Positions 1 through 64,000 of a DNA stretch of 64,000 nucleotides are shown piece by piece. The translations under genes and the position numbers were made by a program. How positions within the stretch are numbered: position 1 is the first letter of the stretch; each line of letters starts with the position of its first letter. Below the pieces are notes generated by a model, which did no database searches, had not been told where the DNA came from, and was given only the letters and a program-made list of their open reading frames with translations. Source of the stretch: Pararhizobium qamdonense. GTDB taxonomy: Bacteria; Pseudomonadota; Alphaproteobacteria; Rhizobiales; Rhizobiaceae. The stretch is taken from the NCBI RefSeq assembly GCF_029277445.1, contig NZ_CP119566.1, positions 572,501 through 636,500 of the forward strand, in the 5' to 3' direction.

Positions 1-1177
1 TGTTTTCCAGCGGGATGCGGCCTTCCGGACGCTTCGGGCCGGCCATGGCAGGCACAACCTGGCCGAGGTCGAGTTCGAGCGTGTCGGTGAAGACCAGATC
101 GGCGCCGTCATTGTCGCGCCACATGCCTTGCGCCTTGGAATAGGCTTCGACCAGCGCGATGCGCTGTTCTTCGCGGCCGGACATGGTGAGGTAGTTGATG
201 GTTTCGGAATCGACCGGGAAGAAGCCGCAGGTCGCACCATATTCGGGGCCCATATTGCCGATCGTCGCGCGGTCGGCCAGCGTCATGTTGTCGAGGCCGG
301 AACCGAAGAATTCGACGAACTTGGACACCACGCCCTTCTTGCGCAGCATCTGCACGACCATCAGCACGAGGTCGGTCGCGGTGACGCCTTCCTTCAGCTT
401 GCCGGTCAGCTTGAAGCCGATGACTTCAGGCAGAAGCATGGAAACGGGCTGGCCAAGCATGGCCGCTTCGGCCTCGATGCCGCCGACGCCCCAGCCGAGA
501 ACGCCGAGACCATTGATCATGGTCGTGTGGCTGTCGGTGCCGACGCAGGTATCGGGATAGGCGGTGATTTCGCCGTCTTCTTCCTTGGTCCAGACCGTCT
601 GGCCGAGATATTCAAGATTGACCTGGTGACAGATGCCGGTGCCAGGCGGGACGACGCGGAAATTCTTGAAGGCCTGCTGGCCCCACTTCAGGAAGCGGTA
701 GCGCTCGCCGTTACGCTCGTATTCAAGCTCGACATTGCGGGCAAAGGCGGTCGGCGTGCCGAATTCATCGACGATGACCGAGTGGTCAATGACGAGATCG
801 ACCGGAACCAGCGGGTTGATCTTTTCCGGGTCGCCACCGAGCGAGACCATCGCGTCGCGCATCGCAGCCAGATCGACGACGGCGGGAACGCCGGTGAAGT
901 CCTGCATCAGCACGCGGGCCGGGCGATAGGCGATTTCGTTTTCTTCGCGGCCCTTGTTGTTGAGCCATTCGGCGACGGCCAGGATATTTTCCTTGGTGAC
1001 CGAGCGGCCGTCTTCGAAGCGCAGGAGGTTCTCAAGCAGAACCTTCATCGAATAGGGCAGCTTTGAAACGCCGGCGAGGCCGTTTTCTTCTGCCTTCGGC
1101 AGGCTGTAATAGACATAGTCTACGCCATTGACCGAGAGCGTCGACCGACAATTGAAACTGTCTAGGGATTTGGACAC
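1..1177 (-). CDS. acnA: Aconitate hydratase A, N-terminal part (cut by window edge)
   Basis: Aconitase of the TCA cycle interconverts citrate and isocitrate with a 4Fe-4S cluster. About 392 codons are present; the family has roughly 890-900 residues, so the C-terminal half lies outside the window. The reverse-strand protein begins (M)[17 protein letters not shown], the usual rhizobial AcnA start, and continues with [15 protein letters not shown] and [20 protein letters not shown], typical of the AcnA/IRP1 type. The start is GTG at 1177-1175 with an upstream ACGGGG; no ATG lies nearby in frame. It is divergent from ccmA, as commonly seen in rhizobia. Confidence 0.95.
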
Positions 1178-1440
1178 TGGAATACCCCGTTCCGTTAGAT
1201 CGCCAAAACGTGACGCACGAACGCCCGAACGCATTTAAAGCGCGATATGGGATGCGGGTACGGCCATTTCCGCTGTCCGTACGTGGAAATCATTCCATGT
1301 TCGGCGCTAGGATGAAATTCACGCCGACCGCTGGCGTGTTGGGGCGGTTATAGATAATTTCTCCGGAACGTGCCAGACCATCCGTCCTCAATTTGAGACA
1401 ATTTTTTTGCACTGCGACGAACGTCGTAAAAGGAATGTGA

Positions 1441-2088
1441 ATGCCGATCCGCCTGCGTGTCGAAGGCCTCAGTGCGAAACGGGGCGAGGACCTGATTTTC
1501 CACGATATTTCGTTCGTTCTCGAAGCGGGGGAAGCCTTGATCGTCACAGGTCCGAACGGGTCCGGCAAATCGACATTGCTGCGCGTGCTGGCGGGACTTT
1601 TGACGCCGGAATCCGGCAGCGTCCGGCTGGACGATACATCCGCCGACTTTGGCCATCCGCGCGAGCTCTGCCATTATCTCGGCCACCGCAATGCGATGAA
1701 GCGCGAGCTGACCGTTGCCGAAAATCTCTCCTTCTGGAAATCCTTCATGGGTGATTCGCCCAGTGGGTCCGGCATCGGCATCGAGGAGGCAACGGAAGCC
1801 CTCGGTCTCGGTGGAATTTCGCATCTGCCTTTCGGCTATCTCTCGGCCGGACAGCAGCGCCGTATCGCCATGGCCAAGCTCCTCGTCGCCCACCGGCCGG
1901 TCTGGATCCTCGACGAGCCGACGGCAGCGCTGGATGCAGCGGCGGACCGGATGTTTGCCGGACTGGTGCAGCGCCATCTGGGTGAGGGGGGCATTGCGGT
2001 CGCGGCGACGCATCAGCCATTGGGGGTGGAAGCTCGGGAATTGCGGATGACGGGGTTTGCGGGCGTATTTGAGGAGGTATCGTCCTGA
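1441..2088 (+). CDS. ccmA: Cytochrome c maturation ABC ATPase CcmA
   Basis: ATPase subunit of the CcmAB(CD) complex, which uses ATP hydrolysis to release haem-loaded CcmE at the inner membrane. The 215 residues carry Walker A GPNGSGKST (37-45), signature YLSAGQQRR (133-141) and Walker B VWILDEP (154-160), the normal length for CcmA. It is the first gene of ccmA-B-C-D-G. The gap before ccmB (235 bases) is unusually long for this operon and is filled by a pair of inverted repeats. Recognition as CcmA rather than another ABC ATPase rests on length and on the ccmBCDG context. Confidence 0.95.
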   Translation: MPIRLRVEGLSAKRGEDLIFHDISFVLEAGEALIVTGPNGSGKSTLLRVLAGLLTPESGSVRLDDTSADFGHPRELCHYLGHRNAMKRELTVAENLSFWKSFMGDSPSGSGIGIEEATEALGLGGISHLPFGYLSAGQQRRIAMAKLLVAHRPVWILDEPTAALDAAADRMFAGLVQRHLGEGGIAVAATHQPLGVEARELRMTGFAGVFEEVSS

Positions 2089-2112
2089 TGCCGTTGACAT
2101 TTTTCCGTGTGG

Positions 2113-2295
2113 TCCCCCCTCATCCGGCCCTTCGGGCCACCTTCTCCCCGCCGGGGAGAAGAGGCAGCGCGCTGCGGCTGCGTCGATCCCAGCCAACTAT
2201 CCGGTCTCCAGTTTTCTATGTTGCGCAGCATTTTCCACAGACCCCCTCTTCTCCCCAACGGGGAGAAGGTGGCCCGAAGGGCCGGATGAGGGGGA
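2113..2295. repeat. RIME-like palindromic repeat pair between ccmA and ccmB
   Basis: Two copies of one unit lie in opposite orientation, at 2113-2162 and 2242-2295. Each contains the CTTCTCCCC...GGGGAGAAG palindrome and the CTCATCCGGCCC/GGGCCACC arm. As RNA they could form a stem of about 50 bp between ccmA and ccmB. The same unit recurs at 19.3, 48.9 and 54.5 kb. Assignment to the RIME group is by resemblance only. Confidence 0.8.
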
Positions 2296-2323
2296 CTTCG
2301 CGTCCTGGTTCGGAGCTCACATT

Positions 2324-2983
2324 ATGATCTCCCTCTTCCTGCGCGATCTCAAACTCTCCGTCCGGGCCGGTGGCGGCGCGTTGATCGGGGTGCTGTTTTT
2401 TATGACCGTTGTTGCCGTCGTGCCGTTTGCCGTAGGTCCGGATCTCAATCTCCTCTCCCGCATCGGCCCGGCAATCCTCTGGATCGGGGCGCTGCTTGCC
2501 TCGCTGCTGGGTCTCGACCGGCTGTTTCAGGCGGAGCGGGAGGATGGGTCGCTGGATCTGATGCTGATGCAGGAAGCGCCGCTGGTGTTGACGGTGCTGG
2601 TCAAATGCCTGGCGCACTGGACGGCGACCGGCTTGCCGCTGGTGATTGCCGCGCCGTTGCTCGGGCTGTTCGTGAATATGAGCGAGGTGGCCATCGGTGC
2701 GACGATGCTGACGCTGCTGGTGGGCACGCCGGCCATCACCTTTATCGGCGCGACGGGCGCTGCGGTTGCGGTAACGCTGCCGCGCGGCGGATTGCTGGTG
2801 TCGATCCTGGTCCTGCCGCTGGCCATCCCCGTGCTGATCTTCGGCGTCAGTGCCGCCTATGCCGCAGTCCAGGACCCGGCGCCGTTTTTGCCGCCGCTGA
2901 TGATCCTGTTGGCCATCACGCTGTTCTTTGCCGTCATCGGCCCGCTGGCGGCGGCGTTGGCGCTCCGCGCGGCATCGGATTAA
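2324..2983 (+). CDS. ccmB: Haem exporter membrane protein CcmB
   Basis: Membrane subunit paired with CcmA in cytochrome c maturation. The 219 residues form about six hydrophobic segments, and the stretch LLGLDRLFQAEREDGSLDLM is typical of CcmB. The ATG at 2324 was chosen because it gives the family's normal length and N-terminus (MISLFLRDLKLSVRAGGGA). A longer in-frame extension from 2057 only translates the repeat between ccmA and ccmB and is not believed. The ribosome site is weak (GGAG at 2312), so expression may depend on the upstream structure. Confidence 0.93.
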   Translation: MISLFLRDLKLSVRAGGGALIGVLFFMTVVAVVPFAVGPDLNLLSRIGPAILWIGALLASLLGLDRLFQAEREDGSLDLMLMQEAPLVLTVLVKCLAHWTATGLPLVIAAPLLGLFVNMSEVAIGATMLTLLVGTPAITFIGATGAAVAVTLPRGGLLVSILVLPLAIPVLIFGVSAAYAAVQDPAPFLPPLMILLAITLFFAVIGPLAAALALRAASD

Positions 2984-3093
2984 AAGGGTGCCGGGGCGGT
3001 CTTCGCGTGCCATTTCAACGCGTGACGCTCTGACGCAAATGTGATTGTGGCCCCTTCATTGAAGAGAAGCCGTTTCAGCGTTAAAGAACCATC

Positions 3094-3855
3094 ATGAGCG
3101 AAAACAGTCTGGCCATTCGAAAATTCAGTGATCTAGCCAATCCGACCCGGTTTCTGGCCTTGGCGGCCCGCGTCCTGCCGTGGTTTGCCGGGGTGACGGT
3201 GCTGTTGTTTGCCGCCGGGCTCTATCTGTCCTTCACCACCGAGGGCGATTACCAGCAGGGCGAGACAGTGCGCATCATGTATGTGCATGTGCCATCCGCC
3301 TGGCTGTCGATGATGTGCTATACCGTCATGGCGGTCTCGGCGCTCGGCACGCTGGTCTGGCGCCATCCGCTGGCCGATGTCGCGGCCCGTGCCGCTGCCC
3401 CGATCGGCGCGTCCTTCACCTTTCTCGCGCTGGTGACCGGTTCGCTCTGGGGCAAGCCGATGTGGGGCACATGGTGGGTCTGGGATGCGCGGCTGACCTC
3501 GGTCTTCGTGCTGTTCCTCATGTATCTCGGGCTGATCGCGCTCAACCGCGCCATGGACGAACCGGGCAAGGCGGCCAAGGTGTCCGCCGTTCTGATCCTG
3601 GTCGGCTTCGTCAATATTCCGATCATCAAGTTCTCCGTCGAATGGTGGAACACGCTGCATCAGCCGGCCAGCGTGCTGAGGCTCGGCGGCTCGGCGATCG
3701 ATCCGGAGTTTCTGCGGCCGCTGCTCGTTATGGCGGTTGCCTTCACCATGCTGTTCTTCACCCTGCATATTGCCGCCATGCGCAACGAGATCTGGCGCCG
3801 CCGGGTGACCTCGATGCGCCGCCAGGCCGCGCGCAGCACCGGCCGGGAGGTCTGA
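3094..3855 (+). CDS. ccmC: Haem handling protein CcmC
   Basis: Inner-membrane protein that delivers haem to CcmE. The 253 residues hold six hydrophobic segments and the tryptophan-rich WWD signature (GSLWGKPMWGTWWVWDARLTS, about 116-136) that binds haem on the periplasmic side. Candidate axial histidines lie in YVHVPSAW (His65) and in the later TLHQPAS loop. The gene follows ccmB by 110 bases and is followed four bases later by ccmD, so it is probably co-transcribed with the rest of the ccm operon. Confidence 0.96.
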   Translation: MSENSLAIRKFSDLANPTRFLALAARVLPWFAGVTVLLFAAGLYLSFTTEGDYQQGETVRIMYVHVPSAWLSMMCYTVMAVSALGTLVWRHPLADVAARAAAPIGASFTFLALVTGSLWGKPMWGTWWVWDARLTSVFVLFLMYLGLIALNRAMDEPGKAAKVSAVLILVGFVNIPIIKFSVEWWNTLHQPASVLRLGGSAIDPEFLRPLLVMAVAFTMLFFTLHIAAMRNEIWRRRVTSMRRQAARSTGREV

Positions 3856-3859
3856 GCCG

Positions 3860-4030
3860 ATGATGACCCACACAGCCTATGTTCTTGCCAGCTACGGCGT
3901 TGCAGCGGTCACCGTGCTTGCGCTCGTACTCTGGGTCTGGAGTGACGGGCGGGCGCGGCGCCGCGAATTGCAGGCGCTCGACGCTGCCGGTATCCGCCGC
4001 CGCTCGGCGCAGGCCGGAGACACGCCGTGA
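3860..4030 (+). CDS. ccmD: Haem exporter small subunit CcmD
   Basis: A 56-residue protein with one N-terminal membrane helix (about 7-28: VLASYGVAAVTVLALVLWVW) followed by a basic, arginine-rich tail (GRARRRELQAL), the standard CcmD plan. CcmD helps release holo-CcmE from CcmABC. It lies between ccmC (4-base gap) and ccmG, with which its end overlaps in GTGA, pointing to translational coupling. The identification is mainly by size, topology and position, since CcmD sequences are poorly conserved. Confidence 0.9.
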   Translation: MMTHTAYVLASYGVAAVTVLALVLWVWSDGRARRRELQALDAAGIRRRSAQAGDTP

Positions 4031-4635
4031 GCATCGAGACCCCCGCCCCTGCGGACAGCAACCGGCCGGGCAAGGTGCGTATCGTCCTTGCGCTCTTGCC
4101 GCTTTTGATCTTTGCCGGGCTCGCCGTGATCTTCTGGTCCCAGCTCGATTCCGGCCGCAGTATCAGCGAAATCCCCTCGGCATTGATCGGCACCAAGGCG
4201 CCCTCCCTGGACATGCCGCCGCTTGAGGGCGCGACCTTTAAGGGCGCCGCCATGCCGGCGCTGACCGATGCCGCGATCAAGGGCAAGCTGACGCTGGTCA
4301 ATGTCTGGGCATCCTGGTGCGTGCCCTGCCGCGAGGAAAATCCGATCATCCTGGAACTGGCGAAGGATTCGCGGCTGACCGTGGTCGGGATCAATTACAA
4401 GGACCAGACCGGAAATGCCCTGCGGTTCCTCGGTGAACTCGGCAATCCCTTCTCCGCCGTTGGTGTCGATCCGCGCGGCAAGGCGGCGATCGACTGGGGC
4501 GTCTACGGCATCCCGGAATCCTACCTCGTCGATGTATCCGGCACGATCGTCTACAAACGGGTCGGGCCGTTCGATGATCGCAGCCTGAAGGAAGGTCTCT
4601 ATCCGGCGATCGAAAAGGCAGTGGCTGGCAAGTAG
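4027..4635 (+). CDS. ccmG: Thiol:disulfide interchange protein CcmG/DsbE
   Basis: Membrane-anchored periplasmic thioredoxin-like protein that keeps apocytochrome c cysteines reduced for haem attachment. The 202 residues have an N-terminal anchor (about 18-37) and the active site WASWCVPC with Cys98 and Cys101, followed by the GIPESYLVD cis-proline loop of DsbE. The start is GTG at 4027, overlapping the ccmD stop by four bases. It ends this ccm cluster; ccmE, ccmF and ccmH are not in the window and would be elsewhere in the genome. Confidence 0.95.
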   Translation: MSIETPAPADSNRPGKVRIVLALLPLLIFAGLAVIFWSQLDSGRSISEIPSALIGTKAPSLDMPPLEGATFKGAAMPALTDAAIKGKLTLVNVWASWCVPCREENPIILELAKDSRLTVVGINYKDQTGNALRFLGELGNPFSAVGVDPRGKAAIDWGVYGIPESYLVDVSGTIVYKRVGPFDDRSLKEGLYPAIEKAVAGK

Positions 4636-4720
4636 GCGACCGGGCGGCAACCGTTAATTTCTTGTGTCGGATAAACTTGTTTTTCCGTCACCCCACGGCA
4701 GGCATAGAATAGAGGATTGC

Positions 4721-5773
4721 CTATACCCCAGGCACGTCGAACACCTCGCCGGCCCGCAGCGCCCGGAACCGCTCCGGCGCGATGCCCTGCTCCTTCAACG
4801 CCACTTCCAGCGCCTCTACCGGCGCCTCGATCCCTTCATTGGTCAGCTGCACCGTGCCGAAATGGTGGCCGGCCGCATAGGCGGCGTTGCAGAGTTGCAT
4901 TCCGTTGACGGCTTCCTGCGGGTTCTGGTGCTGGGCTTTCATGAACCAGCGCGGCTCATAGGCGCCGATCGGCAGGTTGGCGAGGCGGAACGCGCCGTGT
5001 TTTTCTGCCGCCGCCCGGTAATTGATGCCGTCGTGAAAGCCGGTATCGCCGATATGGTAGATCTTTCCCGATGGCGTCGAGATCACGAAGGCGGCCCAGA
5101 GCGCCATGCGGCGGTCGCGGGCAGTGCGCGCCGACCAGTGATGGCAGGGTTCGCAGTCGATGGTGACGCCGTCCCAGAAGGAGATCTGCTCGCCCCAGTC
5201 CATGTCGGAAATCTTGGCGCCGGGAATGGCGCGGTGGATGATCGTGTCGTTGCCGAGCGGGGTGATGATGTGGGAGCTGTGCGCCTCCTGCAGGCGCTTG
5301 AGGGTAGCAAGGTCGAGATGGTCGTAGTGATTGTGGGTGACAAGAACGATATCGATGGGCGGCAGGTCATCAAAGGCAATGCCCGGCGCGACCACGCGTT
5401 GTGGACCTGCAAAGGAAAACGGGCTGGTGCGTTTCGACCAGACGGGATCGGTCAGGATGTTGAGCCCGGCGACCTGGATCAAGAGTGTCGCATGTCCAAC
5501 CATCGTCACGCGCAAGGACTGGGCGCCGGCGCGATCATCGGGCTTTGCCTGCGGGAACGGGCTTTTGATCGTCTTTGGCCAGGCCATGCGGCCACCGCCG
5601 AACTGCCAGCGCAGCAGTTCGCGAAAGCCAAGCGGCGCCTCGCCCTGCGGGTTGAAGAAATGGGTGCCGTCGAAATGATCGGAGACGGGGCCGGTATAGT
5701 AAGGATTTCTGGTCTGGCTCACTGCGGCTCTTTCATTTGGGTTCTGCACCTTAACATGGGGCCGTGACTCCAT
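4721..5773 (-). CDS. MBL-fold metal-dependent hydrolase (NAPE-PLD/UlaG-like)
   Basis: A 350-residue metallo-beta-lactamase-fold protein with the metal site THNHYDHLD (146-154) and further ligands in CEPCHHWSAR and HIGDTGFHDG. The closest described group by these motifs is the RomA/NAPE-PLD type of cytoplasmic hydrolases with broad phosphodiester or ester substrates. The substrate cannot be told from the sequence. It stands alone between the ccm operon (convergent) and an NTF2-like gene (divergent). An N-terminal region of about 85 residues precedes the core, as in this subfamily. Confidence 0.82.
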   Translation of the reverse strand: MESRPHVKVQNPNERAAVSQTRNPYYTGPVSDHFDGTHFFNPQGEAPLGFRELLRWQFGGGRMAWPKTIKSPFPQAKPDDRAGAQSLRVTMVGHATLLIQVAGLNILTDPVWSKRTSPFSFAGPQRVVAPGIAFDDLPPIDIVLVTHNHYDHLDLATLKRLQEAHSSHIITPLGNDTIIHRAIPGAKISDMDWGEQISFWDGVTIDCEPCHHWSARTARDRRMALWAAFVISTPSGKIYHIGDTGFHDGINYRAAAEKHGAFRLANLPIGAYEPRWFMKAQHQNPQEAVNGMQLCNAAYAAGHHFGTVQLTNEGIEAPVEALEVALKEQGIAPERFRALRAGEVFDVPGV

Positions 5774-5869
5774 TCCTTCAATCCAAGGATGGCGCGCGCC
5801 GTTTCTGGTGCCGGGCCGACGTTTGGGCTATAACGGATTGCGCCATACAACCAGTCACAGGAGGATGAC

Positions 5870-6199
5870 ATGGATAGGGAAGCAACCGTTCGCGGCCTCT
5901 TTGCAGCCTATCTAGCCAACCGGAAGGACGAGGTTTCCGATATGCTCACGGAGAATTTCACCTTTTCCAGTCCGCGCGACGACCATATCGATAAGGCAAC
6001 CTATTTCGAACGGTGCTGGCCGCAGCCGCCTGTCTTCCGCGCCATCCACATCGAGCGTGTGTCGCTGGAGGACAATGAAGCGCTGGTGCGCTACCGCGCT
6101 GAAAAGCTGGACGGCGGCGCGTTTCGCAATGTCGAGGTCATCCGGTTTCACGGCGACCGCATCGCTTCGGTGGAGGTCTATTTCGGCCGCGATGCCTGA
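5870..6199 (+). CDS. NTF2-like (SnoaL-type) small protein
   Basis: A 109-residue protein with the alpha+beta cone pattern of the NTF2/SnoaL superfamily: an N-terminal helix (VRGLFAAYLANRKDEVSDML), a mid strand (FTFSSPRD) and C-terminal strands ending in IASVEVYFGRD. Members range from small isomerases to ligand-binding proteins, so no reaction is assigned. It has a good ribosome site (AGGAGG before the ATG at 5870) and seems to be a single-gene unit. Confidence 0.75.
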   Translation: MDREATVRGLFAAYLANRKDEVSDMLTENFTFSSPRDDHIDKATYFERCWPQPPVFRAIHIERVSLEDNEALVRYRAEKLDGGAFRNVEVIRFHGDRIASVEVYFGRDA

Positions 6200-6355
6200 G
6201 AGGCCCGGCAGTCGAAACTGCGAAATTGCCGCCTCGCCTTGACTTTCCCGGCCATATCGTGTTTACCGCCCGCAATCTGCGACAAGAACAAGACTTGTAG
6301 CCACCGACCCGGACCCCTTGCGGAGATCCCGGAGGTCAACACCCGACAGCGCGTT

Positions 6356-6376
6356 GCGCCCTCGGGTGCTTTTTGG
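6356..6376 (+). terminator. Terminator-like hairpin upstream of ffh
   Basis: A five-pair stem with a tetraloop, GCGCC-CTCG-GGTGC (one G-U pair), is followed directly by TTTTTGG. It lies about 95 bases before ffh and 157 bases after the NTF2-like gene. It could end that gene's transcript, or mark a short RNA or attenuator in the ffh leader. Confidence 0.5.
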
Positions 6377-6463
6377 CTTTGCGTCTTGTTTTCGTCAAGG
6401 AAAAGCACAACGTTTCGGGCATCCGCGTAAAACCAGACGCCATGAAACGACAAGGATGAAGCG

Positions 6464-8026
6464 ATGTTTGAAAGTCTCCAGGACCGCCTTGGATCAATCC
6501 TGAATGGATTGACCGGCCGTGGCGCGCTATCGGAAGCCGATGTCTCGGCGGCCCTGCGCGAGGTTCGCCGTGCGCTCCTGGAAGCCGACGTCGCGCTGGA
6601 AGTCGTTCGTTCCTTCACCGACAAGGTGCGCGAAAAGGCCGTTGGCGCCGAAATCCTGAAGTCGATCAAGCCCGGCCAGATGGTCGTCAAGATCGTCCAT
6701 GACGAGCTGATCAACATGCTCGGCTCCGAAGGCGTGCCGATCGATCTGAATGCCGCTGCCCCCGTCGTGATCATGATGGTCGGTCTGCAGGGCTCGGGCA
6801 AGACGACGACGACGGGCAAGATTGCGCTTCGTTTGAAGACGCGGGACAAGAAGAAGGTCCTGATGGCGTCGCTCGACACGCGCCGTCCGGCCGCGCAGGA
6901 GCAGCTGCGCCAGCTCGGCGTCCAGACCGGCGTCGATACGCTGGCGATCATTGCCGGCCAGTCGCCGACCGATATTGCCGCGCGCGCCGTGCAGGCTGCC
7001 AAGCTCGGCGGCCATGACATCGTCATCCTCGACACCGCCGGCCGTACCCATATCGACGAGCCGCTGATGCTCGAGATGGCCGAGATCAAGCGCCGCTCCA
7101 ATCCGCACGAAATCCTCTTGGTCGCCGATGCGCTGACCGGCCAGGACGCCGTCAATCTCGCCCGCAATTTCGATGAGCGCGTCGGCATTACCGGCCTTGT
7201 GCTCACCCGCATGGACGGCGACGGCCGTGGCGGTGCGGCGCTTTCGATGCGTGCCGTCACCGGCAAGCCGATAAAGCTGATCGGTGTCGGCGAAAAGATG
7301 GCGGAGCTTGAAGAGTTCCACCCGCGCCGCGTTGCCGACCGTATCCTCGGCATGGGCGATATCGTCTCGCTCGTCGAGAAGGCTGCCGAAAACATCGATG
7401 CCGAGAAGGCGGCGGCCATGGCCGCCAAGATGAAGACCGGCAAGTTCGATCTGAACGATCTCGCCGATCAGCTCGGCCAGATGCAGAAGATGGGCGGCAT
7501 GGGCGGCATCATGGGCATGATGCCCGGCATGGCCGGCATGAAGGACAAGATGGCCTCCGCCGGTCTTGACGACCGCATGTTCGGCCGCCAGCTCGCCATC
7601 ATCTCCTCGATGACCAAGGCCGAGCGCGCCAATCCGGATATCTTGAAGCATTCCCGCAAGAAGCGCATCGCGGCCGGTTCCGGTACCGATGCGGCCGAAA
7701 TCAACAAGCTTTTGAAAATGCACCGCCAGATGGCCGACATGATGAAAATGATGGGCGGCAAGGGCAAGGGCGGCATGATGAAGCAGATGATGGGCGGTCT
7801 TGCCGGCAAGATGGGTCTTGGAGGCATGGGCGGCATGCCCGATCTGTCGAAGATGGACCCCAAGCAGCTCGAAGCGCTGCAGAAGCAGGCGGAGGCCGCG
7901 GGCCTCGGCAAGGGCGGCATGCCTGGGATGGGCGGTGGCGGTCTGCCCGGTTTGGGCGGCGGCATGAAGCTGCCCGGTCTTGGTGGCGGGTTCCCGGGGC
8001 TTCCCGGCCTGCCGAAGAAAAAGTGA
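6464..8026 (+). CDS. ffh: Signal recognition particle protein Ffh (SRP54)
   Basis: GTPase that binds 4.5S RNA and the signal sequences of nascent membrane proteins and docks with FtsY. The 520 residues show an N domain (1-95), a G domain with P-loop GLQGSGKTTTTGK (107-119), DTRRPAAQEQL and DTAGR, then a methionine- and glycine-rich M domain after about 330. The C-terminal tail is long and Gly/Pro/Met-rich (GMGGGGLPGLGGG), as often seen in rhizobia. AAGGATG precedes the ATG. It leads the ffh, chorismate mutase, rpsP, rimM, trmD cluster. Confidence 0.97.
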   Translation: MFESLQDRLGSILNGLTGRGALSEADVSAALREVRRALLEADVALEVVRSFTDKVREKAVGAEILKSIKPGQMVVKIVHDELINMLGSEGVPIDLNAAAPVVIMMVGLQGSGKTTTTGKIALRLKTRDKKKVLMASLDTRRPAAQEQLRQLGVQTGVDTLAIIAGQSPTDIAARAVQAAKLGGHDIVILDTAGRTHIDEPLMLEMAEIKRRSNPHEILLVADALTGQDAVNLARNFDERVGITGLVLTRMDGDGRGGAALSMRAVTGKPIKLIGVGEKMAELEEFHPRRVADRILGMGDIVSLVEKAAENIDAEKAAAMAAKMKTGKFDLNDLADQLGQMQKMGGMGGIMGMMPGMAGMKDKMASAGLDDRMFGRQLAIISSMTKAERANPDILKHSRKKRIAAGSGTDAAEINKLLKMHRQMADMMKMMGGKGKGGMMKQMMGGLAGKMGLGGMGGMPDLSKMDPKQLEALQKQAEAAGLGKGGMPGMGGGGLPGLGGGMKLPGLGGGFPGLPGLPKKK

Positions 8027-8039
8027 GGACTGGAGCCTA

Positions 8040-8342
8040 ATGATTGATCCAGCAGTCAAACAGGAACTCTCGGGCTATCGCCAGTCGATCGACAATATCG
8101 ACGCGGCGCTCGTGCACATGCTGGCCGAACGTTTCCGCTGCACCAAGGCAGTGGGCGTCCTGAAGGCCAAATACAATTTGCCGCCGGCAGACCCGGCGCG
8201 CGAGGAATACCAGATCGAACGCCTGCGCCATCTGGCGCGGGATGCCAATCTGGATCCGGATTTCGCGGAGAAGTTCCTGAACTTCATCATCCACGAAGTC
8301 ATCCGGCATCATGAAGCCATCGCTGCCGATCTCAAGGATTGA
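8040..8342 (+). CDS. Chorismate mutase, AroQ class
   Basis: A 100-residue single-domain AroQ-fold chorismate mutase, converting chorismate to prephenate for Phe/Tyr synthesis. Visible features are the helical start [32 protein letters not shown], with the catalytic Arg and Lys in the usual spacing, and the C-terminal helix [14 protein letters not shown]. The ATG at 8040 lies 13 bases after the ffh stop and is preceded by CTGGAG; a longer start inside ffh (7980) is unlikely. The position between ffh and rpsP is common in rhizobia. Confidence 0.9.
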
Positions 8343-8407
8343 TCAGCTTTAACGCATACACAAAAAACACCGTCACAGACGGTTTGATATCTCAAGGAGT
8401 ACATGAC

Positions 8408-8770
8408 ATGGCACTGAAAATTCGTCTCGCCCGCGGTGGTTCCAAGAAGCGCCCGTTCTACCAGATCGTTATCGCTGACGTGCGTTCGCCGCGCGACGGC
8501 CGTTTCCTGGAAAAGGTCGGCTCGTGGAACCCGATGCTCAAGAAGGACGACGCAAAGCGCGTTGAACTGAATGTCGAGCGCATCCAGTATTGGATCTCGA
8601 ACGGCGCGCTGCCGACAGACCGCGTCCTGCGCTTCCTCAACGAAGCCGGCATCGCAACCCGCGAAGCACGCGTCAACCCGACCAAGGGCCTGCCGGGCAA
8701 GAAGGCTGTCGAGCGCATCGCCGAAGCCAAGCAGAAGGCTGAAGACGCAGCCGCCGCTGCTGCCGAATAA
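8408..8770 (+). CDS. rpsP: 30S ribosomal protein S16
   Basis: A 120-residue ribosomal protein beginning [20 protein letters not shown] with the S16 motif [16 protein letters not shown]. It has a short Ala-rich tail (EDAAAAAAE) beyond the roughly 80-90 residue core, usual in alphaproteobacteria. AAGGAG precedes the ATG at 8408. Genes further downstream (rimM, trmD) belong to the classic rpsP-rimM-trmD-rplS operon, but a strong terminator and a gene remnant lie just after rpsP here. Confidence 0.97.
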
Positions 8771-8841
8771 GTTGACAAATAGGACCGCTGGTCCTATCTT
8801 CGACCTCTATCCGGTACGCCCGTAGGCGGGTATTATATGCG

Positions 8842-8869
8842 GCCCCTGCATCTCGATGCGGGGGCTTTT
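8842..8869 (+). terminator. Rho-independent terminator after rpsP
   Basis: The stem GCCCCTGCA/TGCGGGGGC around a short loop is followed by TTTTCATTT. It lies about 70 bases after the rpsP stop and would separate rpsP from rimM-trmD, or attenuate read-through. Confidence 0.75.
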
Positions 8870-8886
8870 CATTTGTAGGGCAACAT

Positions 8887-9113
8887 ATGAAAGTAGCGGT
8901 TCTGATCGATGGCGGCATATCGCAAACTTCGCCAATGAGCGGTCCGTTGATCGAATCGTTCTTGTCACAGGCGACACAGATTGTGTACCTGCTATGAAAT
9001 ATGCACGAATTTCCGGATTGCAGATTGTTCTGACGGAATTCGATAATCATAAACTTGCACCAGAACTTCTCTGGCACACGGATATCAAGCGCAATGTCGG
9101 CTGGCCAAAATAA
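8887..9113 (+). pseudogene. Remnant of a NYN/PIN-like (DUF88) RNase gene
   Basis: An ATG at 8887 opens MKVAVLIDGG, the first strand of NYN-domain (LabA/DUF88) proteins with its acidic residue. About ten codons later the similarity moves to another frame, which reads VDRIVLVTGDTDCVPAMKY, the second half of the fold with its conserved GD.D acidic site, and runs to a stop at 9113. Much of the middle of the domain is missing and the frame is broken, so this is most likely a deleted, frameshifted gene. Its last codons overlap the rimM start region. Confidence 0.65.
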
Positions 9114-9669
9114 ACTCAAAAATCCTGTCCATATGGGAACGATCGGCGGCGCTCAGGGCCTGCGCGGCGAAGTGCGCGTCAAGTCGTTTGCAGAAGAGCC
9201 GACGGCGATCGGTGATTATGGTCATCTGCATGCTGAAGACGGGCGTACGTTCGAGGTCCTGGAAGTGCGCGAGGCGAAGAATGTCGTCGTCGTGCGGTTT
9301 CGCGGCGTCAACGACCGCAATGCCGCCGAAGCACTGAACGGGCTGGAGCTTTATGTCGAGCGCGACAACCTGCCGGATGACGATCTGGACGAGGACGAAT
9401 TCTTCTATGCTGACCTGGAGGGCCTGGAGGCGCTCGATGCCGACGGCAAGAGCTATGGCACTGTGACCGGCGTATTCGACTTTGGCGCTGGCGATCTCCT
9501 GGAGCTGAAAGGCCCCGGCAAGCGGCCGGTGCTCATTCCGTTTACCGAATGGTCGGTGCTGGAAATCGATCTGGAAGCCGGCACGATGCTGGTCGATCCG
9601 CTTGCCGCCGGCCTGACCGAAGACAAGGACGAGGATCCGACCAAGCAGTTCAAGCCGAAGGCGAAGTAA
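9094..9669 (+). CDS. rimM: Ribosome maturation factor RimM
   Basis: Assembly factor for the head of the 30S subunit, binding S19. The protein (191 residues from the ATG at 9094) has the RimM N-terminal barrel start [21 protein letters not shown] and the PRC-barrel half with [19 protein letters not shown] and [14 protein letters not shown]. An in-frame ATG at 9055 would add 13 residues unlike the family; the ATG at 9133 is another possible start. The C-terminus is acidic and lysine-rich. trmD follows after three bases, so the two are probably coupled. Confidence 0.93.
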
Positions 9670-9672
9670 GAA

Positions 9673-10353
9673 TTGCCCTTCCACGCCACCATCCTGACGC
9701 TCTATCCGGACATGTTCCCGGGGCATCTCGGCCAGTCGCTGTCCGGCAAGGCGCTCGAGCGTGGTCAATGGGCGATCGATACGCTGCAGATCCGCGATTT
9801 TGCTGGAGACAAGCATCGCACCGTCGATGATACGCCCGCCGGTGGCGGCGCGGGCATGGTGCTTCGGGCCGATATTCTGGCAAAAGCGATCGATCACGCG
9901 TCAGATGGCGATAACCGTCCCCGGCTGCTGATGAGCCCGCGCGGCAAACCGTTGACGCAGGAACGCGTTCGCGAACTGGCGGCCGGTCCCGGCGCCATCA
10001 TCGTCTGCGGGCGGTTCGAAGGTGTGGATCAGCGGGTCATCGACGGGCGGGAACTCGAAGAGGTTTCGATCGGCGACTATATTCTCTCCGGCGGCGAACC
10101 GGCCGCGCTGATCCTGCTCGACGCCATCGTACGTATTTTACCAGGTGTCATGGGCAATGACCTCTCCGGTGTGCATGAGAGTTTCGAGGGTGGACTGCTG
10201 GAGCATCCGCATTATACCCGGCCGCAGGTCTTCGAAGGCGAGGAGATACCGGCGGTGCTCACCTCCGGCCATCATGGCGACATCGCCAAATGGCGCGAGG
10301 CGGAAGCACGACGGTTGACGGCGCAGCGCCGGCCGGACCTCCTGCGCAAATAG
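9673..10353 (+). CDS. trmD: tRNA (guanine-N1)-methyltransferase TrmD
   Basis: Methylates G37 of tRNAs using S-adenosylmethionine, preventing frameshifts. The 226 residues show the SPOUT trefoil-knot features [27 protein letters not shown] and [15 protein letters not shown]. Translation appears to begin at TTG (9673), giving (M)[16 protein letters not shown], the normal TrmD N-terminus. It ends at LRK, slightly shorter than enterobacterial TrmD. rplS is about 5 kb away here, separated by a signalling and efflux insertion. Confidence 0.96.
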
Positions 10354-10438
10354 CGTCCGGCTGTCCCTTTCCCGGTCACAATGGGCGCTGCCTGCGGATT
10401 TGGATTTTTGCCCGGAATAAGCTTTATGTAACGTCTTG

Positions 10439-12370
10439 ATGGTATCAGTCGTCAATTCGATTAGGACGGCAAAAAACGAGATGACTTCAGCCTGGCAGGT
10501 ATTGGTCGGCAATCTGGCTTCGGTGGCGTTGCTGATCTCTCTCTGGATGCACTTATATTACCGGTTTTACCGGTTCTCCCTGACGCAGCTGAAGCTGGGT
10601 TTCGGGGCGATGATGGGGCTTGGCGTCGTTATTTCGATGCTTTTGTCGGTCGAGCTTGAAAAAGGCATCTATTTCGACCTTAGAAACTCGCTGCTGGCGA
10701 TCTCCGCGATGTTCGGTGGGCCGTTGGCGATCGCGATTACGGCCCCCATGGCGGTGTTGTTCCGCCTGGCCATGGGCGGCGCCGGTGCCATGATCGGTAT
10801 CATCTCCATCGCCACCGTATCGGCTCTCTGCCTGATCGCGCATCTCGCCTTGGGAAAACACGCATCGGGCTTTCGCGGCATCGTGGCGGCCGTGCTTCTG
10901 CTGCCGGTGTCGTCGTTCGCATTGATCTTCATATTTACAAACCCGGACACGGCGCCGGCCGTCTATCAGATGAGCCTGATCACCGCCTCCTTGAACATGA
11001 TGGCTGCGGCCATTGCCGGCTCGGTCATGGCCCATGTGCACAAGTCCACGCTGGAGCGCGATATCCTGCGGGCGGCGCTGACGCAGGCGCCGGACTTTCA
11101 CTACGTCAAGAACCTCGACAGCCAGTTCGTCATCACCAACCTCAACGTCGCCGTTCATAGCGGCCGTCAGGAATCATCGGAAATGGTTGGCCTGACCGAT
11201 TTTGATCTCGTGCCTGCCCGCGCGCAGGCGCTGTTCGATACCGAGCAGTGCATCATGCGATCGGGCGAGCCGCTGATTGATTTCGAAGAGGCGCTTGAGG
11301 ATGAAAACGGCGCCCCGCGCTGGTTTTCGACCACGAAAGTGGTGTTGAGAAACAGGCATGGCGATACGGTGGGGCTGGCGGGCGTCACGCGTGACATTAC
11401 CCGGCGCAAACAGCTCGAGCAGGAGTTGACGGACAGCCGCAACCTCTTGTCGCAGGCGATGACCGAAATGTCGGACGGGCTGGCGATGTTCGACCGGCAC
11501 GGATACCTCCTGTTCTGCAATGAGCGTTACCGGAGCGCATTTCCGCTCTCGGCCTATGCGCGCCAGCCCGGCGCTCATATTGCCGACATCATGCGCGCAT
11601 CTGCCCGCAACGGCGAGCGCAAGGATATTGCGGTGGATGTCTCCGAAGAGTGGATACAAGAAACCGTCAAGCATCTGCACGTCACCCGCGATACGGAAAT
11701 TCCGCTCTGCGACAATCGCTGGCTCAGCCTGCGTACTCGTCTGACGGAGGATGGCTCGGCCCTGGTGGTGGTTTCCGATATCACGGCGATGAAACATGCC
11801 GAATTGTCCTTGCGGCAGCTAGCAGAGCAGATGCGGGATCTGGCCGAGACCGATGGGTTGACCGGGCTTGCCAATCGCCGCGTCTTCGATGAAACCCTGG
11901 CCTCGGAATGTGCCAATGCATTGCGCCTGTCGGCCCCGCTCAGCCTGCTGATGATCGATGTCGATCGCTTCAAATCCTTTAATGACACATATGGCCACCC
12001 CGCTGGCGACGCCTGCCTGAAGGAAGTCAGCGAGTGCCTGAGCGCGATCAGCATGCGGCCCGGCGATCTCGTTGCACGGTACGGCGGAGAGGAGTTTGCC
12101 ATAGTGCTTCCGGGAACGGACCTGACGGCGGCAGTGCATCTCGCCGAAATCTTCCGGATGGCGCTGCAGCACCGTGCCCTTGCCCATGCGGGCAGCCGGT
12201 TCCAGGTCGTGACTGCCAGCATCGGCGTCTCAACATTTGCGGCGGGAACCCATGTCCTGTCGCCACAGGATCTGGTGGCAAGCGCGGATGCAGCCCTATA
12301 CCGCGCCAAGCAGATGGGCCGCAACCGGGTGGAGACATTCCGCGCCGAGGCAAAGGCGAGACGCCGTTAG
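10439..12370 (+). CDS. Membrane diguanylate cyclase with 5TM-LYT-like sensor, PAS and GGDEF
   Basis: A protein of 643 residues. The first 190 or so contain five to six hydrophobic helices resembling the 5TMR-LYT sensor ([20 protein letters not shown]). A PAS domain follows ([17 protein letters not shown]), then a second PAS-like stretch ([20 protein letters not shown]), and a C-terminal GGDEF domain with intact active site GGEEF. RPGD sits five residues before it, an intact RxxD inhibitory site. It is therefore expected to make c-di-GMP with product inhibition. ATG 10439 follows an in-frame TTG at 10436; ATG 10481 is also possible. Confidence 0.9.
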
Positions 12371-12379
12371 CCGGTAAAG

Positions 12380-12412
12380 CATGGCGCACTTGAGGGCGCG
12401 CCATGGTCTTTC
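12380..12412. terminator. Bidirectional terminator-like hairpin
   Basis: The perfect 8-bp arms CATGGCGC (12380-12387) and GCGCCATG (12398-12405) are followed by GTCTTTCC. It lies between the convergent ends of the diguanylate cyclase and the MFS gene. Confidence 0.5.
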
Positions 12413-12417
12413 CTATC

Positions 12418-13641
12418 TTATTCGGCAGCCTGCGGCAGCGCGCAGCCTGTGGTTTCCGGCCTGCCGCCGGAAAGCGTCTTCTGGCCCAGCGCGATGGTGA
12501 CGACCACTGCGGCGCCGGCGGCCACCGAAAGCCAGAAGCCATTCTCGGCACCGAAAGTATCGACCACCCATCCCGCCAGAAAGGCGCCGAGCGCCATGCC
12601 GATGCCAATGCCGGTCGTGACCCAGGTGACACCTTCGGTCAGCATCGATTCCGGCACCCGGCGTTCGATCAGGCCGAAGGCTGTGATGAACGTGGGAGAG
12701 ATGGCGATGCCGCTGACGAAGACGGCAAGAGCAAGAAACTGAACCGTATCGGCGATCAGCAGCGGCAGCGCGGTGACCGCCAGCGTGCTGACGGCGATCA
12801 GCAATTGCTTGTGCAGTGGCGTGCGCAGGTTCAGCGCGCCAAGGACAAGGCCGAGGACGAAAGAACCGATGGCATAGACCCCGATGACGAAGCTGGCCGC
12901 GCCGGGTTGGCCGAGTTCCTTGGTCATGGCCACAGTGGTGACCTCGGCGGTCGCAAACATCGAGCCGACGAAGATCAGCGCCAGCGTGATGATCTGCACC
13001 GGGCGCAGGCGGATGGCCGATGTCCGGACCGCTCCGGCGATAGCCGGGCGCACGGCGGGTTCGGTTGATTTCTGCAGGGCGAAAGCGGCGGTGCCGATAG
13101 CAAGGAAAATCGTCGAGATCAGCATGCCGGCTTCTGGGAAGAGCGAGACCGCCAGCCCGACAGAGAGCGAAGCGCCGGCAATATAGACCAGTTCGTCGGC
13201 TGCGGATTCGAAGGCAAAGGCAGTGTTCAACTCCGGCCGGTCGCGAAAGAGCTCGGTCCAGCGCGCCCGCAGCATGGCCGGCATGCTGGGCATGGCGGCG
13301 GCAAGGAGGGCTGCGGCAAACAACGTCCATTCCGGCCAGTTCTGGTTGGCCGACAGGATGAGGAGGGCAAAGGCGATGACCGAGACGCATGTTGCGGGTA
13401 CGATGATGGCTGTTTGCCCGAACCGGTCCACCAGGCGTGATATCTGCGGCGCAATCAGCGCGTTGGTTAGCGCGAAGGTGGCCGAAACTGCGCCGGCGAT
13501 CCAATATTCGCCGCGCGTCTGCGACAGCATGGCAACGATGCCGATCGGCGCCATGGCAATCGGCAAGCGGGCAAAGAAGCCGGCTGCGGAAAAGCTCTTT
13601 GCGCCGGGAACGCTGAATATTTCCTTGTAGGGGTTGGACAT
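12418..13641 (-). CDS. MFS transporter controlled by the divergent TetR gene
   Basis: A 407-residue major facilitator with about 12 hydrophobic segments. The loop between helices 2 and 3 reads ISRLVDRFGQTA, matching the MFS motif. The type resembles sugar-efflux or drug-efflux MFS proteins of the YfcJ/SetA-like kind, but the substrate is not visible. It is divergently arranged with a TetR regulator across a 140-base gap holding four operator-like palindromes, a standard layout for an inducible exporter. Confidence 0.85.
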   Translation of the reverse strand: MSNPYKEIFSVPGAKSFSAAGFFARLPIAMAPIGIVAMLSQTRGEYWIAGAVSATFALTNALIAPQISRLVDRFGQTAIIVPATCVSVIAFALLILSANQNWPEWTLFAAALLAAAMPSMPAMLRARWTELFRDRPELNTAFAFESAADELVYIAGASLSVGLAVSLFPEAGMLISTIFLAIGTAAFALQKSTEPAVRPAIAGAVRTSAIRLRPVQIITLALIFVGSMFATAEVTTVAMTKELGQPGAASFVIGVYAIGSFVLGLVLGALNLRTPLHKQLLIAVSTLAVTALPLLIADTVQFLALAVFVSGIAISPTFITAFGLIERRVPESMLTEGVTWVTTGIGIGMALGAFLAGWVVDTFGAENGFWLSVAAGAAVVVTIALGQKTLSGGRPETTGCALPQAAE

Positions 13642-13675
13642 GGGAAGGCTCCTGAAATCGTCCGGTGAACCACTT

Positions 13676-13767
13676 ACATACGTGGCGTATGTCTTAACGT
13701 GGTTGCATACCTCGCGTATGTCAACTAAAATACGCGCCGTATGTAAAAATAAATACGCCGCGTATGT
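13676..13767. promoter_or_regulatory. Four tandem TetR operator palindromes
   Basis: Four 17-base imperfect palindromes of the form (A)CATACG-N-CGTATGT lie at 13676-13692, 13705-13721, 13728-13744 and 13751-13767. Centre-to-centre spacing is 29, 23 and 23 bases. They fill the gap between the MFS gene (reverse) and tetR (forward), so binding would block both promoters. Assignment to this TetR is inferred from position. Confidence 0.85.
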
Positions 13768-13781
13768 AAACAGGAGTTTTT

Positions 13782-14372
13782 GTGGTCAAGAAGCCTCGCC
13801 CGGAAATGATCGCAGAAACGCGCGCCAAGCTCGTGGCGGCAGCGCGCCAAGCCTTTGGCACCATCGGCTATGCGCAATCCTCGATGGATGATTTCACCGC
13901 AGAGGCGGGCTTGACGCGCGGTGCGCTCTACCACCATTTCGGCGACAAAAAGGGATTGCTGCAGGCGGTGATCGGGGAAATCGATGCGGAAATGACGGAG
14001 CGCCTGCATCAGGTCTCTTCCGTGTCCCCGACACGCTGGCAGGGGTTTGTCGATGAATGCTCGACCTATATCCAGATGGCGCTGGAGCCGGAGATCCAGC
14101 GCATCATGTTCCGCGACGGCCCGGCCGTGCTTGGCGATATCTCGCAATGGCCGACCACCAACGGCTGTATCGCCGCTCTCAAGCAAAGTCTGCGCGAACT
14201 TAAGCAGGATGGCGTCATCATCGATGTCGATGAGGAAGTGACGGCGCGCCTGATCAATGGCGCCAGCAGCCATGCCGCGCTGTGGATCGCCAATTCCGAC
14301 GACCCGCAGGAAACCTCTCAGCGTGCGGTGGCGGGATTTCGCACCCTGCTGGAGGCTTTGCGGGTAAAGTAG
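13782..14372 (+). CDS. TetR/AcrR-family transcriptional repressor
   Basis: A 196-residue regulator with an N-terminal helix-turn-helix (AGLTRGALYHHFGDKKGLLQ, about 47-66) and a C-terminal ligand domain with the TetR_C pattern FRDGPAVLGDISQWPTTNG. Translation starts at GTG 13782 behind AGGAG. It is divergent from the MFS gene with operators between, so it is predicted to repress both itself and the transporter until a ligand binds. Confidence 0.9.
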   Translation: MVKKPRPEMIAETRAKLVAAARQAFGTIGYAQSSMDDFTAEAGLTRGALYHHFGDKKGLLQAVIGEIDAEMTERLHQVSSVSPTRWQGFVDECSTYIQMALEPEIQRIMFRDGPAVLGDISQWPTTNGCIAALKQSLRELKQDGVIIDVDEEVTARLINGASSHAALWIANSDDPQETSQRAVAGFRTLLEALRVK

Positions 14373-14389
14373 ACGCGGATGCCGGGAGC

Positions 14390-15136
14390 CTACCCCGTGA
14401 CGAAATAATAGACCGCCAGCAACAGCCCGACAGCGACCACCAATCCCCGGATCAGCGCCTGCGGCACGCGGCGGGCCAGCCAGACGCCGGCATAACCGCC
14501 AAGCGCACCCCCCGGGATCATCACGGCGGCCTGCAGCCAGCCAACGACATTGCCGCCGGCAAAGACGATGATCGCGACACCGGCGATCACCATGGCGAGG
14601 AAATTCTTCAGCGCGTTCAGCCGGTGATAATCGCCGCCCTTGGACAGGCCAAGCACGGCCAGCATCATAATGCCCATGCCGGCGCCAAAGAAGCCGCCAT
14701 AGATGGCGGTAGCAAACTGGCCGAGAAGGCCGAGCGGACCGGCCGGGGCGCCGTCTGCCGCCGTTTTCGGCCGCAGCAGCGGACCGGCGGCGAAGATCAG
14801 CGTCGCGGCGATCAGGAGCCAGGGGACCAGCGCCCGGAAGGACGGATTGGACAGCGACAAAAGGATCAGCGCACCAGCAAGCCCGCCGATCAGCGACAGC
14901 AGGCCCAGAATGGCGGCCTCGCGCCGGTCCGCCCAGATTTCCTTTGAATAGGCGAGTGCTGATGTAACATAGCCTGGAAACTGGACGATGGAGGAGGTGG
15001 CATTGGCAACGATCGGCGGCAGTCCGGCCAGCGTCATGGCGCCGAATGTCAGAAAAATGCCGCCGCCGGCCACCGCATTGACGGCGCTCGACAGGAAGCC
15101 TGCCATGAAGAGCAGGATGGCAGTGGATATGGACAT
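14390..15136 (-). CDS. TSUP-family (TauE/SafE) anion permease
   Basis: A 248-residue membrane protein with about eight hydrophobic helices and the repeated TSUP half-motif: [20 protein letters not shown] near the start and [16 protein letters not shown] in the second half. Family members export or import sulfite, sulfonates and similar anions; the substrate here is unknown. It is convergent with tetR and divergent from rplS. Confidence 0.85.
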
Positions 15137-15442
15137 GGCGCTCCTCCAGCGGTTGAATCCGGCATAGCGCGCAGTTTCACCGGCGGCAAGACGCGGAAAT
15201 CATCCTTCGCCGGCTTGCAGCAGGGAGAATTTTTGTCGTGCGGGGATGACAAACGCTGCGCTTTGGTGTATTCGCCCGACCGGTTCGGGAAAAATCCCGT
15301 CAGCCGAAAACAAAGAATGGTGAATTCGCTCCTGTTTCTCTTCGGTGAGAAGCAAAACCCTGAGGCGCCTCTTGCGAGGTCTGGTCCGACGGGTTCATCG
15401 AGCGCTCTGGCTGTTGCAGAAGAACTTGAGAAGGTTAGGCCC
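15137..15442. other. Intergenic region / rplS leader
   Basis: These 306 bases lie between the divergent TSUP gene and rplS. A hairpin ACCGGTTCGGGAAAAATCCCG lies near 15280-15300. The forward frame stays open from 15215 into rplS, but the translated extension has no resemblance to ribosomal protein L19 and is rejected. No leader motif was recognised. Confidence 0.4.
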
Positions 15443-16003
15443 ATGAACATCATCCAGCAGCTGGAAGCCGAACAGGCCGCCAAGATTGCCGCCAAGCGTA
15501 CGCTTCCGGAATTTTCGGCAGGCGACACCGTCCGCGTCAACGTTCGCGTCACGGAAGGCACCCGTACCCGTATCCAGGCCTATGAAGGCGTTTGCATTGC
15601 CCGCTCCGGCGGCGGCATCAACGAAAGCTTCACGGTCCGCAAGATTTCCTACGGCGAAGGCGTCGAGCGCGTTTTCCCGGTTTACTCCCCGATGGTCGAA
15701 GGCGTCGAAATCGTTCGCCGCGGTAAGGTCCGTCGCGCCAAGCTGTACTACCTGCGCGATCGCCGCGGCAAGTCGGCTCGTATCGTTGAAGACACCGGCG
15801 TTCGCGCCCGCAAGCTGAACGACGCCGAACGCGCCGCCGTTCAGGAAGAAAAGGCACGCCTGGAAGCTGAAAAGGTCGCAGCAGCACAGGCTCTGGCCGC
15901 CGAAAAGGCAGCCGCCGAAGCCGCAGCTGCAGAAGCCAAGGCTGCTGAAGCCAAGGCAGCCGAGGAAGCTGCTGCAGCCGCCGCCGAGCCGGCAGCAGAA
16001 TAA
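15443..16003 (+). CDS. rplS: 50S ribosomal protein L19 with long Ala/Glu tail
   Basis: The first 120 or so residues are a normal L19 ([60 protein letters not shown]). After this comes a 60-residue low-complexity tail of Ala, Glu and Lys (repeats of [12 protein letters not shown]), taking the length to 186 residues against about 115 in E. coli. Such tails are known in rhizobial L19. The ATG at 15443 follows GAGAAGG. A clear terminator follows the stop. Confidence 0.96.
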
Positions 16004-16036
16004 GCTTCAATCCCTTGGGATTGTCGGACATTTTTG

Positions 16037-16063
16037 AAAGGCGGTCTTCGGGCCGCCTTTTTC
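16037..16063 (+). terminator. Rho-independent terminator after rplS
   Basis: The stem AAGGCGG/CCGCCTT around a TCTTCGGG loop is followed by TTTTTC. It begins about 34 bases after the rplS stop. Confidence 0.85.
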
Positions 16064-16078
16064 TTTGGGGGAATGGGA

Positions 16079-16903
16079 ATGGACGATTATCTCAAGACAA
16101 ACCTTTTGAACTGGGACGACCGGGCGTCACTGCACGCCACCGATACGACCGGAAGCTACCGCATTGACCGGGTGCTTTCCGGCGGCTCGTCGCTGCATGC
16201 GCTGGAAGCCGGCGAGATCGGCGATATCGCGGGCAAGGACATCGTCCACCTGCAATGTCATATCGGGCTCGATACGCTGAGCCTCAAACATCTGGGTGCA
16301 CGCTCCGTCACCGGGCTCGATTTTTCCCCGGTCGCCATCGCTGCGGCGCGGGATTTTGCTCAAAGGGCAGAGACCGAGGCAACCTTCGTCGAGGCCTCGG
16401 TCTATGACGCGCCGCAAGCGCTGGAACACCGGACCTACGATATCGTCTTCGTCACCTGGGGCGCCATCCACTGGCTGCCGGATATTTTCAAATGGGCTGG
16501 TGTCGTTTCCACCCTGCTGCGGCCGGGCGGCCGGCTCTATCTGCTCGACGGTCATCCAAGGATGTATCAGTACGAAGGCGCTGAGAACGGCCGCCTGTCG
16601 CTTGCCTATGGCTGGCGCACGCCCGCCGATCAGCCGCTATTGTTTGAGGAAACCCATACCTATACCGGCGACGAGAGACCGCTCACCCATCAACGCATGT
16701 ATGAATGGCTGCACCCGGTCAGCGATACCGTCAACGCGCTCCTGAAAGCCGGAATGACTCTCGACTTCCTCAACGAACACGAAATCCTCACCTGGCGGCA
16801 TTATCCGGCCATGATCGAGACCGGCGAAGACCAGTTCGAACAGGCGCCGGGCCTGCCGCGTATTCCGCTGTCGTTTTCGATCGGGGCGACGAAGGTGCGG
16901 TGA
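16079..16903 (+). CDS. Class I SAM-dependent methyltransferase
   Basis: A 274-residue methyltransferase. The SAM-binding motif I reads VHLQCHIGLDTLSL, followed by the acidic residue of motif II in TGLDFSPVAIAAAR and the later YDIVFVTWGAIHWLPD. The substrate is unknown; small-molecule methyltransferases of this type are common beside ribosomal genes. The ATG at 16079 was chosen since the upstream open frame only translates the rplS terminator; ATG 16073 is equally possible. A higBA pair follows. Confidence 0.85.
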   Translation: MDDYLKTNLLNWDDRASLHATDTTGSYRIDRVLSGGSSLHALEAGEIGDIAGKDIVHLQCHIGLDTLSLKHLGARSVTGLDFSPVAIAAARDFAQRAETEATFVEASVYDAPQALEHRTYDIVFVTWGAIHWLPDIFKWAGVVSTLLRPGGRLYLLDGHPRMYQYEGAENGRLSLAYGWRTPADQPLLFEETHTYTGDERPLTHQRMYEWLHPVSDTVNALLKAGMTLDFLNEHEILTWRHYPAMIETGEDQFEQAPGLPRIPLSFSIGATKVR

Positions 16904-16922
16904 TCGATCGGCTGACCATCTT

Positions 16923-16953
16923 GATAAATGTACGGCATTACCGTACATTTATC
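16923..16953. promoter_or_regulatory. Perfect 13-bp palindrome, probable HigA operator
   Basis: GATAAATGTACGG (16923-16935) and CCGTACATTTATC (16941-16953) are perfect inverted arms around CATTA. The palindrome ends five bases before the toxin start codon, the usual place for autoregulation by a HigA antitoxin or toxin-antitoxin complex. Confidence 0.8.
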
Positions 16954-16957
16954 ACTG

Positions 16958-17242
16958 ATGAAAATCCGTTCCGTCCGACACAAGGGATTAAAGCGCTACA
17001 TCGAGGACGATGATGCGAAGGGTATCCGGCCGGACCTGATCAACCGTGTGCGCAATATTCTGGCCATGCTGATTTCAGCTGTAGATATTGACGGCATAAA
17101 CGGTCCGCCCGGCTGGCGCATCCATCGCCTGACCGGGGACCGCGCGGGAACTTGGAGTATCTCAGCCTCTGGAAACTGGCGGATCACGTTCGAGCTTGAA
17201 GATGGCGAAATAGGAAGTCTGGACTTGGAGGACTATCACTGA
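16958..17242 (+). CDS. higB: HigB-type toxin (RelE superfamily)
   Basis: A 94-residue RelE-fold toxin expected to cleave mRNA on the ribosome. It begins MKIRSVRHKGLKRYIEDDD and carries the HigB stretch PPGWRIHRLTGDRAGTWSIS followed by NWRITFELEDGEI, matching the killer-protein family. The start at 16958 lies immediately after the operator palindrome; the longer in-frame ATG at 16928 lies inside the palindrome and is not preferred. Its stop shares one base with the start of the antitoxin gene. The toxin-first order is typical of higBA. Confidence 0.9.
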   Translation: MKIRSVRHKGLKRYIEDDDAKGIRPDLINRVRNILAMLISAVDIDGINGPPGWRIHRLTGDRAGTWSISASGNWRITFELEDGEIGSLDLEDYH

Positions 17243-17550
17243 TGACTGAAATCGTTGAAAAAATCGGTATGACGCCACCGCATGTGGGTGCGTTCATTCG
17301 CGAGGAAATCTTGGACGAACTCGGTCTATCGGTTCTCAAAGCGGCAGAAGTGCTTGGCGTGCGCCGCGCGACCCTTTCGGATCTCGTAAACGAGAAAGCC
17401 TCGCTATCGCCTGAAATGGCATTGCGGATCGAAAAAGCATTCGGCGTGAGCATGGATACGCTATTGAAAATGCAAGCCTGGTACGACACCGTAACCATGC
17501 GTCAGCACGCCGATGAAATTCGGGTGGAGCGTTACAGCCCGAGATATTGA
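17242..17550 (+). CDS. higA: HigA-type antitoxin with XRE helix-turn-helix
   Basis: A 102-residue antitoxin that should neutralise HigB and repress the pair. It shows the HigA pattern PPHVGAFIREEILDELGLS, an XRE helix-turn-helix (SVLKAAEVLGVRRATLSDLVN, about 30-50) and the LSPEMALRIEKAFGVSMDTLLKMQAWYD tail typical of the family. Start and toxin stop overlap by one base, so translation is coupled. Confidence 0.92.
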   Translation: MTEIVEKIGMTPPHVGAFIREEILDELGLSVLKAAEVLGVRRATLSDLVNEKASLSPEMALRIEKAFGVSMDTLLKMQAWYDTVTMRQHADEIRVERYSPRY

Positions 17551-17625
17551 ACGGGACCGCGAATAGTCTTGCCAGCCCGCTGGCATCTGTGACAGGTTCC
17601 GGTCGCCACAATTCTGGAGCCGCCC

Positions 17626-18423
17626 ATGTTTTTCCGCCGCACCCTTCTCGCCGGCCTGACCGCCCTTGTTCTTTCTCCTTTGAATTCTGTGGCCGCCGGT
17701 CTGCCGGATCTTGGCGGACGCACTGTCACCGTGGTCACCGAGAATGCCTATCCGCCGCTGCAATTCGTCGATGCGAAGAGTGGCAAGGCGACCGGCTGGG
17801 AATATGATGCGATGGAAGAGATCGCCAAGCGGCTGAATTTCAAGCTGGAAATCCAGAACACGTCCTGGGATGCGATGATCCAGTCGGTGTCCGACGGCCA
17901 ATACGATATCGGCATGACCGGCATCACCATCAAGGACGAGCGCAAGGCGAAGGTGGATTTCTCCGATCCATACATGCGCTCGCAGCAGTTCATGCTGGTG
18001 CGCGGCGACGAGAGCCGCTTCACCGATGCCAAGACATTTGGTGCTTTCACGGACGGCCTGGTCGGCGCCCAGCCCGGCACCTCGCCGTTCTACACCGCTG
18101 TTTACGAGATGCTTGATGGCAACGAGCAAAACCCGCGCGTCAAACTGTTCGAGACATTCGGCGCGACGGTGCAGGCCCTGAAGGCCGGCGATGTCGATGT
18201 CGTGCTGACTGACAGCGTTGCCGCCAAGGGGTATGTCGATTCCTCGGCCGGTGGCCTGAAGGTGGTCGGCGGGCCGCTCGGAACCGAGGATTTCGGCTTC
18301 ATCTTCAAAAAGGGTTCCGATCTGGTCGCGCCGGTTAATGCCGCGATTGCGGCACTGAAGGCGGATGGCACGCTCGACAAGCTGAACCAGAAATGGTTCG
18401 TCGATTACAAGATGGGCGAATGA
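17626..18423 (+). CDS. Amino-acid ABC transporter substrate-binding protein
   Basis: A 265-residue periplasmic binding protein of the SBP_bac_3 family. The signal peptide is about residues 1-24 ([21 protein letters not shown]). Family motifs include [39 protein letters not shown] and [19 protein letters not shown]. Polar amino acids are the likely ligands, not specified by the sequence. It is followed 10 bases later by one permease gene; no ATPase gene is near. Confidence 0.9.
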
Positions 18424-18433
18424 TCGCCCGCCG

Positions 18434-19249
18434 ATGACGCCTGCGCACGACACATCTCAAAAGGGCGACTATCCCTGGTGGCTGGTCGCCCTTGCCGTGA
18501 TCGCCGTGGCGCTGGCCGTGGTGATCATGTCCAGTGGTGTGTACCGCCAGGTCTTCGCCATTGTTTCCACCGGTATCGGCATCACCATTTTCGTCACTTT
18601 GTGCGGCTTTTTCTTCGCCACGGTGCTCGGGCTCGCCATCGCGCTGATGGCGCTGTCGGACCGGGCAACGCTGCGCCAGATCGCCCGTTTCTACACCGAG
18701 GTGATCCGCGGCATCCCGATTCTGGTTCTGCTGTTCTACATCGCCTTTGCCGGCGCCCCCGCCCTGGTCGCCGCCATCAATTTTCTCCTCTCGCCGCTGA
18801 TTTCCGCCGGTGCCATGGAGCCGATGGTGGTGCGCGACCTCTCCCTGATGTGGCGGGCGATCATCGCGCTTTCGATCGGCTATTCTGCCTTCATCGCCGA
18901 AGTGTTCCGTGCTGGCATCCTGTCGGTCGACAAGGGGCAGATCGAGGCGGCCAAGGCGCTCGGCCTGTCGCGCTATCAACGCTTCCGGCTGGTCGTCTTC
19001 CCCCAGGCCATCCGCATCATCCTGCCGCCGCTCGGCAATGATTTCGTGGCAATGGTCAAGGATAGCTCCCTGGTCTCCGTCCTCGGCGTCGCCGATATCA
19101 CCCAGGCAGGCAAGATCTACGCATCCGGCTCGTTCCGCTTCTTCGAAACCTATTCGATCGTGGCATATATTTATCTGATCCTGACGGTCGGCCTGTCGCT
19201 CGGTTTGCGGCGGCTGGAACAGAGACTACGGAAAGGGCAGAGGGCATAG
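18434..19249 (+). CDS. Amino-acid ABC transporter permease (HisMQ type)
   Basis: A 271-residue inner-membrane permease with five to six helices and the EAA coupling loop EAAKALGLSRYQRFRLVVFPQ, diagnostic of the His/Glu/Gln/Arg/opine permease family. It is translated with the preceding binding-protein gene. A single permease could form a homodimer. The ATPase must come from elsewhere in the genome, since the next gene is leuC. Confidence 0.9.
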   Translation: MTPAHDTSQKGDYPWWLVALAVIAVALAVVIMSSGVYRQVFAIVSTGIGITIFVTLCGFFFATVLGLAIALMALSDRATLRQIARFYTEVIRGIPILVLLFYIAFAGAPALVAAINFLLSPLISAGAMEPMVVRDLSLMWRAIIALSIGYSAFIAEVFRAGILSVDKGQIEAAKALGLSRYQRFRLVVFPQAIRIILPPLGNDFVAMVKDSSLVSVLGVADITQAGKIYASGSFRFFETYSIVAYIYLILTVGLSLGLRRLEQRLRKGQRA

Positions 19250-19261
19250 GTTGACTGCCGC

Positions 19262-19393
19262 AACCCTCTTCTCCCCAGCGGGGAGAAGGTGCCCGAAGGG
19301 CGGATGAGGGGGCGGAACGCCTCCGATTTCGTGGAAAGACCCCCTCATCGCCTTACTGCGTTCGGCACATCTCCCCGCTGAGGAGAAGGGGGA
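19262..19393. repeat. RIME-like inverted repeat pair
   Basis: Two units in opposite orientation, about 19265-19320 (CTTCTCCCCAGCGGGGAGAAG) and 19340-19393 (CTCATCGCC...TCTCCCCGCTGAGGAGA). They are related to the units at 2.1, 48.9 and 54.5 kb. The pair closes the amino-acid transporter operon. Confidence 0.8.
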
Positions 19394-19425
19394 GATGGCG
19401 TGCACCACCACTTTCATCTGTCTAA

Positions 19426-19454
19426 TTGCCGAACCGTCAAAATATTGCTATATC
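19426..19454 (+). promoter_or_regulatory. Candidate sigma-70 promoter for leuC
   Basis: TTGCCG and TATATC are separated by 17 bases. The AT-rich stretch stands out from its surroundings and lies about 235 bases before the leuC start, implying a long leader. This is prediction from sequence only. Confidence 0.4.
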
Positions 19455-19605
19455 CGCCTCCATGGAATCCAAATTCGGATGTTACGAGCAGAAAATCGTC
19501 GTGCTGCAGGACCACAAGCGTCTGCCGGCACGGTTTTTTGCGTGCGTTTCCGGCGCGTTGAGCAGCCGGCTTATCTGACCGCCGGGGCTTGACCCGGCCG
19601 GGTGA

Positions 19606-19634
19606 CCGGCGCCTTCGCCGGAATTTTCCTTTTT
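19606..19634 (+). terminator. Terminator-like hairpin in the leuC leader
   Basis: The perfect stem CCGGCG-CCTT-CGCCGG is followed by AATTTTCCTTTTT. It lies 54 bases before the leuC start codon and after the candidate promoter, so it may act as an attenuator, or it may end upstream transcription. Confidence 0.55.
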
Positions 19635-19675
19635 CACAATGCCCGAACTTCTTCACAATGCCCAAACTTCACAAT
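19633..19675 (+). repeat. Three short direct repeats before leuC
   Basis: TTCACAAT occurs at 19633, 19652 and 19668; the first two continue with GCCC(G/A)AACTT. They lie between the terminator-like hairpin and the leuC start codon. Confidence 0.6.
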
Positions 19676-19687
19676 GGATGCACAGCC

Positions 19688-21097
19688 ATGAGCGCACCGC
19701 GTACCCTCTACGACAAGATCTGGGACGACCATCTGGTCGATCAGCAGGATGACGGAACCTGTCTTCTCTATATCGATCGCCATCTCGTTCACGAAGTGAC
19801 GAGCCCGCAGGCGTTCGAAGGCCTTCGCTTGACGAACCGTCAGGTCCGGGCTCCGCAAAAGACGCTGGCAGTCGTCGATCACAATGTGCCGACCTCGCCG
19901 GATCGCCATCTTGGCATCAAGAACGAGGAAAGCCGGATCCAGGTCGAGGCGCTCGCCCAGAATGCGGCCGATTTCGGCGTTGAATATTATTCGGCCAGCG
20001 ATATCCGCCAGGGCATCGTCCACATTGTCGGGCCGGAACAGGGCTTTACCCTGCCGGGCATGACCATCGTCTGCGGCGATAGCCACACGTCCACGCACGG
20101 CGCTTTCGGCGCACTGGCCCACGGTATCGGCACGTCCGAGGTCGAGCACGTGCTTGCCACCCAGACGCTGATCCAGAAGAAGGCCAAGAACATGCTGGTG
20201 CGTGTCGATGGCGTTCTGCCGGAACATGTCACCGCCAAGGATATCATTCTTGCGATCATCGGCGAGATCGGCACGGCCGGCGGTACCGGCAGCGTCATCG
20301 AATTTGCCGGCGAAGCCATCCGCGCGCTGTCGATGGAAGGCCGCATGACGGTCTGCAACATGACGATCGAAGGCGGTGCCCGTGCGGGCCTGATCGCGCC
20401 GGACGAAAAGACCTTCGAATATATCAAGGGAAAACCGCGCGCGCCGAAGGGCGAGGATCTCGAAAAGGCCATCGCCTACTGGAAGACGCTGCAGACCGAC
20501 GAAGGCGCGCATTATGACCGCGTCGTCGTTTTGAATGCCGCCGACCTTCCTCCGATCGTGTCCTGGGGTTCCTCGCCGGAAGACGTCATTTCTGTTCAGG
20601 GCATCGTGCCGAACCCGGACGAAATCGCCGACGAAAACAAGCGCACCTCCAAGTGGCGCGCGCTCGATTATATGGGCCTGAAGCCGGGCACGAAGATCAC
20701 CGATATCACGATCGACCGCGTCTTCATCGGCTCCTGCACCAATGGCCGCATCGAGGACCTGCGCGAAGTCGCCAAGGTCGTCGAAGGCAGGACCGTTGCC
20801 TCGACGGTTTCGGCGATGATCGTTCCCGGCTCCGGCCTCGTCAAGGAACAGGCGGAGGCCGAAGGTCTCGACGTGATCTTCAAGGCAGCCGGTTTCGACT
20901 GGCGCGAGCCCGGGTGCTCCATGTGTCTCGCCATGAACGACGACCGCCTGAAGCCCGGCGAACGCTGCGCCTCCACCTCCAACCGCAACTTCGAAGGCCG
21001 CCAGGGCTTCAAGGGCCGCACACACCTCGTCTCGCCTGCGATGGCTGCTGCGGCGGCGGTCTCGGGCCATTTCGTCGATATCCGCGACTGGAAATGA
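19688..21097 (+). CDS. leuC: 3-isopropylmalate dehydratase large subunit LeuC
   Basis: Large subunit of isopropylmalate isomerase, leucine pathway, with a 4Fe-4S cluster. The 469 residues show [20 protein letters not shown] and the cluster cysteines in [14 protein letters not shown] and [11 protein letters not shown], at aconitase-family spacing. The ATG at 19688 gives the canonical start [17 protein letters not shown]; an upstream extension translates the leader hairpin and is rejected. leuD is not adjacent, as usual in rhizobia. Confidence 0.97.
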
Positions 21098-21104
21098 GGT
21101 TTCT

Positions 21105-21233
21105 ACCCTCCCCTTGAGGGGGAGGGTCGGACCGCAGGTCCGGGGTGGGGTGATCTGCCGCCTGCCTCAACGTTTGCGGTCGTCACCCCCACCCGCAGCT
21201 TTGCTGCGACCTCCCCCCTCAAGGGGGAGGCGG
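21105..21233. repeat. Palindromic repeat pair, second family
   Basis: Two inverted units, about 21105-21152 (CCCTCCCCTTGAGGGGGAGGG) and 21185-21233 (CCCCCTCAAGGGGGAGG). This family, built on CCCTTGAGGGGGAG, differs from the TTCTCCCC..GGGGAGAA family and recurs near 34.1 kb. Confidence 0.75.
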
Positions 21234-21243
21234 AAAGACGACA

Positions 21244-21774
21244 ATGACCCGGAATTCCAACCACCGCCGCCTCATCATCCTCCGCCACGCCAAGTCCGCC
21301 TGGCCCGATGGTGTCATCGACGAGGAGCGTCCGCTGTCTGATCGCGGACGCAAGGCGGCCCCCGTCATCGGCGCCTATATGGCACGTGAAAAACTGATCC
21401 CCGATCTCGCCCTCGTATCACCGGCCCGCCGCGCACGGGAGACTTGGCAGCTTGTCCATGAGGCTTTGCCGGACGGCGTAGCGGAGCGTCCGGCTGCCGG
21501 TCTTTACGAGGTTCCTGCAGACAATATTCTTGCGGTGATCCAGGCTACCGAACAAAATATCCGCACCCTGCTGCTTGTCGGGCATAATCCGGGCTTGGAG
21601 GACCTTGCGTCGTTGCTCGTGAAAGATGGCGATGCCGGTGCTGTCGCCAGGATACGCGAAAAATTCCCGACGGCCGGTCTTGCGGTGATCGATTTCGAGA
21701 TCGGCGGATGGGATGCGGTTGCAGCAGGGACCGGGTATCTTGAGCGGTTCGTGACGCCGCGTTTTCTGGGCTGA
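21244..21774 (+). CDS. SixA-like histidine phosphatase
   Basis: A 176-residue protein of the histidine phosphatase superfamily. The phosphohistidine motif is LRHAKSAW (13-20, His15), with further conserved residues in SPARRARETW and VGHNPGLEDLA (second active-site histidine). SixA in E. coli dephosphorylates phosphohistidine on PTS-type proteins; the target here is unknown. It follows leuC across a repeat pair. Confidence 0.87.
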   Translation: MTRNSNHRRLIILRHAKSAWPDGVIDEERPLSDRGRKAAPVIGAYMAREKLIPDLALVSPARRARETWQLVHEALPDGVAERPAAGLYEVPADNILAVIQATEQNIRTLLLVGHNPGLEDLASLLVKDGDAGAVARIREKFPTAGLAVIDFEIGGWDAVAAGTGYLERFVTPRFLG

Positions 21775-21785
21775 CGGCGCTCGCG

Positions 21786-22334
21786 CTACAGGACTTTGAC
21801 CACCGTGCCCCGCCGCATGAACCGCAAGAGCCGCTTCATGGCCGGCAGGCTGACCGCCACGCAGCCTTCCGTCGGCGGATAGCCTGGTTTGGCAAGGTGG
21901 AAGAAGATCGCCGAGCCGCCATTTCGTTTGCGGCTGCGCAGGTTCCAGTCCATCACCAGGCAGACATCATAGAGCTTGTCATCCCGGCACATCTTTTCGT
22001 GGCTTGGCGTGAATGGCACGCTGACGGGACGGTTATAAAGCGCGTGGCGGGGTTCGTCGCACCAAAGCAAGTCCTTCGGCGTGAAGCGCAGCGGCAGGGC
22101 GGTTTGCAGGCGGGTGATGCGGTCATGGCGGACATAGCCGCCGATCAGGCGCATGGGCGCGATCGGGGTGGCGCCGTCGCCTTCGCGCTTGCGCGCCGTC
22201 GTGCCGCTGCGGCCGATGGCGGCCTCCTCGGTGCGTCCGGCAAAGGTCACGAGCGCGCGCGTTGGATTTCCGGGCTTGGTCCTGACGGTGATGGTGCGGG
22301 CGGACCTCGCAACCTTTCGGGGTTTCAATCGCAT
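21786..22334 (-). CDS. L,D-transpeptidase (YkuD domain)
   Basis: A 182-residue YkuD-domain protein expected to cross-link peptidoglycan or attach proteins to it. His146 in FFHLAKPG and the catalytic Cys158 in PTEGCVAVS form the classic HxG-like/GC(V)xVS site. The start at 22334 (MRLKPRKVARSARTITV) was chosen; an upstream in-frame ATG at 22514 runs over the promoter of the divergent response-regulator gene. No clear signal peptide is visible. It is divergent from an OmpR-type regulator, a linkage also known near brucellar otpR. Confidence 0.85.
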   Translation of the reverse strand: MRLKPRKVARSARTITVRTKPGNPTRALVTFAGRTEEAAIGRSGTTARKREGDGATPIAPMRLIGGYVRHDRITRLQTALPLRFTPKDLLWCDEPRHALYNRPVSVPFTPSHEKMCRDDKLYDVCLVMDWNLRSRKRNGGSAIFFHLAKPGYPPTEGCVAVSLPAMKRLLRFMRRGTVVKVL

Positions 22335-22476
22335 TTTGCTCACAGTTTTTTGCGTTGTGCGTGATCTGAAACATAACAATAGCACTACACAATATGTAAC
22401 AACCGGGTGAAAGCTTCCGCTGCTTGTCAAAAGCACCGATTGGGTTAGTTTCAACCGGAAGCAAGGAGAAAGACCC

Positions 22477-23160
22477 ATGTCGGCCCGCACCATTCTTCTC
22501 GTCGATGACGACAACGACCTGCGCGAAACACTGGTGGAGCAGCTTGCCCTCTACGAGGAATTCACCATTCTGCAGGAATCGACGGCGGCCAAGGGCATCA
22601 ATACCGCCCGCAACCAGCAGATCGCACTTCTGGTGATGGATGTCGGCCTGCCGGATATGGATGGCCGCGAGGCGGTCAAGCTTCTGCGCAAGGGCGGGTT
22701 CAAGCCGCCGATCATCATGCTGACCGGCCACGATACCGACAGCGATACGATCCTCGGCCTGGAAGCCGGCGCCAACGACTATGTCACCAAGCCCTTCCGC
22801 TTTGCCGTGCTTCTCGCCCGCATCCGGGCGCAGCTGCGCCAGCACGAGCAGAGCGAAGACGCCACCTTCACTGTCGGCCCCTACACGTTCAAACCCGGCC
22901 AGAAGCTCCTGACGCTGGAAAACGGCCAGAAAATCCGGCTCACCGAAAAGGAAGCGGCGATCATCCGCTATCTCTATCGCGCCGAGCAGAAGGTCGTGAC
23001 CCGCGATGTGCTCCTGGAAGAGGTCTGGGGCTATAATTCCGGCGTTACCACCCATACGCTGGAGACCCATGTCTACCGGCTGCGCCAGAAAATCGAACGC
23101 GACCCTTCCAATGCGGAGATTTTGGTGACAGAGAATGGCGGCTACAAGATAGTTCCCTAA
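22477..23160 (+). CDS. OmpR-family response regulator, CenR/OtpR-like
   Basis: A 227-residue regulator. The receiver domain has Asp10/Asp11, the phosphoacceptor Asp55 (LVMDVGLPD), Thr83 and Lys105 (VTKPF); the DNA-binding winged helix spans about 130-227 (LTEKEAAIIRYLYR; THTLETHVYRLRQKIE; ENGGYKIVP). Sequence and the cyclic-nucleotide-binding gene downstream match the CenR/OtpR group that controls envelope growth in Caulobacter and Brucella. This assignment is from memory of the family. No sensor kinase gene is adjacent. Confidence 0.85.
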   Translation: MSARTILLVDDDNDLRETLVEQLALYEEFTILQESTAAKGINTARNQQIALLVMDVGLPDMDGREAVKLLRKGGFKPPIIMLTGHDTDSDTILGLEAGANDYVTKPFRFAVLLARIRAQLRQHEQSEDATFTVGPYTFKPGQKLLTLENGQKIRLTEKEAAIIRYLYRAEQKVVTRDVLLEEVWGYNSGVTTHTLETHVYRLRQKIERDPSNAEILVTENGGYKIVP

Positions 23161-23211
23161 CGCCTGAGGCTTGATCCCATCCGGTGTCATGCCTCGCTTC
23201 GAGGTATCCCT

Positions 23212-23667
23212 TTGTCGCTGAACGACGATATCGCCCTTTTGTCCCTCGTGCCGCTGTTTGCGAATATCGATGACGACAAGCTGCGGCTGATCGCCTTCGG
23301 TGCCGAGCGCCGGCGCCTCAACAGGGGGCAGCAGTTGTTTCGCGAGGGCGCGCCGGCCGATTGCGCCTATGCCATTGCCAGCGGCTCCGTCACGCTGACG
23401 CGCCATCTCGTCGATGGCCGTGTCGAGGTGGTCGACACCGTTGGGCGCGGCACGCTGTTGTCCGAGTTGGCGATGATTTCCTTTGTCGAGCGCAAGTTCA
23501 CGGCGACCGCCGAGGAAGACAGCGAAGTCATCCGCATCAACCGGCCGTTGTTTCGCCGCATGCTGGAGGAATATCCGGAGGTCGCGGTCGTCGTCGAGGG
23601 CCGGATCAAGGCAAACCTGCAGGCGATGATCAGCGCCATGCAGAAGCTCGCGCCGAAATTCGGATAG
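23212..23667 (+). CDS. Cyclic nucleotide-binding domain protein
   Basis: A 151-residue single cNMP-binding (CAP-like) domain with no DNA-binding domain. It has the beta-roll start LSLVPLFANIDDDKLRLIAFGAERR and the RLNRGQQLFREGAPADCAYAIASGSV stretch of the fold. The phosphate-binding cassette (GTLLSELAMI) keeps the GE.A-like arrangement only loosely. The apparent start is TTG at 23212, 51 bases after the response regulator, suggesting one operon. It may be a regulatory subunit, possibly acting on the same envelope pathway. Confidence 0.82.
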   Translation: MSLNDDIALLSLVPLFANIDDDKLRLIAFGAERRRLNRGQQLFREGAPADCAYAIASGSVTLTRHLVDGRVEVVDTVGRGTLLSELAMISFVERKFTATAEEDSEVIRINRPLFRRMLEEYPEVAVVVEGRIKANLQAMISAMQKLAPKFG

Positions 23668-23809
23668 GCGTTTCCTTGCAAGAGCGTTTCCTTTGAGGAG
23701 ACAGTGTGTTTCGATTGTCGCGCGTCCGCAGCCGCGACTTGCTCTTTCGCGCGCGGTAGTTCTTCCCCATCTATCGGACAACACATCGCCATTAGCGGGA
23801 TAGACAATC

Positions 23810-24832
23810 ATGAAGAAAATCGGATTCCTTTCGTTCGGGCACTGGTCGCCCTCGCCGCAATCGGGCACGCGCTCGGCTGGTGACGCGCTGCTGCAGTCGA
23901 TCGATCTGGCTGTTGCCGCCGAAGAGCTGGGCGCCGACGGCGCCTATGTCCGCGTCCACCATTTTGCCCGGCAGCTTGCCGCGCCCTTTCCGCTTCTGGC
24001 CGCCATCGGTGCCCGGACGAAGTCGATCGAGATCGGCACGGCCGTGATCGACATGCGCTATGAAAATCCGCTCTATATGGCCGAAGATGCCGGCAGCGCC
24101 GACCTGATATCGAACGGCCGCCTGCAGCTGGGCATCAGCCGCGGTTCGCCCGAGCAGGTGATCGACGGCTGGCGCTATTTCGGATTTGAGCCGCAGGACG
24201 GCGCAAGCGATGCCGACATGGCCCGCGCGCATACGCAAGCGTTTCTGGAGGTTTTGAAAGGCCAGGGCTTTGCCCAGCCCAACCCGCGTCCGATGTTTCC
24301 CAATCCGCCGGGCCTGCTGCGGCTTGAGCCGCATTCGGAAGGCTTGCGCGAGCGCATCTGGTGGGGTGCGAGCTCGAATGCCACGGCGATCTGGGCTGCC
24401 AAGCTCGGCATGAACCTGCAGAGCTCGACGTTGAAGAACGACGAAACCGGCGAGCCCTTCCACGTCCAGCAGGCCGCGCAGATCCGCGCCTACCGCCAGG
24501 CCTTCCAGGAGGCGGGCCATGCGCGCACGCCGCGCGTGTCGGTCAGCCGTAGCATTTTCCCGCTGGTCGATGACCGCGACCGCGCCTATTTCGGTGGCGC
24601 CAGCAAGGAAAGCGATACGATCGGTTATATCGATGACCAGACACGGGCGATCTTCGGCCGCTCCTATGCCGCAGAACCCGAAGCGCTCATCCGGCAGCTG
24701 GCTGAGGACGAGGCAATCGCGGAGGCTGATACCCTGCTCCTCACCGTCCCGAACCAGCTGGGCGTGGATTACAACGCCCATGTCATCGAGGCGGTCTTGA
24801 AGCATATCGCCCCGGCGCTGGGCTGGCGGTAG
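23810..24832 (+). CDS. LLM-class flavin-dependent oxidoreductase
   Basis: A 340-residue luciferase-like monooxygenase (TIM barrel). The start MKKIGFLSFGHWSP, the segment ARTKSIEIGTAVIDMRYENP and the phosphate-binding NGRLQLGISRGS are characteristic. The substrate is unknown; it would need reduced FMN from a partner reductase not seen here. It is convergent with xthA, with a hairpin between them. Confidence 0.87.
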   Translation: MKKIGFLSFGHWSPSPQSGTRSAGDALLQSIDLAVAAEELGADGAYVRVHHFARQLAAPFPLLAAIGARTKSIEIGTAVIDMRYENPLYMAEDAGSADLISNGRLQLGISRGSPEQVIDGWRYFGFEPQDGASDADMARAHTQAFLEVLKGQGFAQPNPRPMFPNPPGLLRLEPHSEGLRERIWWGASSNATAIWAAKLGMNLQSSTLKNDETGEPFHVQQAAQIRAYRQAFQEAGHARTPRVSVSRSIFPLVDDRDRAYFGGASKESDTIGYIDDQTRAIFGRSYAAEPEALIRQLAEDEAIAEADTLLLTVPNQLGVDYNAHVIEAVLKHIAPALGWR

Positions 24833-24854
24833 GATCTGCTACCGGCATTGATCA

Positions 24855-24886
24855 GGCGCGGCCTTATCCATCAGGAAAGCCGCGCC
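24855..24886. terminator. Convergent-gene hairpin
   Basis: GGCGCGGCCTT (24855-24865) and AAAGCCGCGCC (24876-24886) form an 11-base stem with one mismatch between the LLM gene and xthA. No strong T-run follows on either side, so termination is only probable. Confidence 0.4.
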
Positions 24887-24909
24887 CGATTCAGCCTCTG
24901 TACGAGGCT

Positions 24910-25716
24910 CTAAAGATCGAAATGAGCGATGACCGGGACGTGGTCGGAAGGGCGTTCCCAACCGCGGGCTTCCTTTAGGATGTCGACGCGGGTCAGGTGC
25001 GGGGAAAGGTCGGCGGATGACCAGACATGGTCGAGGCGGCGGCCCTTATTGGCCGCTTCCCAGTCCTTGGCGCGGTAGCTCCACCAGGTATAGAGCTTTT
25101 CCGGCGATGGCGTATGCTGGCGCATCAGATCCACCCAGCCGCCGCCGGTGAGTACTGCCGTCAGGCCTTCGGTCTCGATCGGCGTATGGCTGACGATCTT
25201 TAAGAGTTGCTTGTGCGACCAGACATCGTGCTCCAGCGGCGCGATGTTGAGATCGCCGACGAGGATGGAGGAGATTCCCGCCTCGCTTTCGGCATGCAGC
25301 AGCTTCATCTCGTTGATGAAATCGAGCTTGTGGCCGAATTTCTGGTTGATCGTCCGGTCCGGCTCGTCGCCTCCGGCCGGTACATAGAAATTGTGGAGGC
25401 GGATTCTCTTGCCGGATTTTTCAAACACCACCGAGAGATGCCGGGCATCGCCGACGCCGCAATAGTCGCGCCGGTCGGTCAGCTCATGCAATGGCAGCCG
25501 GGAAATGGTGGCGACGCCGTGATAGCCTTTCTGGCCATGGATCGCGATGTGCTCGTAACCCAGCGCCCTGAGCGGCGTGAAGGGGAAGAGGTCGTTGGTG
25601 ACCTTGGTTTCCTGCAGGCAGAGAATATCGGGGGCTGCCGTCTTCAGGAGATGCTCGACCAGCGGCATGCGCAGGCGCACCGAATTGATGTTCCAGGTCG
25701 CGATCGACAATGCCAT
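24910..25716 (-). CDS. xthA: Exodeoxyribonuclease III
   Basis: AP endonuclease and 3'-5' exonuclease of base excision repair. The 268 residues equal the E. coli length. Motifs: IATWNINSVRLR with metal-binding Asn, CLQETKV with the catalytic Glu, YHGVATISR, VGDLNIAP (Asp/Asn pair) and the final RPSDHVPVIA (Asp-His). ATG 25716 gives the family start MALSIATWNINS; an upstream ATG at 25770 adds 18 unrelated residues. Confidence 0.95.
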   Translation of the reverse strand: MALSIATWNINSVRLRMPLVEHLLKTAAPDILCLQETKVTNDLFPFTPLRALGYEHIAIHGQKGYHGVATISRLPLHELTDRRDYCGVGDARHLSVVFEKSGKRIRLHNFYVPAGGDEPDRTINQKFGHKLDFINEMKLLHAESEAGISSILVGDLNIAPLEHDVWSHKQLLKIVSHTPIETEGLTAVLTGGGWVDLMRQHTPSPEKLYTWWSYRAKDWEAANKGRRLDHVWSSADLSPHLTRVDILKEARGWERPSDHVPVIAHFDL

Positions 25717-26087
25717 GCAAGGATTCTTTCCGTGAAAATGCTGCGTGAAAACGAACGCCGCCTTGCGCATTCGCCTAAGAGGTCTTGGAGGCGTTCATCT
25801 GCGCTCAAGCCCGTTTTGATCGCCGCTAACGGTGATATCTGTTGCCGCTCAGCTTTTCAATTGCCGCGATCCCGCTTCAGGATGCAGCTTTGCGCAGCGC
25901 GTAAAACCCGGTGGCCTTGCGGTTTTATCACCGCGAGGGGTTTGCCCGGACCGTCCGTATGTTCGGAGCAGCATTCTGCTCGAAGGCAGGGATGTCGATG
26001 ACGTCATGACGGTGCGCCGCACAAAGGCGGCGCACCGGACGGGTGGCTTTGAACCTCAAGACCCCTGAACGGACAGGAGCTGTAAAA
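25717..26087. other. Non-coding gap with a perfect hairpin
   Basis: These 371 bases separate two reverse-strand genes. No plausible gene was found. GGTGCGCCGC (26011-26020) and GCGGCGCACC (26027-26036) are perfect 10-bp arms around ACAAAG, but there is no T-run. The palindrome ATGACGTCAT precedes the hairpin at 26000-26009. Confidence 0.6.
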
Positions 26088-26738
26088 TCACTGTTTGGGA
26101 ATCTGGAAGACCTTGTCGTCCATCGGCACGCCGTTCTTGACGTTGAAGATCATCACCGAGGTGTCCTTCTTCTGCGCGTCGGTGATGGTCCACTGGCGCA
26201 GGTCGTAGGTCTTCGGGTCAAACATCAGGGTGATCGTCGCATCGCCGAAGATGGTGCGGTCACCGAGCACGATGGTGATCAGGTCCGGCTCTTCCTTGAC
26301 ATCGCGAACCATCTTGCCGCTCAGGTCGATCTCGTCCGACAGGAGCAGCTTCAGCGGGGTCTTTGACAGGGGATAGACGTCCCAGGTCTTCATTTTCTGG
26401 TTGCCGATGACCACGGTCCGGCCGTCGGAAATCACCCGCATTGGCGAGGGGGCATCATAGTTGAAGCGGATTTTTCCGGGGCGGCTGATGAAGAACTTGC
26501 CGCCGGTCTGTTCGCCGCGCGGGCCGAACTGTACGAACTCGCCGCTCATGGTTTTGACCGAGGCGAAATGGTTGGCGATCTTTTGCGCGACAACTGACTG
26601 CTGCGCCTGCGCGGGTTCGATGGGCATGCCGATGAAGGCCAGGGCAGCGACAACGGCAAGACCGCCGACGAAGGTGCGGCGTGACAAAGACAGACGTTTC
26701 GTATCCTGTTCAAAATGGCCGGTTCCGGTGTCTGTCAT
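26088..26738 (-). CDS. lolA: Outer-membrane lipoprotein carrier LolA
   Basis: Periplasmic chaperone that carries lipoproteins from LolCDE to the outer membrane. The protein (216 residues from ATG 26738, behind AAGGAG) has a signal region LSRRTFVGGLAVVAALAFIG ending AQAQ, then the LolA core: MSGEFVQFGPRGEQTGGKFF, PGKIRFNYDAPSPMRVISDG and YDLRQWTITDAQKKDTSV. The paired arginines give the signal a Tat-like look, unusual for LolA. It lies just downstream of ftsK on the same strand, a conserved alphaproteobacterial arrangement. Confidence 0.9.
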   Translation of the reverse strand: MTDTGTGHFEQDTKRLSLSRRTFVGGLAVVAALAFIGMPIEPAQAQQSVVAQKIANHFASVKTMSGEFVQFGPRGEQTGGKFFISRPGKIRFNYDAPSPMRVISDGRTVVIGNQKMKTWDVYPLSKTPLKLLLSDEIDLSGKMVRDVKEEPDLITIVLGDRTIFGDATITLMFDPKTYDLRQWTITDAQKKDTSVMIFNVKNGVPMDDKVFQIPKQ

Positions 26739-26887
26739 CGCAATCTCCTTCATTTCCAGTCTCATGTGGAGCGCAAGTACGGCACCTTCAAGGCCTTTGC
26801 CGCGCGCATCGTCATTTCGCCGTGAGGCCATTCCCGGCAGGGCTTCGCCGGGAATGCCGCTTTGCCGTCAACGGCTTGCTTCAAGAT

Positions 26888-29563
26888 TTATCGGCCGGTG
26901 ATGTCGCTTTCGGTCGGCACCAGGATTTCGCGCTTGCCCGCATGGTTGGCGGCACCGATGATGCCTTCCTGCTCCATGCGCTCGATCAGCGAGGCCGCCC
27001 GGTTATACCCGATGCCGAGACGGCGCTGGACATAGGATGTGGACGCCTTGCCGTCGCGCAGAACGATGGCGACCGCCTGGTCATAGGGGTCGTCGGATTC
27101 GGCAAGGTTGGCGGTGCCGGCCGGGCCGCTGCCGCCTTCGCCGTCATCGTCGTCATCCTCGGTGATGGCGTCGAGATATTGCGGCGAGCCCTGCGTCTTC
27201 AGATATTTGACGACATCCTCGACCTCGGTGTCGGAAACGAACGGGCCATGCACACGCTGGATGCGGCCGCCACCGGCCATATAGAGCATGTCACCCATGC
27301 CGAGCAGCTGTTCGGCGCCCTGTTCGCCGAGAATGGTGCGGCTGTCGATCTTCGACGTGACCTGGAAGGAGATACGGGTCGGGAAGTTGGCCTTGATCGT
27401 GCCGGTGATGACATCGACCGACGGACGCTGCGTTGCCATGATCACGTGGATACCGGCGGCGCGCGCCATCTGCGCCAGGCGCTGGACGGCCCCTTCGATA
27501 TCCTTGCCGGCCACCATCATCAGGTCGGCCATTTCGTCGATGATGACGACGATATAGGGCATCGGCTGCAGGTCGAATTCTTCCGTCTCGTAGACGGCCT
27601 CGCCGGTCTGGCGGTCAAAGCCGGTCTGGACGGTGCGGCTGATCTGCTCGCCCTTGGCCATGGCCTGCTCGACACGCGAATTGAAGCCGTCGATGTTGCG
27701 CACGCCGATCTTCGACATCTTCTTGTAGCGCTCTTCCATCTCGCGCACGGTCCATTTCAGCGCGACGACCGCCTTCTTCGGATCGGTGACGACAGGCGAG
27801 AGCAGGTGCGGAATGCCGTCATAGACGGAGAGTTCGAGCATCTTCGGATCGATCATGATCAACCGGCACTGCTCCGGCTTCAGCCGGTAGAGGATCGACA
27901 GGATCATGGTGTTGATGGCAACCGATTTACCCGAGCCGGTTGTACCGGCAACGAGCAGATGCGGCATCTTGGCGATATCGACGATGACGGGTTCGCCGCC
28001 GATCGTCTTGCCGAGCGCCATGGCAAGACGGGTCTTGCTGGTCTCGAAATCGCGCGAGCCGATCAACTCGCGCAGGTAAACGGTCTCGCGGCGCTGGTTC
28101 GGCAGTTCGATGCCGATGGCGTTGCGGCCGGGAACCACGGCGACGCGGGCGGCGATCGCCGACATCGAGCGGGCGATATCGTCGGCCAGGCCGATGACGC
28201 GGGACGACTTGATGCCCGGTGCGGGTTCAAGCTCGTACATGGTGACCACAGGCCCCGGGCGGACATGGATGATCTCGCCCTTGACGCCAAAATCCTCCAG
28301 CACGCCTTCCAGCATGCGGGCATTCTGTTCCAGCGCATCGGCAGACAGGGTTGCGTCGCGGGCGACATTTTTCGGCTCGGCGAGGAAATGCAGCGGCGGC
28401 AGGGTGAAATCGTCATCATCGGAAACCAGCGAGGCCTGCGCCTCGCGCTCGATGCGCTGGCCGGTCTTGGGGCGCGGGGCGGCCGGAACGACGCGGGCGG
28501 TCGCCTGCGGCATCGCCGGCTTGCGCGGTGCCGGAACTGGCGCCCAGTCGGCGGCGGGATCGATGTCATCGTCGTCGTCGGGCATGATGTCGGTGGAGGC
28601 GCGGCGGTTGTCAAGAACGGGGAAATCATCGTCCTCATCATCCATCGACATCGGAGGGGCGTCCACGGCGCGGCGCTCGGAGCGGTCGAGAGACGGTTCG
28701 ACCCGCTCGGAGCGGGCAATGGGCTTTGGACGCGACGGCTCGTTCAGCGTGCCGAATTCATCACCGTTGAAATCATAGGGTTCGTCATAGTCGCGCGTTG
28801 CCGGCTTGCGGCGGCCGGTCAGGCCGAACAGGCGGCGGATGCGGGCCTGGGCGGTAAAGCGCATATGGGTGAGCGCGCCGGCCATCACCATGATGATGCC
28901 TTCGGATTCGTCGTCTTCCGATTCGTCGCTGACGGTGCGGGCCTTGCTGGGCGCGGGTGCCTTAACGTCGATCTCGTCCTGCGGATCGGATACGCCGATG
29001 AGGCCGGCGCTGTAGATCAGGAAATAGGCGGCAGGAAGCGTGAAGAGAACGGCGAGCACCGTGCCGAACGTGCCGCTCGGGTAGGTGCCGGTGAAAAGGG
29101 CCGGAAAGCGCAGGATCATGTCGCCGAAGACGCCGCCAAGGCCGTTTGGCAGCGGCCAGGTGACCGGGGCCGGAATGCAGCTGAGCGCTGCGGACGCCAA
29201 GACCGAGCCCAAGAACCAGGCACCGCCACGCTTGACGATATGATCGAAGGGCTTGGCCATGATCAGCACCAGGCCCCAGGCAACCACGGGCAGCAGCGAC
29301 ACGACGCTGGCAATGCCGAAGAACTGCATGAAGATATCGGCAAAGGCAGCGCCGGTATAGCCGAGCAGATTGGTCGGGGCATCGGCGGTCGCATAGGAGA
29401 AGCTGGGGTCAGCGACATTCCAGGTCGATAGAGCGGCGATTGCGAAGCCGAGCGCGGCGAAAATTGCAAACCCCGCCAGGGCGGCGATCTGCTTCCAGAC
29501 GAATGTGGAAAGCACAAACCGGTTGGAACGGTTGTCGTATACCGCCTGATTGCTTCTGCTCAT
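26888..29563 (-). CDS. ftsK: DNA translocase FtsK
   Basis: Division-septum DNA translocase that resolves and clears chromosomes. The protein (891 residues from ATG 29563) has four N-terminal membrane helices (within about 20-180), an acidic/proline-rich linker with many Asp runs, the RecA-like motor with Walker [11 protein letters not shown] and Walker [13 protein letters not shown], and the winged-helix gamma domain at the end ([20 protein letters not shown]). ATG 29599 would add 12 residues. lolA follows after about 150 bases. Confidence 0.96.
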
Positions 29564-29736
29564 GATGACCTGCTGCCTGTTATTCCGGAAAAACGCCATG
29601 CGCGCATGTTTCCAAGGTAAGCAGAGGAGGGTTAAAGCCCTATTAACCTTGACGCTTCGTTTACGTGAAAGAGGGCTGAGAGGCCAGTTTTCACCACTGG
29701 AACCGGTTTTGCGGCGGGCGAAGACCGTCTGAGAGC

Positions 29737-29767
29737 AAAAAAAAGACCCGGACGGGAGGTCCGGGTC
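29737..29767 (-). terminator. Rho-independent terminator after amtB
   Basis: The stem GACCCGGAC/GTCCGGGTC (29745-29753 and 29759-29767) is perfect over 9 bp with a five-base loop. On the reverse strand it is followed by a run of eight T (29744-29737). It ends the glnK-amtB transcript before ftsK. Confidence 0.9.
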
Positions 29768-29840
29768 AAAAGCGGTCGCGCACGAGGCGAAACCGCGACG
29801 GGACTGGTTGCGGAGCCGGTTTGCCGGCTCCGCAGGTTGC

Positions 29841-31211
29841 TTACGAGTGGTAGGCGGCTTCGCCGTGCGAGGAAAGATCGAGACCTTCGCGTTCGGCTTC
29901 GACCGGAACACGCAGACCGACGACCACATCGACGATCTTGTAGAGGATCGCCGAGCCGATGCCGCACCAGGCGATGGTGACGAGAACGGCATAGAGCTGC
30001 GTCATGAACTGGCCGCCCATGGTGACGCCGTCGGCATAACCGATGCCGCCGAGCGAGGACGAGGCGAAGATGCCGGTGGCCAATGCACCAAACAGACCGC
30101 CGATGCCATGGACGCCGAACACGTCTGCCGTGTCGTCATAGCCGAACTTGTTCTTCACCACGGAGACGAAGAAGTAGCACAGCGGCGAAACGATTAGACC
30201 CATGACGATCGCACCCATCGGGCCGACAATGCCGGCGGCGGGGGTGACGGCGACGAGGCCGGCGATCATGCCGGAAGCGGCACCAAGCATGGACGCCTTG
30301 CCGCGGGTGAAGGTTTCAACCAGCGACCAGGAGATGATGGCAGCGGCTGTCGCGATGAAGGTGTTGACGGTGGCCAGCATTGCGCCGCCCGAGGCTTCGA
30401 GGTTGGAACCGGCATTGAAGCCGAACCAGCCGACCCAGAGCATGGCAGCACCGACAAGCGTCAGTGTCATGGAATGCGGAGCCATCATGTCCTTGCCGAA
30501 GCCTGTGCGCTTGCCGACCATGATCGCGCCGATCAGACCGGCAACGCCGGCGTTGATGTGAACGACCGTGCCGCCGGCGAAGTCGAGCGCGCCCCAGCCG
30601 AAGATCAGGCCGTTTGCGTCCCAGACCATGTGGGCGATCGGGAAGTAGACGAAGGTTGCCCACAGGACGCAGAACAGGACCGCAGCCGAGAACTTGATGC
30701 GTTCGGCAAAGGCGCCGACGATCAGGGCGGGCGTGATGGCCGCGAAGGTCATCTGGAACATGATGAAGATCATTTCCGGAATGACGACGCCATCAGAGAA
30801 CGTGGCGGCGGTGGAATCCATGGTGACGCCCGAGAGGAACATCTTGGCCGTGCCGCCCCAATAGGGCGATGTCGAGCCGCCGAAGGCGAAGGAATAGCCG
30901 TAGATGACCCAGATCAGCATGACGGCGGAGCCGGCAACGGTGCACTGCATCAGGACCGAGAGCATGTTCTTGGCGCGTACGAGGCCGCCGTAGAACAGGC
31001 CAAGGCCTGGGATGAGCATGAACAGGACGAGGATGGTGCAGACGAACATGAAGGCGGTATCGCCCTTGTCCGGAACCGGTGCGGCGGCGACTGCTTCGGC
31101 TGCTGCCGGGGCGGCTTCCTGCGCAAAGGCGACGGCCGGAGCGAGAAGAGCTGCGGCTGCAGCGCCCACGCGTCCAAGAGAGGTAGAAAGTTTAAATGAA
31201 GACATTGACAT
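29841..31211 (-). CDS. amtB: Ammonium transporter AmtB
   Basis: Inner-membrane ammonium channel. The 456 residues start with a cleavable signal-like segment ([18 protein letters not shown]) and contain 11 helices with Amt signatures: [18 protein letters not shown], the twin-His pore segment ([13 protein letters not shown]) and [16 protein letters not shown] with the second pore histidine. It lies 23 bases after glnK in the same direction, so GlnK should gate it under nitrogen sufficiency. Confidence 0.96.
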
Positions 31212-31234
31212 GTAGCTCCCTGAACGGCCGTGAC

Positions 31235-31660
<426 letters not shown>

Positions 31661-31675
31661 TCAAGGGGCGTGCCA
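31661..31675 (-). promoter_or_regulatory. Sigma-54-like promoter of glnK-amtB
   Basis: Reverse-strand TGGCACG-CCCC-TTGA matches the -24/-12 consensus (TGGCAC-N5-TTGC) except that the -12 GC is GA. It lies about 90 bases before glnK, where NtrC-activated glnK promoters usually occur. Confidence 0.6.
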
Positions 31676-31809
31676 GTTTGGGAGTGGATGGGTAAGTCCA
31701 TGAAAAGACACGGAAATGCCACATTCCGCCGGTGACTTGCGGCGGAATGTCAAAAATTTGTCAAATTAAAAGATGAAAAAATAGGCTGAATCGAAAAATT
31801 GGCGCTTTT

Positions 31810-32694
31810 TTATTCAGATGCCTTTTTCCGGATCAGGCCTTCCTGGGCAACGGACGCGATGAGCATCCCGGAGCGATCAAAAAGGCTGCCACGCGTCATA
31901 CCGCGTGCACCGAAAGCGCTGGGGCTGTCTTGCGTGTAGAGCAGCCAGTCGTCCATGCGGCAGGGGCGATGGAACCACATGGCATGGTCGAGGCTCGCCA
32001 CCTGCAGGTCGCGGTCAAACACCGAGGTGCCGTGCGCGTAAAGTGCGGTATCCAGCAGGGTCATGTCGGAGATATAGGCAAGCACCGCCGCCTGGATATG
32101 GCGCTCGTCCGGAACGGTGCCGACGGCTTTCACCCAGACGTCCTGCGACGGCTCCAGCTTGTCGCGCGAAAAATAGTGTTTCAGCGAAACCGGGCGGATC
32201 TCGATCGGCCTTGGCCGCTCCCAGTAACGGCGGACGGCTTCCGGCGCATTGGCGAGATATTTTTCCTTAATATCCTGTTCGCCCATCAGCGTTTCCGGCG
32301 GCGCGAGATCCGGCATGGTGATCTGGTGGTCGAAGCCCTCCTCGTCGAACTGGAAGGAGGCCGAGAGCGAGAAGATCGCCTTGCCATGCTGGATGGCAAC
32401 GACGCGGCGGGTGGCAAAGCTCGATCCGTCGCGGATGCGGTCGACATCGTAGATGATCGGCACGGCGGGATCGCCCGGCCGCATGAAATAGGCGTGCAGC
32501 GAATGCACATAGCGGCCTTCGCTGACGGTGCGCTGGGCTGCCACCAGCGCCTGGCCGATCACTTGTCCGCCGAACACGCGCTGCCAGCCGACCTGCGGCG
32601 AGCGGCCGCGAAACAGGTTCTCCTCCAGCTTCTCCAGATCCAGCGTCTGCAACAGGACGTCCATCGGGGCGGGGTTTTCGGCAGGGCGCGGCAT
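31810..32694 (-). CDS. tesB: Acyl-CoA thioesterase II
   Basis: Hydrolyses medium and long acyl-CoAs. The 294 residues form a double hot-dog fold: N-terminal FGGQVIGQALVAAQRTV and RYVHSLHAYFMRPGDP, and C-terminal SLDHAMWFHRPCRMDDWLLY with the catalytic Asp/Thr/Gln network typical of TesB. The ATG at 32694 (MPRPAENPAPMDVLL) sits behind AGGAG at proper spacing; an upstream ATG at 32724 is less likely. It is divergent from the UbiH-type gene. Confidence 0.93.
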   Translation of the reverse strand: MPRPAENPAPMDVLLQTLDLEKLEENLFRGRSPQVGWQRVFGGQVIGQALVAAQRTVSEGRYVHSLHAYFMRPGDPAVPIIYDVDRIRDGSSFATRRVVAIQHGKAIFSLSASFQFDEEGFDHQITMPDLAPPETLMGEQDIKEKYLANAPEAVRRYWERPRPIEIRPVSLKHYFSRDKLEPSQDVWVKAVGTVPDERHIQAAVLAYISDMTLLDTALYAHGTSVFDRDLQVASLDHAMWFHRPCRMDDWLLYTQDSPSAFGARGMTRGSLFDRSGMLIASVAQEGLIRKKASE

Positions 32695-32796
32695 TTCGGC
32701 AATCTCCTGGGGTCGAGCGCCCAAGCGGTAGGAACGAGCGCATCAATGATCTATATAGGCCATAAGCAATGCTCAAGAGCGACGGGAGAATGAGAG

Positions 32797-34011
32797 ATGA
32801 TCGATGTGCTGATTGCGGGCGGCGGTTATGTCGGGTTGTCGCTGGCCGTATCCATCAAGAAGGCCGCCCCGCATCTGTCCGTGAGCCTGATCGACGGTGC
32901 GCCGGAAACCGCCTGGAAAAAGGACGAGCGCGCCTCGGCGATCATCGCGGCGGCTTCGCAGATGCTCGACGTGCTCGGTGTCTGGAGCGAGATCGAGCCG
33001 GAGGCCGAACCGATCCGGCGCATGGTCATTACCGATTCAAAGACCGCCGATCCGGTCCGCCCGGTCTTCCTGACCTTCGAGGACGAAAAGGTCGAGGGCC
33101 GGCCCTTTGCCCATATGGTGCCGAATGTCGCCCTGGTCGGCGCATTGCGCAGGGCTGCCCTGGAGCTCGGCGTCGAGATCCGGCAATCGACGGCGGCTAC
33201 AGGCTTCAAGAGCGGCGATCACTCGGTTTCCATCGACCTTGCGAAGGGCGGGGCGATCGAAGCGCGGCTGCTGGTGGCCTGCGATGGCGTGCGCTCAAAA
33301 CTGCGCGATGCCGCCGGCATCAAGACCGTCGATTTCGATTATGGCCAGTCTGGTATCGTCACGACAGTCGAGCACGAGCGGCCGCATGAGGGCACAGCGG
33401 AAGAGCATTTCCTGCCCGCCGGCCCCTTCGCGACGCTGCCGCTCAAGAACAACCGTTCCTCGCTGGTCTGGACCGAGCGGACGCGCGATGCCGACCGGCT
33501 GATCGCCAGCGACGACCTGGTGTTCGAGGAAGAGCTGGAGCGCCGCTTCGGCCACAAGCTCGGCACGCTGAAGGTCGTCGGCGGACGCCGCGCCTTTCCG
33601 CTGGGGCTGACGCTGGCACGCGATTTCATCGCGCCGCGCTTTGCCCTTGCCGGCGATGCCGCCCATGGCATTCACCCGATTTCGGGCCAGGGCCTCAATC
33701 TCGGCTTCAAGGACGTGGCAGCCCTTGCCGAAACCATCGTCGATGCCGACCGCCTCGGTCTCGATATCGGCTCGCTCGCCGTGCTCGAACGCTACCAGAG
33801 CTGGCGCCGCTTCGACACATTCCGCATGGGCGTCACCACCGACGTGCTGAACCGGCTGTTTTCCAACGATGTCACGCCGGTGCGCGCCCTGCGCGATTTC
33901 GGGCTGGGGCTGGTTGATCGCATGCCATCGGTCAAATCGTTCTTCATCCGCCAGGCGTCGGGGCTCGGCGGGCAGACCGAACCGAAGATGCTGGGTGGGC
34001 AAGCGATTTGA
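32797..34011 (+). CDS. UbiH/UbiF/COQ6-family FAD monooxygenase
   Basis: A 404-residue flavoprotein hydroxylase. N-terminal FAD motif VLIAGGGYVGLSLAV, the internal DG motif VACDGVRSKLRDAAG and the C-terminal FALAGDAAHGIHPISGQGLN define the UbiH/UbiF/VisC group acting on the ring in ubiquinone biosynthesis. Which position it hydroxylates (C1, C5 or C6) cannot be read from the sequence; alphaproteobacteria use UbiL, UbiM and others. It is probably a single-gene unit. Confidence 0.88.
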   Translation: MIDVLIAGGGYVGLSLAVSIKKAAPHLSVSLIDGAPETAWKKDERASAIIAAASQMLDVLGVWSEIEPEAEPIRRMVITDSKTADPVRPVFLTFEDEKVEGRPFAHMVPNVALVGALRRAALELGVEIRQSTAATGFKSGDHSVSIDLAKGGAIEARLLVACDGVRSKLRDAAGIKTVDFDYGQSGIVTTVEHERPHEGTAEEHFLPAGPFATLPLKNNRSSLVWTERTRDADRLIASDDLVFEEELERRFGHKLGTLKVVGGRRAFPLGLTLARDFIAPRFALAGDAAHGIHPISGQGLNLGFKDVAALAETIVDADRLGLDIGSLAVLERYQSWRRFDTFRMGVTTDVLNRLFSNDVTPVRALRDFGLGLVDRMPSVKSFFIRQASGLGGQTEPKMLGGQAI

Positions 34012-34071
34012 ACGGGGCGCCGGTCCTCGTCGCATTGTCAGAGCGTGTGGAAACTTACCCCCTCTGTCACT

Positions 34072-34187
34072 ATCGTGACATCTACCCTCAAGGGAGGAGA
34101 TCGTTCTTTTTCCTTGTGCCCAAAGCCAATGGACATCTCCCCCTTGAGGGGGAGATGTCGGCGTAGCCGACAGAGGGGGGTGTCTCG
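34072..34187. repeat. Palindromic repeats, CCCTTGAGGG family
   Basis: A short unit at 34082-34098 (CCCTCAAGGGAGGAG) and a fuller unit at 34133-34187 (CATCTCCCCCTTGAGGGGGA, then GTCGGCGTAGCCGAC). The second contains two nested palindromes. Same family as the 21.1 kb repeats. Confidence 0.75.
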
Positions 34188-34225
34188 CCGATCTCGCCAG
34201 CCTGCGCGGAAGTGCGGAGGTCGCC

Positions 34226-34414
34226 TCAATCCTCGATCTTGCGTGCCTCGGAAATCAGCATGATCGGGATGCCGTCGCGGATCGGGTAGGCAAGTCTTGC
34301 CTTTTCCGAAATCAGCTCGTTGTCAGCAGCGTGGTAGCTGAGACGGCCCTTGGTCAGCGGGCAGACCAGAAGTTCAAGCAGTTTGGGATCGACCCGGCTG
34401 GTCCTGTCTTCCAT
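34226..34414 (-). CDS. Trm112-family zinc-ribbon-like protein
   Basis: A 62-residue protein of the Trm112/YcaR family. It reads [17 protein letters not shown] in the first half and [18 protein letters not shown] in the second, the family signature. Bacterial members are small; eukaryotic and archaeal ones activate methyltransferases, and the bacterial role is unclear. Only one of the usual cysteines is kept. It is 10 bases downstream of the LON-domain gene on the same strand. Confidence 0.9.
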
Positions 34415-34423
34415 CTGATCGGC

Positions 34424-35107
34424 CTATTGCAGCATGGTTTCGATGTCGCCGAAAGTTCGGGCGAGCACGATCTCGGTGATGGCAATCAGCGTTTCGGCGC
34501 GGGTCTTGAGATCCGGGGCCTCCAGCAGCGCCTGCTTTTCGGCCGGGCCATAGGGCGACATCATCGCCATGGAATTGACGAGCGTCACGTTGCTGGCGCG
34601 CTCGACGCTCTCCCAGTCCGCTTCCAGCTTGTTGGCATCCAGATAGGCCTTGAAGGCGGCCAGCAGCGCATCGCGATCGACCTGCGCTTCGTCATCGGGT
34701 TCGGTGAGGTCTGTGGCGAAGGGAACGATCTTGAAGTTACGATAGCCCTTTTTCGACAGGGGCACCTCGTCGAACAGCCGGAACCGGCAGATGCCGGTAA
34801 GCGAGGCAATATAACGGCCGTCTTCCATCTCGGCAAAGGACGTGATCCGGCCGACGCAGCCGACCTGGCAGAGCGCCTGAACATGCGCTTGGCCCGCCTC
34901 GTCGCGAATTTCACCGAAGGAGGGCTGGATCATGCCGATCAGGCGGTTTCCGGCCAGTGCATCGTCAAACATGGCAAGATAGCGCGGTTCGAAGATATTG
35001 AGCGGCAGCTGCGAGCCGGGAAGCAGGAGCACGCCCGTCAGCGGGAATACCGGAAGCATCTCCGGTAGGTCCTGAGGCCTCAGATAACGTGCGTTACCAA
35101 CTTGCAT
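34424..35107 (-). CDS. LON substrate-binding-domain protein (ATP-independent)
   Basis: A 227-residue protein containing only the Lon N-terminal domain: MLPVFPLTGVLLLPGSQLPL, NIFEPRYLAMFDDAL and the later YIASLTGICRFRLFDE. It has no AAA+ or protease domain, so it is not the Lon protease; a role in substrate recognition is inferred from the fold. It precedes the Trm112 gene in a likely operon, and cnoX lies upstream on the same strand. Confidence 0.88.
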   Translation of the reverse strand: MQVGNARYLRPQDLPEMLPVFPLTGVLLLPGSQLPLNIFEPRYLAMFDDALAGNRLIGMIQPSFGEIRDEAGQAHVQALCQVGCVGRITSFAEMEDGRYIASLTGICRFRLFDEVPLSKKGYRNFKIVPFATDLTEPDDEAQVDRDALLAAFKAYLDANKLEADWESVERASNVTLVNSMAMMSPYGPAEKQALLEAPDLKTRAETLIAITEIVLARTFGDIETMLQ

Positions 35108-35267
35108 GTCTCAATTCACCCCGTCGCTGTCAGCGCTCTTATGACGGCCCACTTTGTGATGGCCAGGGGGGCCGTGCCGCTTAAAGACAAGAAATGGGGC
35201 GCCAAACTCAAATCTCAAGGGAGATCGTCACCAAGCCGTAACGATAAAGACTTCCCTTGAAAAGTGA

Positions 35268-36272
35268 TTATGAAAACAGGATCGAGGACAGTTTGCGGCG
35301 TGCCGAAAGGGTTGCAGGATCCATCGGCCCCCAGACGTCGAAGAACTGCAACAGCTCGCGCCGCGCGCCATCATCTTCGAACGTGCGGTCGCGCTTCATC
35401 ACCTTGAGCAAGTGGTCTGCCGCCGCCTCGCGGTCGCCTTCGACATTGCGGATCTTGGCAAGCTTGATGCGCGCGCCGTGATCGTCGGGATCGGCAGCGA
35501 GGATCTGTTCCAGTGCATCCGGATCGCCGAGCTTGCGCGCTTCCTCGATCTGGTCGAGCTTTTTCACGACAGCGGCGATGCCGGCATCCTTGGCAAGCTC
35601 GTCGCTGAGATCAGACAGAACCTCGCGCGCCTGTTCCACTTCGCCAGCGGTAACAAGGCAATTGGCAAGCCCCGCAAGCGCCACGGCATTTTCGGGATCG
35701 GCCTGCAGCACGGCGCCAAAGAGGCCAGCGGCATTCTCAAGGTCGCCCTGTTCGGCAAAGGCTTTGGCGTCTGCGAGCGCCGCATCGATCCCCGCCTGCT
35801 GGTCATCGATCATCGGGCCGGCAACCTTGTCGATGAATTCGCGGATCTGGCTTTCGGGAACGGCACCCATGAAACCATCGACCGGCCGGCCGCCGACAAA
35901 GGCGATAACGGCCGGGATCGACTGGATGCCGAGCTGGCCCGCAACCGAGGGATGATCGTCGATATTCATCTTGACCAGCCGGACGCGGCCCTGGGCTTCG
36001 GTCACCACCTTTTCGATCACCGGGGTCAGCTGCTTGCACGGGCCGCACCAGGGCGCCCAGAAATCGACGAGCACCGGCTGCTCACGGGAGGCTTCCAGCA
36101 CGTCGCGGGTGAAGTTGGCGGTCGTCGTCTCCTTGATTAGCTCGCCGGCCGGTGCGGCTGTGGCCGCTGGCGCCGTCACGGGCGTCTGTGCCGGGGCGCC
36201 GCCATAGCTCGCCGTTGCCGTCATCTGGTTGCCGTAGGATGCTGCATAGGGATTGTCGTTGCCGCTCATCAT
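35268..36272 (-). CDS. cnoX: CnoX/YbbN-like thioredoxin-TPR co-chaperone
   Basis: A 334-residue protein with a disordered N-terminus (1-55, Ala/Pro/Thr-rich), a thioredoxin domain with active site FWAPWCGPCKQLTPVIEK and C-terminal TPR repeats (LADAKAFAEQGDLENAAGLF onward). This domain order is that of CnoX, which protects and feeds substrates to GroEL and DnaK under oxidative stress. The active-site WCGPC is intact, as in alphaproteobacterial members and unlike E. coli. The ATG at 36272 is followed by a second ATG. Confidence 0.9.
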   Translation of the reverse strand: MMSGNDNPYAASYGNQMTATASYGGAPAQTPVTAPAATAAPAGELIKETTTANFTRDVLEASREQPVLVDFWAPWCGPCKQLTPVIEKVVTEAQGRVRLVKMNIDDHPSVAGQLGIQSIPAVIAFVGGRPVDGFMGAVPESQIREFIDKVAGPMIDDQQAGIDAALADAKAFAEQGDLENAAGLFGAVLQADPENAVALAGLANCLVTAGEVEQAREVLSDLSDELAKDAGIAAVVKKLDQIEEARKLGDPDALEQILAADPDDHGARIKLAKIRNVEGDREAAADHLLKVMKRDRTFEDDGARRELLQFFDVWGPMDPATLSARRKLSSILFS

Positions 36273-36327
36273 GTCTCCTCGCGGACATCCTCGTCCGTCT
36301 GACTGTCTTCCCGTCAGAGATCGTATG

Positions 36328-36837
36328 TCAGGACGTCACTTTCAAGACAAGGGCTTCATGTCCCGTCGCCTCGATAAAGCGCAGGAGGTCCTTTGACGCG
36401 ATCGATGTCGTCGCATCGTTGGAAAGCGGATGGCAGTTGACGATCTCGTCCTTCATCAGCTCTTCGTCGATGATGATCTTCACGTTCCGGTCGGTATCAT
36501 TGATCACACCGAAGGCGGTGACGGCGCCGGGAATGACGCCCAGATATTCCATCAGCTTTTCCGGCCGCCCGAACGAAACCTTGCTGGCGCCACCGATGAT
36601 CGTGTGCACCGTCTTTAAGTCCACGGTGGCGTTTTCCTCGACGGTGAGCAGGAAATAATTGTCCTTCTTGTCCTTCACGAACAGGTTTTTGGTGTGGCCG
36701 CCGGCAATGGCGTCGCGCAGCGCCACCGATTCGGCGACGGTGAAAACCGGCTCGTGCCGCAGGGTCTGATGCGCGATGCCGAGGCTGTCGAGAAACTGGA
36801 ATAATTCGTCCGGCGTTTTCGGCTGCATTTCACTCAT
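36328..36837 (-). CDS. ProXp-type aminoacyl-tRNA deacylase (YbaK family)
   Basis: A 169-residue stand-alone editing domain that removes wrong amino acids, probably Ala, from tRNA-Pro. The family pattern shows in the start FQFLDSLGIAHQTLRHEPVF, HTKNLFVKDKKDNYFLL with its conserved lysine, SFGRPEKLMEYLGVIPGAVT and the INDTDRNVKIIIDEELM stretch. Assignment to ProXp-ala rather than YbaK is inferred from the HTKNLF motif. It is separate from cnoX by 55 bases. Confidence 0.88.
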   Translation of the reverse strand: MSEMQPKTPDELFQFLDSLGIAHQTLRHEPVFTVAESVALRDAIAGGHTKNLFVKDKKDNYFLLTVEENATVDLKTVHTIIGGASKVSFGRPEKLMEYLGVIPGAVTAFGVINDTDRNVKIIIDEELMKDEIVNCHPLSNDATTSIASKDLLRFIEATGHEALVLKVTS

Positions 36838-36990
36838 GGCGGCATCCTTCTGGCTTGAAAATGGCGGTCCTGTTTACGCCGAAGGGCAAAAAATCGCAAT
36901 CTTCCACAGAAAGCAGGCTGTAAAACGTCTTGTTTTCAGGGGCTTGCGACATGCGCATGAAATTTTTTTGGATCGGCCGTCATTTCCCTG

Positions 36991-37019
36991 TTGCATTTAA
37001 AAATCGTCTGGGCCATATA
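36991..37019 (+). promoter_or_regulatory. Candidate sigma-70 promoter of tRNA-Gly
   Basis: TTGCAT and CATATA are separated by 17 bases, some 70 bases before the tRNA gene. Prediction only. Confidence 0.4.
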
Positions 37020-37090
37020 GCCGTCGTCGCAGCAAACAACAACGCAGCGGCGCCACGGTCCACCGACTACCCCCGGACCGAGGCTGATGA

Positions 37091-37165
37091 GCGGGTGTAG
37101 CTCAGGGGTAGAGCACAACCTTGCCAAGGTTGGGGTCGAGCGTTCGAATCGCTTCACCCGCTCCA
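37091..37165 (+). tRNA. tRNA-Gly (anticodon GCC)
   Basis: 75 bases including an encoded CCA. Acceptor stem GCGGGTG/CACCCGC, D arm AGCTCAGGGGTAGAGC, anticodon stem ACAACC-TTGCCAA-GGTT with anticodon GCC, and the T arm CGAGCGTTCGAATCGCTTC. All stems pair well. Confidence 0.97.
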
Positions 37166-37194
37166 TTTTCTTCTAAGATCAGCAGAACTTTGCA

Positions 37195-37776
37195 TTACGC
37201 GACGATGAAGTCGTAGCGGCCGAATTTGCCGTCGTCAGTCGGGCTGACATCGAGCAACAGAGTTTCGTTGAATATCCGGTCGCGCTCGTTGAGTGGCTCG
37301 TTTGGAAAGTAGAGTTGCGTCGTCAGCACGCTCCCGCCGGGCCGCTGGACTTTCAGGTGGTAATGCCGGGTGCGGCCAGGATATAGGCCTGGAACGATCG
37401 TCTCGAACCACCATTTTCCTTCAGCATCGGTGAATTGATGTCCGCGGAGTTTGTAGCCGCTGTTGTCGTAGCGCCCCTTTTCGTCGGCATGCCATAACTC
37501 GATCAGCGCTTTTGAAACGGGCCGGCAGTTCTGGGTCAACACGTACCCGGCGAGTGTCATCCTTTCACCGTCGGGTGCGTCGTTCGCGAAGTCCTGTTTT
37601 TCGGGGCTTTCCAGGGAGAAATACGGGCCCTCCGTTTGCCTTTGCGTCAGATCGTCATCGTCACTGCACGTTGGTGTCAGCGACAGTTGTGCCGGCGCAT
37701 CGCTTGCCTGAGCTAGTCCCGGCAGCGCAATCGGGGCGGCAGCGAAGCCGATCAGGAAATGTCGCCGGGTGGGCAT
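37195..37776 (-). CDS. Exported intradiol ring-cleavage dioxygenase-like protein
   Basis: A 193-residue protein with a Tat-like signal (MPTRRHFLIGFAAAPIALPG) and a core like protocatechuate dioxygenase: RQTEGPYFS, ELWHADEKGRYDNSG, and the iron ligand region LYPGRTRHYHLKVQRPGG with paired histidines. Such exported forms are widespread but rarely studied, and the aromatic substrate is unknown. The ATG at 37776 gives this signal; one at 37806 is also in frame. It lies immediately after the tRNA on the opposite strand. Confidence 0.85.
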   Translation of the reverse strand: MPTRRHFLIGFAAAPIALPGLAQASDAPAQLSLTPTCSDDDDLTQRQTEGPYFSLESPEKQDFANDAPDGERMTLAGYVLTQNCRPVSKALIELWHADEKGRYDNSGYKLRGHQFTDAEGKWWFETIVPGLYPGRTRHYHLKVQRPGGSVLTTQLYFPNEPLNERDRIFNETLLLDVSPTDDGKFGRYDFIVA

Positions 37777-37854
37777 TGCGCTGTATCTCCCCTTTGTGGA
37801 TATCAAAATCCTTGCGGCTTCATAAGGCGGAAGTGAGGCGATATTCTTGCCCCA

Positions 37855-38622
37855 TCAACCCCTCCCCACATACGGCATCTGCGTCGCCATTACGGTCATC
37901 GTCAGCACGTTTGCGTCGAGCGGCAGTCCCGCCATGTAGATGACCGCGTCGGCCACCAGGTTGGCCGGGATGGTGGGTTCGGGGGCGATTTCGCCATTGG
38001 CTTGCAGGACGCCGCCGCTCATCTTTGCCGTCATGTCCGTCGAGGCATTGCCGATATCGATCTGGCCGCAGGCGATGTCGAACAGGCGGCCGTCGAGAGC
38101 GGTCGATTTGGTGAGGCCGGCGATCGCATGTTTGGTGGCCGTGTAGGGAGCCGACATCGGGCGGGGTGTGGAGGCGGAATTCGAGCCGTTGTTGATGATC
38201 CGGCCGCCGCGCGGTGTCTGCGCCTTCATCAGCTTCATCGCCTGCTGGGTACAGAGGAAGGCGCCGGTCAGGTTGGCGCTGACGATGGCGTTCCACTGTT
38301 CGAAGGTGATGTCCTCCATCGGCACGGCGGGAAGACCCATGCCGGCATTGTTGACGAGCAGGTCGAGACGGCCGAAATCCCGGCGGATGGTGGAAAACAA
38401 TGCGGAGACCGCCTGCGGATCGCCGACATCGGCGGCAAAGGCGTGTGCCGCGCCGCCCGTCTCAGCGGACAGTTGGTTTGCCGCCCTTTGCAGAACATCA
38501 GGGCGGCGTCCGGAAATGACGACCGTATAGGCGTTTTTCAGCAGCGCGAGAGCAATGACGCGGCCGATCCCGGTGCCGCCGCCCGTGACCAGGGCAATCT
38601 TGGATACACTCGCTTCAGCCAT
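37855..38622 (-). CDS. Short-chain dehydrogenase/reductase
   Basis: A 255-residue classical SDR. NAD(P) motif [18 protein letters not shown] (about 10-27), [10 protein letters not shown], and the catalytic Ser/Tyr/Lys: [24 protein letters not shown]. The substrate is not predictable. ATG 38622 gives [15 protein letters not shown]. It lies 145 bases upstream of... on the same strand as galM, but the genes are well separated and need not be co-transcribed. Confidence 0.9.
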
Positions 38623-38766
38623 GGCCACGTCCTTCTCCTGCCGCATCATCGGCAGGGACATCAAAACCGGTTTTGCCGCAAAAGCCCAGTGGGTTGGTGT
38701 TGCATATCGCAGCGTGATGCTGGGACGTGTTGTGCAAGCCTGGACGAAGGGGGCCGGGAGAGCCAA

Positions 38767-39783
38767 TCAGGTCCAGGTAAAGACGTAGTCTGTTTCCTGC
38801 CGCAATGTTTCGCCTGGCCGCAGGATGGCTTCTGGAAAATTGGCGTGATTGACCGCATCCGGCCAGATCTGGGTTTCCAGGCAGAAACCGGCGAAGGGGC
38901 CGTACTGGCGGCCTTCGAGGCCGGGCACGGGAATGTTCATCTTGAAGCCGGTGTAGAATTGCACGCCGGGCTCCGTGGTGCGGACTTCCAGCGAAATGCC
39001 GGAATTGATGCTGCGGACCAGAGCGACCGGCTGTTTTGGACCGCGCCTCTCGGCCAGGCAGAAATTATGGTCATAGCCGATTTTTTCGCCGTCCAGCTGG
39101 CGGCGAAGCGGGGTCATGGCGCGCAGGTCGAAGGCGGTGTTTTCAACGGCGCGGATTTCGCCGGTCGGAACCTGCAGATCGTTGGTCGGAAGATAGCTGT
39201 TGGCGGCGATCATCGCGTCATGACTGAGCGCATCGGCGGTGCCGTCGAGGTTGAAATAGCTGTGCTGGCAAACATTGCAGATCGTTGCCCGGTCGGTCGT
39301 GCTCTCGTAGAGAACATTGAGCACGCCGCCATCGCTGACTGTATAGGTGCAGGTGATGGTGCAGTTGCCGGGGTAGCCGGCGCGGCCATCAGGATCGGTG
39401 ATCTCAAGCACGACGCGGTCCTGCGCCGTCTCGACCAGTCTCCACAGGCGCTTGGCAATACCGTCGCTGCCGCCGTGCAGGTGTGTCACGCCTTTTTCGT
39501 TGCATTCCAGCTGATAGGAAACGCCGTCGATGTCAAAGTGTCCGCCGCCGATCCGGTTGGCGTTGCGGCCGGGTGTCGCGCCAAAATAGGGAGAATGGGC
39601 GAGATAATCGGAAAAATTCTCAAAGCCGAGCACCAAAGGCGCGGCGTGGCCGTTCAGGCGCAGGTCCTGGATGACTGCGCCCCAGGTGAGGATATGCGCG
39701 GTCAGTCCACCGCCCTTGATCACGATGCGATGCACGGGCTCGCCGGATGGCATATGGCCGAACACTTCAGTCTCTGTCTGCAC
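38767..39783 (-). CDS. galM: Aldose 1-epimerase (galactose mutarotase)
   Basis: Interconverts alpha and beta anomers of aldoses. The 338 residues contain LTWGAVIQDLRLNGH, YFGATPGRNANRIGGGHF, and the active histidines in LHGGSDG and CQHSYFNLDG, with the catalytic Glu near EPGVQFYTGF. GTG at 39783 was chosen because GGAGG is placed correctly before it; an ATG at 39804 would put that ribosome site inside the gene. Both give a normal GalM N-terminus. Confidence 0.92.
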   Translation of the reverse strand: MQTETEVFGHMPSGEPVHRIVIKGGGLTAHILTWGAVIQDLRLNGHAAPLVLGFENFSDYLAHSPYFGATPGRNANRIGGGHFDIDGVSYQLECNEKGVTHLHGGSDGIAKRLWRLVETAQDRVVLEITDPDGRAGYPGNCTITCTYTVSDGGVLNVLYESTTDRATICNVCQHSYFNLDGTADALSHDAMIAANSYLPTNDLQVPTGEIRAVENTAFDLRAMTPLRRQLDGEKIGYDHNFCLAERRGPKQPVALVRSINSGISLEVRTTEPGVQFYTGFKMNIPVPGLEGRQYGPFAGFCLETQIWPDAVNHANFPEAILRPGETLRQETDYVFTWT

Positions 39784-39924
39784 GGATTTTCTTCCTCCAC
39801 TCATCCGGCCGCAAACTGCGTCATTTCGCCGATGGCGGCAACCGAAAAGTCATACAAATTACGCCGATCCGCCGGCCTTTTCCGTTCCAGCGCATCGCGT
39901 GGCCGTGACCACAGCAGATTCGTT

Positions 39925-40377
39925 TCAAAACGTCTTCTGATAGATGATGAAGGGCGTCTTTTCGGCGATCCGGTCATAGAGCTTGCGGGCATTTCCATTG
40001 AAATCCTGGGTCATCCAGTAGACTTCATCCGCTTTTTGCGCGTTGGCTTTCGCATAGACAGCCTCGATCAGCGCCCGGCCGATCCCCTGTCCGCGCACAT
40101 CCGGATCGGCAAACAGGTCCTGCAGGTAGCAGATGGAATTCTCGTGCCAGCACGATCTGTGAAAGAGATAATGCGCAAGGCCGACCGGCCTGCCATCGAG
40201 AACGGCCAGAAATCCCGCATATTCATGGGCCGCACCCGTCAGCAGCCGTGAAAAGGTGAGAACGTAGATCTCCTCCGGCAGGCTGGTTTCGTAAAAGGCG
40301 AGATAGGCCTTCCACAGGCGGCGCCAATCCTGTTCGTCGCCGGGTTCGATGGGGCGGATGATGAGATCTGCGGTCAG
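39925..40377 (-). CDS. GNAT acetyltransferase, probable CTG start overlapping metA stop
   Basis: A 150-residue GNAT domain. The frame begins [20 protein letters not shown], runs through [20 protein letters not shown] (acetyl-CoA site) and [19 protein letters not shown], and ends IIYQKTF, a full normal domain. No ATG, GTG or TTG lies near the correct position. The frame meets the metA stop as CTGA, so CTG at 40377 is the likely start, coupled to metA. Because of this it is easily missed. The substrate is unknown. Confidence 0.8.
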
Positions 40378-41300
40378 CGTCTGTCCTTCCCGATATCGGC
40401 GAGATCAAAGGATGTCGTCTGATAGATATCGTTGATCCAGTTGCCGAACAACAGGTGGGCGTGGCTGCGCCAGCGGTTCTGCGGCGTCAGCGTCGGATCA
40501 TTATGGGGAAAATGGTTGTGCGGCATCTTGATCGGCACGCCGGCATCGACGTCGCGGAAATATTCGTCCGAGAGCGAGGTCGAATCATATTCGACATGGT
40601 TGAAGACATAGAGCCGGTTGCCAGCCTTTTCGTGTACGAAGCAGACGCCCATTTCCTCCGATTCCATCAGGATTTCCAGCGCCGGATTTTTCTCGATATC
40701 GGCGCGGCGCACCTCGGTCCAGCGCGAGACGGGGATCTGGAAATCATCCGAGAAGCCACTGAGATAAGGCGAGGACGGGTTGAGATTGTGGTGGCGATAG
40801 ACGCCGAAAGCCTTTTCCTTCAGCGTATATTTCGGCACGCCATGGAAATGGTAGATCGCCGCCATCGCGCCCCAGCAGATGTTGAGCGTCGAATGGACAT
40901 TGGTATGGGTCCAGTCGAGGATGTCGCTCATCTCGTTCCAATAGGTGACGTCCTCATAATCCAGCGTCTCGACCGGGGCGCCGGTGATGATCAGGCCGTC
41001 GAACGTGCGGTGCCTCACCTCGTCCCAGGTCTGGTAAAAGGCAAGCAGATGTTCCTCCGGCGTGTTCTTGGGCTTGTGGCCGCCGAGCCTGATCAGCGAG
41101 AACTCGACCTGCAGCGGCGAGGCGCCGACAAGGCGCGCCATCTGCACTTCGGTCTTGATCTTGTTGGGCATGAGATTGAGCAGGCCGATCTGCAGCGGCC
41201 GGATATCCTGACGGATCGCCGCAGTTTCGGTCATCACCCGCACCCCCTCTTTGACGAGGGTCTCATAGGCGGGCAGCGTATCGGGAATCTTGATCGGCAT
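40374..41300 (-). CDS. metA: Homoserine O-acyltransferase MetA (predicted acetyl-CoA type)
   Basis: First step of methionine synthesis from homoserine. The 308 residues carry catalytic Cys142 (NICWGAMAA), His235 and Glu237 (FNHVEYD). Residue 111 is Glu ([11 protein letters not shown]), where E. coli succinyltransferase has Gly; from studies of this family Glu111 predicts acetyl-CoA use, so this is likely a metAA acetyltransferase. ATG 41300 gives the usual [13 protein letters not shown] 41309 is also in frame. A SAM-II riboswitch and terminator lie upstream. Confidence 0.95.
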
Positions 41301-41337
41301 GGACAACACTCGGATCTACGAACTCGCGGGGCCGGCA

Positions 41338-41370
41338 TAAAAAAACCGGCAACGACAGAATCGCTACCGG
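41338..41370 (-). terminator. Rho-independent terminator in the metA leader
   Basis: On the reverse strand, CCGGTAGCGA and TCGTTGCCGG pair over 10 bases (with G-U pairs) around TTCTG and are followed by TTTTTTT. It sits between the SAM-II riboswitch and the metA start, suggesting control by transcription termination. Confidence 0.8.
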
Positions 41371-41394
41371 GCCCGCTTGCTTGCGCTCGCACGG

Positions 41395-41450
41395 CCCTTT
41401 AGCGACTTATTTAACGTGGCTGCAAGCCGGCCGGCCAAATCACCACGAGC
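41395..41450 (-). promoter_or_regulatory. SAM-II riboswitch
   Basis: The reverse strand reads GCTCGTGGTGATTTGG, then GGCTTGCAGCCACGTTAAA and GCTAAAGGG, matching the conserved core of the SAM-II (metA) riboswitch known from alphaproteobacteria. S-adenosylmethionine binding should reduce metA expression. Confidence 0.93.
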
Positions 41451-41599
41451 TTCCTAAATAGCGCCTGTGCGGCTGCGAATCAATATGCAGTGCCTCTGCG
41501 GCAGGTGCGCCGCGCGCTTTTTCACGCTGTTGTGTCCGGCGTTTTTGAAACTTGGCCGCTCTTTCATCCGTAACCCTCACGATTACAGGAGGATGCGCG

Positions 41600-42031
41600 A
41601 TGCCCAGTCTTGCCTATCAGATCAGCCCGGCCGATTTCCGCCAGCGGCGCCTGTTGCAGGCGACCATCGCCATACTTGCGATGCTGCCGGTGTTTGCAGG
41701 ACTGGGCGGCTTGGTGATGGGACCGGCATTTCTCGGGGAAAAGATGCCGCCTGTGGATCTCAGCAGCCATGTGCGGTTCCTCTCCGGGCTTTTCTTCGCC
41801 TTTGGAATTGCCTGGTACAGCTGCATTCCCGCAATCGAGACGAAAGCGGCGCGGATCCGGCTTCTGGCGATCCTGACTTTTGCCGGCGGGCTGGCGCGGC
41901 TCGTATCGCTGATTGCAGATGGCGTGCCTTCGGCGGGGCATCTTTTGGGGCTCGGCATGGAGCTTGTGGTCGTGCCCTGCCTGGTCTTCTGGCACGGCCG
42001 CGTTTCGGCCTTGAGCCAGGGCCGGGGCTGA
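41600..42031 (+). CDS. Small membrane protein, DUF4345-like
   Basis: A 143-residue protein with four hydrophobic segments and the DUF4345 pattern: HVRFLSGLFFAFGIAWYSC (second helix), ARIRLLAILTFAGGLARLVS and the last helix LLGLGMELVVVPCLVFWHGR. The function of the family is unknown. The ATG at 41600 follows AGGAGG. It is divergent from metA and convergent with a diguanylate cyclase. Confidence 0.8.
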   Translation: MPSLAYQISPADFRQRRLLQATIAILAMLPVFAGLGGLVMGPAFLGEKMPPVDLSSHVRFLSGLFFAFGIAWYSCIPAIETKAARIRLLAILTFAGGLARLVSLIADGVPSAGHLLGLGMELVVVPCLVFWHGRVSALSQGRG

Positions 42032-42176
42032 AAAGGTCGCGCGGCGTCCTTCATCTGAAACGGGTGGAGGCGATTGCCGCAAGCGGCGGGTGGGGCGGTC
42101 CTAGGCGTGGCTGGGAGGGCCGTCTCACCCTTTGCCGCATGGTAGAGCTTTCCCAATTCGTTCCTTTTACGTCCGA

Positions 42177-43367
42177 TCATGCGCGGGCCGGGGCTGCACC
42201 GGGCAGATCGCCTGATGGCGAAGCGTGGGCGGAGACGCGGTTGCGGCCGGAATTCTTGGCCTCATAGAGGGCGGTATCGGCTTCCTCCATCAGGTTCGCA
42301 TGGGTTTTGTCCCGCTCGCTGCTGCGATAGGCAAGGCCGATGCTGATCGTCACCGGGCGGCGGATCTGGCGCGGATGTGCATCGATGAGCGCCTGGACAT
42401 TGCCGCGGACCCGCTCGGCCACGGCGATCGCTTCGTCCTGCGAGAGATCGCTGAGGATGACGGCGAATTCCTCGCCGCCGAGGCGGGCGGCAAGGTCCTT
42501 TCCGGGCCGGATGGCGTTTTGCAGGGCGCCCGCCACCAGCACCAGGCAGATATCACCATCGACATGGCCGAAGCTGTCATTATAGGATTTGAAATGGTCG
42601 ATATCGGCGATCAAAAGTGCCGTGCGGCCGGCATTGGTGCGGATGAAATTCATCAATTGGCGGCGGTTGGCCATGCCCGTCAGCGGATCGGTCAGCGCTT
42701 CGACGGAGAGCTGCCGGTTGGCCCGCTCCAGGGCGGCGCCGCGTTCGGCCAGATCCTCCGCGAGCTGTTTGTTTTCCAGCGATAGATGCAGGGCGAGCGT
42801 CAGCTGCGATCCCACGGCCCGCGCCATCACCACCAGGGCAAGGCACAGAAGGGCTGCGGCGATCGCGAGCAGGCCACCGAATTCGACATCGCTGGCGGCA
42901 AGCGTGATGGTGAAAGTCGCCAGGATCGGCACCTGGAAAAGAAAGTGAGCCGGCTCATAGACGACATTGGGAAAGGTGCAGGTGATCGCGCCCATGACCA
43001 CGCAGCAGATCACCAGCGTCTGGCTGTGGTCGCCGATGCTGAGCATCCAGGCGCCGCCGATGCCCCAGGCCAAACCGGAGATGAGGAAAATAGCTTTGCT
43101 GATATGCGACCACGCGACCGGCCCCCAGCCTTTGGGATGGCCGCTTCGACGGGCCATGGCGCCGACGGCATAGGCGGCAGCCGGGGCGCAGATGCAGAAA
43201 AACCAGATCAACAGCCCTGTTTTCGCCTGCGGCGACCAATAGGCTGATATCGCGATCAAGCCGCCGAAGATGGTCAGCACCGATGCCGGTGCAGCCTTGT
43301 AAAGCGCGTCCATCTGCAGCGCGAGCACATCCGTCCCGCTTTGAAACCGATGTATGGCTTTGGCCAT
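42177..43367 (-). CDS. Membrane diguanylate cyclase (GGDEF)
   Basis: The protein (396 residues from ATG 43367) has six hydrophobic helices in the first 200 residues, a short coiled segment, and a C-terminal GGDEF domain (LTDPLTGMANRRQLMNFIR; LIADIDHFKSYNDSFGHVDG; ARLGGEEFAVIL). The active site is intact. The inhibitory RxxD is altered: five residues before GGEEF lies RPGKD, an inserted residue that breaks the spacing, so product inhibition may be lost. No known sensor domain is recognised in the membrane part. Confidence 0.9.
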   Translation of the reverse strand: MAKAIHRFQSGTDVLALQMDALYKAAPASVLTIFGGLIAISAYWSPQAKTGLLIWFFCICAPAAAYAVGAMARRSGHPKGWGPVAWSHISKAIFLISGLAWGIGGAWMLSIGDHSQTLVICCVVMGAITCTFPNVVYEPAHFLFQVPILATFTITLAASDVEFGGLLAIAAALLCLALVVMARAVGSQLTLALHLSLENKQLAEDLAERGAALERANRQLSVEALTDPLTGMANRRQLMNFIRTNAGRTALLIADIDHFKSYNDSFGHVDGDICLVLVAGALQNAIRPGKDLAARLGGEEFAVILSDLSQDEAIAVAERVRGNVQALIDAHPRQIRRPVTISIGLAYRSSERDKTHANLMEEADTALYEAKNSGRNRVSAHASPSGDLPGAAPARA

Positions 43368-44073
43368 CCCGTTCCCCTTTTGTGCGGCACTATAGCTGGC
43401 GTCTCCTAAGATTTCATCTCCCGTATATTCGGGTGGCAGCTCTGATTGCGGCCATGGCGCGGCCTTCACGCGGCGCGGTTTTCGCCCGTGGTTTGTCTCA
43501 TCTGCAATGTCTGCCGGCTTTTAAGTACGGCAGGGTCGGCCGGGGCACATCGGGTGCCTCAGAGAGTTTAGTGTAGGCGACACACGATGTGCCCCGTTTC
43601 GGTGTCTTTTGCCGCGCTTCTCAGGTTCTTCTGCGCCTCCCGTTTGACCGAGAGGCCTCCAATGCCCCAGCCCGGCCGCTTATCCGCCAGGCTTTTCAAT
43701 GTGGCGGGGTTTCGCCCTGGGCTGTCATAAGACGGCGTGACGAACCCGGCACGCCCGGTTCATTGGCGAACCGGAGGAGAACCACCTTTCACGCAGCCCC
43801 GGGGATCTTGCGCGCGTTCCGCAAAACCGTCCGGGCACCGGCCCCACCTCGCCGGCAACGCAAACCGGTGTATCCGTGATGGGACGAAGTGAGTATGGCA
43901 CGGGTTTTGGGGAGCGGGGATTTTGGGGATGAAATTTTTTTGGTTGGGAGATCAGCCGAAGCGGATTTCGAGAACACATTTACAAATAGAAACTCCACCT
44001 TTTCGGGAGGAAATAAAAACCCTAGGTGTTAAGGCGAGAATCGTATTACTCAACCTATGGGAACGGGTTCACT
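43368..44073. other. Gene-free, palindrome-rich gap next to the accessory cassette
   Basis: About 700 bases hold no convincing gene. Two open frames, 43589-43879 forward and 43725-43979 reverse, overlap each other and look like chance or structure-driven frames. Several stems occur, such as CCGCCA/TGGCGG near 43690 and CAGCCC/GGGCTG around it. From about 43920 the DNA becomes AT-rich and leads into the cassette. Confidence 0.6.
43541..43596. repeat. 16-bp inverted repeat with a 24-base loop
   Basis: CGGGGCACATCGGGTG (43541-43556) and CACACGATGTGCCCCG (43581-43596) pair over 15 of 16 positions. No T-run follows on either strand, so it does not look like a simple terminator. It could be a structured RNA stem or a protein site. 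Confidence 0.85.
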
Positions 44074-44475
44074 ATGCGGAAGCTATACGAGCTGCTTAAA
44101 ATCGTGATTGGCGTTGTCGTCGGCGCGGGTCTTGTGGTATTTCTCAATGTAAATCTCCACCTATTTAACAGCGGAGCTGCGGTACAGACGATTGGCATGA
44201 GCTATGCCGACCTAGCCGCAATCAACTTGACCGTGGCCACAGTGGTATTAGGCGCTGTAGCTTTAATCGTCGGGGTTGTTGCCATATTCGGTTTCCAGAT
44301 CATCCGCGCGGAGTCCGTGTCAAACGCGGAAAAGCGCGTCTTGGAAGAGATGCCGGAGATACTGAAACGCGAGCTCGGGCGGATGGAAAAAAACGGCCAA
44401 CTCACCAGCGCGTTGGAACGAGCGCTGTACTCTGGTGGCTCGGAGGAGGATGATGGAGGAAAATCAGCCTCCTAA
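44074..44475 (+). CDS. Small two-helix membrane protein, cassette gene 1
   Basis: A 133-residue protein with no recognised family. Two hydrophobic segments (about 8-26 and 50-77) flank a short periplasmic loop. The remaining 56 residues are charged and probably helical (SNAEKRVLEEMPEILKREL), ending in an acidic Ser/Gly tail. This plan resembles membrane anchors of small defence or signalling modules, but no function is assigned. ATG 44074 was chosen; GTG 44026 is in frame but its ribosome site is 15 bases away. The ImmA/IrrE gene starts 24 bases after the stop. Confidence 0.65.
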   Translation: MRKLYELLKIVIGVVVGAGLVVFLNVNLHLFNSGAAVQTIGMSYADLAAINLTVATVVLGAVALIVGVVAIFGFQIIRAESVSNAEKRVLEEMPEILKRELGRMEKNGQLTSALERALYSGGSEEDDGGKSAS

Positions 44476-44499
44476 ATAAAGAAAGTAAGGGGTCACAAA

Positions 44500-45003
44500 A
44501 TGACAGCGGTAACAAAAGAGTGGCAAAAAATTAAACAGGCAGATCGGGAAACCGTGGCGAAGCATCTGAATGAGCTGCCGGTAAAGCTTGGGGCCCTAGC
44601 AAAAGACTTAGGGATAGATGTAAAGCTTTCGTCTCTCCCGCTTAACGTTTCAGGGCAAATTGCAAAAACGCCGACTGGATTTGAGATTAAAATCAATAGG
44701 CATGAAAGCCGCCAACGTCAACGCTTTACACTAGCGCACGAGATTGCTCATTTCCTCATCCACCGGGACGTCATAGAGCGGATGGGTGGGACACTTACGG
44801 ACAGCGTGCTTTACAGGTCCGGCGCGTCTGAAAGTATTGAATACGAGGCAAACCGCCTAGCGTCCCAGATTGTCATGCCCGAGCATGCCTTGAGAGCGGC
44901 ATATTCGAGATTTGGCGAAAACATTAGTGAGAGCGCGGTTGAACTCTTGGCAGAAGAGTTTGGGGTGTCGAAAGCCGCAATGGAAATTCGCATGGCAGCT
45001 TAG
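44500..45003 (+). CDS. ImmA/IrrE-family metallopeptidase, cassette gene 2
   Basis: A 167-residue zinc peptidase of the ImmA/IrrE type, predicted to cleave a regulatory protein. The zinc motif HEIAH is at 80-84 (FTLAHEIAHFLIH), followed by the third-ligand region IEYEANRLASQIVMP (Glu114/Glu116). The N-terminus is a short helical region rather than an XRE DNA-binding domain, so the target repressor or substrate is unknown. It lies 24 bases after gene 1 and 23 bases before the beta-family gene, and is probably co-transcribed with both. Lower GC than neighbours. Confidence 0.88.
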   Translation: MTAVTKEWQKIKQADRETVAKHLNELPVKLGALAKDLGIDVKLSSLPLNVSGQIAKTPTGFEIKINRHESRQRQRFTLAHEIAHFLIHRDVIERMGGTLTDSVLYRSGASESIEYEANRLASQIVMPEHALRAAYSRFGENISESAVELLAEEFGVSKAAMEIRMAA

Positions 45004-45026
45004 CGGTTAAAGGGTGATGATGGGCG

Positions 45027-46109
45027 ATGGCAGTTGAAGTGTCTAATCTGAATTATGTCCCAACGCTCGCGGTGCGATCGAGCGAAATGAACGGCTTAGA
45101 GAGGCTGCCTTCGGCTTCGAAAGATCGACTTCAGCCAAACTTCCTACTGGCCCCATGGCCCAACGCCACCGAGTTAATGCGGTCTATCGATCGCATTAAC
45201 AAGGCATTTCCAGCACGTTCCTTCTTCTTGGATATCGATCGAGACTATCAAATCACGAACATCGAGGTTTTGAGCCAGCAGCAATGGCTTGAGCTTCAGG
45301 ACCCTGCAAATTGTTTTGCGAACTGGGTGCGATTCATCGAAACCGTACCGAACGCCAGCCCTTGCTTGCAGATCACAGGTTTGAGCCGCGCAGAGATTGT
45401 GAACCAAATTATAGCTTTCCAAGAAATGGGGAGGACATATGCTCTCCGAATTGAACTTCAGAGGTTTCCTTCAAATCTCAGCGAAGCTATAGCGGCCCTC
45501 AATGAGGTTGGTTCCGCCGATTACGTGGTAATCGTCGATGGCGGCTGGATCGCTGATACGCAGCCCTCTCGCCTGCGTATTGCTAATCTTATTACAACAC
45601 AGCTTAGCGGTGTTGATGCCCAGATCCCATTTGTTGTCTCCTATACAACCATTCCAAAGGGGTTCGCTGAGGTCGAGGGAGCTGACTTCACGGCCTTCGA
45701 CAATCGTGAATTTCTCGCGGAACTCGGTCATCTTACGAACCGGCAGCGCATTACCTACGGTGACTGGGGCAGCACCAGGCCCCGTGAACATGGCATGGCG
45801 AGCCGTCCAAAACCTCGTATCGATCTTGCATTGCGTAGTGGGTGGCTATCTGCCCGAAACAAGTCTGAAGACTGGGATTTTGATGATGCTGCGCAAGTGG
45901 TGATGAATTCTCAGCAGTGGGAGCAGGTAGCTGGTCTAGGGGTTTGGGGCGAATTTATGATTCGCCAAACAGCTATCAGCCCGTCGTTAGGAATAAACTC
46001 TCCGCAAAAGAACGTTTCGGTCAGGGTGAATTTGCATCTGCATATTCAGGGATTCTACAACGATGGCGATATTCGAGGTATTAACCTTGACGAACAGTGG
46101 GAAGACTAA
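45027..46109 (+). CDS. Beta-family protein, cassette gene 3
   Basis: A 360-residue protein. The opening YVPTLAVRSSEMNGLERL (10-27), a central strand YVVIVDGGW (166-174) and the late motif YGDWGSTRPRE (244-254) followed by PKPRIDLAL (262-269) match what I recall of the beta protein family (Pfam Beta_protein), found in phages and bacterial accessory islands. The TIM-barrel-like alternation of strands and helices is an inference. The biochemical role of the family is not established. Coding sequence is clearly AT-richer than flanking core genes, consistent with transfer. Confidence 0.75.
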   Translation: MAVEVSNLNYVPTLAVRSSEMNGLERLPSASKDRLQPNFLLAPWPNATELMRSIDRINKAFPARSFFLDIDRDYQITNIEVLSQQQWLELQDPANCFANWVRFIETVPNASPCLQITGLSRAEIVNQIIAFQEMGRTYALRIELQRFPSNLSEAIAALNEVGSADYVVIVDGGWIADTQPSRLRIANLITTQLSGVDAQIPFVVSYTTIPKGFAEVEGADFTAFDNREFLAELGHLTNRQRITYGDWGSTRPREHGMASRPKPRIDLALRSGWLSARNKSEDWDFDDAAQVVMNSQQWEQVAGLGVWGEFMIRQTAISPSLGINSPQKNVSVRVNLHLHIQGFYNDGDIRGINLDEQWED

Positions 46110-46300
46110 TGTGTCTCCTGCGAGCGAATTTTTGTGAACGGTAAAACGCTGCTCTGAGACGATGCTGGAAAATGGCCACAATGTTTGTTTCTCCGCTCTC
46201 ATCGCATGCAACTCCAGCAAGAGACTTTTAGCCCTAAGATTATCACCGTCTTAAGTGCCCGTCTTCTACCGCCACAAAGCGGTCTCCGTTATCGCAAAGC

Positions 46301-48127
<1,827 letters not shown>

Positions 48128-48129
48128 GG

Positions 48130-48780
48130 TCAGGCTCCCGAAAAGTCTTGGGGACGGGCAAGGATCAGCGCCCGGCCGGAGGAAAGGGTGACGCGGACGG
48201 TGCCTTCGGCGACGTTGGAAACGGTGCGCGAGGAGCCGAACGGCAGATGGAAATCGGTGAGCGGATAGCGGGCACCGGTAATGGAGAGGCCGGTCAGCGT
48301 ATCGAGCCCGAGGATGGAAAACAGGCTGCCCTTCGGCAGGCCGATCTCGACGCTGCCGGGCAAGAGCGGATAGGCTTCCTCCTCGCCCGACGTCAGCAGC
48401 ACCTCGATGCCGTCCTCGGCAAGTCTCGCCGCATAAAGCAGGTGCATGAAGGCATGGTCGCTGCGCTCGCCGCCGAGCGCACCGGCCAGCACGAGTTTTT
48501 GCGCGCCGCGTTCCAGGGCGGTGGCGACGGCGATTTCACCGTCGGTCTCATTCTTGGCGGCGGGATAGGGCTCGCGGGCAACCTCCGGCCATGCGTCGAT
48601 CAGGGATTGCGGCGTGGAATCGAAATCGCCGACCCAGAGTTCGGGCGTCAGGCCAAGCGCGCTCGCATGGCGCATGCCGCCATCGGCCGCAATCACGCGG
48701 GCGCCGGATAGCTGGGCTGCCAGCCTGCCCGTCGGCGTCAGCGGGCCGCCCATCAAGATTACGAAAGCCTGTTTGCTCAT
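48130..48780 (-). CDS. thiN: Thiamine diphosphokinase
   Basis: A 216-residue thiamine pyrophosphokinase converting thiamine to TPP with ATP. Visible: ARVIAADGGMRHASALGLTP, ELWVGDFDSTPQSL, the KNETDGEIAVATAL substrate segment and GALGGERSDHAFMHL. Start MSKQAFVILMGGPL at 48780; the longer upstream frame crosses a repeat. It lies two bases before the uup start. The thiBPQ uptake operon is 5 kb away, so the window holds both uptake and activation of thiamine. Confidence 0.92.
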   Translation of the reverse strand: MSKQAFVILMGGPLTPTGRLAAQLSGARVIAADGGMRHASALGLTPELWVGDFDSTPQSLIDAWPEVAREPYPAAKNETDGEIAVATALERGAQKLVLAGALGGERSDHAFMHLLYAARLAEDGIEVLLTSGEEEAYPLLPGSVEIGLPKGSLFSILGLDTLTGLSITGARYPLTDFHLPFGSSRTVSNVAEGTVRVTLSSGRALILARPQDFSGA

Positions 48781-48850
48781 GGCGCAAGGCCATAGCGTAA
48801 ACAGGGGGAGGAGGGGAAGGGGCGGGCGTGGATTTGGTGGCGATGGTTCC

Positions 48851-48976
48851 CTTCTCCCGGCGGGGAGACGGTGGCGCAAGGTGTTGGATGAGGGGGCGAC
48901 GGATCCGAATGTGCCTTGCCGCCCCCTCATCGCCTCGCTTTGCTCGGCACTTCTCCCCGGGGGGAGAAGGGGGAGT
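48851..48976. repeat. RIME-like inverted repeat pair
   Basis: Units at about 48851-48897 (TTCTCCCGGCGGGGAGA...GATGAGGGGGC) and 48921-48976 (CCCCCTCATCGCC...TCTCCCCGGGGGGAGAAG) lie in opposite orientation, between the divergently placed ends of thiN and marR. Confidence 0.8.
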
Positions 48977-48995
48977 GCGCGGGGCGTGACGGGAA

Positions 48996-49520
48996 TTAAA
49001 CCGTATTCTTTTCGCGGGTGGTGCAGACCTGTTCGAAGGAGGTGACGAAGCGGTCGAAGAGGTGGGAGAAGGTGGCGACGTCGTCTTCGGGCCAGTCTGC
49101 CAGCACGCTGTCGATGACGCTGCGTTTGACGGACTGGATTTCGGCCATCAGCTGTTGTCCCGTGTCGGTCATGACGACGATGATCCGGCGGGCGTCGGCC
49201 TGAGAGGCTTCGCGGCGGAGCGCGCCACGGGTGACCATTTCGCCGACGATGCGGCTGGCGCGCGAGGGGTCGATGCGCATCATCTCGGCGATGATCCCGA
49301 CGGTCACCTCGCCCTCCGGCTCGGCCCGCCGGATGCTGTCGAGGACGTCGAGATGGGTGATTTCAAGGCTCGGGGCGACATTGCTGATGGCAAGGCGCGC
49401 AAGCACCCGCCGTCCGATCATGGTGCGCCAGCGCCCCATCGATTGGCTGATCCGCAGGCGGCTGGTCTCCGGGTCTCCGGTCTCAGCGGTGCATTCCAAG
49501 GGTAAATGTCCGTGATCCAT
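48996..49520 (-). CDS. MarR-family transcriptional regulator
   Basis: A 174-residue winged-helix repressor. The domain runs through LEITHLDVLDSIRRAEPEGE, the recognition helix IAEMMRIDPSRASRIVGEMV and the wing ALRREASQADARRIIVVMTD. It is divergent from a DHA2 drug exporter with repeated operator-like sites in between, so it should repress that exporter. ATG 49520 is first in frame; a start at residue 28 (MGRWRTMIG) is possible. Confidence 0.9.
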   Translation of the reverse strand: MDHGHLPLECTAETGDPETSRLRISQSMGRWRTMIGRRVLARLAISNVAPSLEITHLDVLDSIRRAEPEGEVTVGIIAEMMRIDPSRASRIVGEMVTRGALRREASQADARRIIVVMTDTGQQLMAEIQSVKRSVIDSVLADWPEDDVATFSHLFDRFVTSFEQVCTTREKNTV

Positions 49521-49560
49521 GGCTCATCCTAGCAAAACACGCGTGCTTCATAAAGCATGA

Positions 49561-49615
49561 ATATGCTAATGGCACAAATGTGCTGTTGACAATTATATGC
49601 TAACAGCACATAAAT
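49561..49615. promoter_or_regulatory. MarR operator repeats
   Basis: ATATGCTAATGGCACAAAT (49561-49579) and ATATGCTAACAGCACATAAA (49595-49614) are direct repeats. In addition TGTGCTGTT and AACAGCACA form perfect 9-bp inverted arms around 14 bases. The sites lie upstream of the MFS gene start at 49641. Confidence 0.75.
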
Positions 49616-49640
49616 TGCCCAACGCAACCGGATATCCCTC

Positions 49641-51140
49641 ATGGACATGCATGTCACCCCGGCGCCGCTGGTCTCGAACCCGGCCCTTCGCCTGACGCTT
49701 TTCTTCTTCCTGATGACGGCTTTGTTCATGGCGACCCTGGACAACCAGATCGTGGCGACGGCGCTGCCGACCATTGTCGGCGAGTTCGGGCAGATGGAGC
49801 GGTTCGGCTGGATCGGCTCGGCCTATCTTCTGGCCACCTGCGCCGTCATGCCGCTCTATGGCAAGCTCGGCGACCTCTTTGGCCGCAAATATGTGATGCT
49901 GGCTGCGGTGACGATCTTCACGCTGGGCTCGATCGCCTGCGGGCTTGCGGTGTCGATGAACACGCTGATTGCGGCGCGCGTGCTGCAGGGGCTCGGCGGC
50001 GGCGGCATCATGGTGTCGATCTTCTCGATCAATGCCGACCTGTTCGAGCCGCGCGAGCGGGCGCGCTACCAGAGCTATTCCAGCCTGGTGCTGATGGCGT
50101 CGGGCGCCGTCGGCCCGGTGCTTGGCGGCACGATGAGCGACTTGTTCGGCTGGCGTTCGATCTTTCTCATCAATATTCCGATCGGCATTGCGGTGCTGAC
50201 CGGCCTGTTCTTCTTCTTGCCCTATCGCCGCCCGACGCGCCGTCCGACCATCGATTATGCCGGGGCGCTGCTTCTGGCTGCCGCCGTGACCTGCGTCGTG
50301 CTTCTCGGCGATGGCGCCGAGCTGTTCGGATCGCTGTTTTCATTGGGCAGCCTGGCGATTGTTGTGCTGGGCGCGGTGTGCGCGGCGACCTGGGTGTTCG
50401 TCGAGCGCCGCGCGCCGGAGCCGATCGTGCCGCTGACGCTGTTCCGCAACCCGACCTTCAGTCTCATGCTGGTGATTTCGCTGGCGAGCGGCGCCGTCGG
50501 CATCGGCATGGTCAATTATTTCGCGCTGTACCTGCAGACGACGACCGGATTGACGCCGTCGATCGCCGGCATGCTGTTCATCATGCTGACCGGCGGCATC
50601 GTGTGCGGTTCGCTGACGGCGGGACGGCTGATTTCACGCTCGGGCCGTTACAAGCCGTTTGCCATCCTCAGCGCCAGCCTGACCGTCATGTCGCTCCTGA
50701 TCTTCACGCAGATCCAGCCGGGCACGCCGCTCTACATCATCTGCGCGATCATGGCGCTGCATGGCATCGGCATCGGCTTTGGCCAGCAGGTGCCGATCGT
50801 CGCGGTGCAGAATATTGCCGCGCGTGGCGATGTCGGGGCGGCCACCGGCGCCGTCACCCTGTCGCGCATGGGCGGCGCCTCGATCGCCATCTCGATCTAT
50901 GGCGCCATCATCGCAGCGGGCCTGGCGCGGGGAACGACCGCGATCCCAGGGATCGAGGACATCGAGAAACTGACGCCGCTGGTGATTTCGACGCTGCCGG
51001 AGGCAACGCGCCAGCTGGTGGCTGAGAGCTATACGGCCGCTTTCCTGCCGCTGTTCTTGACGGCTGGCGGCATCGCGTTGATCGCGCTGATTGCGGCGAT
51101 CAGCCTGAAGGCAGTGCGGCTGCCGCAAAAGCCGGTTTGA
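49641..51140 (+). CDS. DHA2-family MFS drug exporter
   Basis: A 499-residue exporter with about 14 hydrophobic helices. It carries the DHA2 signature in helix 1 (MATLDNQIVATALPTIVGEF), motif A GKLGDLFGRKYVML and motif C GAVGPVLGGTMSDLFGWRSI. This is the EmrB/QacA group, exporting drugs or toxic organic ions by proton exchange. No membrane-fusion partner gene is adjacent. Under control of the divergent MarR gene. Confidence 0.92.
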   Translation: MDMHVTPAPLVSNPALRLTLFFFLMTALFMATLDNQIVATALPTIVGEFGQMERFGWIGSAYLLATCAVMPLYGKLGDLFGRKYVMLAAVTIFTLGSIACGLAVSMNTLIAARVLQGLGGGGIMVSIFSINADLFEPRERARYQSYSSLVLMASGAVGPVLGGTMSDLFGWRSIFLINIPIGIAVLTGLFFFLPYRRPTRRPTIDYAGALLLAAAVTCVVLLGDGAELFGSLFSLGSLAIVVLGAVCAATWVFVERRAPEPIVPLTLFRNPTFSLMLVISLASGAVGIGMVNYFALYLQTTTGLTPSIAGMLFIMLTGGIVCGSLTAGRLISRSGRYKPFAILSASLTVMSLLIFTQIQPGTPLYIICAIMALHGIGIGFGQQVPIVAVQNIAARGDVGAATGAVTLSRMGGASIAISIYGAIIAAGLARGTTAIPGIEDIEKLTPLVISTLPEATRQLVAESYTAAFLPLFLTAGGIALIALIAAISLKAVRLPQKPV

Positions 51141-51179
51141 CGGCGGAAGGCGATTCCTGGACAGAAACGGGAATTGCCG

Positions 51180-52067
51180 TCAGCCGGCGAGGGCAAGGCC
51201 TCCGTGGCGGGTGGTGTCCCGTTCGATTTCGCCGACCAGACTGTCGAGCGCCGGGTTTCGTGATTTCCGTGCGCGGCGCACGACATAGGTCAGGGATGGC
51301 GGCCGGGGAAGCCGCTCAGTGACGATATGCATCTCTCCCCTGATATGGCGGTCACTCAACAGGGCCACCCCCATGGCCGCGTTGACGGCCGAGACGATCC
51401 CGGCAGCACTGGAACATTCGAAGATGGTTTCGAGAACAGCATCGTCCTGACCGATGTCGAGCGCCCACTGCCGGTAGAAGCACTCGTCATCAAACGAGAG
51501 AAACGGGATCGGGCCGTCCTGCGGGAGCGCCAGATCCGGATGCTTCACCCAGTGCAGCCCTTCACGGTAGAGCACGACGTCGGCGGATCGTACCTCGTGG
51601 TCGAAGACCTGGATGATGGCCGCATCGAGTTCGCCACGCTCAAGCATGGCACGCAGGACAAGGCTCATGCGCACCTTGGTGCGCACCGCAACATTCGGAT
51701 GCAGACGGCGAAACCGCCCGAGAATCCGGGCAAGGTCCGTACACGCCGTGTCTTCGGTGAGGCCGAGGGCAAGCCGCCCCGCCAGCGGGGTCTTCGACAG
51801 GCTGAGCAAAGCCTCGTCGTGCAGGCCGAGGATACGGCTGGCATAGTCGAGCAGGTCATCGCCCGCCGCCGTGAACGCCGGACCTGTGGACTTGCGGCAC
51901 AGCAACTCGCAGTCGAGACTGATTTCCAGCCTCTTGATCTTGTGGCTGACGGCAGATTGCGAGAGCCCCAGAGCGGCGGCTGCCCGGGTAATGCCGCCAT
52001 GTTGGCGGATCGCGGCAAGCGCCCGCAATGCGTCGATCTCCAGCCGGCGGCTGTTGAGTTCGTTCAT
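51180..52067 (-). CDS. LysR-family transcriptional regulator
   Basis: A 295-residue LysR regulator with an N-terminal helix-turn-helix (IRQHGGITRAAAALGLSQSAVSHKIKRLE) and a periplasmic-binding-like effector domain. ATG 52067 is preferred, being six bases after GGAG; the upstream ATG 52073 directly touches that site. It is divergent from the EamA transporter and likely controls it. Confidence 0.9.
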   Translation of the reverse strand: MNELNSRRLEIDALRALAAIRQHGGITRAAAALGLSQSAVSHKIKRLEISLDCELLCRKSTGPAFTAAGDDLLDYASRILGLHDEALLSLSKTPLAGRLALGLTEDTACTDLARILGRFRRLHPNVAVRTKVRMSLVLRAMLERGELDAAIIQVFDHEVRSADVVLYREGLHWVKHPDLALPQDGPIPFLSFDDECFYRQWALDIGQDDAVLETIFECSSAAGIVSAVNAAMGVALLSDRHIRGEMHIVTERLPRPPSLTYVVRRARKSRNPALDSLVGEIERDTTRHGGLALAG

Positions 52068-52227
52068 GGCCATCTCCGTTCTCATCACTTCCACAAACGG
52101 TCTATCACAAAAGATGCGGCGCATGACATGAATATGCGTAAAGTCATATTGTCATCGAAATTTGTCATGTGCAGGTTTTGCTCGATCCCCCTATGGATCA
52201 GTCATCTTTCTCGCAGCAGAGCATCTC

Positions 52228-53124
52228 ATGTCCGGCATCTCCCCGTCTTCCGTCACCGTCAATCGCCACCCTTTGCTATGGCCATTGCTCGCCACGTTGC
52301 TGATCATCGGATGGAGTTCGGGTTTCGTGGGCATCCGGTATGCAAACCAGGAGGCAAGCGTCATGCTTCTGCTGTTCTGGCGGACGCTGCTTTCCGGGCT
52401 GATCCTTCTGCCTTTCGCCCTGGCGATCGGTCCCCGACTATCCTGGCGTGCGATCAGAGATCAGGCCCTGTTCGGCATCATGTCCGTATTCCTGTATCTC
52501 GGCGGCTTTGCACTCGCCATTGAGCAGAAGGTGCCAACGGGGCTGGTCGCGCTGATCGCCGACCTGTTGCCACTGGCGATCGCCGCCCTGTCCCAACCGG
52601 TTCTCGGCGAACGGCTGACGCGGCGGCAATGGCTGGGCACGGCGATTGCCGTCATTGGTGTCTTAATCGTGTCTTTCGACAGCCTCAGTTTCGGCACGGC
52701 TCCAGCCTGGGCCTACGGGCTGACCGCCGGTTCCATGCTGATATTCGCCGTCGCCTCGGTTTTGCACCGGCGCCGCAGGACGCAGCATATGCCGGTTCAT
52801 CAGAGCCTCTGCATCCAGACCCTGATGGGGTCGGTTCTCTTCGGCCTGTGTGCGTGGACGCAGGGCAGCCTGGCGCCACCGATGAGCCGCGATTTCGCAA
52901 TCGGGATGATCTGGCTGGTTCTGATTTCGACATTCCTCGCCTATGCCGTCTACTATACCAGTCTGCGGCTGTTTCCGGTGGCGAAAGTCAGCGCGGCGAT
53001 CTATCTCAGCCCGCCCGTGACGATGCTCTGGGCCTGGATGCTGTTTTCAGAACCCCTGACGGCTGCAATGTTTGCCGGGTTGGCGGTGACGCTGGCCGGC
53101 GTGTGGATGACATCGCGCGGGTGA
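52228..53124 (+). CDS. EamA-family transporter (DMT superfamily)
   Basis: A 298-residue exporter with ten hydrophobic helices arranged as two EamA repeats (LLIIGWSSGFVGIRYANQEA; LVALIADLLPLAIAALSQPVLGE; KVSAAIYLSPPVTMLWAWMLF). Members export metabolites or amino acids; the substrate is unknown. ATG 52228 was chosen over 52162, whose extra residues run across the LysR-EamA promoter. Divergent from lysR. Confidence 0.9.
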   Translation: MSGISPSSVTVNRHPLLWPLLATLLIIGWSSGFVGIRYANQEASVMLLLFWRTLLSGLILLPFALAIGPRLSWRAIRDQALFGIMSVFLYLGGFALAIEQKVPTGLVALIADLLPLAIAALSQPVLGERLTRRQWLGTAIAVIGVLIVSFDSLSFGTAPAWAYGLTAGSMLIFAVASVLHRRRRTQHMPVHQSLCIQTLMGSVLFGLCAWTQGSLAPPMSRDFAIGMIWLVLISTFLAYAVYYTSLRLFPVAKVSAAIYLSPPVTMLWAWMLFSEPLTAAMFAGLAVTLAGVWMTSRG

Positions 53125-53254
53125 CGACGTGAAGTCTGTGGTTTTGACGAACCGCCGAGGCTGCGTATATCTGCTTTGAGCCCTTCGATGACGCCGCGCT
53201 CCCAATGCTGCCCCCTTGCCAAGCATTTCACGCAGGGCTAAACCTCCTCCTGCT

Positions 53255-53356
53255 CTAACGGGGTGCCGGCCGTTCTTTATGAGAACGTTTGGCTGAGAGG
53301 CTTTTTCAAAGCCAACCCGAAGAACCTGATCCGGTTTGTACCGGCGGAGGGATTAG
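53255..53356 (+). promoter_or_regulatory. TPP riboswitch (Thi box)
   Basis: CTAACGGGGTGCCG, then GGCTGAGAGG, AACCCGAAGAACCTGATCCG and GGCGGAGGGATTAG are the conserved elements of the thiamine pyrophosphate riboswitch in order; CTAA and TTAG close the first stem. It lies 53 bases before thiB and should lower thiBPQ expression when TPP is abundant. No terminator was seen, so control of translation is more likely. Confidence 0.96.
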
Positions 53357-53409
53357 ACGGCACATTCCAGCGCCCTATTCCCAATTTTTGGATTTATAAG
53401 GAGGCGCGG

Positions 53410-54420
53410 ATGCGCAAGGCGATCATTTCATTTATCGGGGCTTTGGCTGTGTTTGCTGCGCCGTTTCCGGCGCTTTCGCAAGACAAGGTGCTAACGGTCT
53501 ATACCTATGAGAGCTTCACCAGCGAATGGGGCCCCGGCGCCAAGGTGGCGGAAGCGTTCGAGAAGACCTGCGGCTGCAAGCTTTCCTATGTCAGCGTTGC
53601 CGATGGCGTCGAGCTTCTAACCCGGCTGAAGCTCGAGGGCGCCTCTTCCAAGGCGGATATCGTGCTCGGGCTCGATACCAATCTGGTCTCCGAGGCCAAG
53701 GCGACCGGCTTCTTTGCGCCGCATGGCATCGATACCTCCGCCATCAAGGTGCCCGGCGGGTTTTCCGACGATACGTTCGTGCCCTATGACTACGGCCATT
53801 TCGCCGTGATCTACGACACGCAGGTGATGAAACAGCCGCCCAAGAGCCTGAAGGAGCTGGTCGAGGGCGATCCGGACCAGAAGATCGTCATCGAGGACCC
53901 GCGCACTTCGACGCCGGGCCTCGGACTGCTGTTGTGGGTAAAGTCAGTCTATGGTGCGGAGGCGCCTGCCGCCTGGGCGAAACTCAAGAACCGCGTGCTG
54001 ACCGTCACCCCCGGCTGGTCGGAAGCCTACGGCCTGTTCACCAAGGGCGAGGCGCCGATGGTCCTGTCCTATACGACCTCGCCGGCCTATCACATGGTGG
54101 CCGAAAACACCGACCGCTATCAGGCGGCCGCGTTTTCCGAGGGGCATTACATCCAGATCGAAGTGGCTGGCATCACCAAGGCTGCCAAGGATCCGGCGCT
54201 CGCCAAACAGTTCCTCTCCTTTGTTACGGGGCCAGAGTTCCAGTCGATCATCCCGACGACCAATTGGATGATGCCTGTTGCCGCCACCAGGGAGCCGTTG
54301 CCGGAGGCTTTCGGCAAGCTGGTGACGCCGGAAAAGACGTTTTTGATGTCTTCGGACGCGGTGGCGGCCAATCGCAAGGCTTGGATCGATGAGTGGCTGG
54401 CGGCGATGAGCCGGAATTGA
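53410..54420 (+). CDS. thiB: Thiamine-binding periplasmic protein ThiB
   Basis: A 336-residue binding protein with a signal peptide ([20 protein letters not shown]). The core shows [37 protein letters not shown] and [18 protein letters not shown], as in ThiB of E. coli. It binds thiamine and its phosphates for ThiPQ. AAGGAGG precedes the ATG at 53410. The TPP riboswitch upstream supports the assignment. Confidence 0.95.
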
Positions 54421-54467
54421 CAGCGCCAGAGATGATCGCTGGATCGTGGCCGCACGGAAAGGGTTTC

Positions 54468-54607
54468 CTCTTCTCCCCAGCGGGGAGAAGTGCCGAGCGG
54501 ATGCGAGGCGATGAGGGGGGCTCCGGCGAAGCCGGAGCGAGACAATGGTGCCTTCGGCCCCCTCATCCGGCCCTGCGGGCCACCTTCTCCCCGCTGGGGA
54601 GAAGAGG
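54468..54607. repeat. RIME-like inverted repeat pair between thiB and thiP
   Basis: Units at about 54468-54520 (CTTCTCCCCAGCGGGGAGAAG) and 54558-54607 (CTCATCCGGCCC..TTCTCCCCGCTGGGGAGAAG) in opposite orientation. They fill most of the 220-base gap inside the thiBPQ operon. Confidence 0.8.
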
Positions 54608-54640
54608 GAGCGAGGCGCCGGCTGTAAACGATATAAAGCC

Positions 54641-56281
54641 ATGATGATCGGCCGTATTGAACGTCGATGGACATTGACCGCCGGGGCGCTTTGCCTTGGG
54701 GGCATCGTGCTGTTCGTTTGCCTGGCGGCGGCTGCGCTTCTGGCGTTTGACGAGCCGGGATCCGCCCGTGATGGGGCGCTGTTTGATGCCTATGTCTGGC
54801 GTGTGGCCCGGTTCACGCTGTTGCAGGCGACGCTGTCCACGGTGCTTTCCATTGCCTTTGCCATTCCCGTGGCGCTTGCGTTGGCCCGGCAGGTGGATTT
54901 TCCCGGCCGGGTCTGGATCATCCGGCTGATGGCGCTGCCGCTTGGGTTGCCGGCGCTGGTGGCGGCGCTCGGGCTGATCGGGATCTGGGGGCGGCAGGGG
55001 GTTTTGAACACGGGGCTGGTGGCTTTGGGGCTTGATCAACCCGTCAGCATCTATGGCCTGTCGGGCATTCTCGTTGCGCATGTCTTCTTCAACATGCCCT
55101 TGGCCGCGCGGCTGATGCTGGGCGGGCTGGAGCGTATTCCCGGCGAATATTGGCTTGCCGGGGCCAATCTCGGTATGCGGCCGCTGTCGATTTTCCGTTT
55201 CATCGAATGGCCGGCGATCCGGGGACTGTTGCCGGGGATCGCCGGGCTGATCTTCATGCTCTGCGCCACCAGCTTTACCCTGGTCCTGACGCTTGGCGGC
55301 GGGCCTGCGGCCAGCACGATCGAGGTGGCGATCTACCAGGCGCTGCGGTTCGATTTCGATCCGCCGCGCGCCATCGCCCTGTCGCTGCTGCAGATTTCGG
55401 TGACCGCAACGCTTCTGGTTGCAATACGGCTGATGACGCCGGCTGTTGATGACGGCCATGGCGGCGGGCGCCGGGTGCGCCGGTTCGATGGGCGCCGCGG
55501 GTTTCAGCGGGTGGCCGACGGACTGGTGATCGCGCTGGCTGTCCTGTTCCTCGTCCTGCCGCTTGGGTCCGTTGTCGCCTCGGGTCTGCGCTCCGACCTT
55601 GTCCGGCTTGCCAGCGATCCGATGGTGCAGCGGGCCTTGCTTACCAGCGTCGTCATCGCGCTCACCTCCGGCCTGCTTTGCGTCCTGTCGGCGGCCGTGA
55701 TGATCCGGGCGCGGCAGGCAGCGCTGTCGCCACGGCGGCCTGCCTTGGTGCAACGCGGGCTGGCGGCCGGCATCTTTGCCAGTTCGTCGCTGGTGCTTCT
55801 GGTGCCGCCCGTGGTTCTGGGGGCCGGCTGGTTCCTCCTGTTGCGGCCGCTCGGCGATGTCGCCCGGTTTGCGCCGCTCCTGGTTATCCTGATCAATGCG
55901 CTGATGGCGCTACCTTTCGTCTACCGCGTGCTGGAGCCGGCCATGGCCACCCATGCGGCGCGCACCGGCAGGCTTGCCGTCAGCCTCGGCCTTGGCAGCT
56001 GGCACCGTTTGCGGCTGATCGACTGGCCGGGCTTGCGCAGGCCGCTGATGATGGCCCTGTCCTTTGCCTGCGCTCTGTCGCTGGGCGATCTTGGCGCGGT
56101 GGCGCTGTTTGGCTCGCAGGATATGGTGACCTTGCCCTGGCTGCTCTATAGCCGTATGGCCGGATACCGCTCGACCGATGCGGCCGGGCTGGCGCTGTTT
56201 CTCGGCCTCGTCTGCCTGGTGCTGACGATCGCCGGGACGCCGCGCGCCGATGCTGACAGGAGAAAAAATGCCGCCGCCTGA
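54641..56281 (+). CDS. thiP: Thiamine ABC transporter permease ThiP
   Basis: A 546-residue fused permease with 12 helices and two binding-protein-dependent transport halves. EAA-like loops are [20 protein letters not shown] (first half) and [20 protein letters not shown] (second half). The start [12 protein letters not shown] at 54641 excludes a longer frame (54545) that translates the repeat. Its end overlaps thiQ by 14 bases. Confidence 0.94.
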
Positions 56282-56990
56282 TACGACTATTGCGGTTCGC
56301 CTCAGCGATGTGCGGGTGCGGTTCGGGGCAACGCAGTTGCAGTTCGATTGCGCTATCGGCAAGGGTGAGATCGTGGCCGTTACCGGCGCATCCGGGTCCG
56401 GCAAATCGACGCTGCTCAATGTGATTGCCGGGTTCGAGACGCCGGATGCGGGCAGGGTTGATATTCTAGGAGAAGATGTGGACGGGCGCGATCCGGCGGA
56501 GCGGCCGGTCTCGGTGATCTTCCAGGAGCATAACCTGTTTGCCCATCTCGACGTCGCTACCAATATCGGTCTCGGCATCGATCCGGCGCTGAAGCTTGGC
56601 CTCAAGGAAAAGGCAAAGATCGCGAGCGCGCTCATCCGCGTCGGGCTCGACGGTTTCGGCAAGCGTTTGCCGCCGACATTATCGGGGGGCGAGCGCCAGC
56701 GCGTGGCGCTTGCGCGCGCTCTGGTGCGCCGCAAGCCGGTGCTTCTGCTCGACGAGCCGTTTGCAGCGCTCGATCCCGGCTTGCGCGCCGGGATGATCGA
56801 TCTGCTTCTCGATCTGCACCGGCAGGAAGGCCACACGATCCTGGTCATTACCCATCATCCCGACGATGTCCGGATGATGGCCGACAGCGTGCTCTTTCTC
56901 GACAAGGGCCGCATCATTCTGCACGAGCCGAAGGCGCAGTTTCTGGCGCATTCCGGCCTTGCGGCTGTCGACCGCTTTCTCGGACGGTGA
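56268..56990 (+). CDS. thiQ: Thiamine ABC transporter ATPase ThiQ
   Basis: A 240-residue ATPase with Walker [11 protein letters not shown], signature [14 protein letters not shown] and Walker [14 protein letters not shown]. It powers ThiBP. ATG 56268 sits behind GGAG and overlaps the thiP stop; ATG 56250 is also in frame. Confidence 0.95.
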
Positions 56991-57273
56991 GCATCGCCTG
57001 CGATGCTCTTGCCACAATTTGAACGATAGCCTGTGCGACGGCGATTTCGATGTCCCGCGCCACCCTGTTATGGGCGGCGTGGCCGGGATATCACGGGGAA
57101 ACTATTTCTGTGCTGGTAAGCTAGGCATATATGGCGCGAAAGGCTACAGCAGGTCATTGCCGTAGCGGCCGCCGGACCTATTTATACGGCTGTAATGAAT
57201 ACTGAATTTGCACGCGTGCGAGGGCCTGAACGGTTTGCACGGCTGGCTTGAAGACTGGAAATGAGCTGAGGCG

Positions 57274-58785
57274 ATGAGCACAACGACAGGCACGCAAAGG
57301 CGGGTAACGCGCGCAGGCGCCGGCGTGTCTTCACGCGCCGTCGCAGCGCTCCTGGGTTGCATGCTGCTGTCGTCCTGCCAATCGGTGATCGAACAGACCT
57401 ACGAGCCCAAGGTTTCGCCATCCTCCAATCCGCAAATCGTCGAGGAAGTGCAGAAGAACGACCCGCGTGCGCAGGTCGGCGCGCGCGAACATCCGCGCAT
57501 CGTCGCAAGCTATGGCGGCGAATATCAGGATGAAAAGACCGAGCGCCTGGTTGCCCGTATCACCGGCGCGCTGACGGCGGTTTCGGAAAATCCGAACCAG
57601 TCCTACCGGATCACCATCCTCAATTCCCCCGCCATCAACGCCTTTGCGCTGCCGGGCGGCTATCTCTACGTGACGCGCGGTCTCCTGGCGCTCGCCAATG
57701 ATGCTTCGGAAGTGGCTGCCGTGCTCTCCCATGAAATGGCGCATGTCACCGCCAACCACGGCATCGAGCGCCAGCAGCGTGAAGAGGCGGAGGTCATTGC
57801 CAGCCGCGTCGTGTCCGAAGTTCTGTCGAGCGATCTGGCGGGCAAGCAGGCCTTGGCGCGCGGCAAACTGCGGCTGGCGGCCTTTTCGCGCAATCAGGAA
57901 TTGCAGGCTGATGTGATCGGCGTGCGCATGCTCGGCGAAGCCGGCTACGACCCCTATGCGGCGGCGCGTTTCCTGGATTCGATGGCGGCCTATAGCCGTT
58001 TCTCCTCGGTCGATCCCGACAGCGACCAGAGCCTGGACTTCCTGTCGAGCCATCCGAGCGCGCCGCAGCGCGTCGATCTCGCCCGCCGCCATGCCCGCGC
58101 CTTTGGGGCGGAAGGGGCCGTGGGCGACCGGGGCCGTGACTATTATCTCGCCGGTATCGACGGCCTGCTCTATGGCGACAGCCCGCAGGAAGGCTATGTG
58201 CGCGGCCAGACATTCCTGCATGGCAAGCTCGGCATCCGCTTTGACGTGCCCGCAGGCTTCCAGATCGACAACAAGGCGGAAGCGGTGCTGGCGACCGGGC
58301 CGGATGAGACGGCGGTCCGGTTCGACGGCGTGGCCGATGGCCAGAAGCGCAGCCTGACCGATTATATTGCCAGCGGCTGGGTAACCGGCCTGCAACCGGA
58401 CACGATCCGCGCCGTGGAGATCAACGGGCTGGAGGCGGCAACGGCGCGGGCATCGGCCGAGCGCTGGGATTTCGACGTGACCGTGATCCGCATCGACACG
58501 CAGATCTACCGTTTCCTCACCGCCGTGCCGAAGGGCGCACCGAGTTTGGAGCCAACCGCCAACGTGCTGCGAACCTCCTTCCGCCGCATGACACCACAGG
58601 AAGCGGCGGCGTTGAAACCGTTGCGTATCCGTGTCGTCACCGCACGGCCCGGCGATACGCTGGCAACGCTGTCGGCCCGGATGATGGGCACCGACCGCAA
58701 GCTCGACCTCTTCCGCCTGATCAATGCCATGCAGGTGACCTCGACGGTGAAGCCCGGCGACAGGGTGAAGATCATTTCGGAATGA
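57274..58785 (+). CDS. M48-family metalloprotease lipoprotein with LysM-like tail
   Basis: A 503-residue lipoprotein: lipobox LLSSC with Cys35, then the zinc peptidase domain with HEMAH (153-157) and the downstream Glu in NQELQADVIGVRML. Residues about 305-440 are a region of unknown function, and the last 60 resemble a LysM fold (VVTARPGDTLATLSARMMG; GDRVKIIS). This is the BepA/YfgC-like group that degrades misfolded outer-membrane proteins; the LysM-like tail may bind peptidoglycan. It stands alone upstream of a convergent kinase gene. Confidence 0.9.
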   Translation: MSTTTGTQRRVTRAGAGVSSRAVAALLGCMLLSSCQSVIEQTYEPKVSPSSNPQIVEEVQKNDPRAQVGAREHPRIVASYGGEYQDEKTERLVARITGALTAVSENPNQSYRITILNSPAINAFALPGGYLYVTRGLLALANDASEVAAVLSHEMAHVTANHGIERQQREEAEVIASRVVSEVLSSDLAGKQALARGKLRLAAFSRNQELQADVIGVRMLGEAGYDPYAAARFLDSMAAYSRFSSVDPDSDQSLDFLSSHPSAPQRVDLARRHARAFGAEGAVGDRGRDYYLAGIDGLLYGDSPQEGYVRGQTFLHGKLGIRFDVPAGFQIDNKAEAVLATGPDETAVRFDGVADGQKRSLTDYIASGWVTGLQPDTIRAVEINGLEAATARASAERWDFDVTVIRIDTQIYRFLTAVPKGAPSLEPTANVLRTSFRRMTPQEAAALKPLRIRVVTARPGDTLATLSARMMGTDRKLDLFRLINAMQVTSTVKPGDRVKIISE

Positions 58786-58789
58786 GGGC

Positions 58790-59590
58790 TCAGCCCCAGG
58801 TCAGCGGGTCGAGCCGGAGATAGAAGCCGAGGCGGCCGTCGTCCTCCGTCAGGCCGTTAATGCCGAACAGGATCTGCCGGGCGCTTTCGGCCTGCTCTCT
58901 GGTCTCCCAGCTTTCCCGCGCATTGGCCAGCATCAGCGCAAAGTCGGCATGGCGATCGGCAAGGCCGAGACGGCCGAGATCGATGAGGCCGGTGCATCGC
59001 AGGGTCTCAGGATCGACCATGAAATTCGGCATACAGGCGTCGCCGTGGCAGATCACGAGATCAGCCTTTTCCTGCTCAAGCCGCTGCGGCGCCTCCGTCT
59101 CGATCTCGGCGAGAAGTCCTGCAGGCGGACGGCCTTTGTCTTGCGGGGAGAGGAACTCCGGATTGACGGCATTACGGCCGACAACATCGCGCGCGGTCGC
59201 CACCATGTCAGCAAGGCGGCGGGAAAAGGGGCAGGACGCTACCGGCAGGCCGTGCAGGGCTTTCAACGTTTCGGCCATCGATGGCCAGGCTTTCAACAGG
59301 TCTGCTGCCGGAAGCGCGCTTGCGGGAATACCGGGAACCGCCGAGAGGATAAGGGCTGCGCCATCGTCGTTTTCGATCCAGTCCAGCACGCGCGGCGCGC
59401 CAATGTTGGTCTTTGACAGCCATTCGACCCGCCGCCGCTCTTGCGCCAGCGCTTTCCGGCGGGCGGGGCCGGCAATTTTCGCATAACGGTTTGCATCATC
59501 GCTGCGAAAAACGGCATCGCCGGATTCACCATGGCTGACGGGCTGCCATCCGGCGCTTGAAGGCAGGAAAGACGGGAGGTGAAGCGGCAT
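58790..59590 (-). CDS. APH(3'')-like aminoglycoside phosphotransferase
   Basis: A 266-residue kinase-fold phosphotransferase. The catalytic loop is CHGDACMPNFMVDPETLRC with Asp184 and Asn189, followed by GLIDLGRLGLADRHADFAL containing the metal-binding Asp204. These segments resemble streptomycin kinase StrA/APH(3''). Gene context is that of an ordinary chromosomal gene, not a mobile resistance island. Whether it modifies an aminoglycoside or another substrate needs testing. Confidence 0.82.
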   Translation of the reverse strand: MPLHLPSFLPSSAGWQPVSHGESGDAVFRSDDANRYAKIAGPARRKALAQERRRVEWLSKTNIGAPRVLDWIENDDGAALILSAVPGIPASALPAADLLKAWPSMAETLKALHGLPVASCPFSRRLADMVATARDVVGRNAVNPEFLSPQDKGRPPAGLLAEIETEAPQRLEQEKADLVICHGDACMPNFMVDPETLRCTGLIDLGRLGLADRHADFALMLANARESWETREQAESARQILFGINGLTEDDGRLGFYLRLDPLTWG

Positions 59591-59788
59591 GGCGGGAATG
59601 TCCTGAGCGAAGGCTTCCGAGGAAGGTCTTTGATTTAGGAATGCTCCGTTTGAGGATCAATGCCATGCGTGCAAAGCCGTGCGACAGGCTGCGGGCGAGA
59701 GGGGGAATGCTGTTATCTACATTTAAAGCTGAGACCCGGAGCTTGGGTCTTTGTTAACGTTTGCCTTCGAGATGCCGGAGTATTGCGG

Positions 59789-61261
59789 TTATGAGGTCCG
59801 GCGTGCAATGCGGCTGCCGCTTGCGCTCAAGGTGCCCCTGGCGGCGTAAAATGCACGCTTGTGCTCGTACATCAGCGTGTCGGCGCGCTGGACGAGGGAT
59901 TCCATGGATTCGCCCTGTTCGCTGGTGGCGACGCCGAAGGACATGGTGAGCGGCGCGCTCGAGTAGAACTGGTTGTTGATCTTCAGGAGCTCGTTGATCG
60001 TGTCCATGATCGCGGCCGCTGCCTTGTTGTCAGCGCCCGGCAAGAGGACGGCGAATTCGTCGCCGCCGATGCGGGCTGCATGGTTGGGCTGTGACACCGC
60101 GCCATTGAGGATTTCGCCGAACCGGCGCAACAGGGCATCGCCGGCATCATGGCCGAGCTGATCATTGGCTTCTTTCAGCCCGTTGAGATCGATGATGATC
60201 GCCGAAATCGGGCGCAGCGACTTGCGCTCCAGCCGGTTGATCTCCTCGGCATAGAAGGCGCGGTTGTAGAGCTTGGTGAGCACATCGTGCTTGCCGAGAT
60301 ATTCGAGATAGGCCTCGGCCTTCTTGCGCGCGGTGATATCGGTGAGCGCGACCTGGACGCGGGCCCAGTCGTGTTCGCGGCCGGGGAAGACCGAAAAATG
60401 CAGCAGAATGTGCCGCTCCGACCCATCCAGCGCATAGTTGATGACTTCGCGGTGGTGGAATAGGTTGCCGTTCCAAAGTTCGATCAGCTGCTCGCGGAAC
60501 GGCTTTTCCATGTCGCCCCGGAAGATGTCGCTGAGCCGCTGCAGCAGCGTCATGCGGTCTGATGCGCAGAAGAGGTCGAGCGTGGCCTGGTTGACGTCGA
60601 TGACGCGGATTTCGCTCATGCACTGCGTGACGAATTCCGGATGGACATCCATGAAGGTGCGGAAATCGACGATGCCGCGGGCGCGGATATCCTCGATCAA
60701 CGTCTTGATGCGGCTGAAATCCTCGATCCACAGCGAGACCGGCGAATGCTCGAAAATGCCTTCGGCATAGAGCCTCTGTGTGATCTCGGCCCGGCGCGCA
60801 TCTTCGCGCGCGGTAATGTCTTCGGTGGTCAGCAATATCTTGGCAAGCGAGCCCTCATGGCCCGGCATGACGGCGCCACGAAGCTGAATATCGAGCCGGC
60901 GGCCTGAAAGCGTGTAGTTGACGGTGGTGCTGGAAAACGCCAGCTTTCCGTCGAAGAGGTCGGCCAGTTCGTTGATATGGGTTTCGAGCATGTCGTCGCG
61001 GAAGATCTGCGCCACACCGGCGCGAAGATGATCGACGTCATCGGCCTCGAAGAGCTCGAGCGTCTTCCGGTTGACATCGATAACGCAGATCAGCGTGGAG
61101 CATTGCGCGATACGCGAAACGTCGTCGCGCAGGAAGGTACGGATATCGGTGATCCCCTGTGATCGCCAGATATCGAACAGCGATTTGACCTCGCTGAAAT
61201 CCTCAATCCACATGGCAATCGGCGCAAGATTGAAGACGCTGGACTCGAATGTGTCTTGCAT
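59789..61261 (-). CDS. PAS-PAS-GGDEF protein, soluble diguanylate cyclase
   Basis: A 490-residue protein with two tandem PAS-like domains that share one layout (SVFNLAPIAMWIEDFSEVKS and GIFEHSPVSLWIEDFSRIKT), each followed by RVIDVN(R/Q) residues and LF stretches, then a GGDEF domain with intact ARIGGDEFAVLL. No membrane helices are seen. The inhibitory RxxD is absent. The two PAS halves look like an internal duplication. ATG 61261 was chosen; GTG or ATG upstream runs over low-similarity sequence. Confidence 0.88.
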   Translation of the reverse strand: MQDTFESSVFNLAPIAMWIEDFSEVKSLFDIWRSQGITDIRTFLRDDVSRIAQCSTLICVIDVNRKTLELFEADDVDHLRAGVAQIFRDDMLETHINELADLFDGKLAFSSTTVNYTLSGRRLDIQLRGAVMPGHEGSLAKILLTTEDITAREDARRAEITQRLYAEGIFEHSPVSLWIEDFSRIKTLIEDIRARGIVDFRTFMDVHPEFVTQCMSEIRVIDVNQATLDLFCASDRMTLLQRLSDIFRGDMEKPFREQLIELWNGNLFHHREVINYALDGSERHILLHFSVFPGREHDWARVQVALTDITARKKAEAYLEYLGKHDVLTKLYNRAFYAEEINRLERKSLRPISAIIIDLNGLKEANDQLGHDAGDALLRRFGEILNGAVSQPNHAARIGGDEFAVLLPGADNKAAAAIMDTINELLKINNQFYSSAPLTMSFGVATSEQGESMESLVQRADTLMYEHKRAFYAARGTLSASGSRIARRTS

Positions 61262-61743
61262 TGTGCCACCTGAAAGCGAGCCGGTTAAAGATGTGCAACC
61301 GGCAGAGATATGCGTATCCACAGTCTTACCCGCGAAAGGTAAACCGCGTCTTGATTGCTGCATCACAACATTTGAGGGTGGGAGTGCGTTGTGGCCGAAT
61401 TTGGCCCTTACAGCTCGGGTTGAATAGCCTTACCCGGCAGAGGAGGGGTTGAGATTACCGAAAGGCTATTTTCTAACTTTCCTGCAGCTTATGCTGGAAA
61501 CTGAACGGTTTGCTAAATTCTCCCTTTCCTTCTCCCCTTGGATCCAGGGCAAGCTCACAACTAGACTCAAGCCAGCCAAGTCATTGATCTGAAATAGTCT
61601 TTTGACCCGACGGACGTCGGATCACTGTATCCCCGCCACAGGGGCGAGGATGACGGAGGGTGGGGAGCTTTCACCGCGCCGTAGGTGCGCTCACGCTTGG
61701 CGGTGAGCGCCGCTTTGTCTCTTGGCGGTGAGCGCCGCGTTGT
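61262..61743. other. Non-coding gap between the PAS-GGDEF gene and rpoH2
   Basis: About 480 bases, with two reverse-strand genes on either side. No gene or RNA was recognised. The DNA between 61440 and 61600 is AT-richer. At its right end lie two tandem 25-base repeats reaching into the end of rpoH2. Confidence 0.5.
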
Positions 61744-61745
61744 CT
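61696..61745 (-). repeat. Two tandem 25-base repeats at the end of rpoH2
   Basis: CTTGGCGGTGAGCGCCGC plus TTTGTCT (61696-61720) is repeated with one change (GTTGTCT) at 61721-61745. The second copy overlaps the rpoH2 stop codon. Each copy contains the palindromic element GGCGGTGAGCGCC. Confidence 0.85.
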
Positions 61746-62610
61746 AGTGGCGCATGGCCAGCACCGGGGCTTCGGCGACCAGGGCTACTTTCAGCTTTTC
61801 CAGGGCGCGGGTTTCGATCTGGCGGACGCGTTCCTTGGAGATGCCGAGGTCGGCGCCGAGTTCTTCCAGCGTGGCGCTGTCTTCGCAGAGACGCCTGGCG
61901 CTGATGATCTTCATCTCGCGCTCGTTCAGCTGGCAAAGCGCGTGGCTGAGCCAGGTGCGGCGGCGCTCGCTGTCGATCATGTCGGAGACCTGCTCGTCGG
62001 GCAGGGGGGCGTCGCAGGCGAGAAGGTCGAGGCGCTCGCCGCCGTCGGATTCACCAGAGGATGAAATCGGCGCCTGCAGCGATGCGTCATTGCCGGAGAG
62101 GCGCGCGTCCATGGTCTGCACATCAGCAAGGCTGACGCCGAGCGCCACGGCGATTTCCTCATGCACGGCGCGCGCCGTTAGCTGGCGGTCGCCCTGGGCG
62201 AGCTTGGCGCGCAGGCGGCGCAGATTGAAGAACAGGGCTTTTTGCGCCGACGAGGTGCCGCCGCGCACGATCGACCAGTTGCGCAGCACATAATCCTGCA
62301 TCGAGGCACGGATCCACCAGCTGGCATAGGTGGAGAAGCGGACGTCGCGGCTCGGCTCGAACCGGGCTGCGGCTTCCAGAAGGCCGATATGGCCTTCTTG
62401 GACGAGATCGCTCATCGGCAGGCCGAAATTGCGGAACTTGGAGGCCATGGAAATCACCAGGCGCATATGCGCCATGGCGATCTTGTTGCGGGCATCCTGG
62501 TCCTGGTGGTCTTTCCAGGCCAAGGCCAACGCATGTTCCTCATCCCGTGCGAGATAGGGTGCCGCCATGGCGATCTTGATCATCCGCCGGTCTGCTGAGA
62601 GATTTTTCAT
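61744..62610 (-). CDS. rpoH: Heat-shock sigma factor RpoH2
   Basis: A 288-residue sigma-32-type factor. Region 2 reads DLVQEGHIGLLEAAARFEPS and RFSTYASWWIRASMQDYVLR, followed by the RpoH-specific box (QKALFFNLRRLRAKLAQGDR) and region 4 (ISKERVRQIETRALEKLK). Start and sequence match rhizobial RpoH2, which serves oxidative and general stress and is usually under EcfG control. A canonical EcfG promoter was looked for upstream and not found. The gene ends inside a tandem repeat. Confidence 0.94.
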   Translation of the reverse strand: MKNLSADRRMIKIAMAAPYLARDEEHALALAWKDHQDQDARNKIAMAHMRLVISMASKFRNFGLPMSDLVQEGHIGLLEAAARFEPSRDVRFSTYASWWIRASMQDYVLRNWSIVRGGTSSAQKALFFNLRRLRAKLAQGDRQLTARAVHEEIAVALGVSLADVQTMDARLSGNDASLQAPISSSGESDGGERLDLLACDAPLPDEQVSDMIDSERRRTWLSHALCQLNEREMKIISARRLCEDSATLEELGADLGISKERVRQIETRALEKLKVALVAEAPVLAMRH

Positions 62611-63129
62611 CGGCTACTCCATGACGGGCACGAGGCGTGCCGCTGAACGATAGGTCGATAGGTAATTCGGGATTTCCAACGCCTGGTGCTTGACCAGAAT
62701 TCGAACCGCCCTACTTCCCGTTAAGATCCGAGGCCGGAGAGAGTGGCCGCGGCTGCCCGGATTTGCGCAAGGCACATAATCCGGACGCTTTCAAACGCGC
62801 GACCTGACGAAAAGGTTCCCTGCTGCGCTGCCGTATTTTTGCGGCGGCGGGCATTTTTTTGCTGCGTGGCTGTGTTCGCGGCGAACAGCACAACCAGCGC
62901 GCGTTGCCTGGTCCGCTCGAATCACCTTGAGAAGCAAAAAGTGAAATCCGTCCTGCATTTAGCCTCAGCATGGCGGGCAAATCTTGTGTGACGTGATGAT
63001 TGCTGCTTGCCGGAAAAGTTAAAAAAGCGTTAACTTTTGATGGTTGTCCCCATAAGTTGCCTGTGAGTTAGTTAAAGACAGGGCTTGGACGGGATTCCTG
63101 TTTGTCCGGCACGGGTCTAGAGTCGCGTT
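62611..63129. other. Intergenic region with an AT hairpin
   Basis: About 520 bases between the divergent rpoH2 and GNAT genes. AAAAGTTAA (63014-63022) and TTAACTTTT (63030-63038) are perfect 9-bp arms, 92 bases before the GNAT start. Open frames at 62743-62991 and 62711-62980 have no family features and are not called. Confidence 0.5.
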
Positions 63130-63636
63130 ATGAAAACACTATCCATCGAGGTGCGCCCGGGCGAGCCGAGGGACGCCATGTCCATATCGGACGTGCACCG
63201 CGTCTCGTGGCTGCAAGCCTATGGCGGCCTCATTCCACACAAGCCGCTGACCCAGATGGTGCATCGGCGCGACCATGCATGGTGGCGCAAGGCGACGCGC
63301 GGACCCTCGACGCTGCTGGTCGTCGAAGTGGCCGGCGTCATCGCCGGTTATGCGACCTTGGGCCTCAACCGTTCCCGCTCGCTGCCGCAGGAAGGCGAGG
63401 TCTACGAGATTTACCTGCGGCCGGAATATCAGGGCATCGGCCTTGGCCGCATCCTGTTCGGCGAAGCCAAAAGCCTGTTGAAATCGCTGGGCTGCCAGGG
63501 GCTGGTCGTCTGGTGCCTGGAAGACAGCCACCATGCCGACCGTTTCTTCCGCATGGCCGGTGGCCGCGATATCTGCGAGGGCATGGAGGATTTCGGCGAG
63601 AAGAACCTGAAAAAGATCGGCTATATCTGGGATTGA
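63130..63636 (+). CDS. GNAT-family N-acetyltransferase
   Basis: A 168-residue GNAT domain starting MKTLSIEVRPGEPRDAMSIS and containing YEIYLRPEYQGIGLGRILFG, the acetyl-CoA pyrophosphate-binding site, and VVWCLEDSHHADRFFRMAGG. Substrate unknown. ATG 63130 is preceded by an open stretch with no clear ribosome site. Divergent from rpoH2. Confidence 0.9.
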   Translation: MKTLSIEVRPGEPRDAMSISDVHRVSWLQAYGGLIPHKPLTQMVHRRDHAWWRKATRGPSTLLVVEVAGVIAGYATLGLNRSRSLPQEGEVYEIYLRPEYQGIGLGRILFGEAKSLLKSLGCQGLVVWCLEDSHHADRFFRMAGGRDICEGMEDFGEKNLKKIGYIWD

Positions 63637-63651
63637 TATTTTTGCCGGTCT

Positions 63652-64000
63652 TCAGGGATTTCGGAAGGAATGGCTGGGATCGGTTGCGAGCGCGCCGCGC
63701 ACCCCATGAAAAACCGCCTTATCTTTAGCGCAAACAAAACCCGCAGCATTTGCATCGGCGACCTGACGGGCCAGCAGGTTCGGCTCCGGATTTGACAGCG
63801 CATCGACATAGCCGACGACACAGCCCTTGCCATCGCTTGCAGCAACTTTCGAAATGACGAGAACCTGGCCGGTATCGGCGGGGGCGGGGCCAGGCTGCAT
63901 GACGCCGGAATTGGAGATGAACCAGCGCTGGATGGCTGCCACCGGCAGTCCGCTAACGTTCAACCGCCATTCGATCGTCCGTCCCGTATAGTTGTAGGCG
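63652..64000 (-). CDS. C-terminal part of an unidentified protein (cut by window edge)
   Basis: The reverse frame is open from the window edge (AYNYTGRTIEWRLNVSGLPV) to a stop at 63652, so the N-terminus lies outside. The visible part contains RWFISNSGVMQPGP, a VLVISKVAASDGKGCVVGYVDAL stretch and NANAAGFVCAKDKAVFHG-like residues with three cysteines spaced across it. No family was recognised. An internal TTG at 63963 could be read as a start but the frame is open beyond it. It is convergent with the GNAT gene. Confidence 0.6.
   Translation of the reverse strand, partial: AYNYTGRTIEWRLNVSGLPVAAIQRWFISNSGVMQPGPAPADTGQVLVISKVAASDGKGCVVGYVDALSNPEPNLLARQVADANAAGFVCAKDKAVFHGVRGALATDPSHSFRNP

Follow-up and report, generated by a model that had tools for sequence, protein, structure and literature searches.

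We begin by considering the described systems that come closest to the locus of this study. The gop-beta-cII system of the satellite phage P4 protects against lambda and P1, and its gop is toxic without beta, as described in PMC9122126, which cites Ghisotti et al. 1990 for the toxicity. In the P4 locus, gop is the gene before beta and encodes 133 residues, with one hydrophobic helix found by script and a second found by eye. The convergent gene after beta is cII, a member of the sce7726 family, which on our reading of a motif and one weak match to VRR_NUC (E 0.029) may be nuclease-like. Neither the beta locus of P4 nor that of phage Pmp11 contains an ImmA gene.

The PD-lambda-2 system (PMC9519451) begins with a HigB-like gene, continues with a gene in which an HTH and a peptidase are fused, and ends with a relative of a P4 antitoxin. 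On its own the second gene (HTH-ImmA) is toxic, an effect that the first relieves, while the third is dispensable for neutralisation and required for defence. RosmerTA (PMC10440598) pairs an ImmA-domain antitoxin with various toxins, among them one that depolarises membranes. IrrE/PprI and CapP are ssDNA-activated peptidases that cut repressors, and in PprI this activation runs through a C-terminal domain (PMC10904395).

The three-gene cassette and its relation to known systems

The locus lies in the window (the whole 64-kb stretch of DNA that was analysed) and consists of three genes on the forward strand. Gene 1 (44074-44475, 133 residues) encodes a two-helix membrane protein, the proposed toxin; gene 2 (44500-45003, 167 residues) an ImmA/IrrE (M78) zinc peptidase without an HTH; and gene 3 (45027-46109, 360 residues) a Beta_protein (PF14350), the proposed restraint and sensor. 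The intergenic gaps within this cassette (44074-46109) are 24 nt between genes 1 and 2 and 23 nt between genes 2 and 3. Its GC content is 0.509 (50.9%) versus 0.611 (61.1%) for the whole window, and the 3 lowest-GC segments among the 248 segments of 2036 bp in a GC scan are on the cassette. The GC3 values of genes 1, 2 and 3 are 0.62, 0.52 and 0.53, compared with 0.76-0.83 for the three flanking genes that were measured. These figures agree with the initial annotation, which had described three co-directional genes with gaps of about 23-24 bases, lower in GC and deviant in codon use relative to their flanks. One promoter-like and one terminator-like site are found at the cassette, which is no excess over shuffled sequences.

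Gene 3 matches Pfam Beta_protein (PF14350) with an E-value of 2.8e-48 and the PADLOC beta model with 1.1e-44, and the beta of phage P4 aligns with it at 26.4% over 99% of the length (E 8e-24); judged by these matches, it is a homologue of P4 beta. The AF2 model (pLDDT 91.5, pTM 0.91) returns TIM barrels in fold searches, and a TIM barrel is predicted for gene 3 with high confidence. We assign no enzyme activity to beta, as many unrelated TIM barrels score alike in the fold searches; among PDB sequences, the beta family finds a single designed protein (E 0.59). Across 38 betas, including those of P4 and Pmp11, the residues E20, P37, P112, D246, S249, R264, D266, I312, R333 and N335 are invariant. 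In TIM barrels the pockets are located after the strands, and E20, D246 and S249 come after predicted strands, as placed by secondary-structure positions only.

Gene 2 matches Pfam Peptidase_M78 (E 7.5e-21), with no HTH model above the cut-off in the Pfam search, and its best PADLOC match is capP (E 5.2e-31). Its alignment with the structures of IrrE and CapP is confined to the peptidase region, and gene 2 has no extra C-terminal domain of their kind, so sensing should lie elsewhere. The zinc-binding motif HEIAH is read from the sequence at residues 80-84 (44737..44751, forward strand). This motif is present in 71 of the 71 ImmA proteins of relatives that were examined, at least five loci being counted twice, and therefore proteolysis should matter. 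For the third glutamate of the motif, one pattern fits 69 of the 71, and the other two were read by eye.

For gene 1, a hydropathy script places hydrophobic helices near residues 10-28 and 54-72, positions that are shifted because the script had used an ORF longer by 16 residues. The AF2 model has helices at 2-32, 44-106 and 109-120 (mean pLDDT 79), and together with the family alignment it gives a long cytoplasmic-type helix and an acidic C-terminus. No significant Pfam family is found for gene 1, and its family reaches an E-value of only 0.56 against PDB sequences. A kinship with known membrane effectors was considered and dropped, as the matches are weak and scattered: PADLOC Mem_02 is matched by 4 of 34 family members (best 4e-4), isolated members match 2TM-effector models at 0.004-0.009, gene 1 itself matches Csx27 at 0.019, and the Pmp11 gene preceding beta matches 8xMP at 0.02. 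The earlier descriptions of the three products thus hold, namely an unrecognised small membrane protein (two helices, no significant family), a zinc peptidase without a DNA-binding domain, and a protein resembling the beta family, the last by HMM search.

Like gop-beta-cII, the cassette has a beta homologue and a small membrane protein encoded upstream on the same strand. Unlike gop-beta-cII, it has an ImmA peptidase between gene 1 and beta and no cII, an ABC-F gene being the next one downstream; a search of the window's own genome for cII gives no NF033832 match at E <= 1. Gene 1 does not match the PADLOC gop model, which the Pmp11 gene at the same place also misses. No homology between gene 1 and gop is detected by hhalign (E 0.1 and 0.3), in a test of low power where even P4 gop and its Pmp11 counterpart barely align (E 0.17).

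With PD-lambda-2, the cassette shares the count of three genes and an ImmA-domain protein directly before the PF14350 protein. The first gene of PD-lambda-2 is, however, HigB-like and its second carries an HTH, where the cassette has a membrane protein and an HTH-less ImmA. Among the corresponding PADLOC models, PD-Lambda-2_A is not matched by gene 1 at E <= 1, and PD-Lambda-2_B is matched by gene 2 (2.7e-07) at model positions 292-368 of 402 only. PD-Lambda-2_C is not matched by gene 3 at E <= 1, gene 3 being closer to the P4 beta model; the betas of P4 and of one related locus (L010) match it weakly. As a comparison, the three genes of another locus (L036) match PD-Lambda-2_A, _B and _C at 4.4e-27, 6.9e-185 and 9.7e-156.

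RosmerTA (RmrA/RmrT) resembles the cassette in having an ImmA-family protein beside a toxin, one of its toxins being membrane-depolarising, and differs from it in that RmrA usually bears an HTH while gene 2 does not; beta goes unmentioned for RosmerTA in the available extract. Gene 2 matches the RmrA models over the peptidase part only (best E 9.7e-11). CapP of CBASS and IrrE/PprI belong to the same peptidase family as gene 2, but they are 291-301 residues long, compared with 167, and they cleave a repressor.

Strict membership in gop-beta-cII, PD-lambda-2 or RosmerTA is ruled out (no cII, no HigB, no HTH), and because the tested features of gop-beta-cII and PD-lambda-2 fail, the cassette is a variant and not a member. 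It is a mix of a P4-like front, a PD-lambda-2-like middle minus the HTH, and a beta common to both. In the open-licence literature we found no paper on the combination of membrane protein, ImmA and beta, in agreement with the initial annotation, which knew of no described system of exactly such composition; the parts and the logic are of known kind. Of that earlier interpretation, the single unit and the Beta_protein assignment stand, while the likeness to the phage-protective gop-beta-cII and PD-lambda-2 had been missed. Its peptidase-activated effector is still plausible, with ImmA as an antitoxin, after the manner of RosmerTA, as a rival.

Co-occurrence of the genes and their chromosomal slot

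We choose a first collection of loci (set A) with the PF14350 profile alone, so that neighbouring genes play no part in the choice. The profile finds a match in 12 of 385 genomes drawn from the class, 13 of 398 from the phylum and 14 of 297 from the family, draws that overlap and that all include the window's own genome. The 42 distinct places reduce to 40, since three of them (L031-L033) are pieces of one broken locus; two more (L045 and L047, both in G778) may be one gene split over two contigs. Sorted by hand from the locus rows, a short ImmA with an upstream membrane protein is present at 17 of the 40 loci (the window's own included), and one further locus (L050) has an ImmA-like gene of 255 residues without the upstream membrane protein. 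Another 12 loci have a long ImmA protein (one of them, L022, doubtful), with an HTH in two of the four such proteins checked against Pfam. ImmA is absent from the remaining 10, of which L045 and L053 are cut by contig ends. A convergent cII-like gene lies within about 1.5 kb at 7 of the 17 short-ImmA loci. Among 24 relatives of the genus, beta matches occur in two, G009 (L011) and G013 (L012 and L013, weak and fragmentary).

For a second collection (set B), the query is an alignment of six ImmA-type betas; it yields 52 named loci and hence samples that clade. Some places are common to both sets (e.g., L062/L057, L064/L051, L079/L021, L102/L059, L092/L010). Two loci of set B (L084 and L111) are cut by contig ends, leaving 50 uncut loci, each of which has a short ImmA gene immediately upstream of beta. 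The membrane-protein gene above ImmA is called by script in 45 loci and by eye in five (L067, L080, L087, L091, L100). The one of L080 is displaced upstream by about 1.2 kb; L093 and L100 show a single helix and a shortened frame for beta. A cII-like gene accompanies one of the 50 uncut loci (L112). The triple is present on both IMG/VR contigs that were found, and also in other classes of the phylum (L037, L038, L043). Co-occurrence across genomes had been named in advance as the observation whose failure would speak against one system, and it is strong.

The distance matrices of the three proteins correlate over 54 loci, with r of 0.89 for beta and ImmA, 0.90 for beta and the membrane protein, and 0.86 for ImmA and the membrane protein, where a fixed skip list leaves out duplicates, broken loci and some uncertain membrane-protein frames, and loci without a script-called membrane protein are left out as well. 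None of 999 permutations reaches these values, the best permuted r being 0.22. These correlated distances show that the genes are inherited as a unit; they do not show contact between the proteins. The membrane-protein gene and the ImmA gene overlap by 4 nt in 11 of the 54 loci.

We turn our attention to the borders of the cassette. The closest relative, from Rhizobium sp. 18065 (L061), matches the window (E <= 1e-5) solely at 44033-46144 on the forward strand with 84.8% DNA identity, in a comparison with an 8.3-kb locus in which the module is flanked by 263 bp on the left and about 6 kb on the right. The locus of Agrobacterium larrymoorei (L062), for which the comparison took in 5-6 kb of either flank, has its only match at 44074-46109 (70.2%). 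Chance neighbours are ruled out by the co-occurrence together with these discrete borders, and the three genes form one unit.

A second genome of the same species (G1069, 99% complete) has the flanks at 97% DNA identity up to 43544 and from 46300 on, and no DNA match to the cassette. The variable slot, which runs from the GGDEF gene to the ABC-F gene (43545..46299, no strand), is occupied there (L145, 13039-14928) by two genes, the first for a ParA-like ATPase (AAA_31, E 3e-31) and the second for a protein with a SIR2 domain (SIR2_2, ThsA-like matches), the latter split over two overlapping frames. The one system of the initial annotation is borne out as an exchangeable unit. In G009, G014 and G017, the ABC-F gene adjoins the homologue of the window's 40.4-41.5 kb.

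In G001, a gene for a D12 class adenine-specific DNA methyltransferase (L123, 560-1366) adjoins the ABC-F gene, and thus the slot may be a hotspot. An intergenic repeat of about 490 bp at 43463-43952 recurs three more times in the genome (90-94%), has copies in G1069 as well, holds a 16-nt inverted repeat (43541-43556/43581-43596), and is the place inside which the G1069 homology stops.

Copies of the cassette are also carried by a conjugative Neorhizobium plasmid, there with cII, and by a contig of a viral collection (L113) next to a serine-recombinase-like gene, the frames of the latter contig being read by eye. The ImmA of the plasmid copy (L017, 4471-4971) is missing from the gene table, which is incomplete, and its open frame is intact.

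Possible mechanisms

It is probable that the cassette is a defence-type toxin-antitoxin system of some kind. The specific arrangement that we put forward tentatively, with somewhat less than even confidence, is a tripartite toxin-antitoxin acting by abortive infection, composed of a membrane toxin, a beta restraint and sensor, and an ImmA proteolytic switch; we infer the toxicity, the inhibition by beta, the cleavage target, the trigger and the role in defence, whereas the analysis itself establishes what the genes are, their co-inheritance and mobility, the conservation of the zinc motif, the predicted fold of beta and its homology to a component of two published defence systems. The putative toxin of gene 1 would insert in the inner membrane and depolarise it. 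Beta, a predicted TIM barrel with conserved polar residues, would keep gene 1 inactive and register infection. Lacking a sensor or DNA-binding domain itself, the ImmA peptidase would switch the system by proteolysis, cutting either beta or the cytoplasmic tail of the toxin and so freeing the toxin. The infected cell would then die or halt before phage release.

Several features count for this tripartite arrangement. Gene 3 is a homologue of P4 beta, in whose absence gop is toxic and whose system is phage-protective, and the position of P4 gop and that of gene 1 are both taken by a small membrane protein. PD-lambda-2, too, has a beta-family gene as its third, and its defence requires that gene. 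The co-inheritance (r 0.86-0.90), the 50 of 50 loci with ImmA before beta and the zinc motif in 71 of 71 point the same way, as do the absence from the peptidase of the extra domain of IrrE and CapP, the invariant beta residues, the SIR2-type insert in the slot, and the copies on a plasmid and on a recombinase contig. Against it are the lack of detectable gop homology in gene 1 and the 10 of 40 set-A loci without ImmA. P4 and Pmp11 do without ImmA, which makes proteolysis dispensable in some beta systems, and PD-lambda-2, whose beta relative is dispensable for neutralisation and whose ImmA component is toxic, is a poor fit to a simple beta antitoxin.

Alternatively, and with considerable doubt, the order of control may be that of a protease-gated membrane killer, where beta would sense an infection product through the conserved polar residues of its barrel and activate ImmA, which would free a two-helix pore. 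If this is the case, Beta_protein would be a common sensor that is combined interchangeably with various killers (membrane protein, HigB-like RNase) and with various formats of the peptidase, and gop-beta-cII and PD-lambda-2 would be two cases of one modular family.

Possible but rather unlikely is an arrangement after RosmerTA, in which ImmA is the antitoxin that continually cuts or binds the membrane toxin, the toxin acts once proteolysis stops, and beta has the accessory role of a sensor, halting ImmA on infection. The varied toxins of the RosmerTA ImmA-domain antitoxin, one of them membrane-depolarising (PMC10440598), speak for it, as do the RmrA matches of gene 2 over the peptidase part (best E 9.7e-11) and a PD-lambda-2 beta relative that neutralisation does not require (PMC9519451). 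Yet RmrA usually comes with an HTH, which gene 2 does not have, and P4 beta restrains gop in the absence of ImmA (PMC9122126).

The copies on plasmid and element-like contigs, the discrete borders and the toxin-antitoxin-like layout would also suit a selfish addiction module, one that keeps mobile elements stable and plays no part against phages. We regard this as improbable: in the window the cassette occupies a chromosomal slot by itself, and phage protection is reported for each of the two relatives with published tests (PMC9122126, PMC9519451). Hardly probable either is a cassette in which ImmA is the toxic component, gene 1 its membrane-anchored neutraliser and beta a cofactor for activation. 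The gene order is the same as that of PD-lambda-2, whose HTH-ImmA is toxic alone and rescued by the preceding HigB-like gene (PMC9519451), but that toxic protein has an HTH part missing from gene 2, and the toxic gene of P4 is the membrane protein gop (PMC9122126). A stress-response module, in which ImmA would cleave a repressor encoded elsewhere and the membrane protein and beta would modulate it, is very improbable, as the precedent of IrrE/PprI and CapP as ssDNA-activated repressor-cleaving peptidases (PMC10904395) is set against a unit without a repressor gene, a sporadic cassette (none in G1069; beta in 2 of 24 genus members, one weak) and a gene 2 without the domain that PprI needs for ssDNA activation.

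Whether as the tripartite system that we favour or in another of these forms, the cassette makes two questions testable: whether Beta_protein is the common sensor or restraint of these systems, and whether the ImmA peptidase is the trigger, the antitoxin or the toxin.

Other arrangements around beta

The cassette connects gop-beta-cII and PD-lambda-2, discovered in E. coli independently of each other, by a third arrangement, which is recurrent in the Alphaproteobacteria and also present in genomes of other classes of the phylum. In PADLOC-DB 2.0, gene 3 alone matches a model of its own kind (beta), while gene 1 lacks any strong model and the best match of gene 2 is capP; surveys with PADLOC-DB 2.0 would therefore probably overlook the system.

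Seven loci (L020, L023, L034, L039, L044, L046, L052) contain PF14350 with a convergent sce7726/cII-like gene, no ImmA being found there, and this combination is perhaps a fourth beta arrangement. In five others (L019, L035, L041, L048, L049), a long ImmA and beta are accompanied by a convergent cII-like gene, a layout that links the PD-lambda-2-like and the gop-beta-cII-like ones.

Two copies have apparently decayed. In G009, an in-frame stop interrupts the ImmA gene (L011, 2589-3086), and in G360 beta is in pieces (L031-L033). The locus of the MAG AqS3 (L091) may include a partial tandem copy, as a second ImmA gene precedes the cassette there, about 1.2-1.8 kb before beta.
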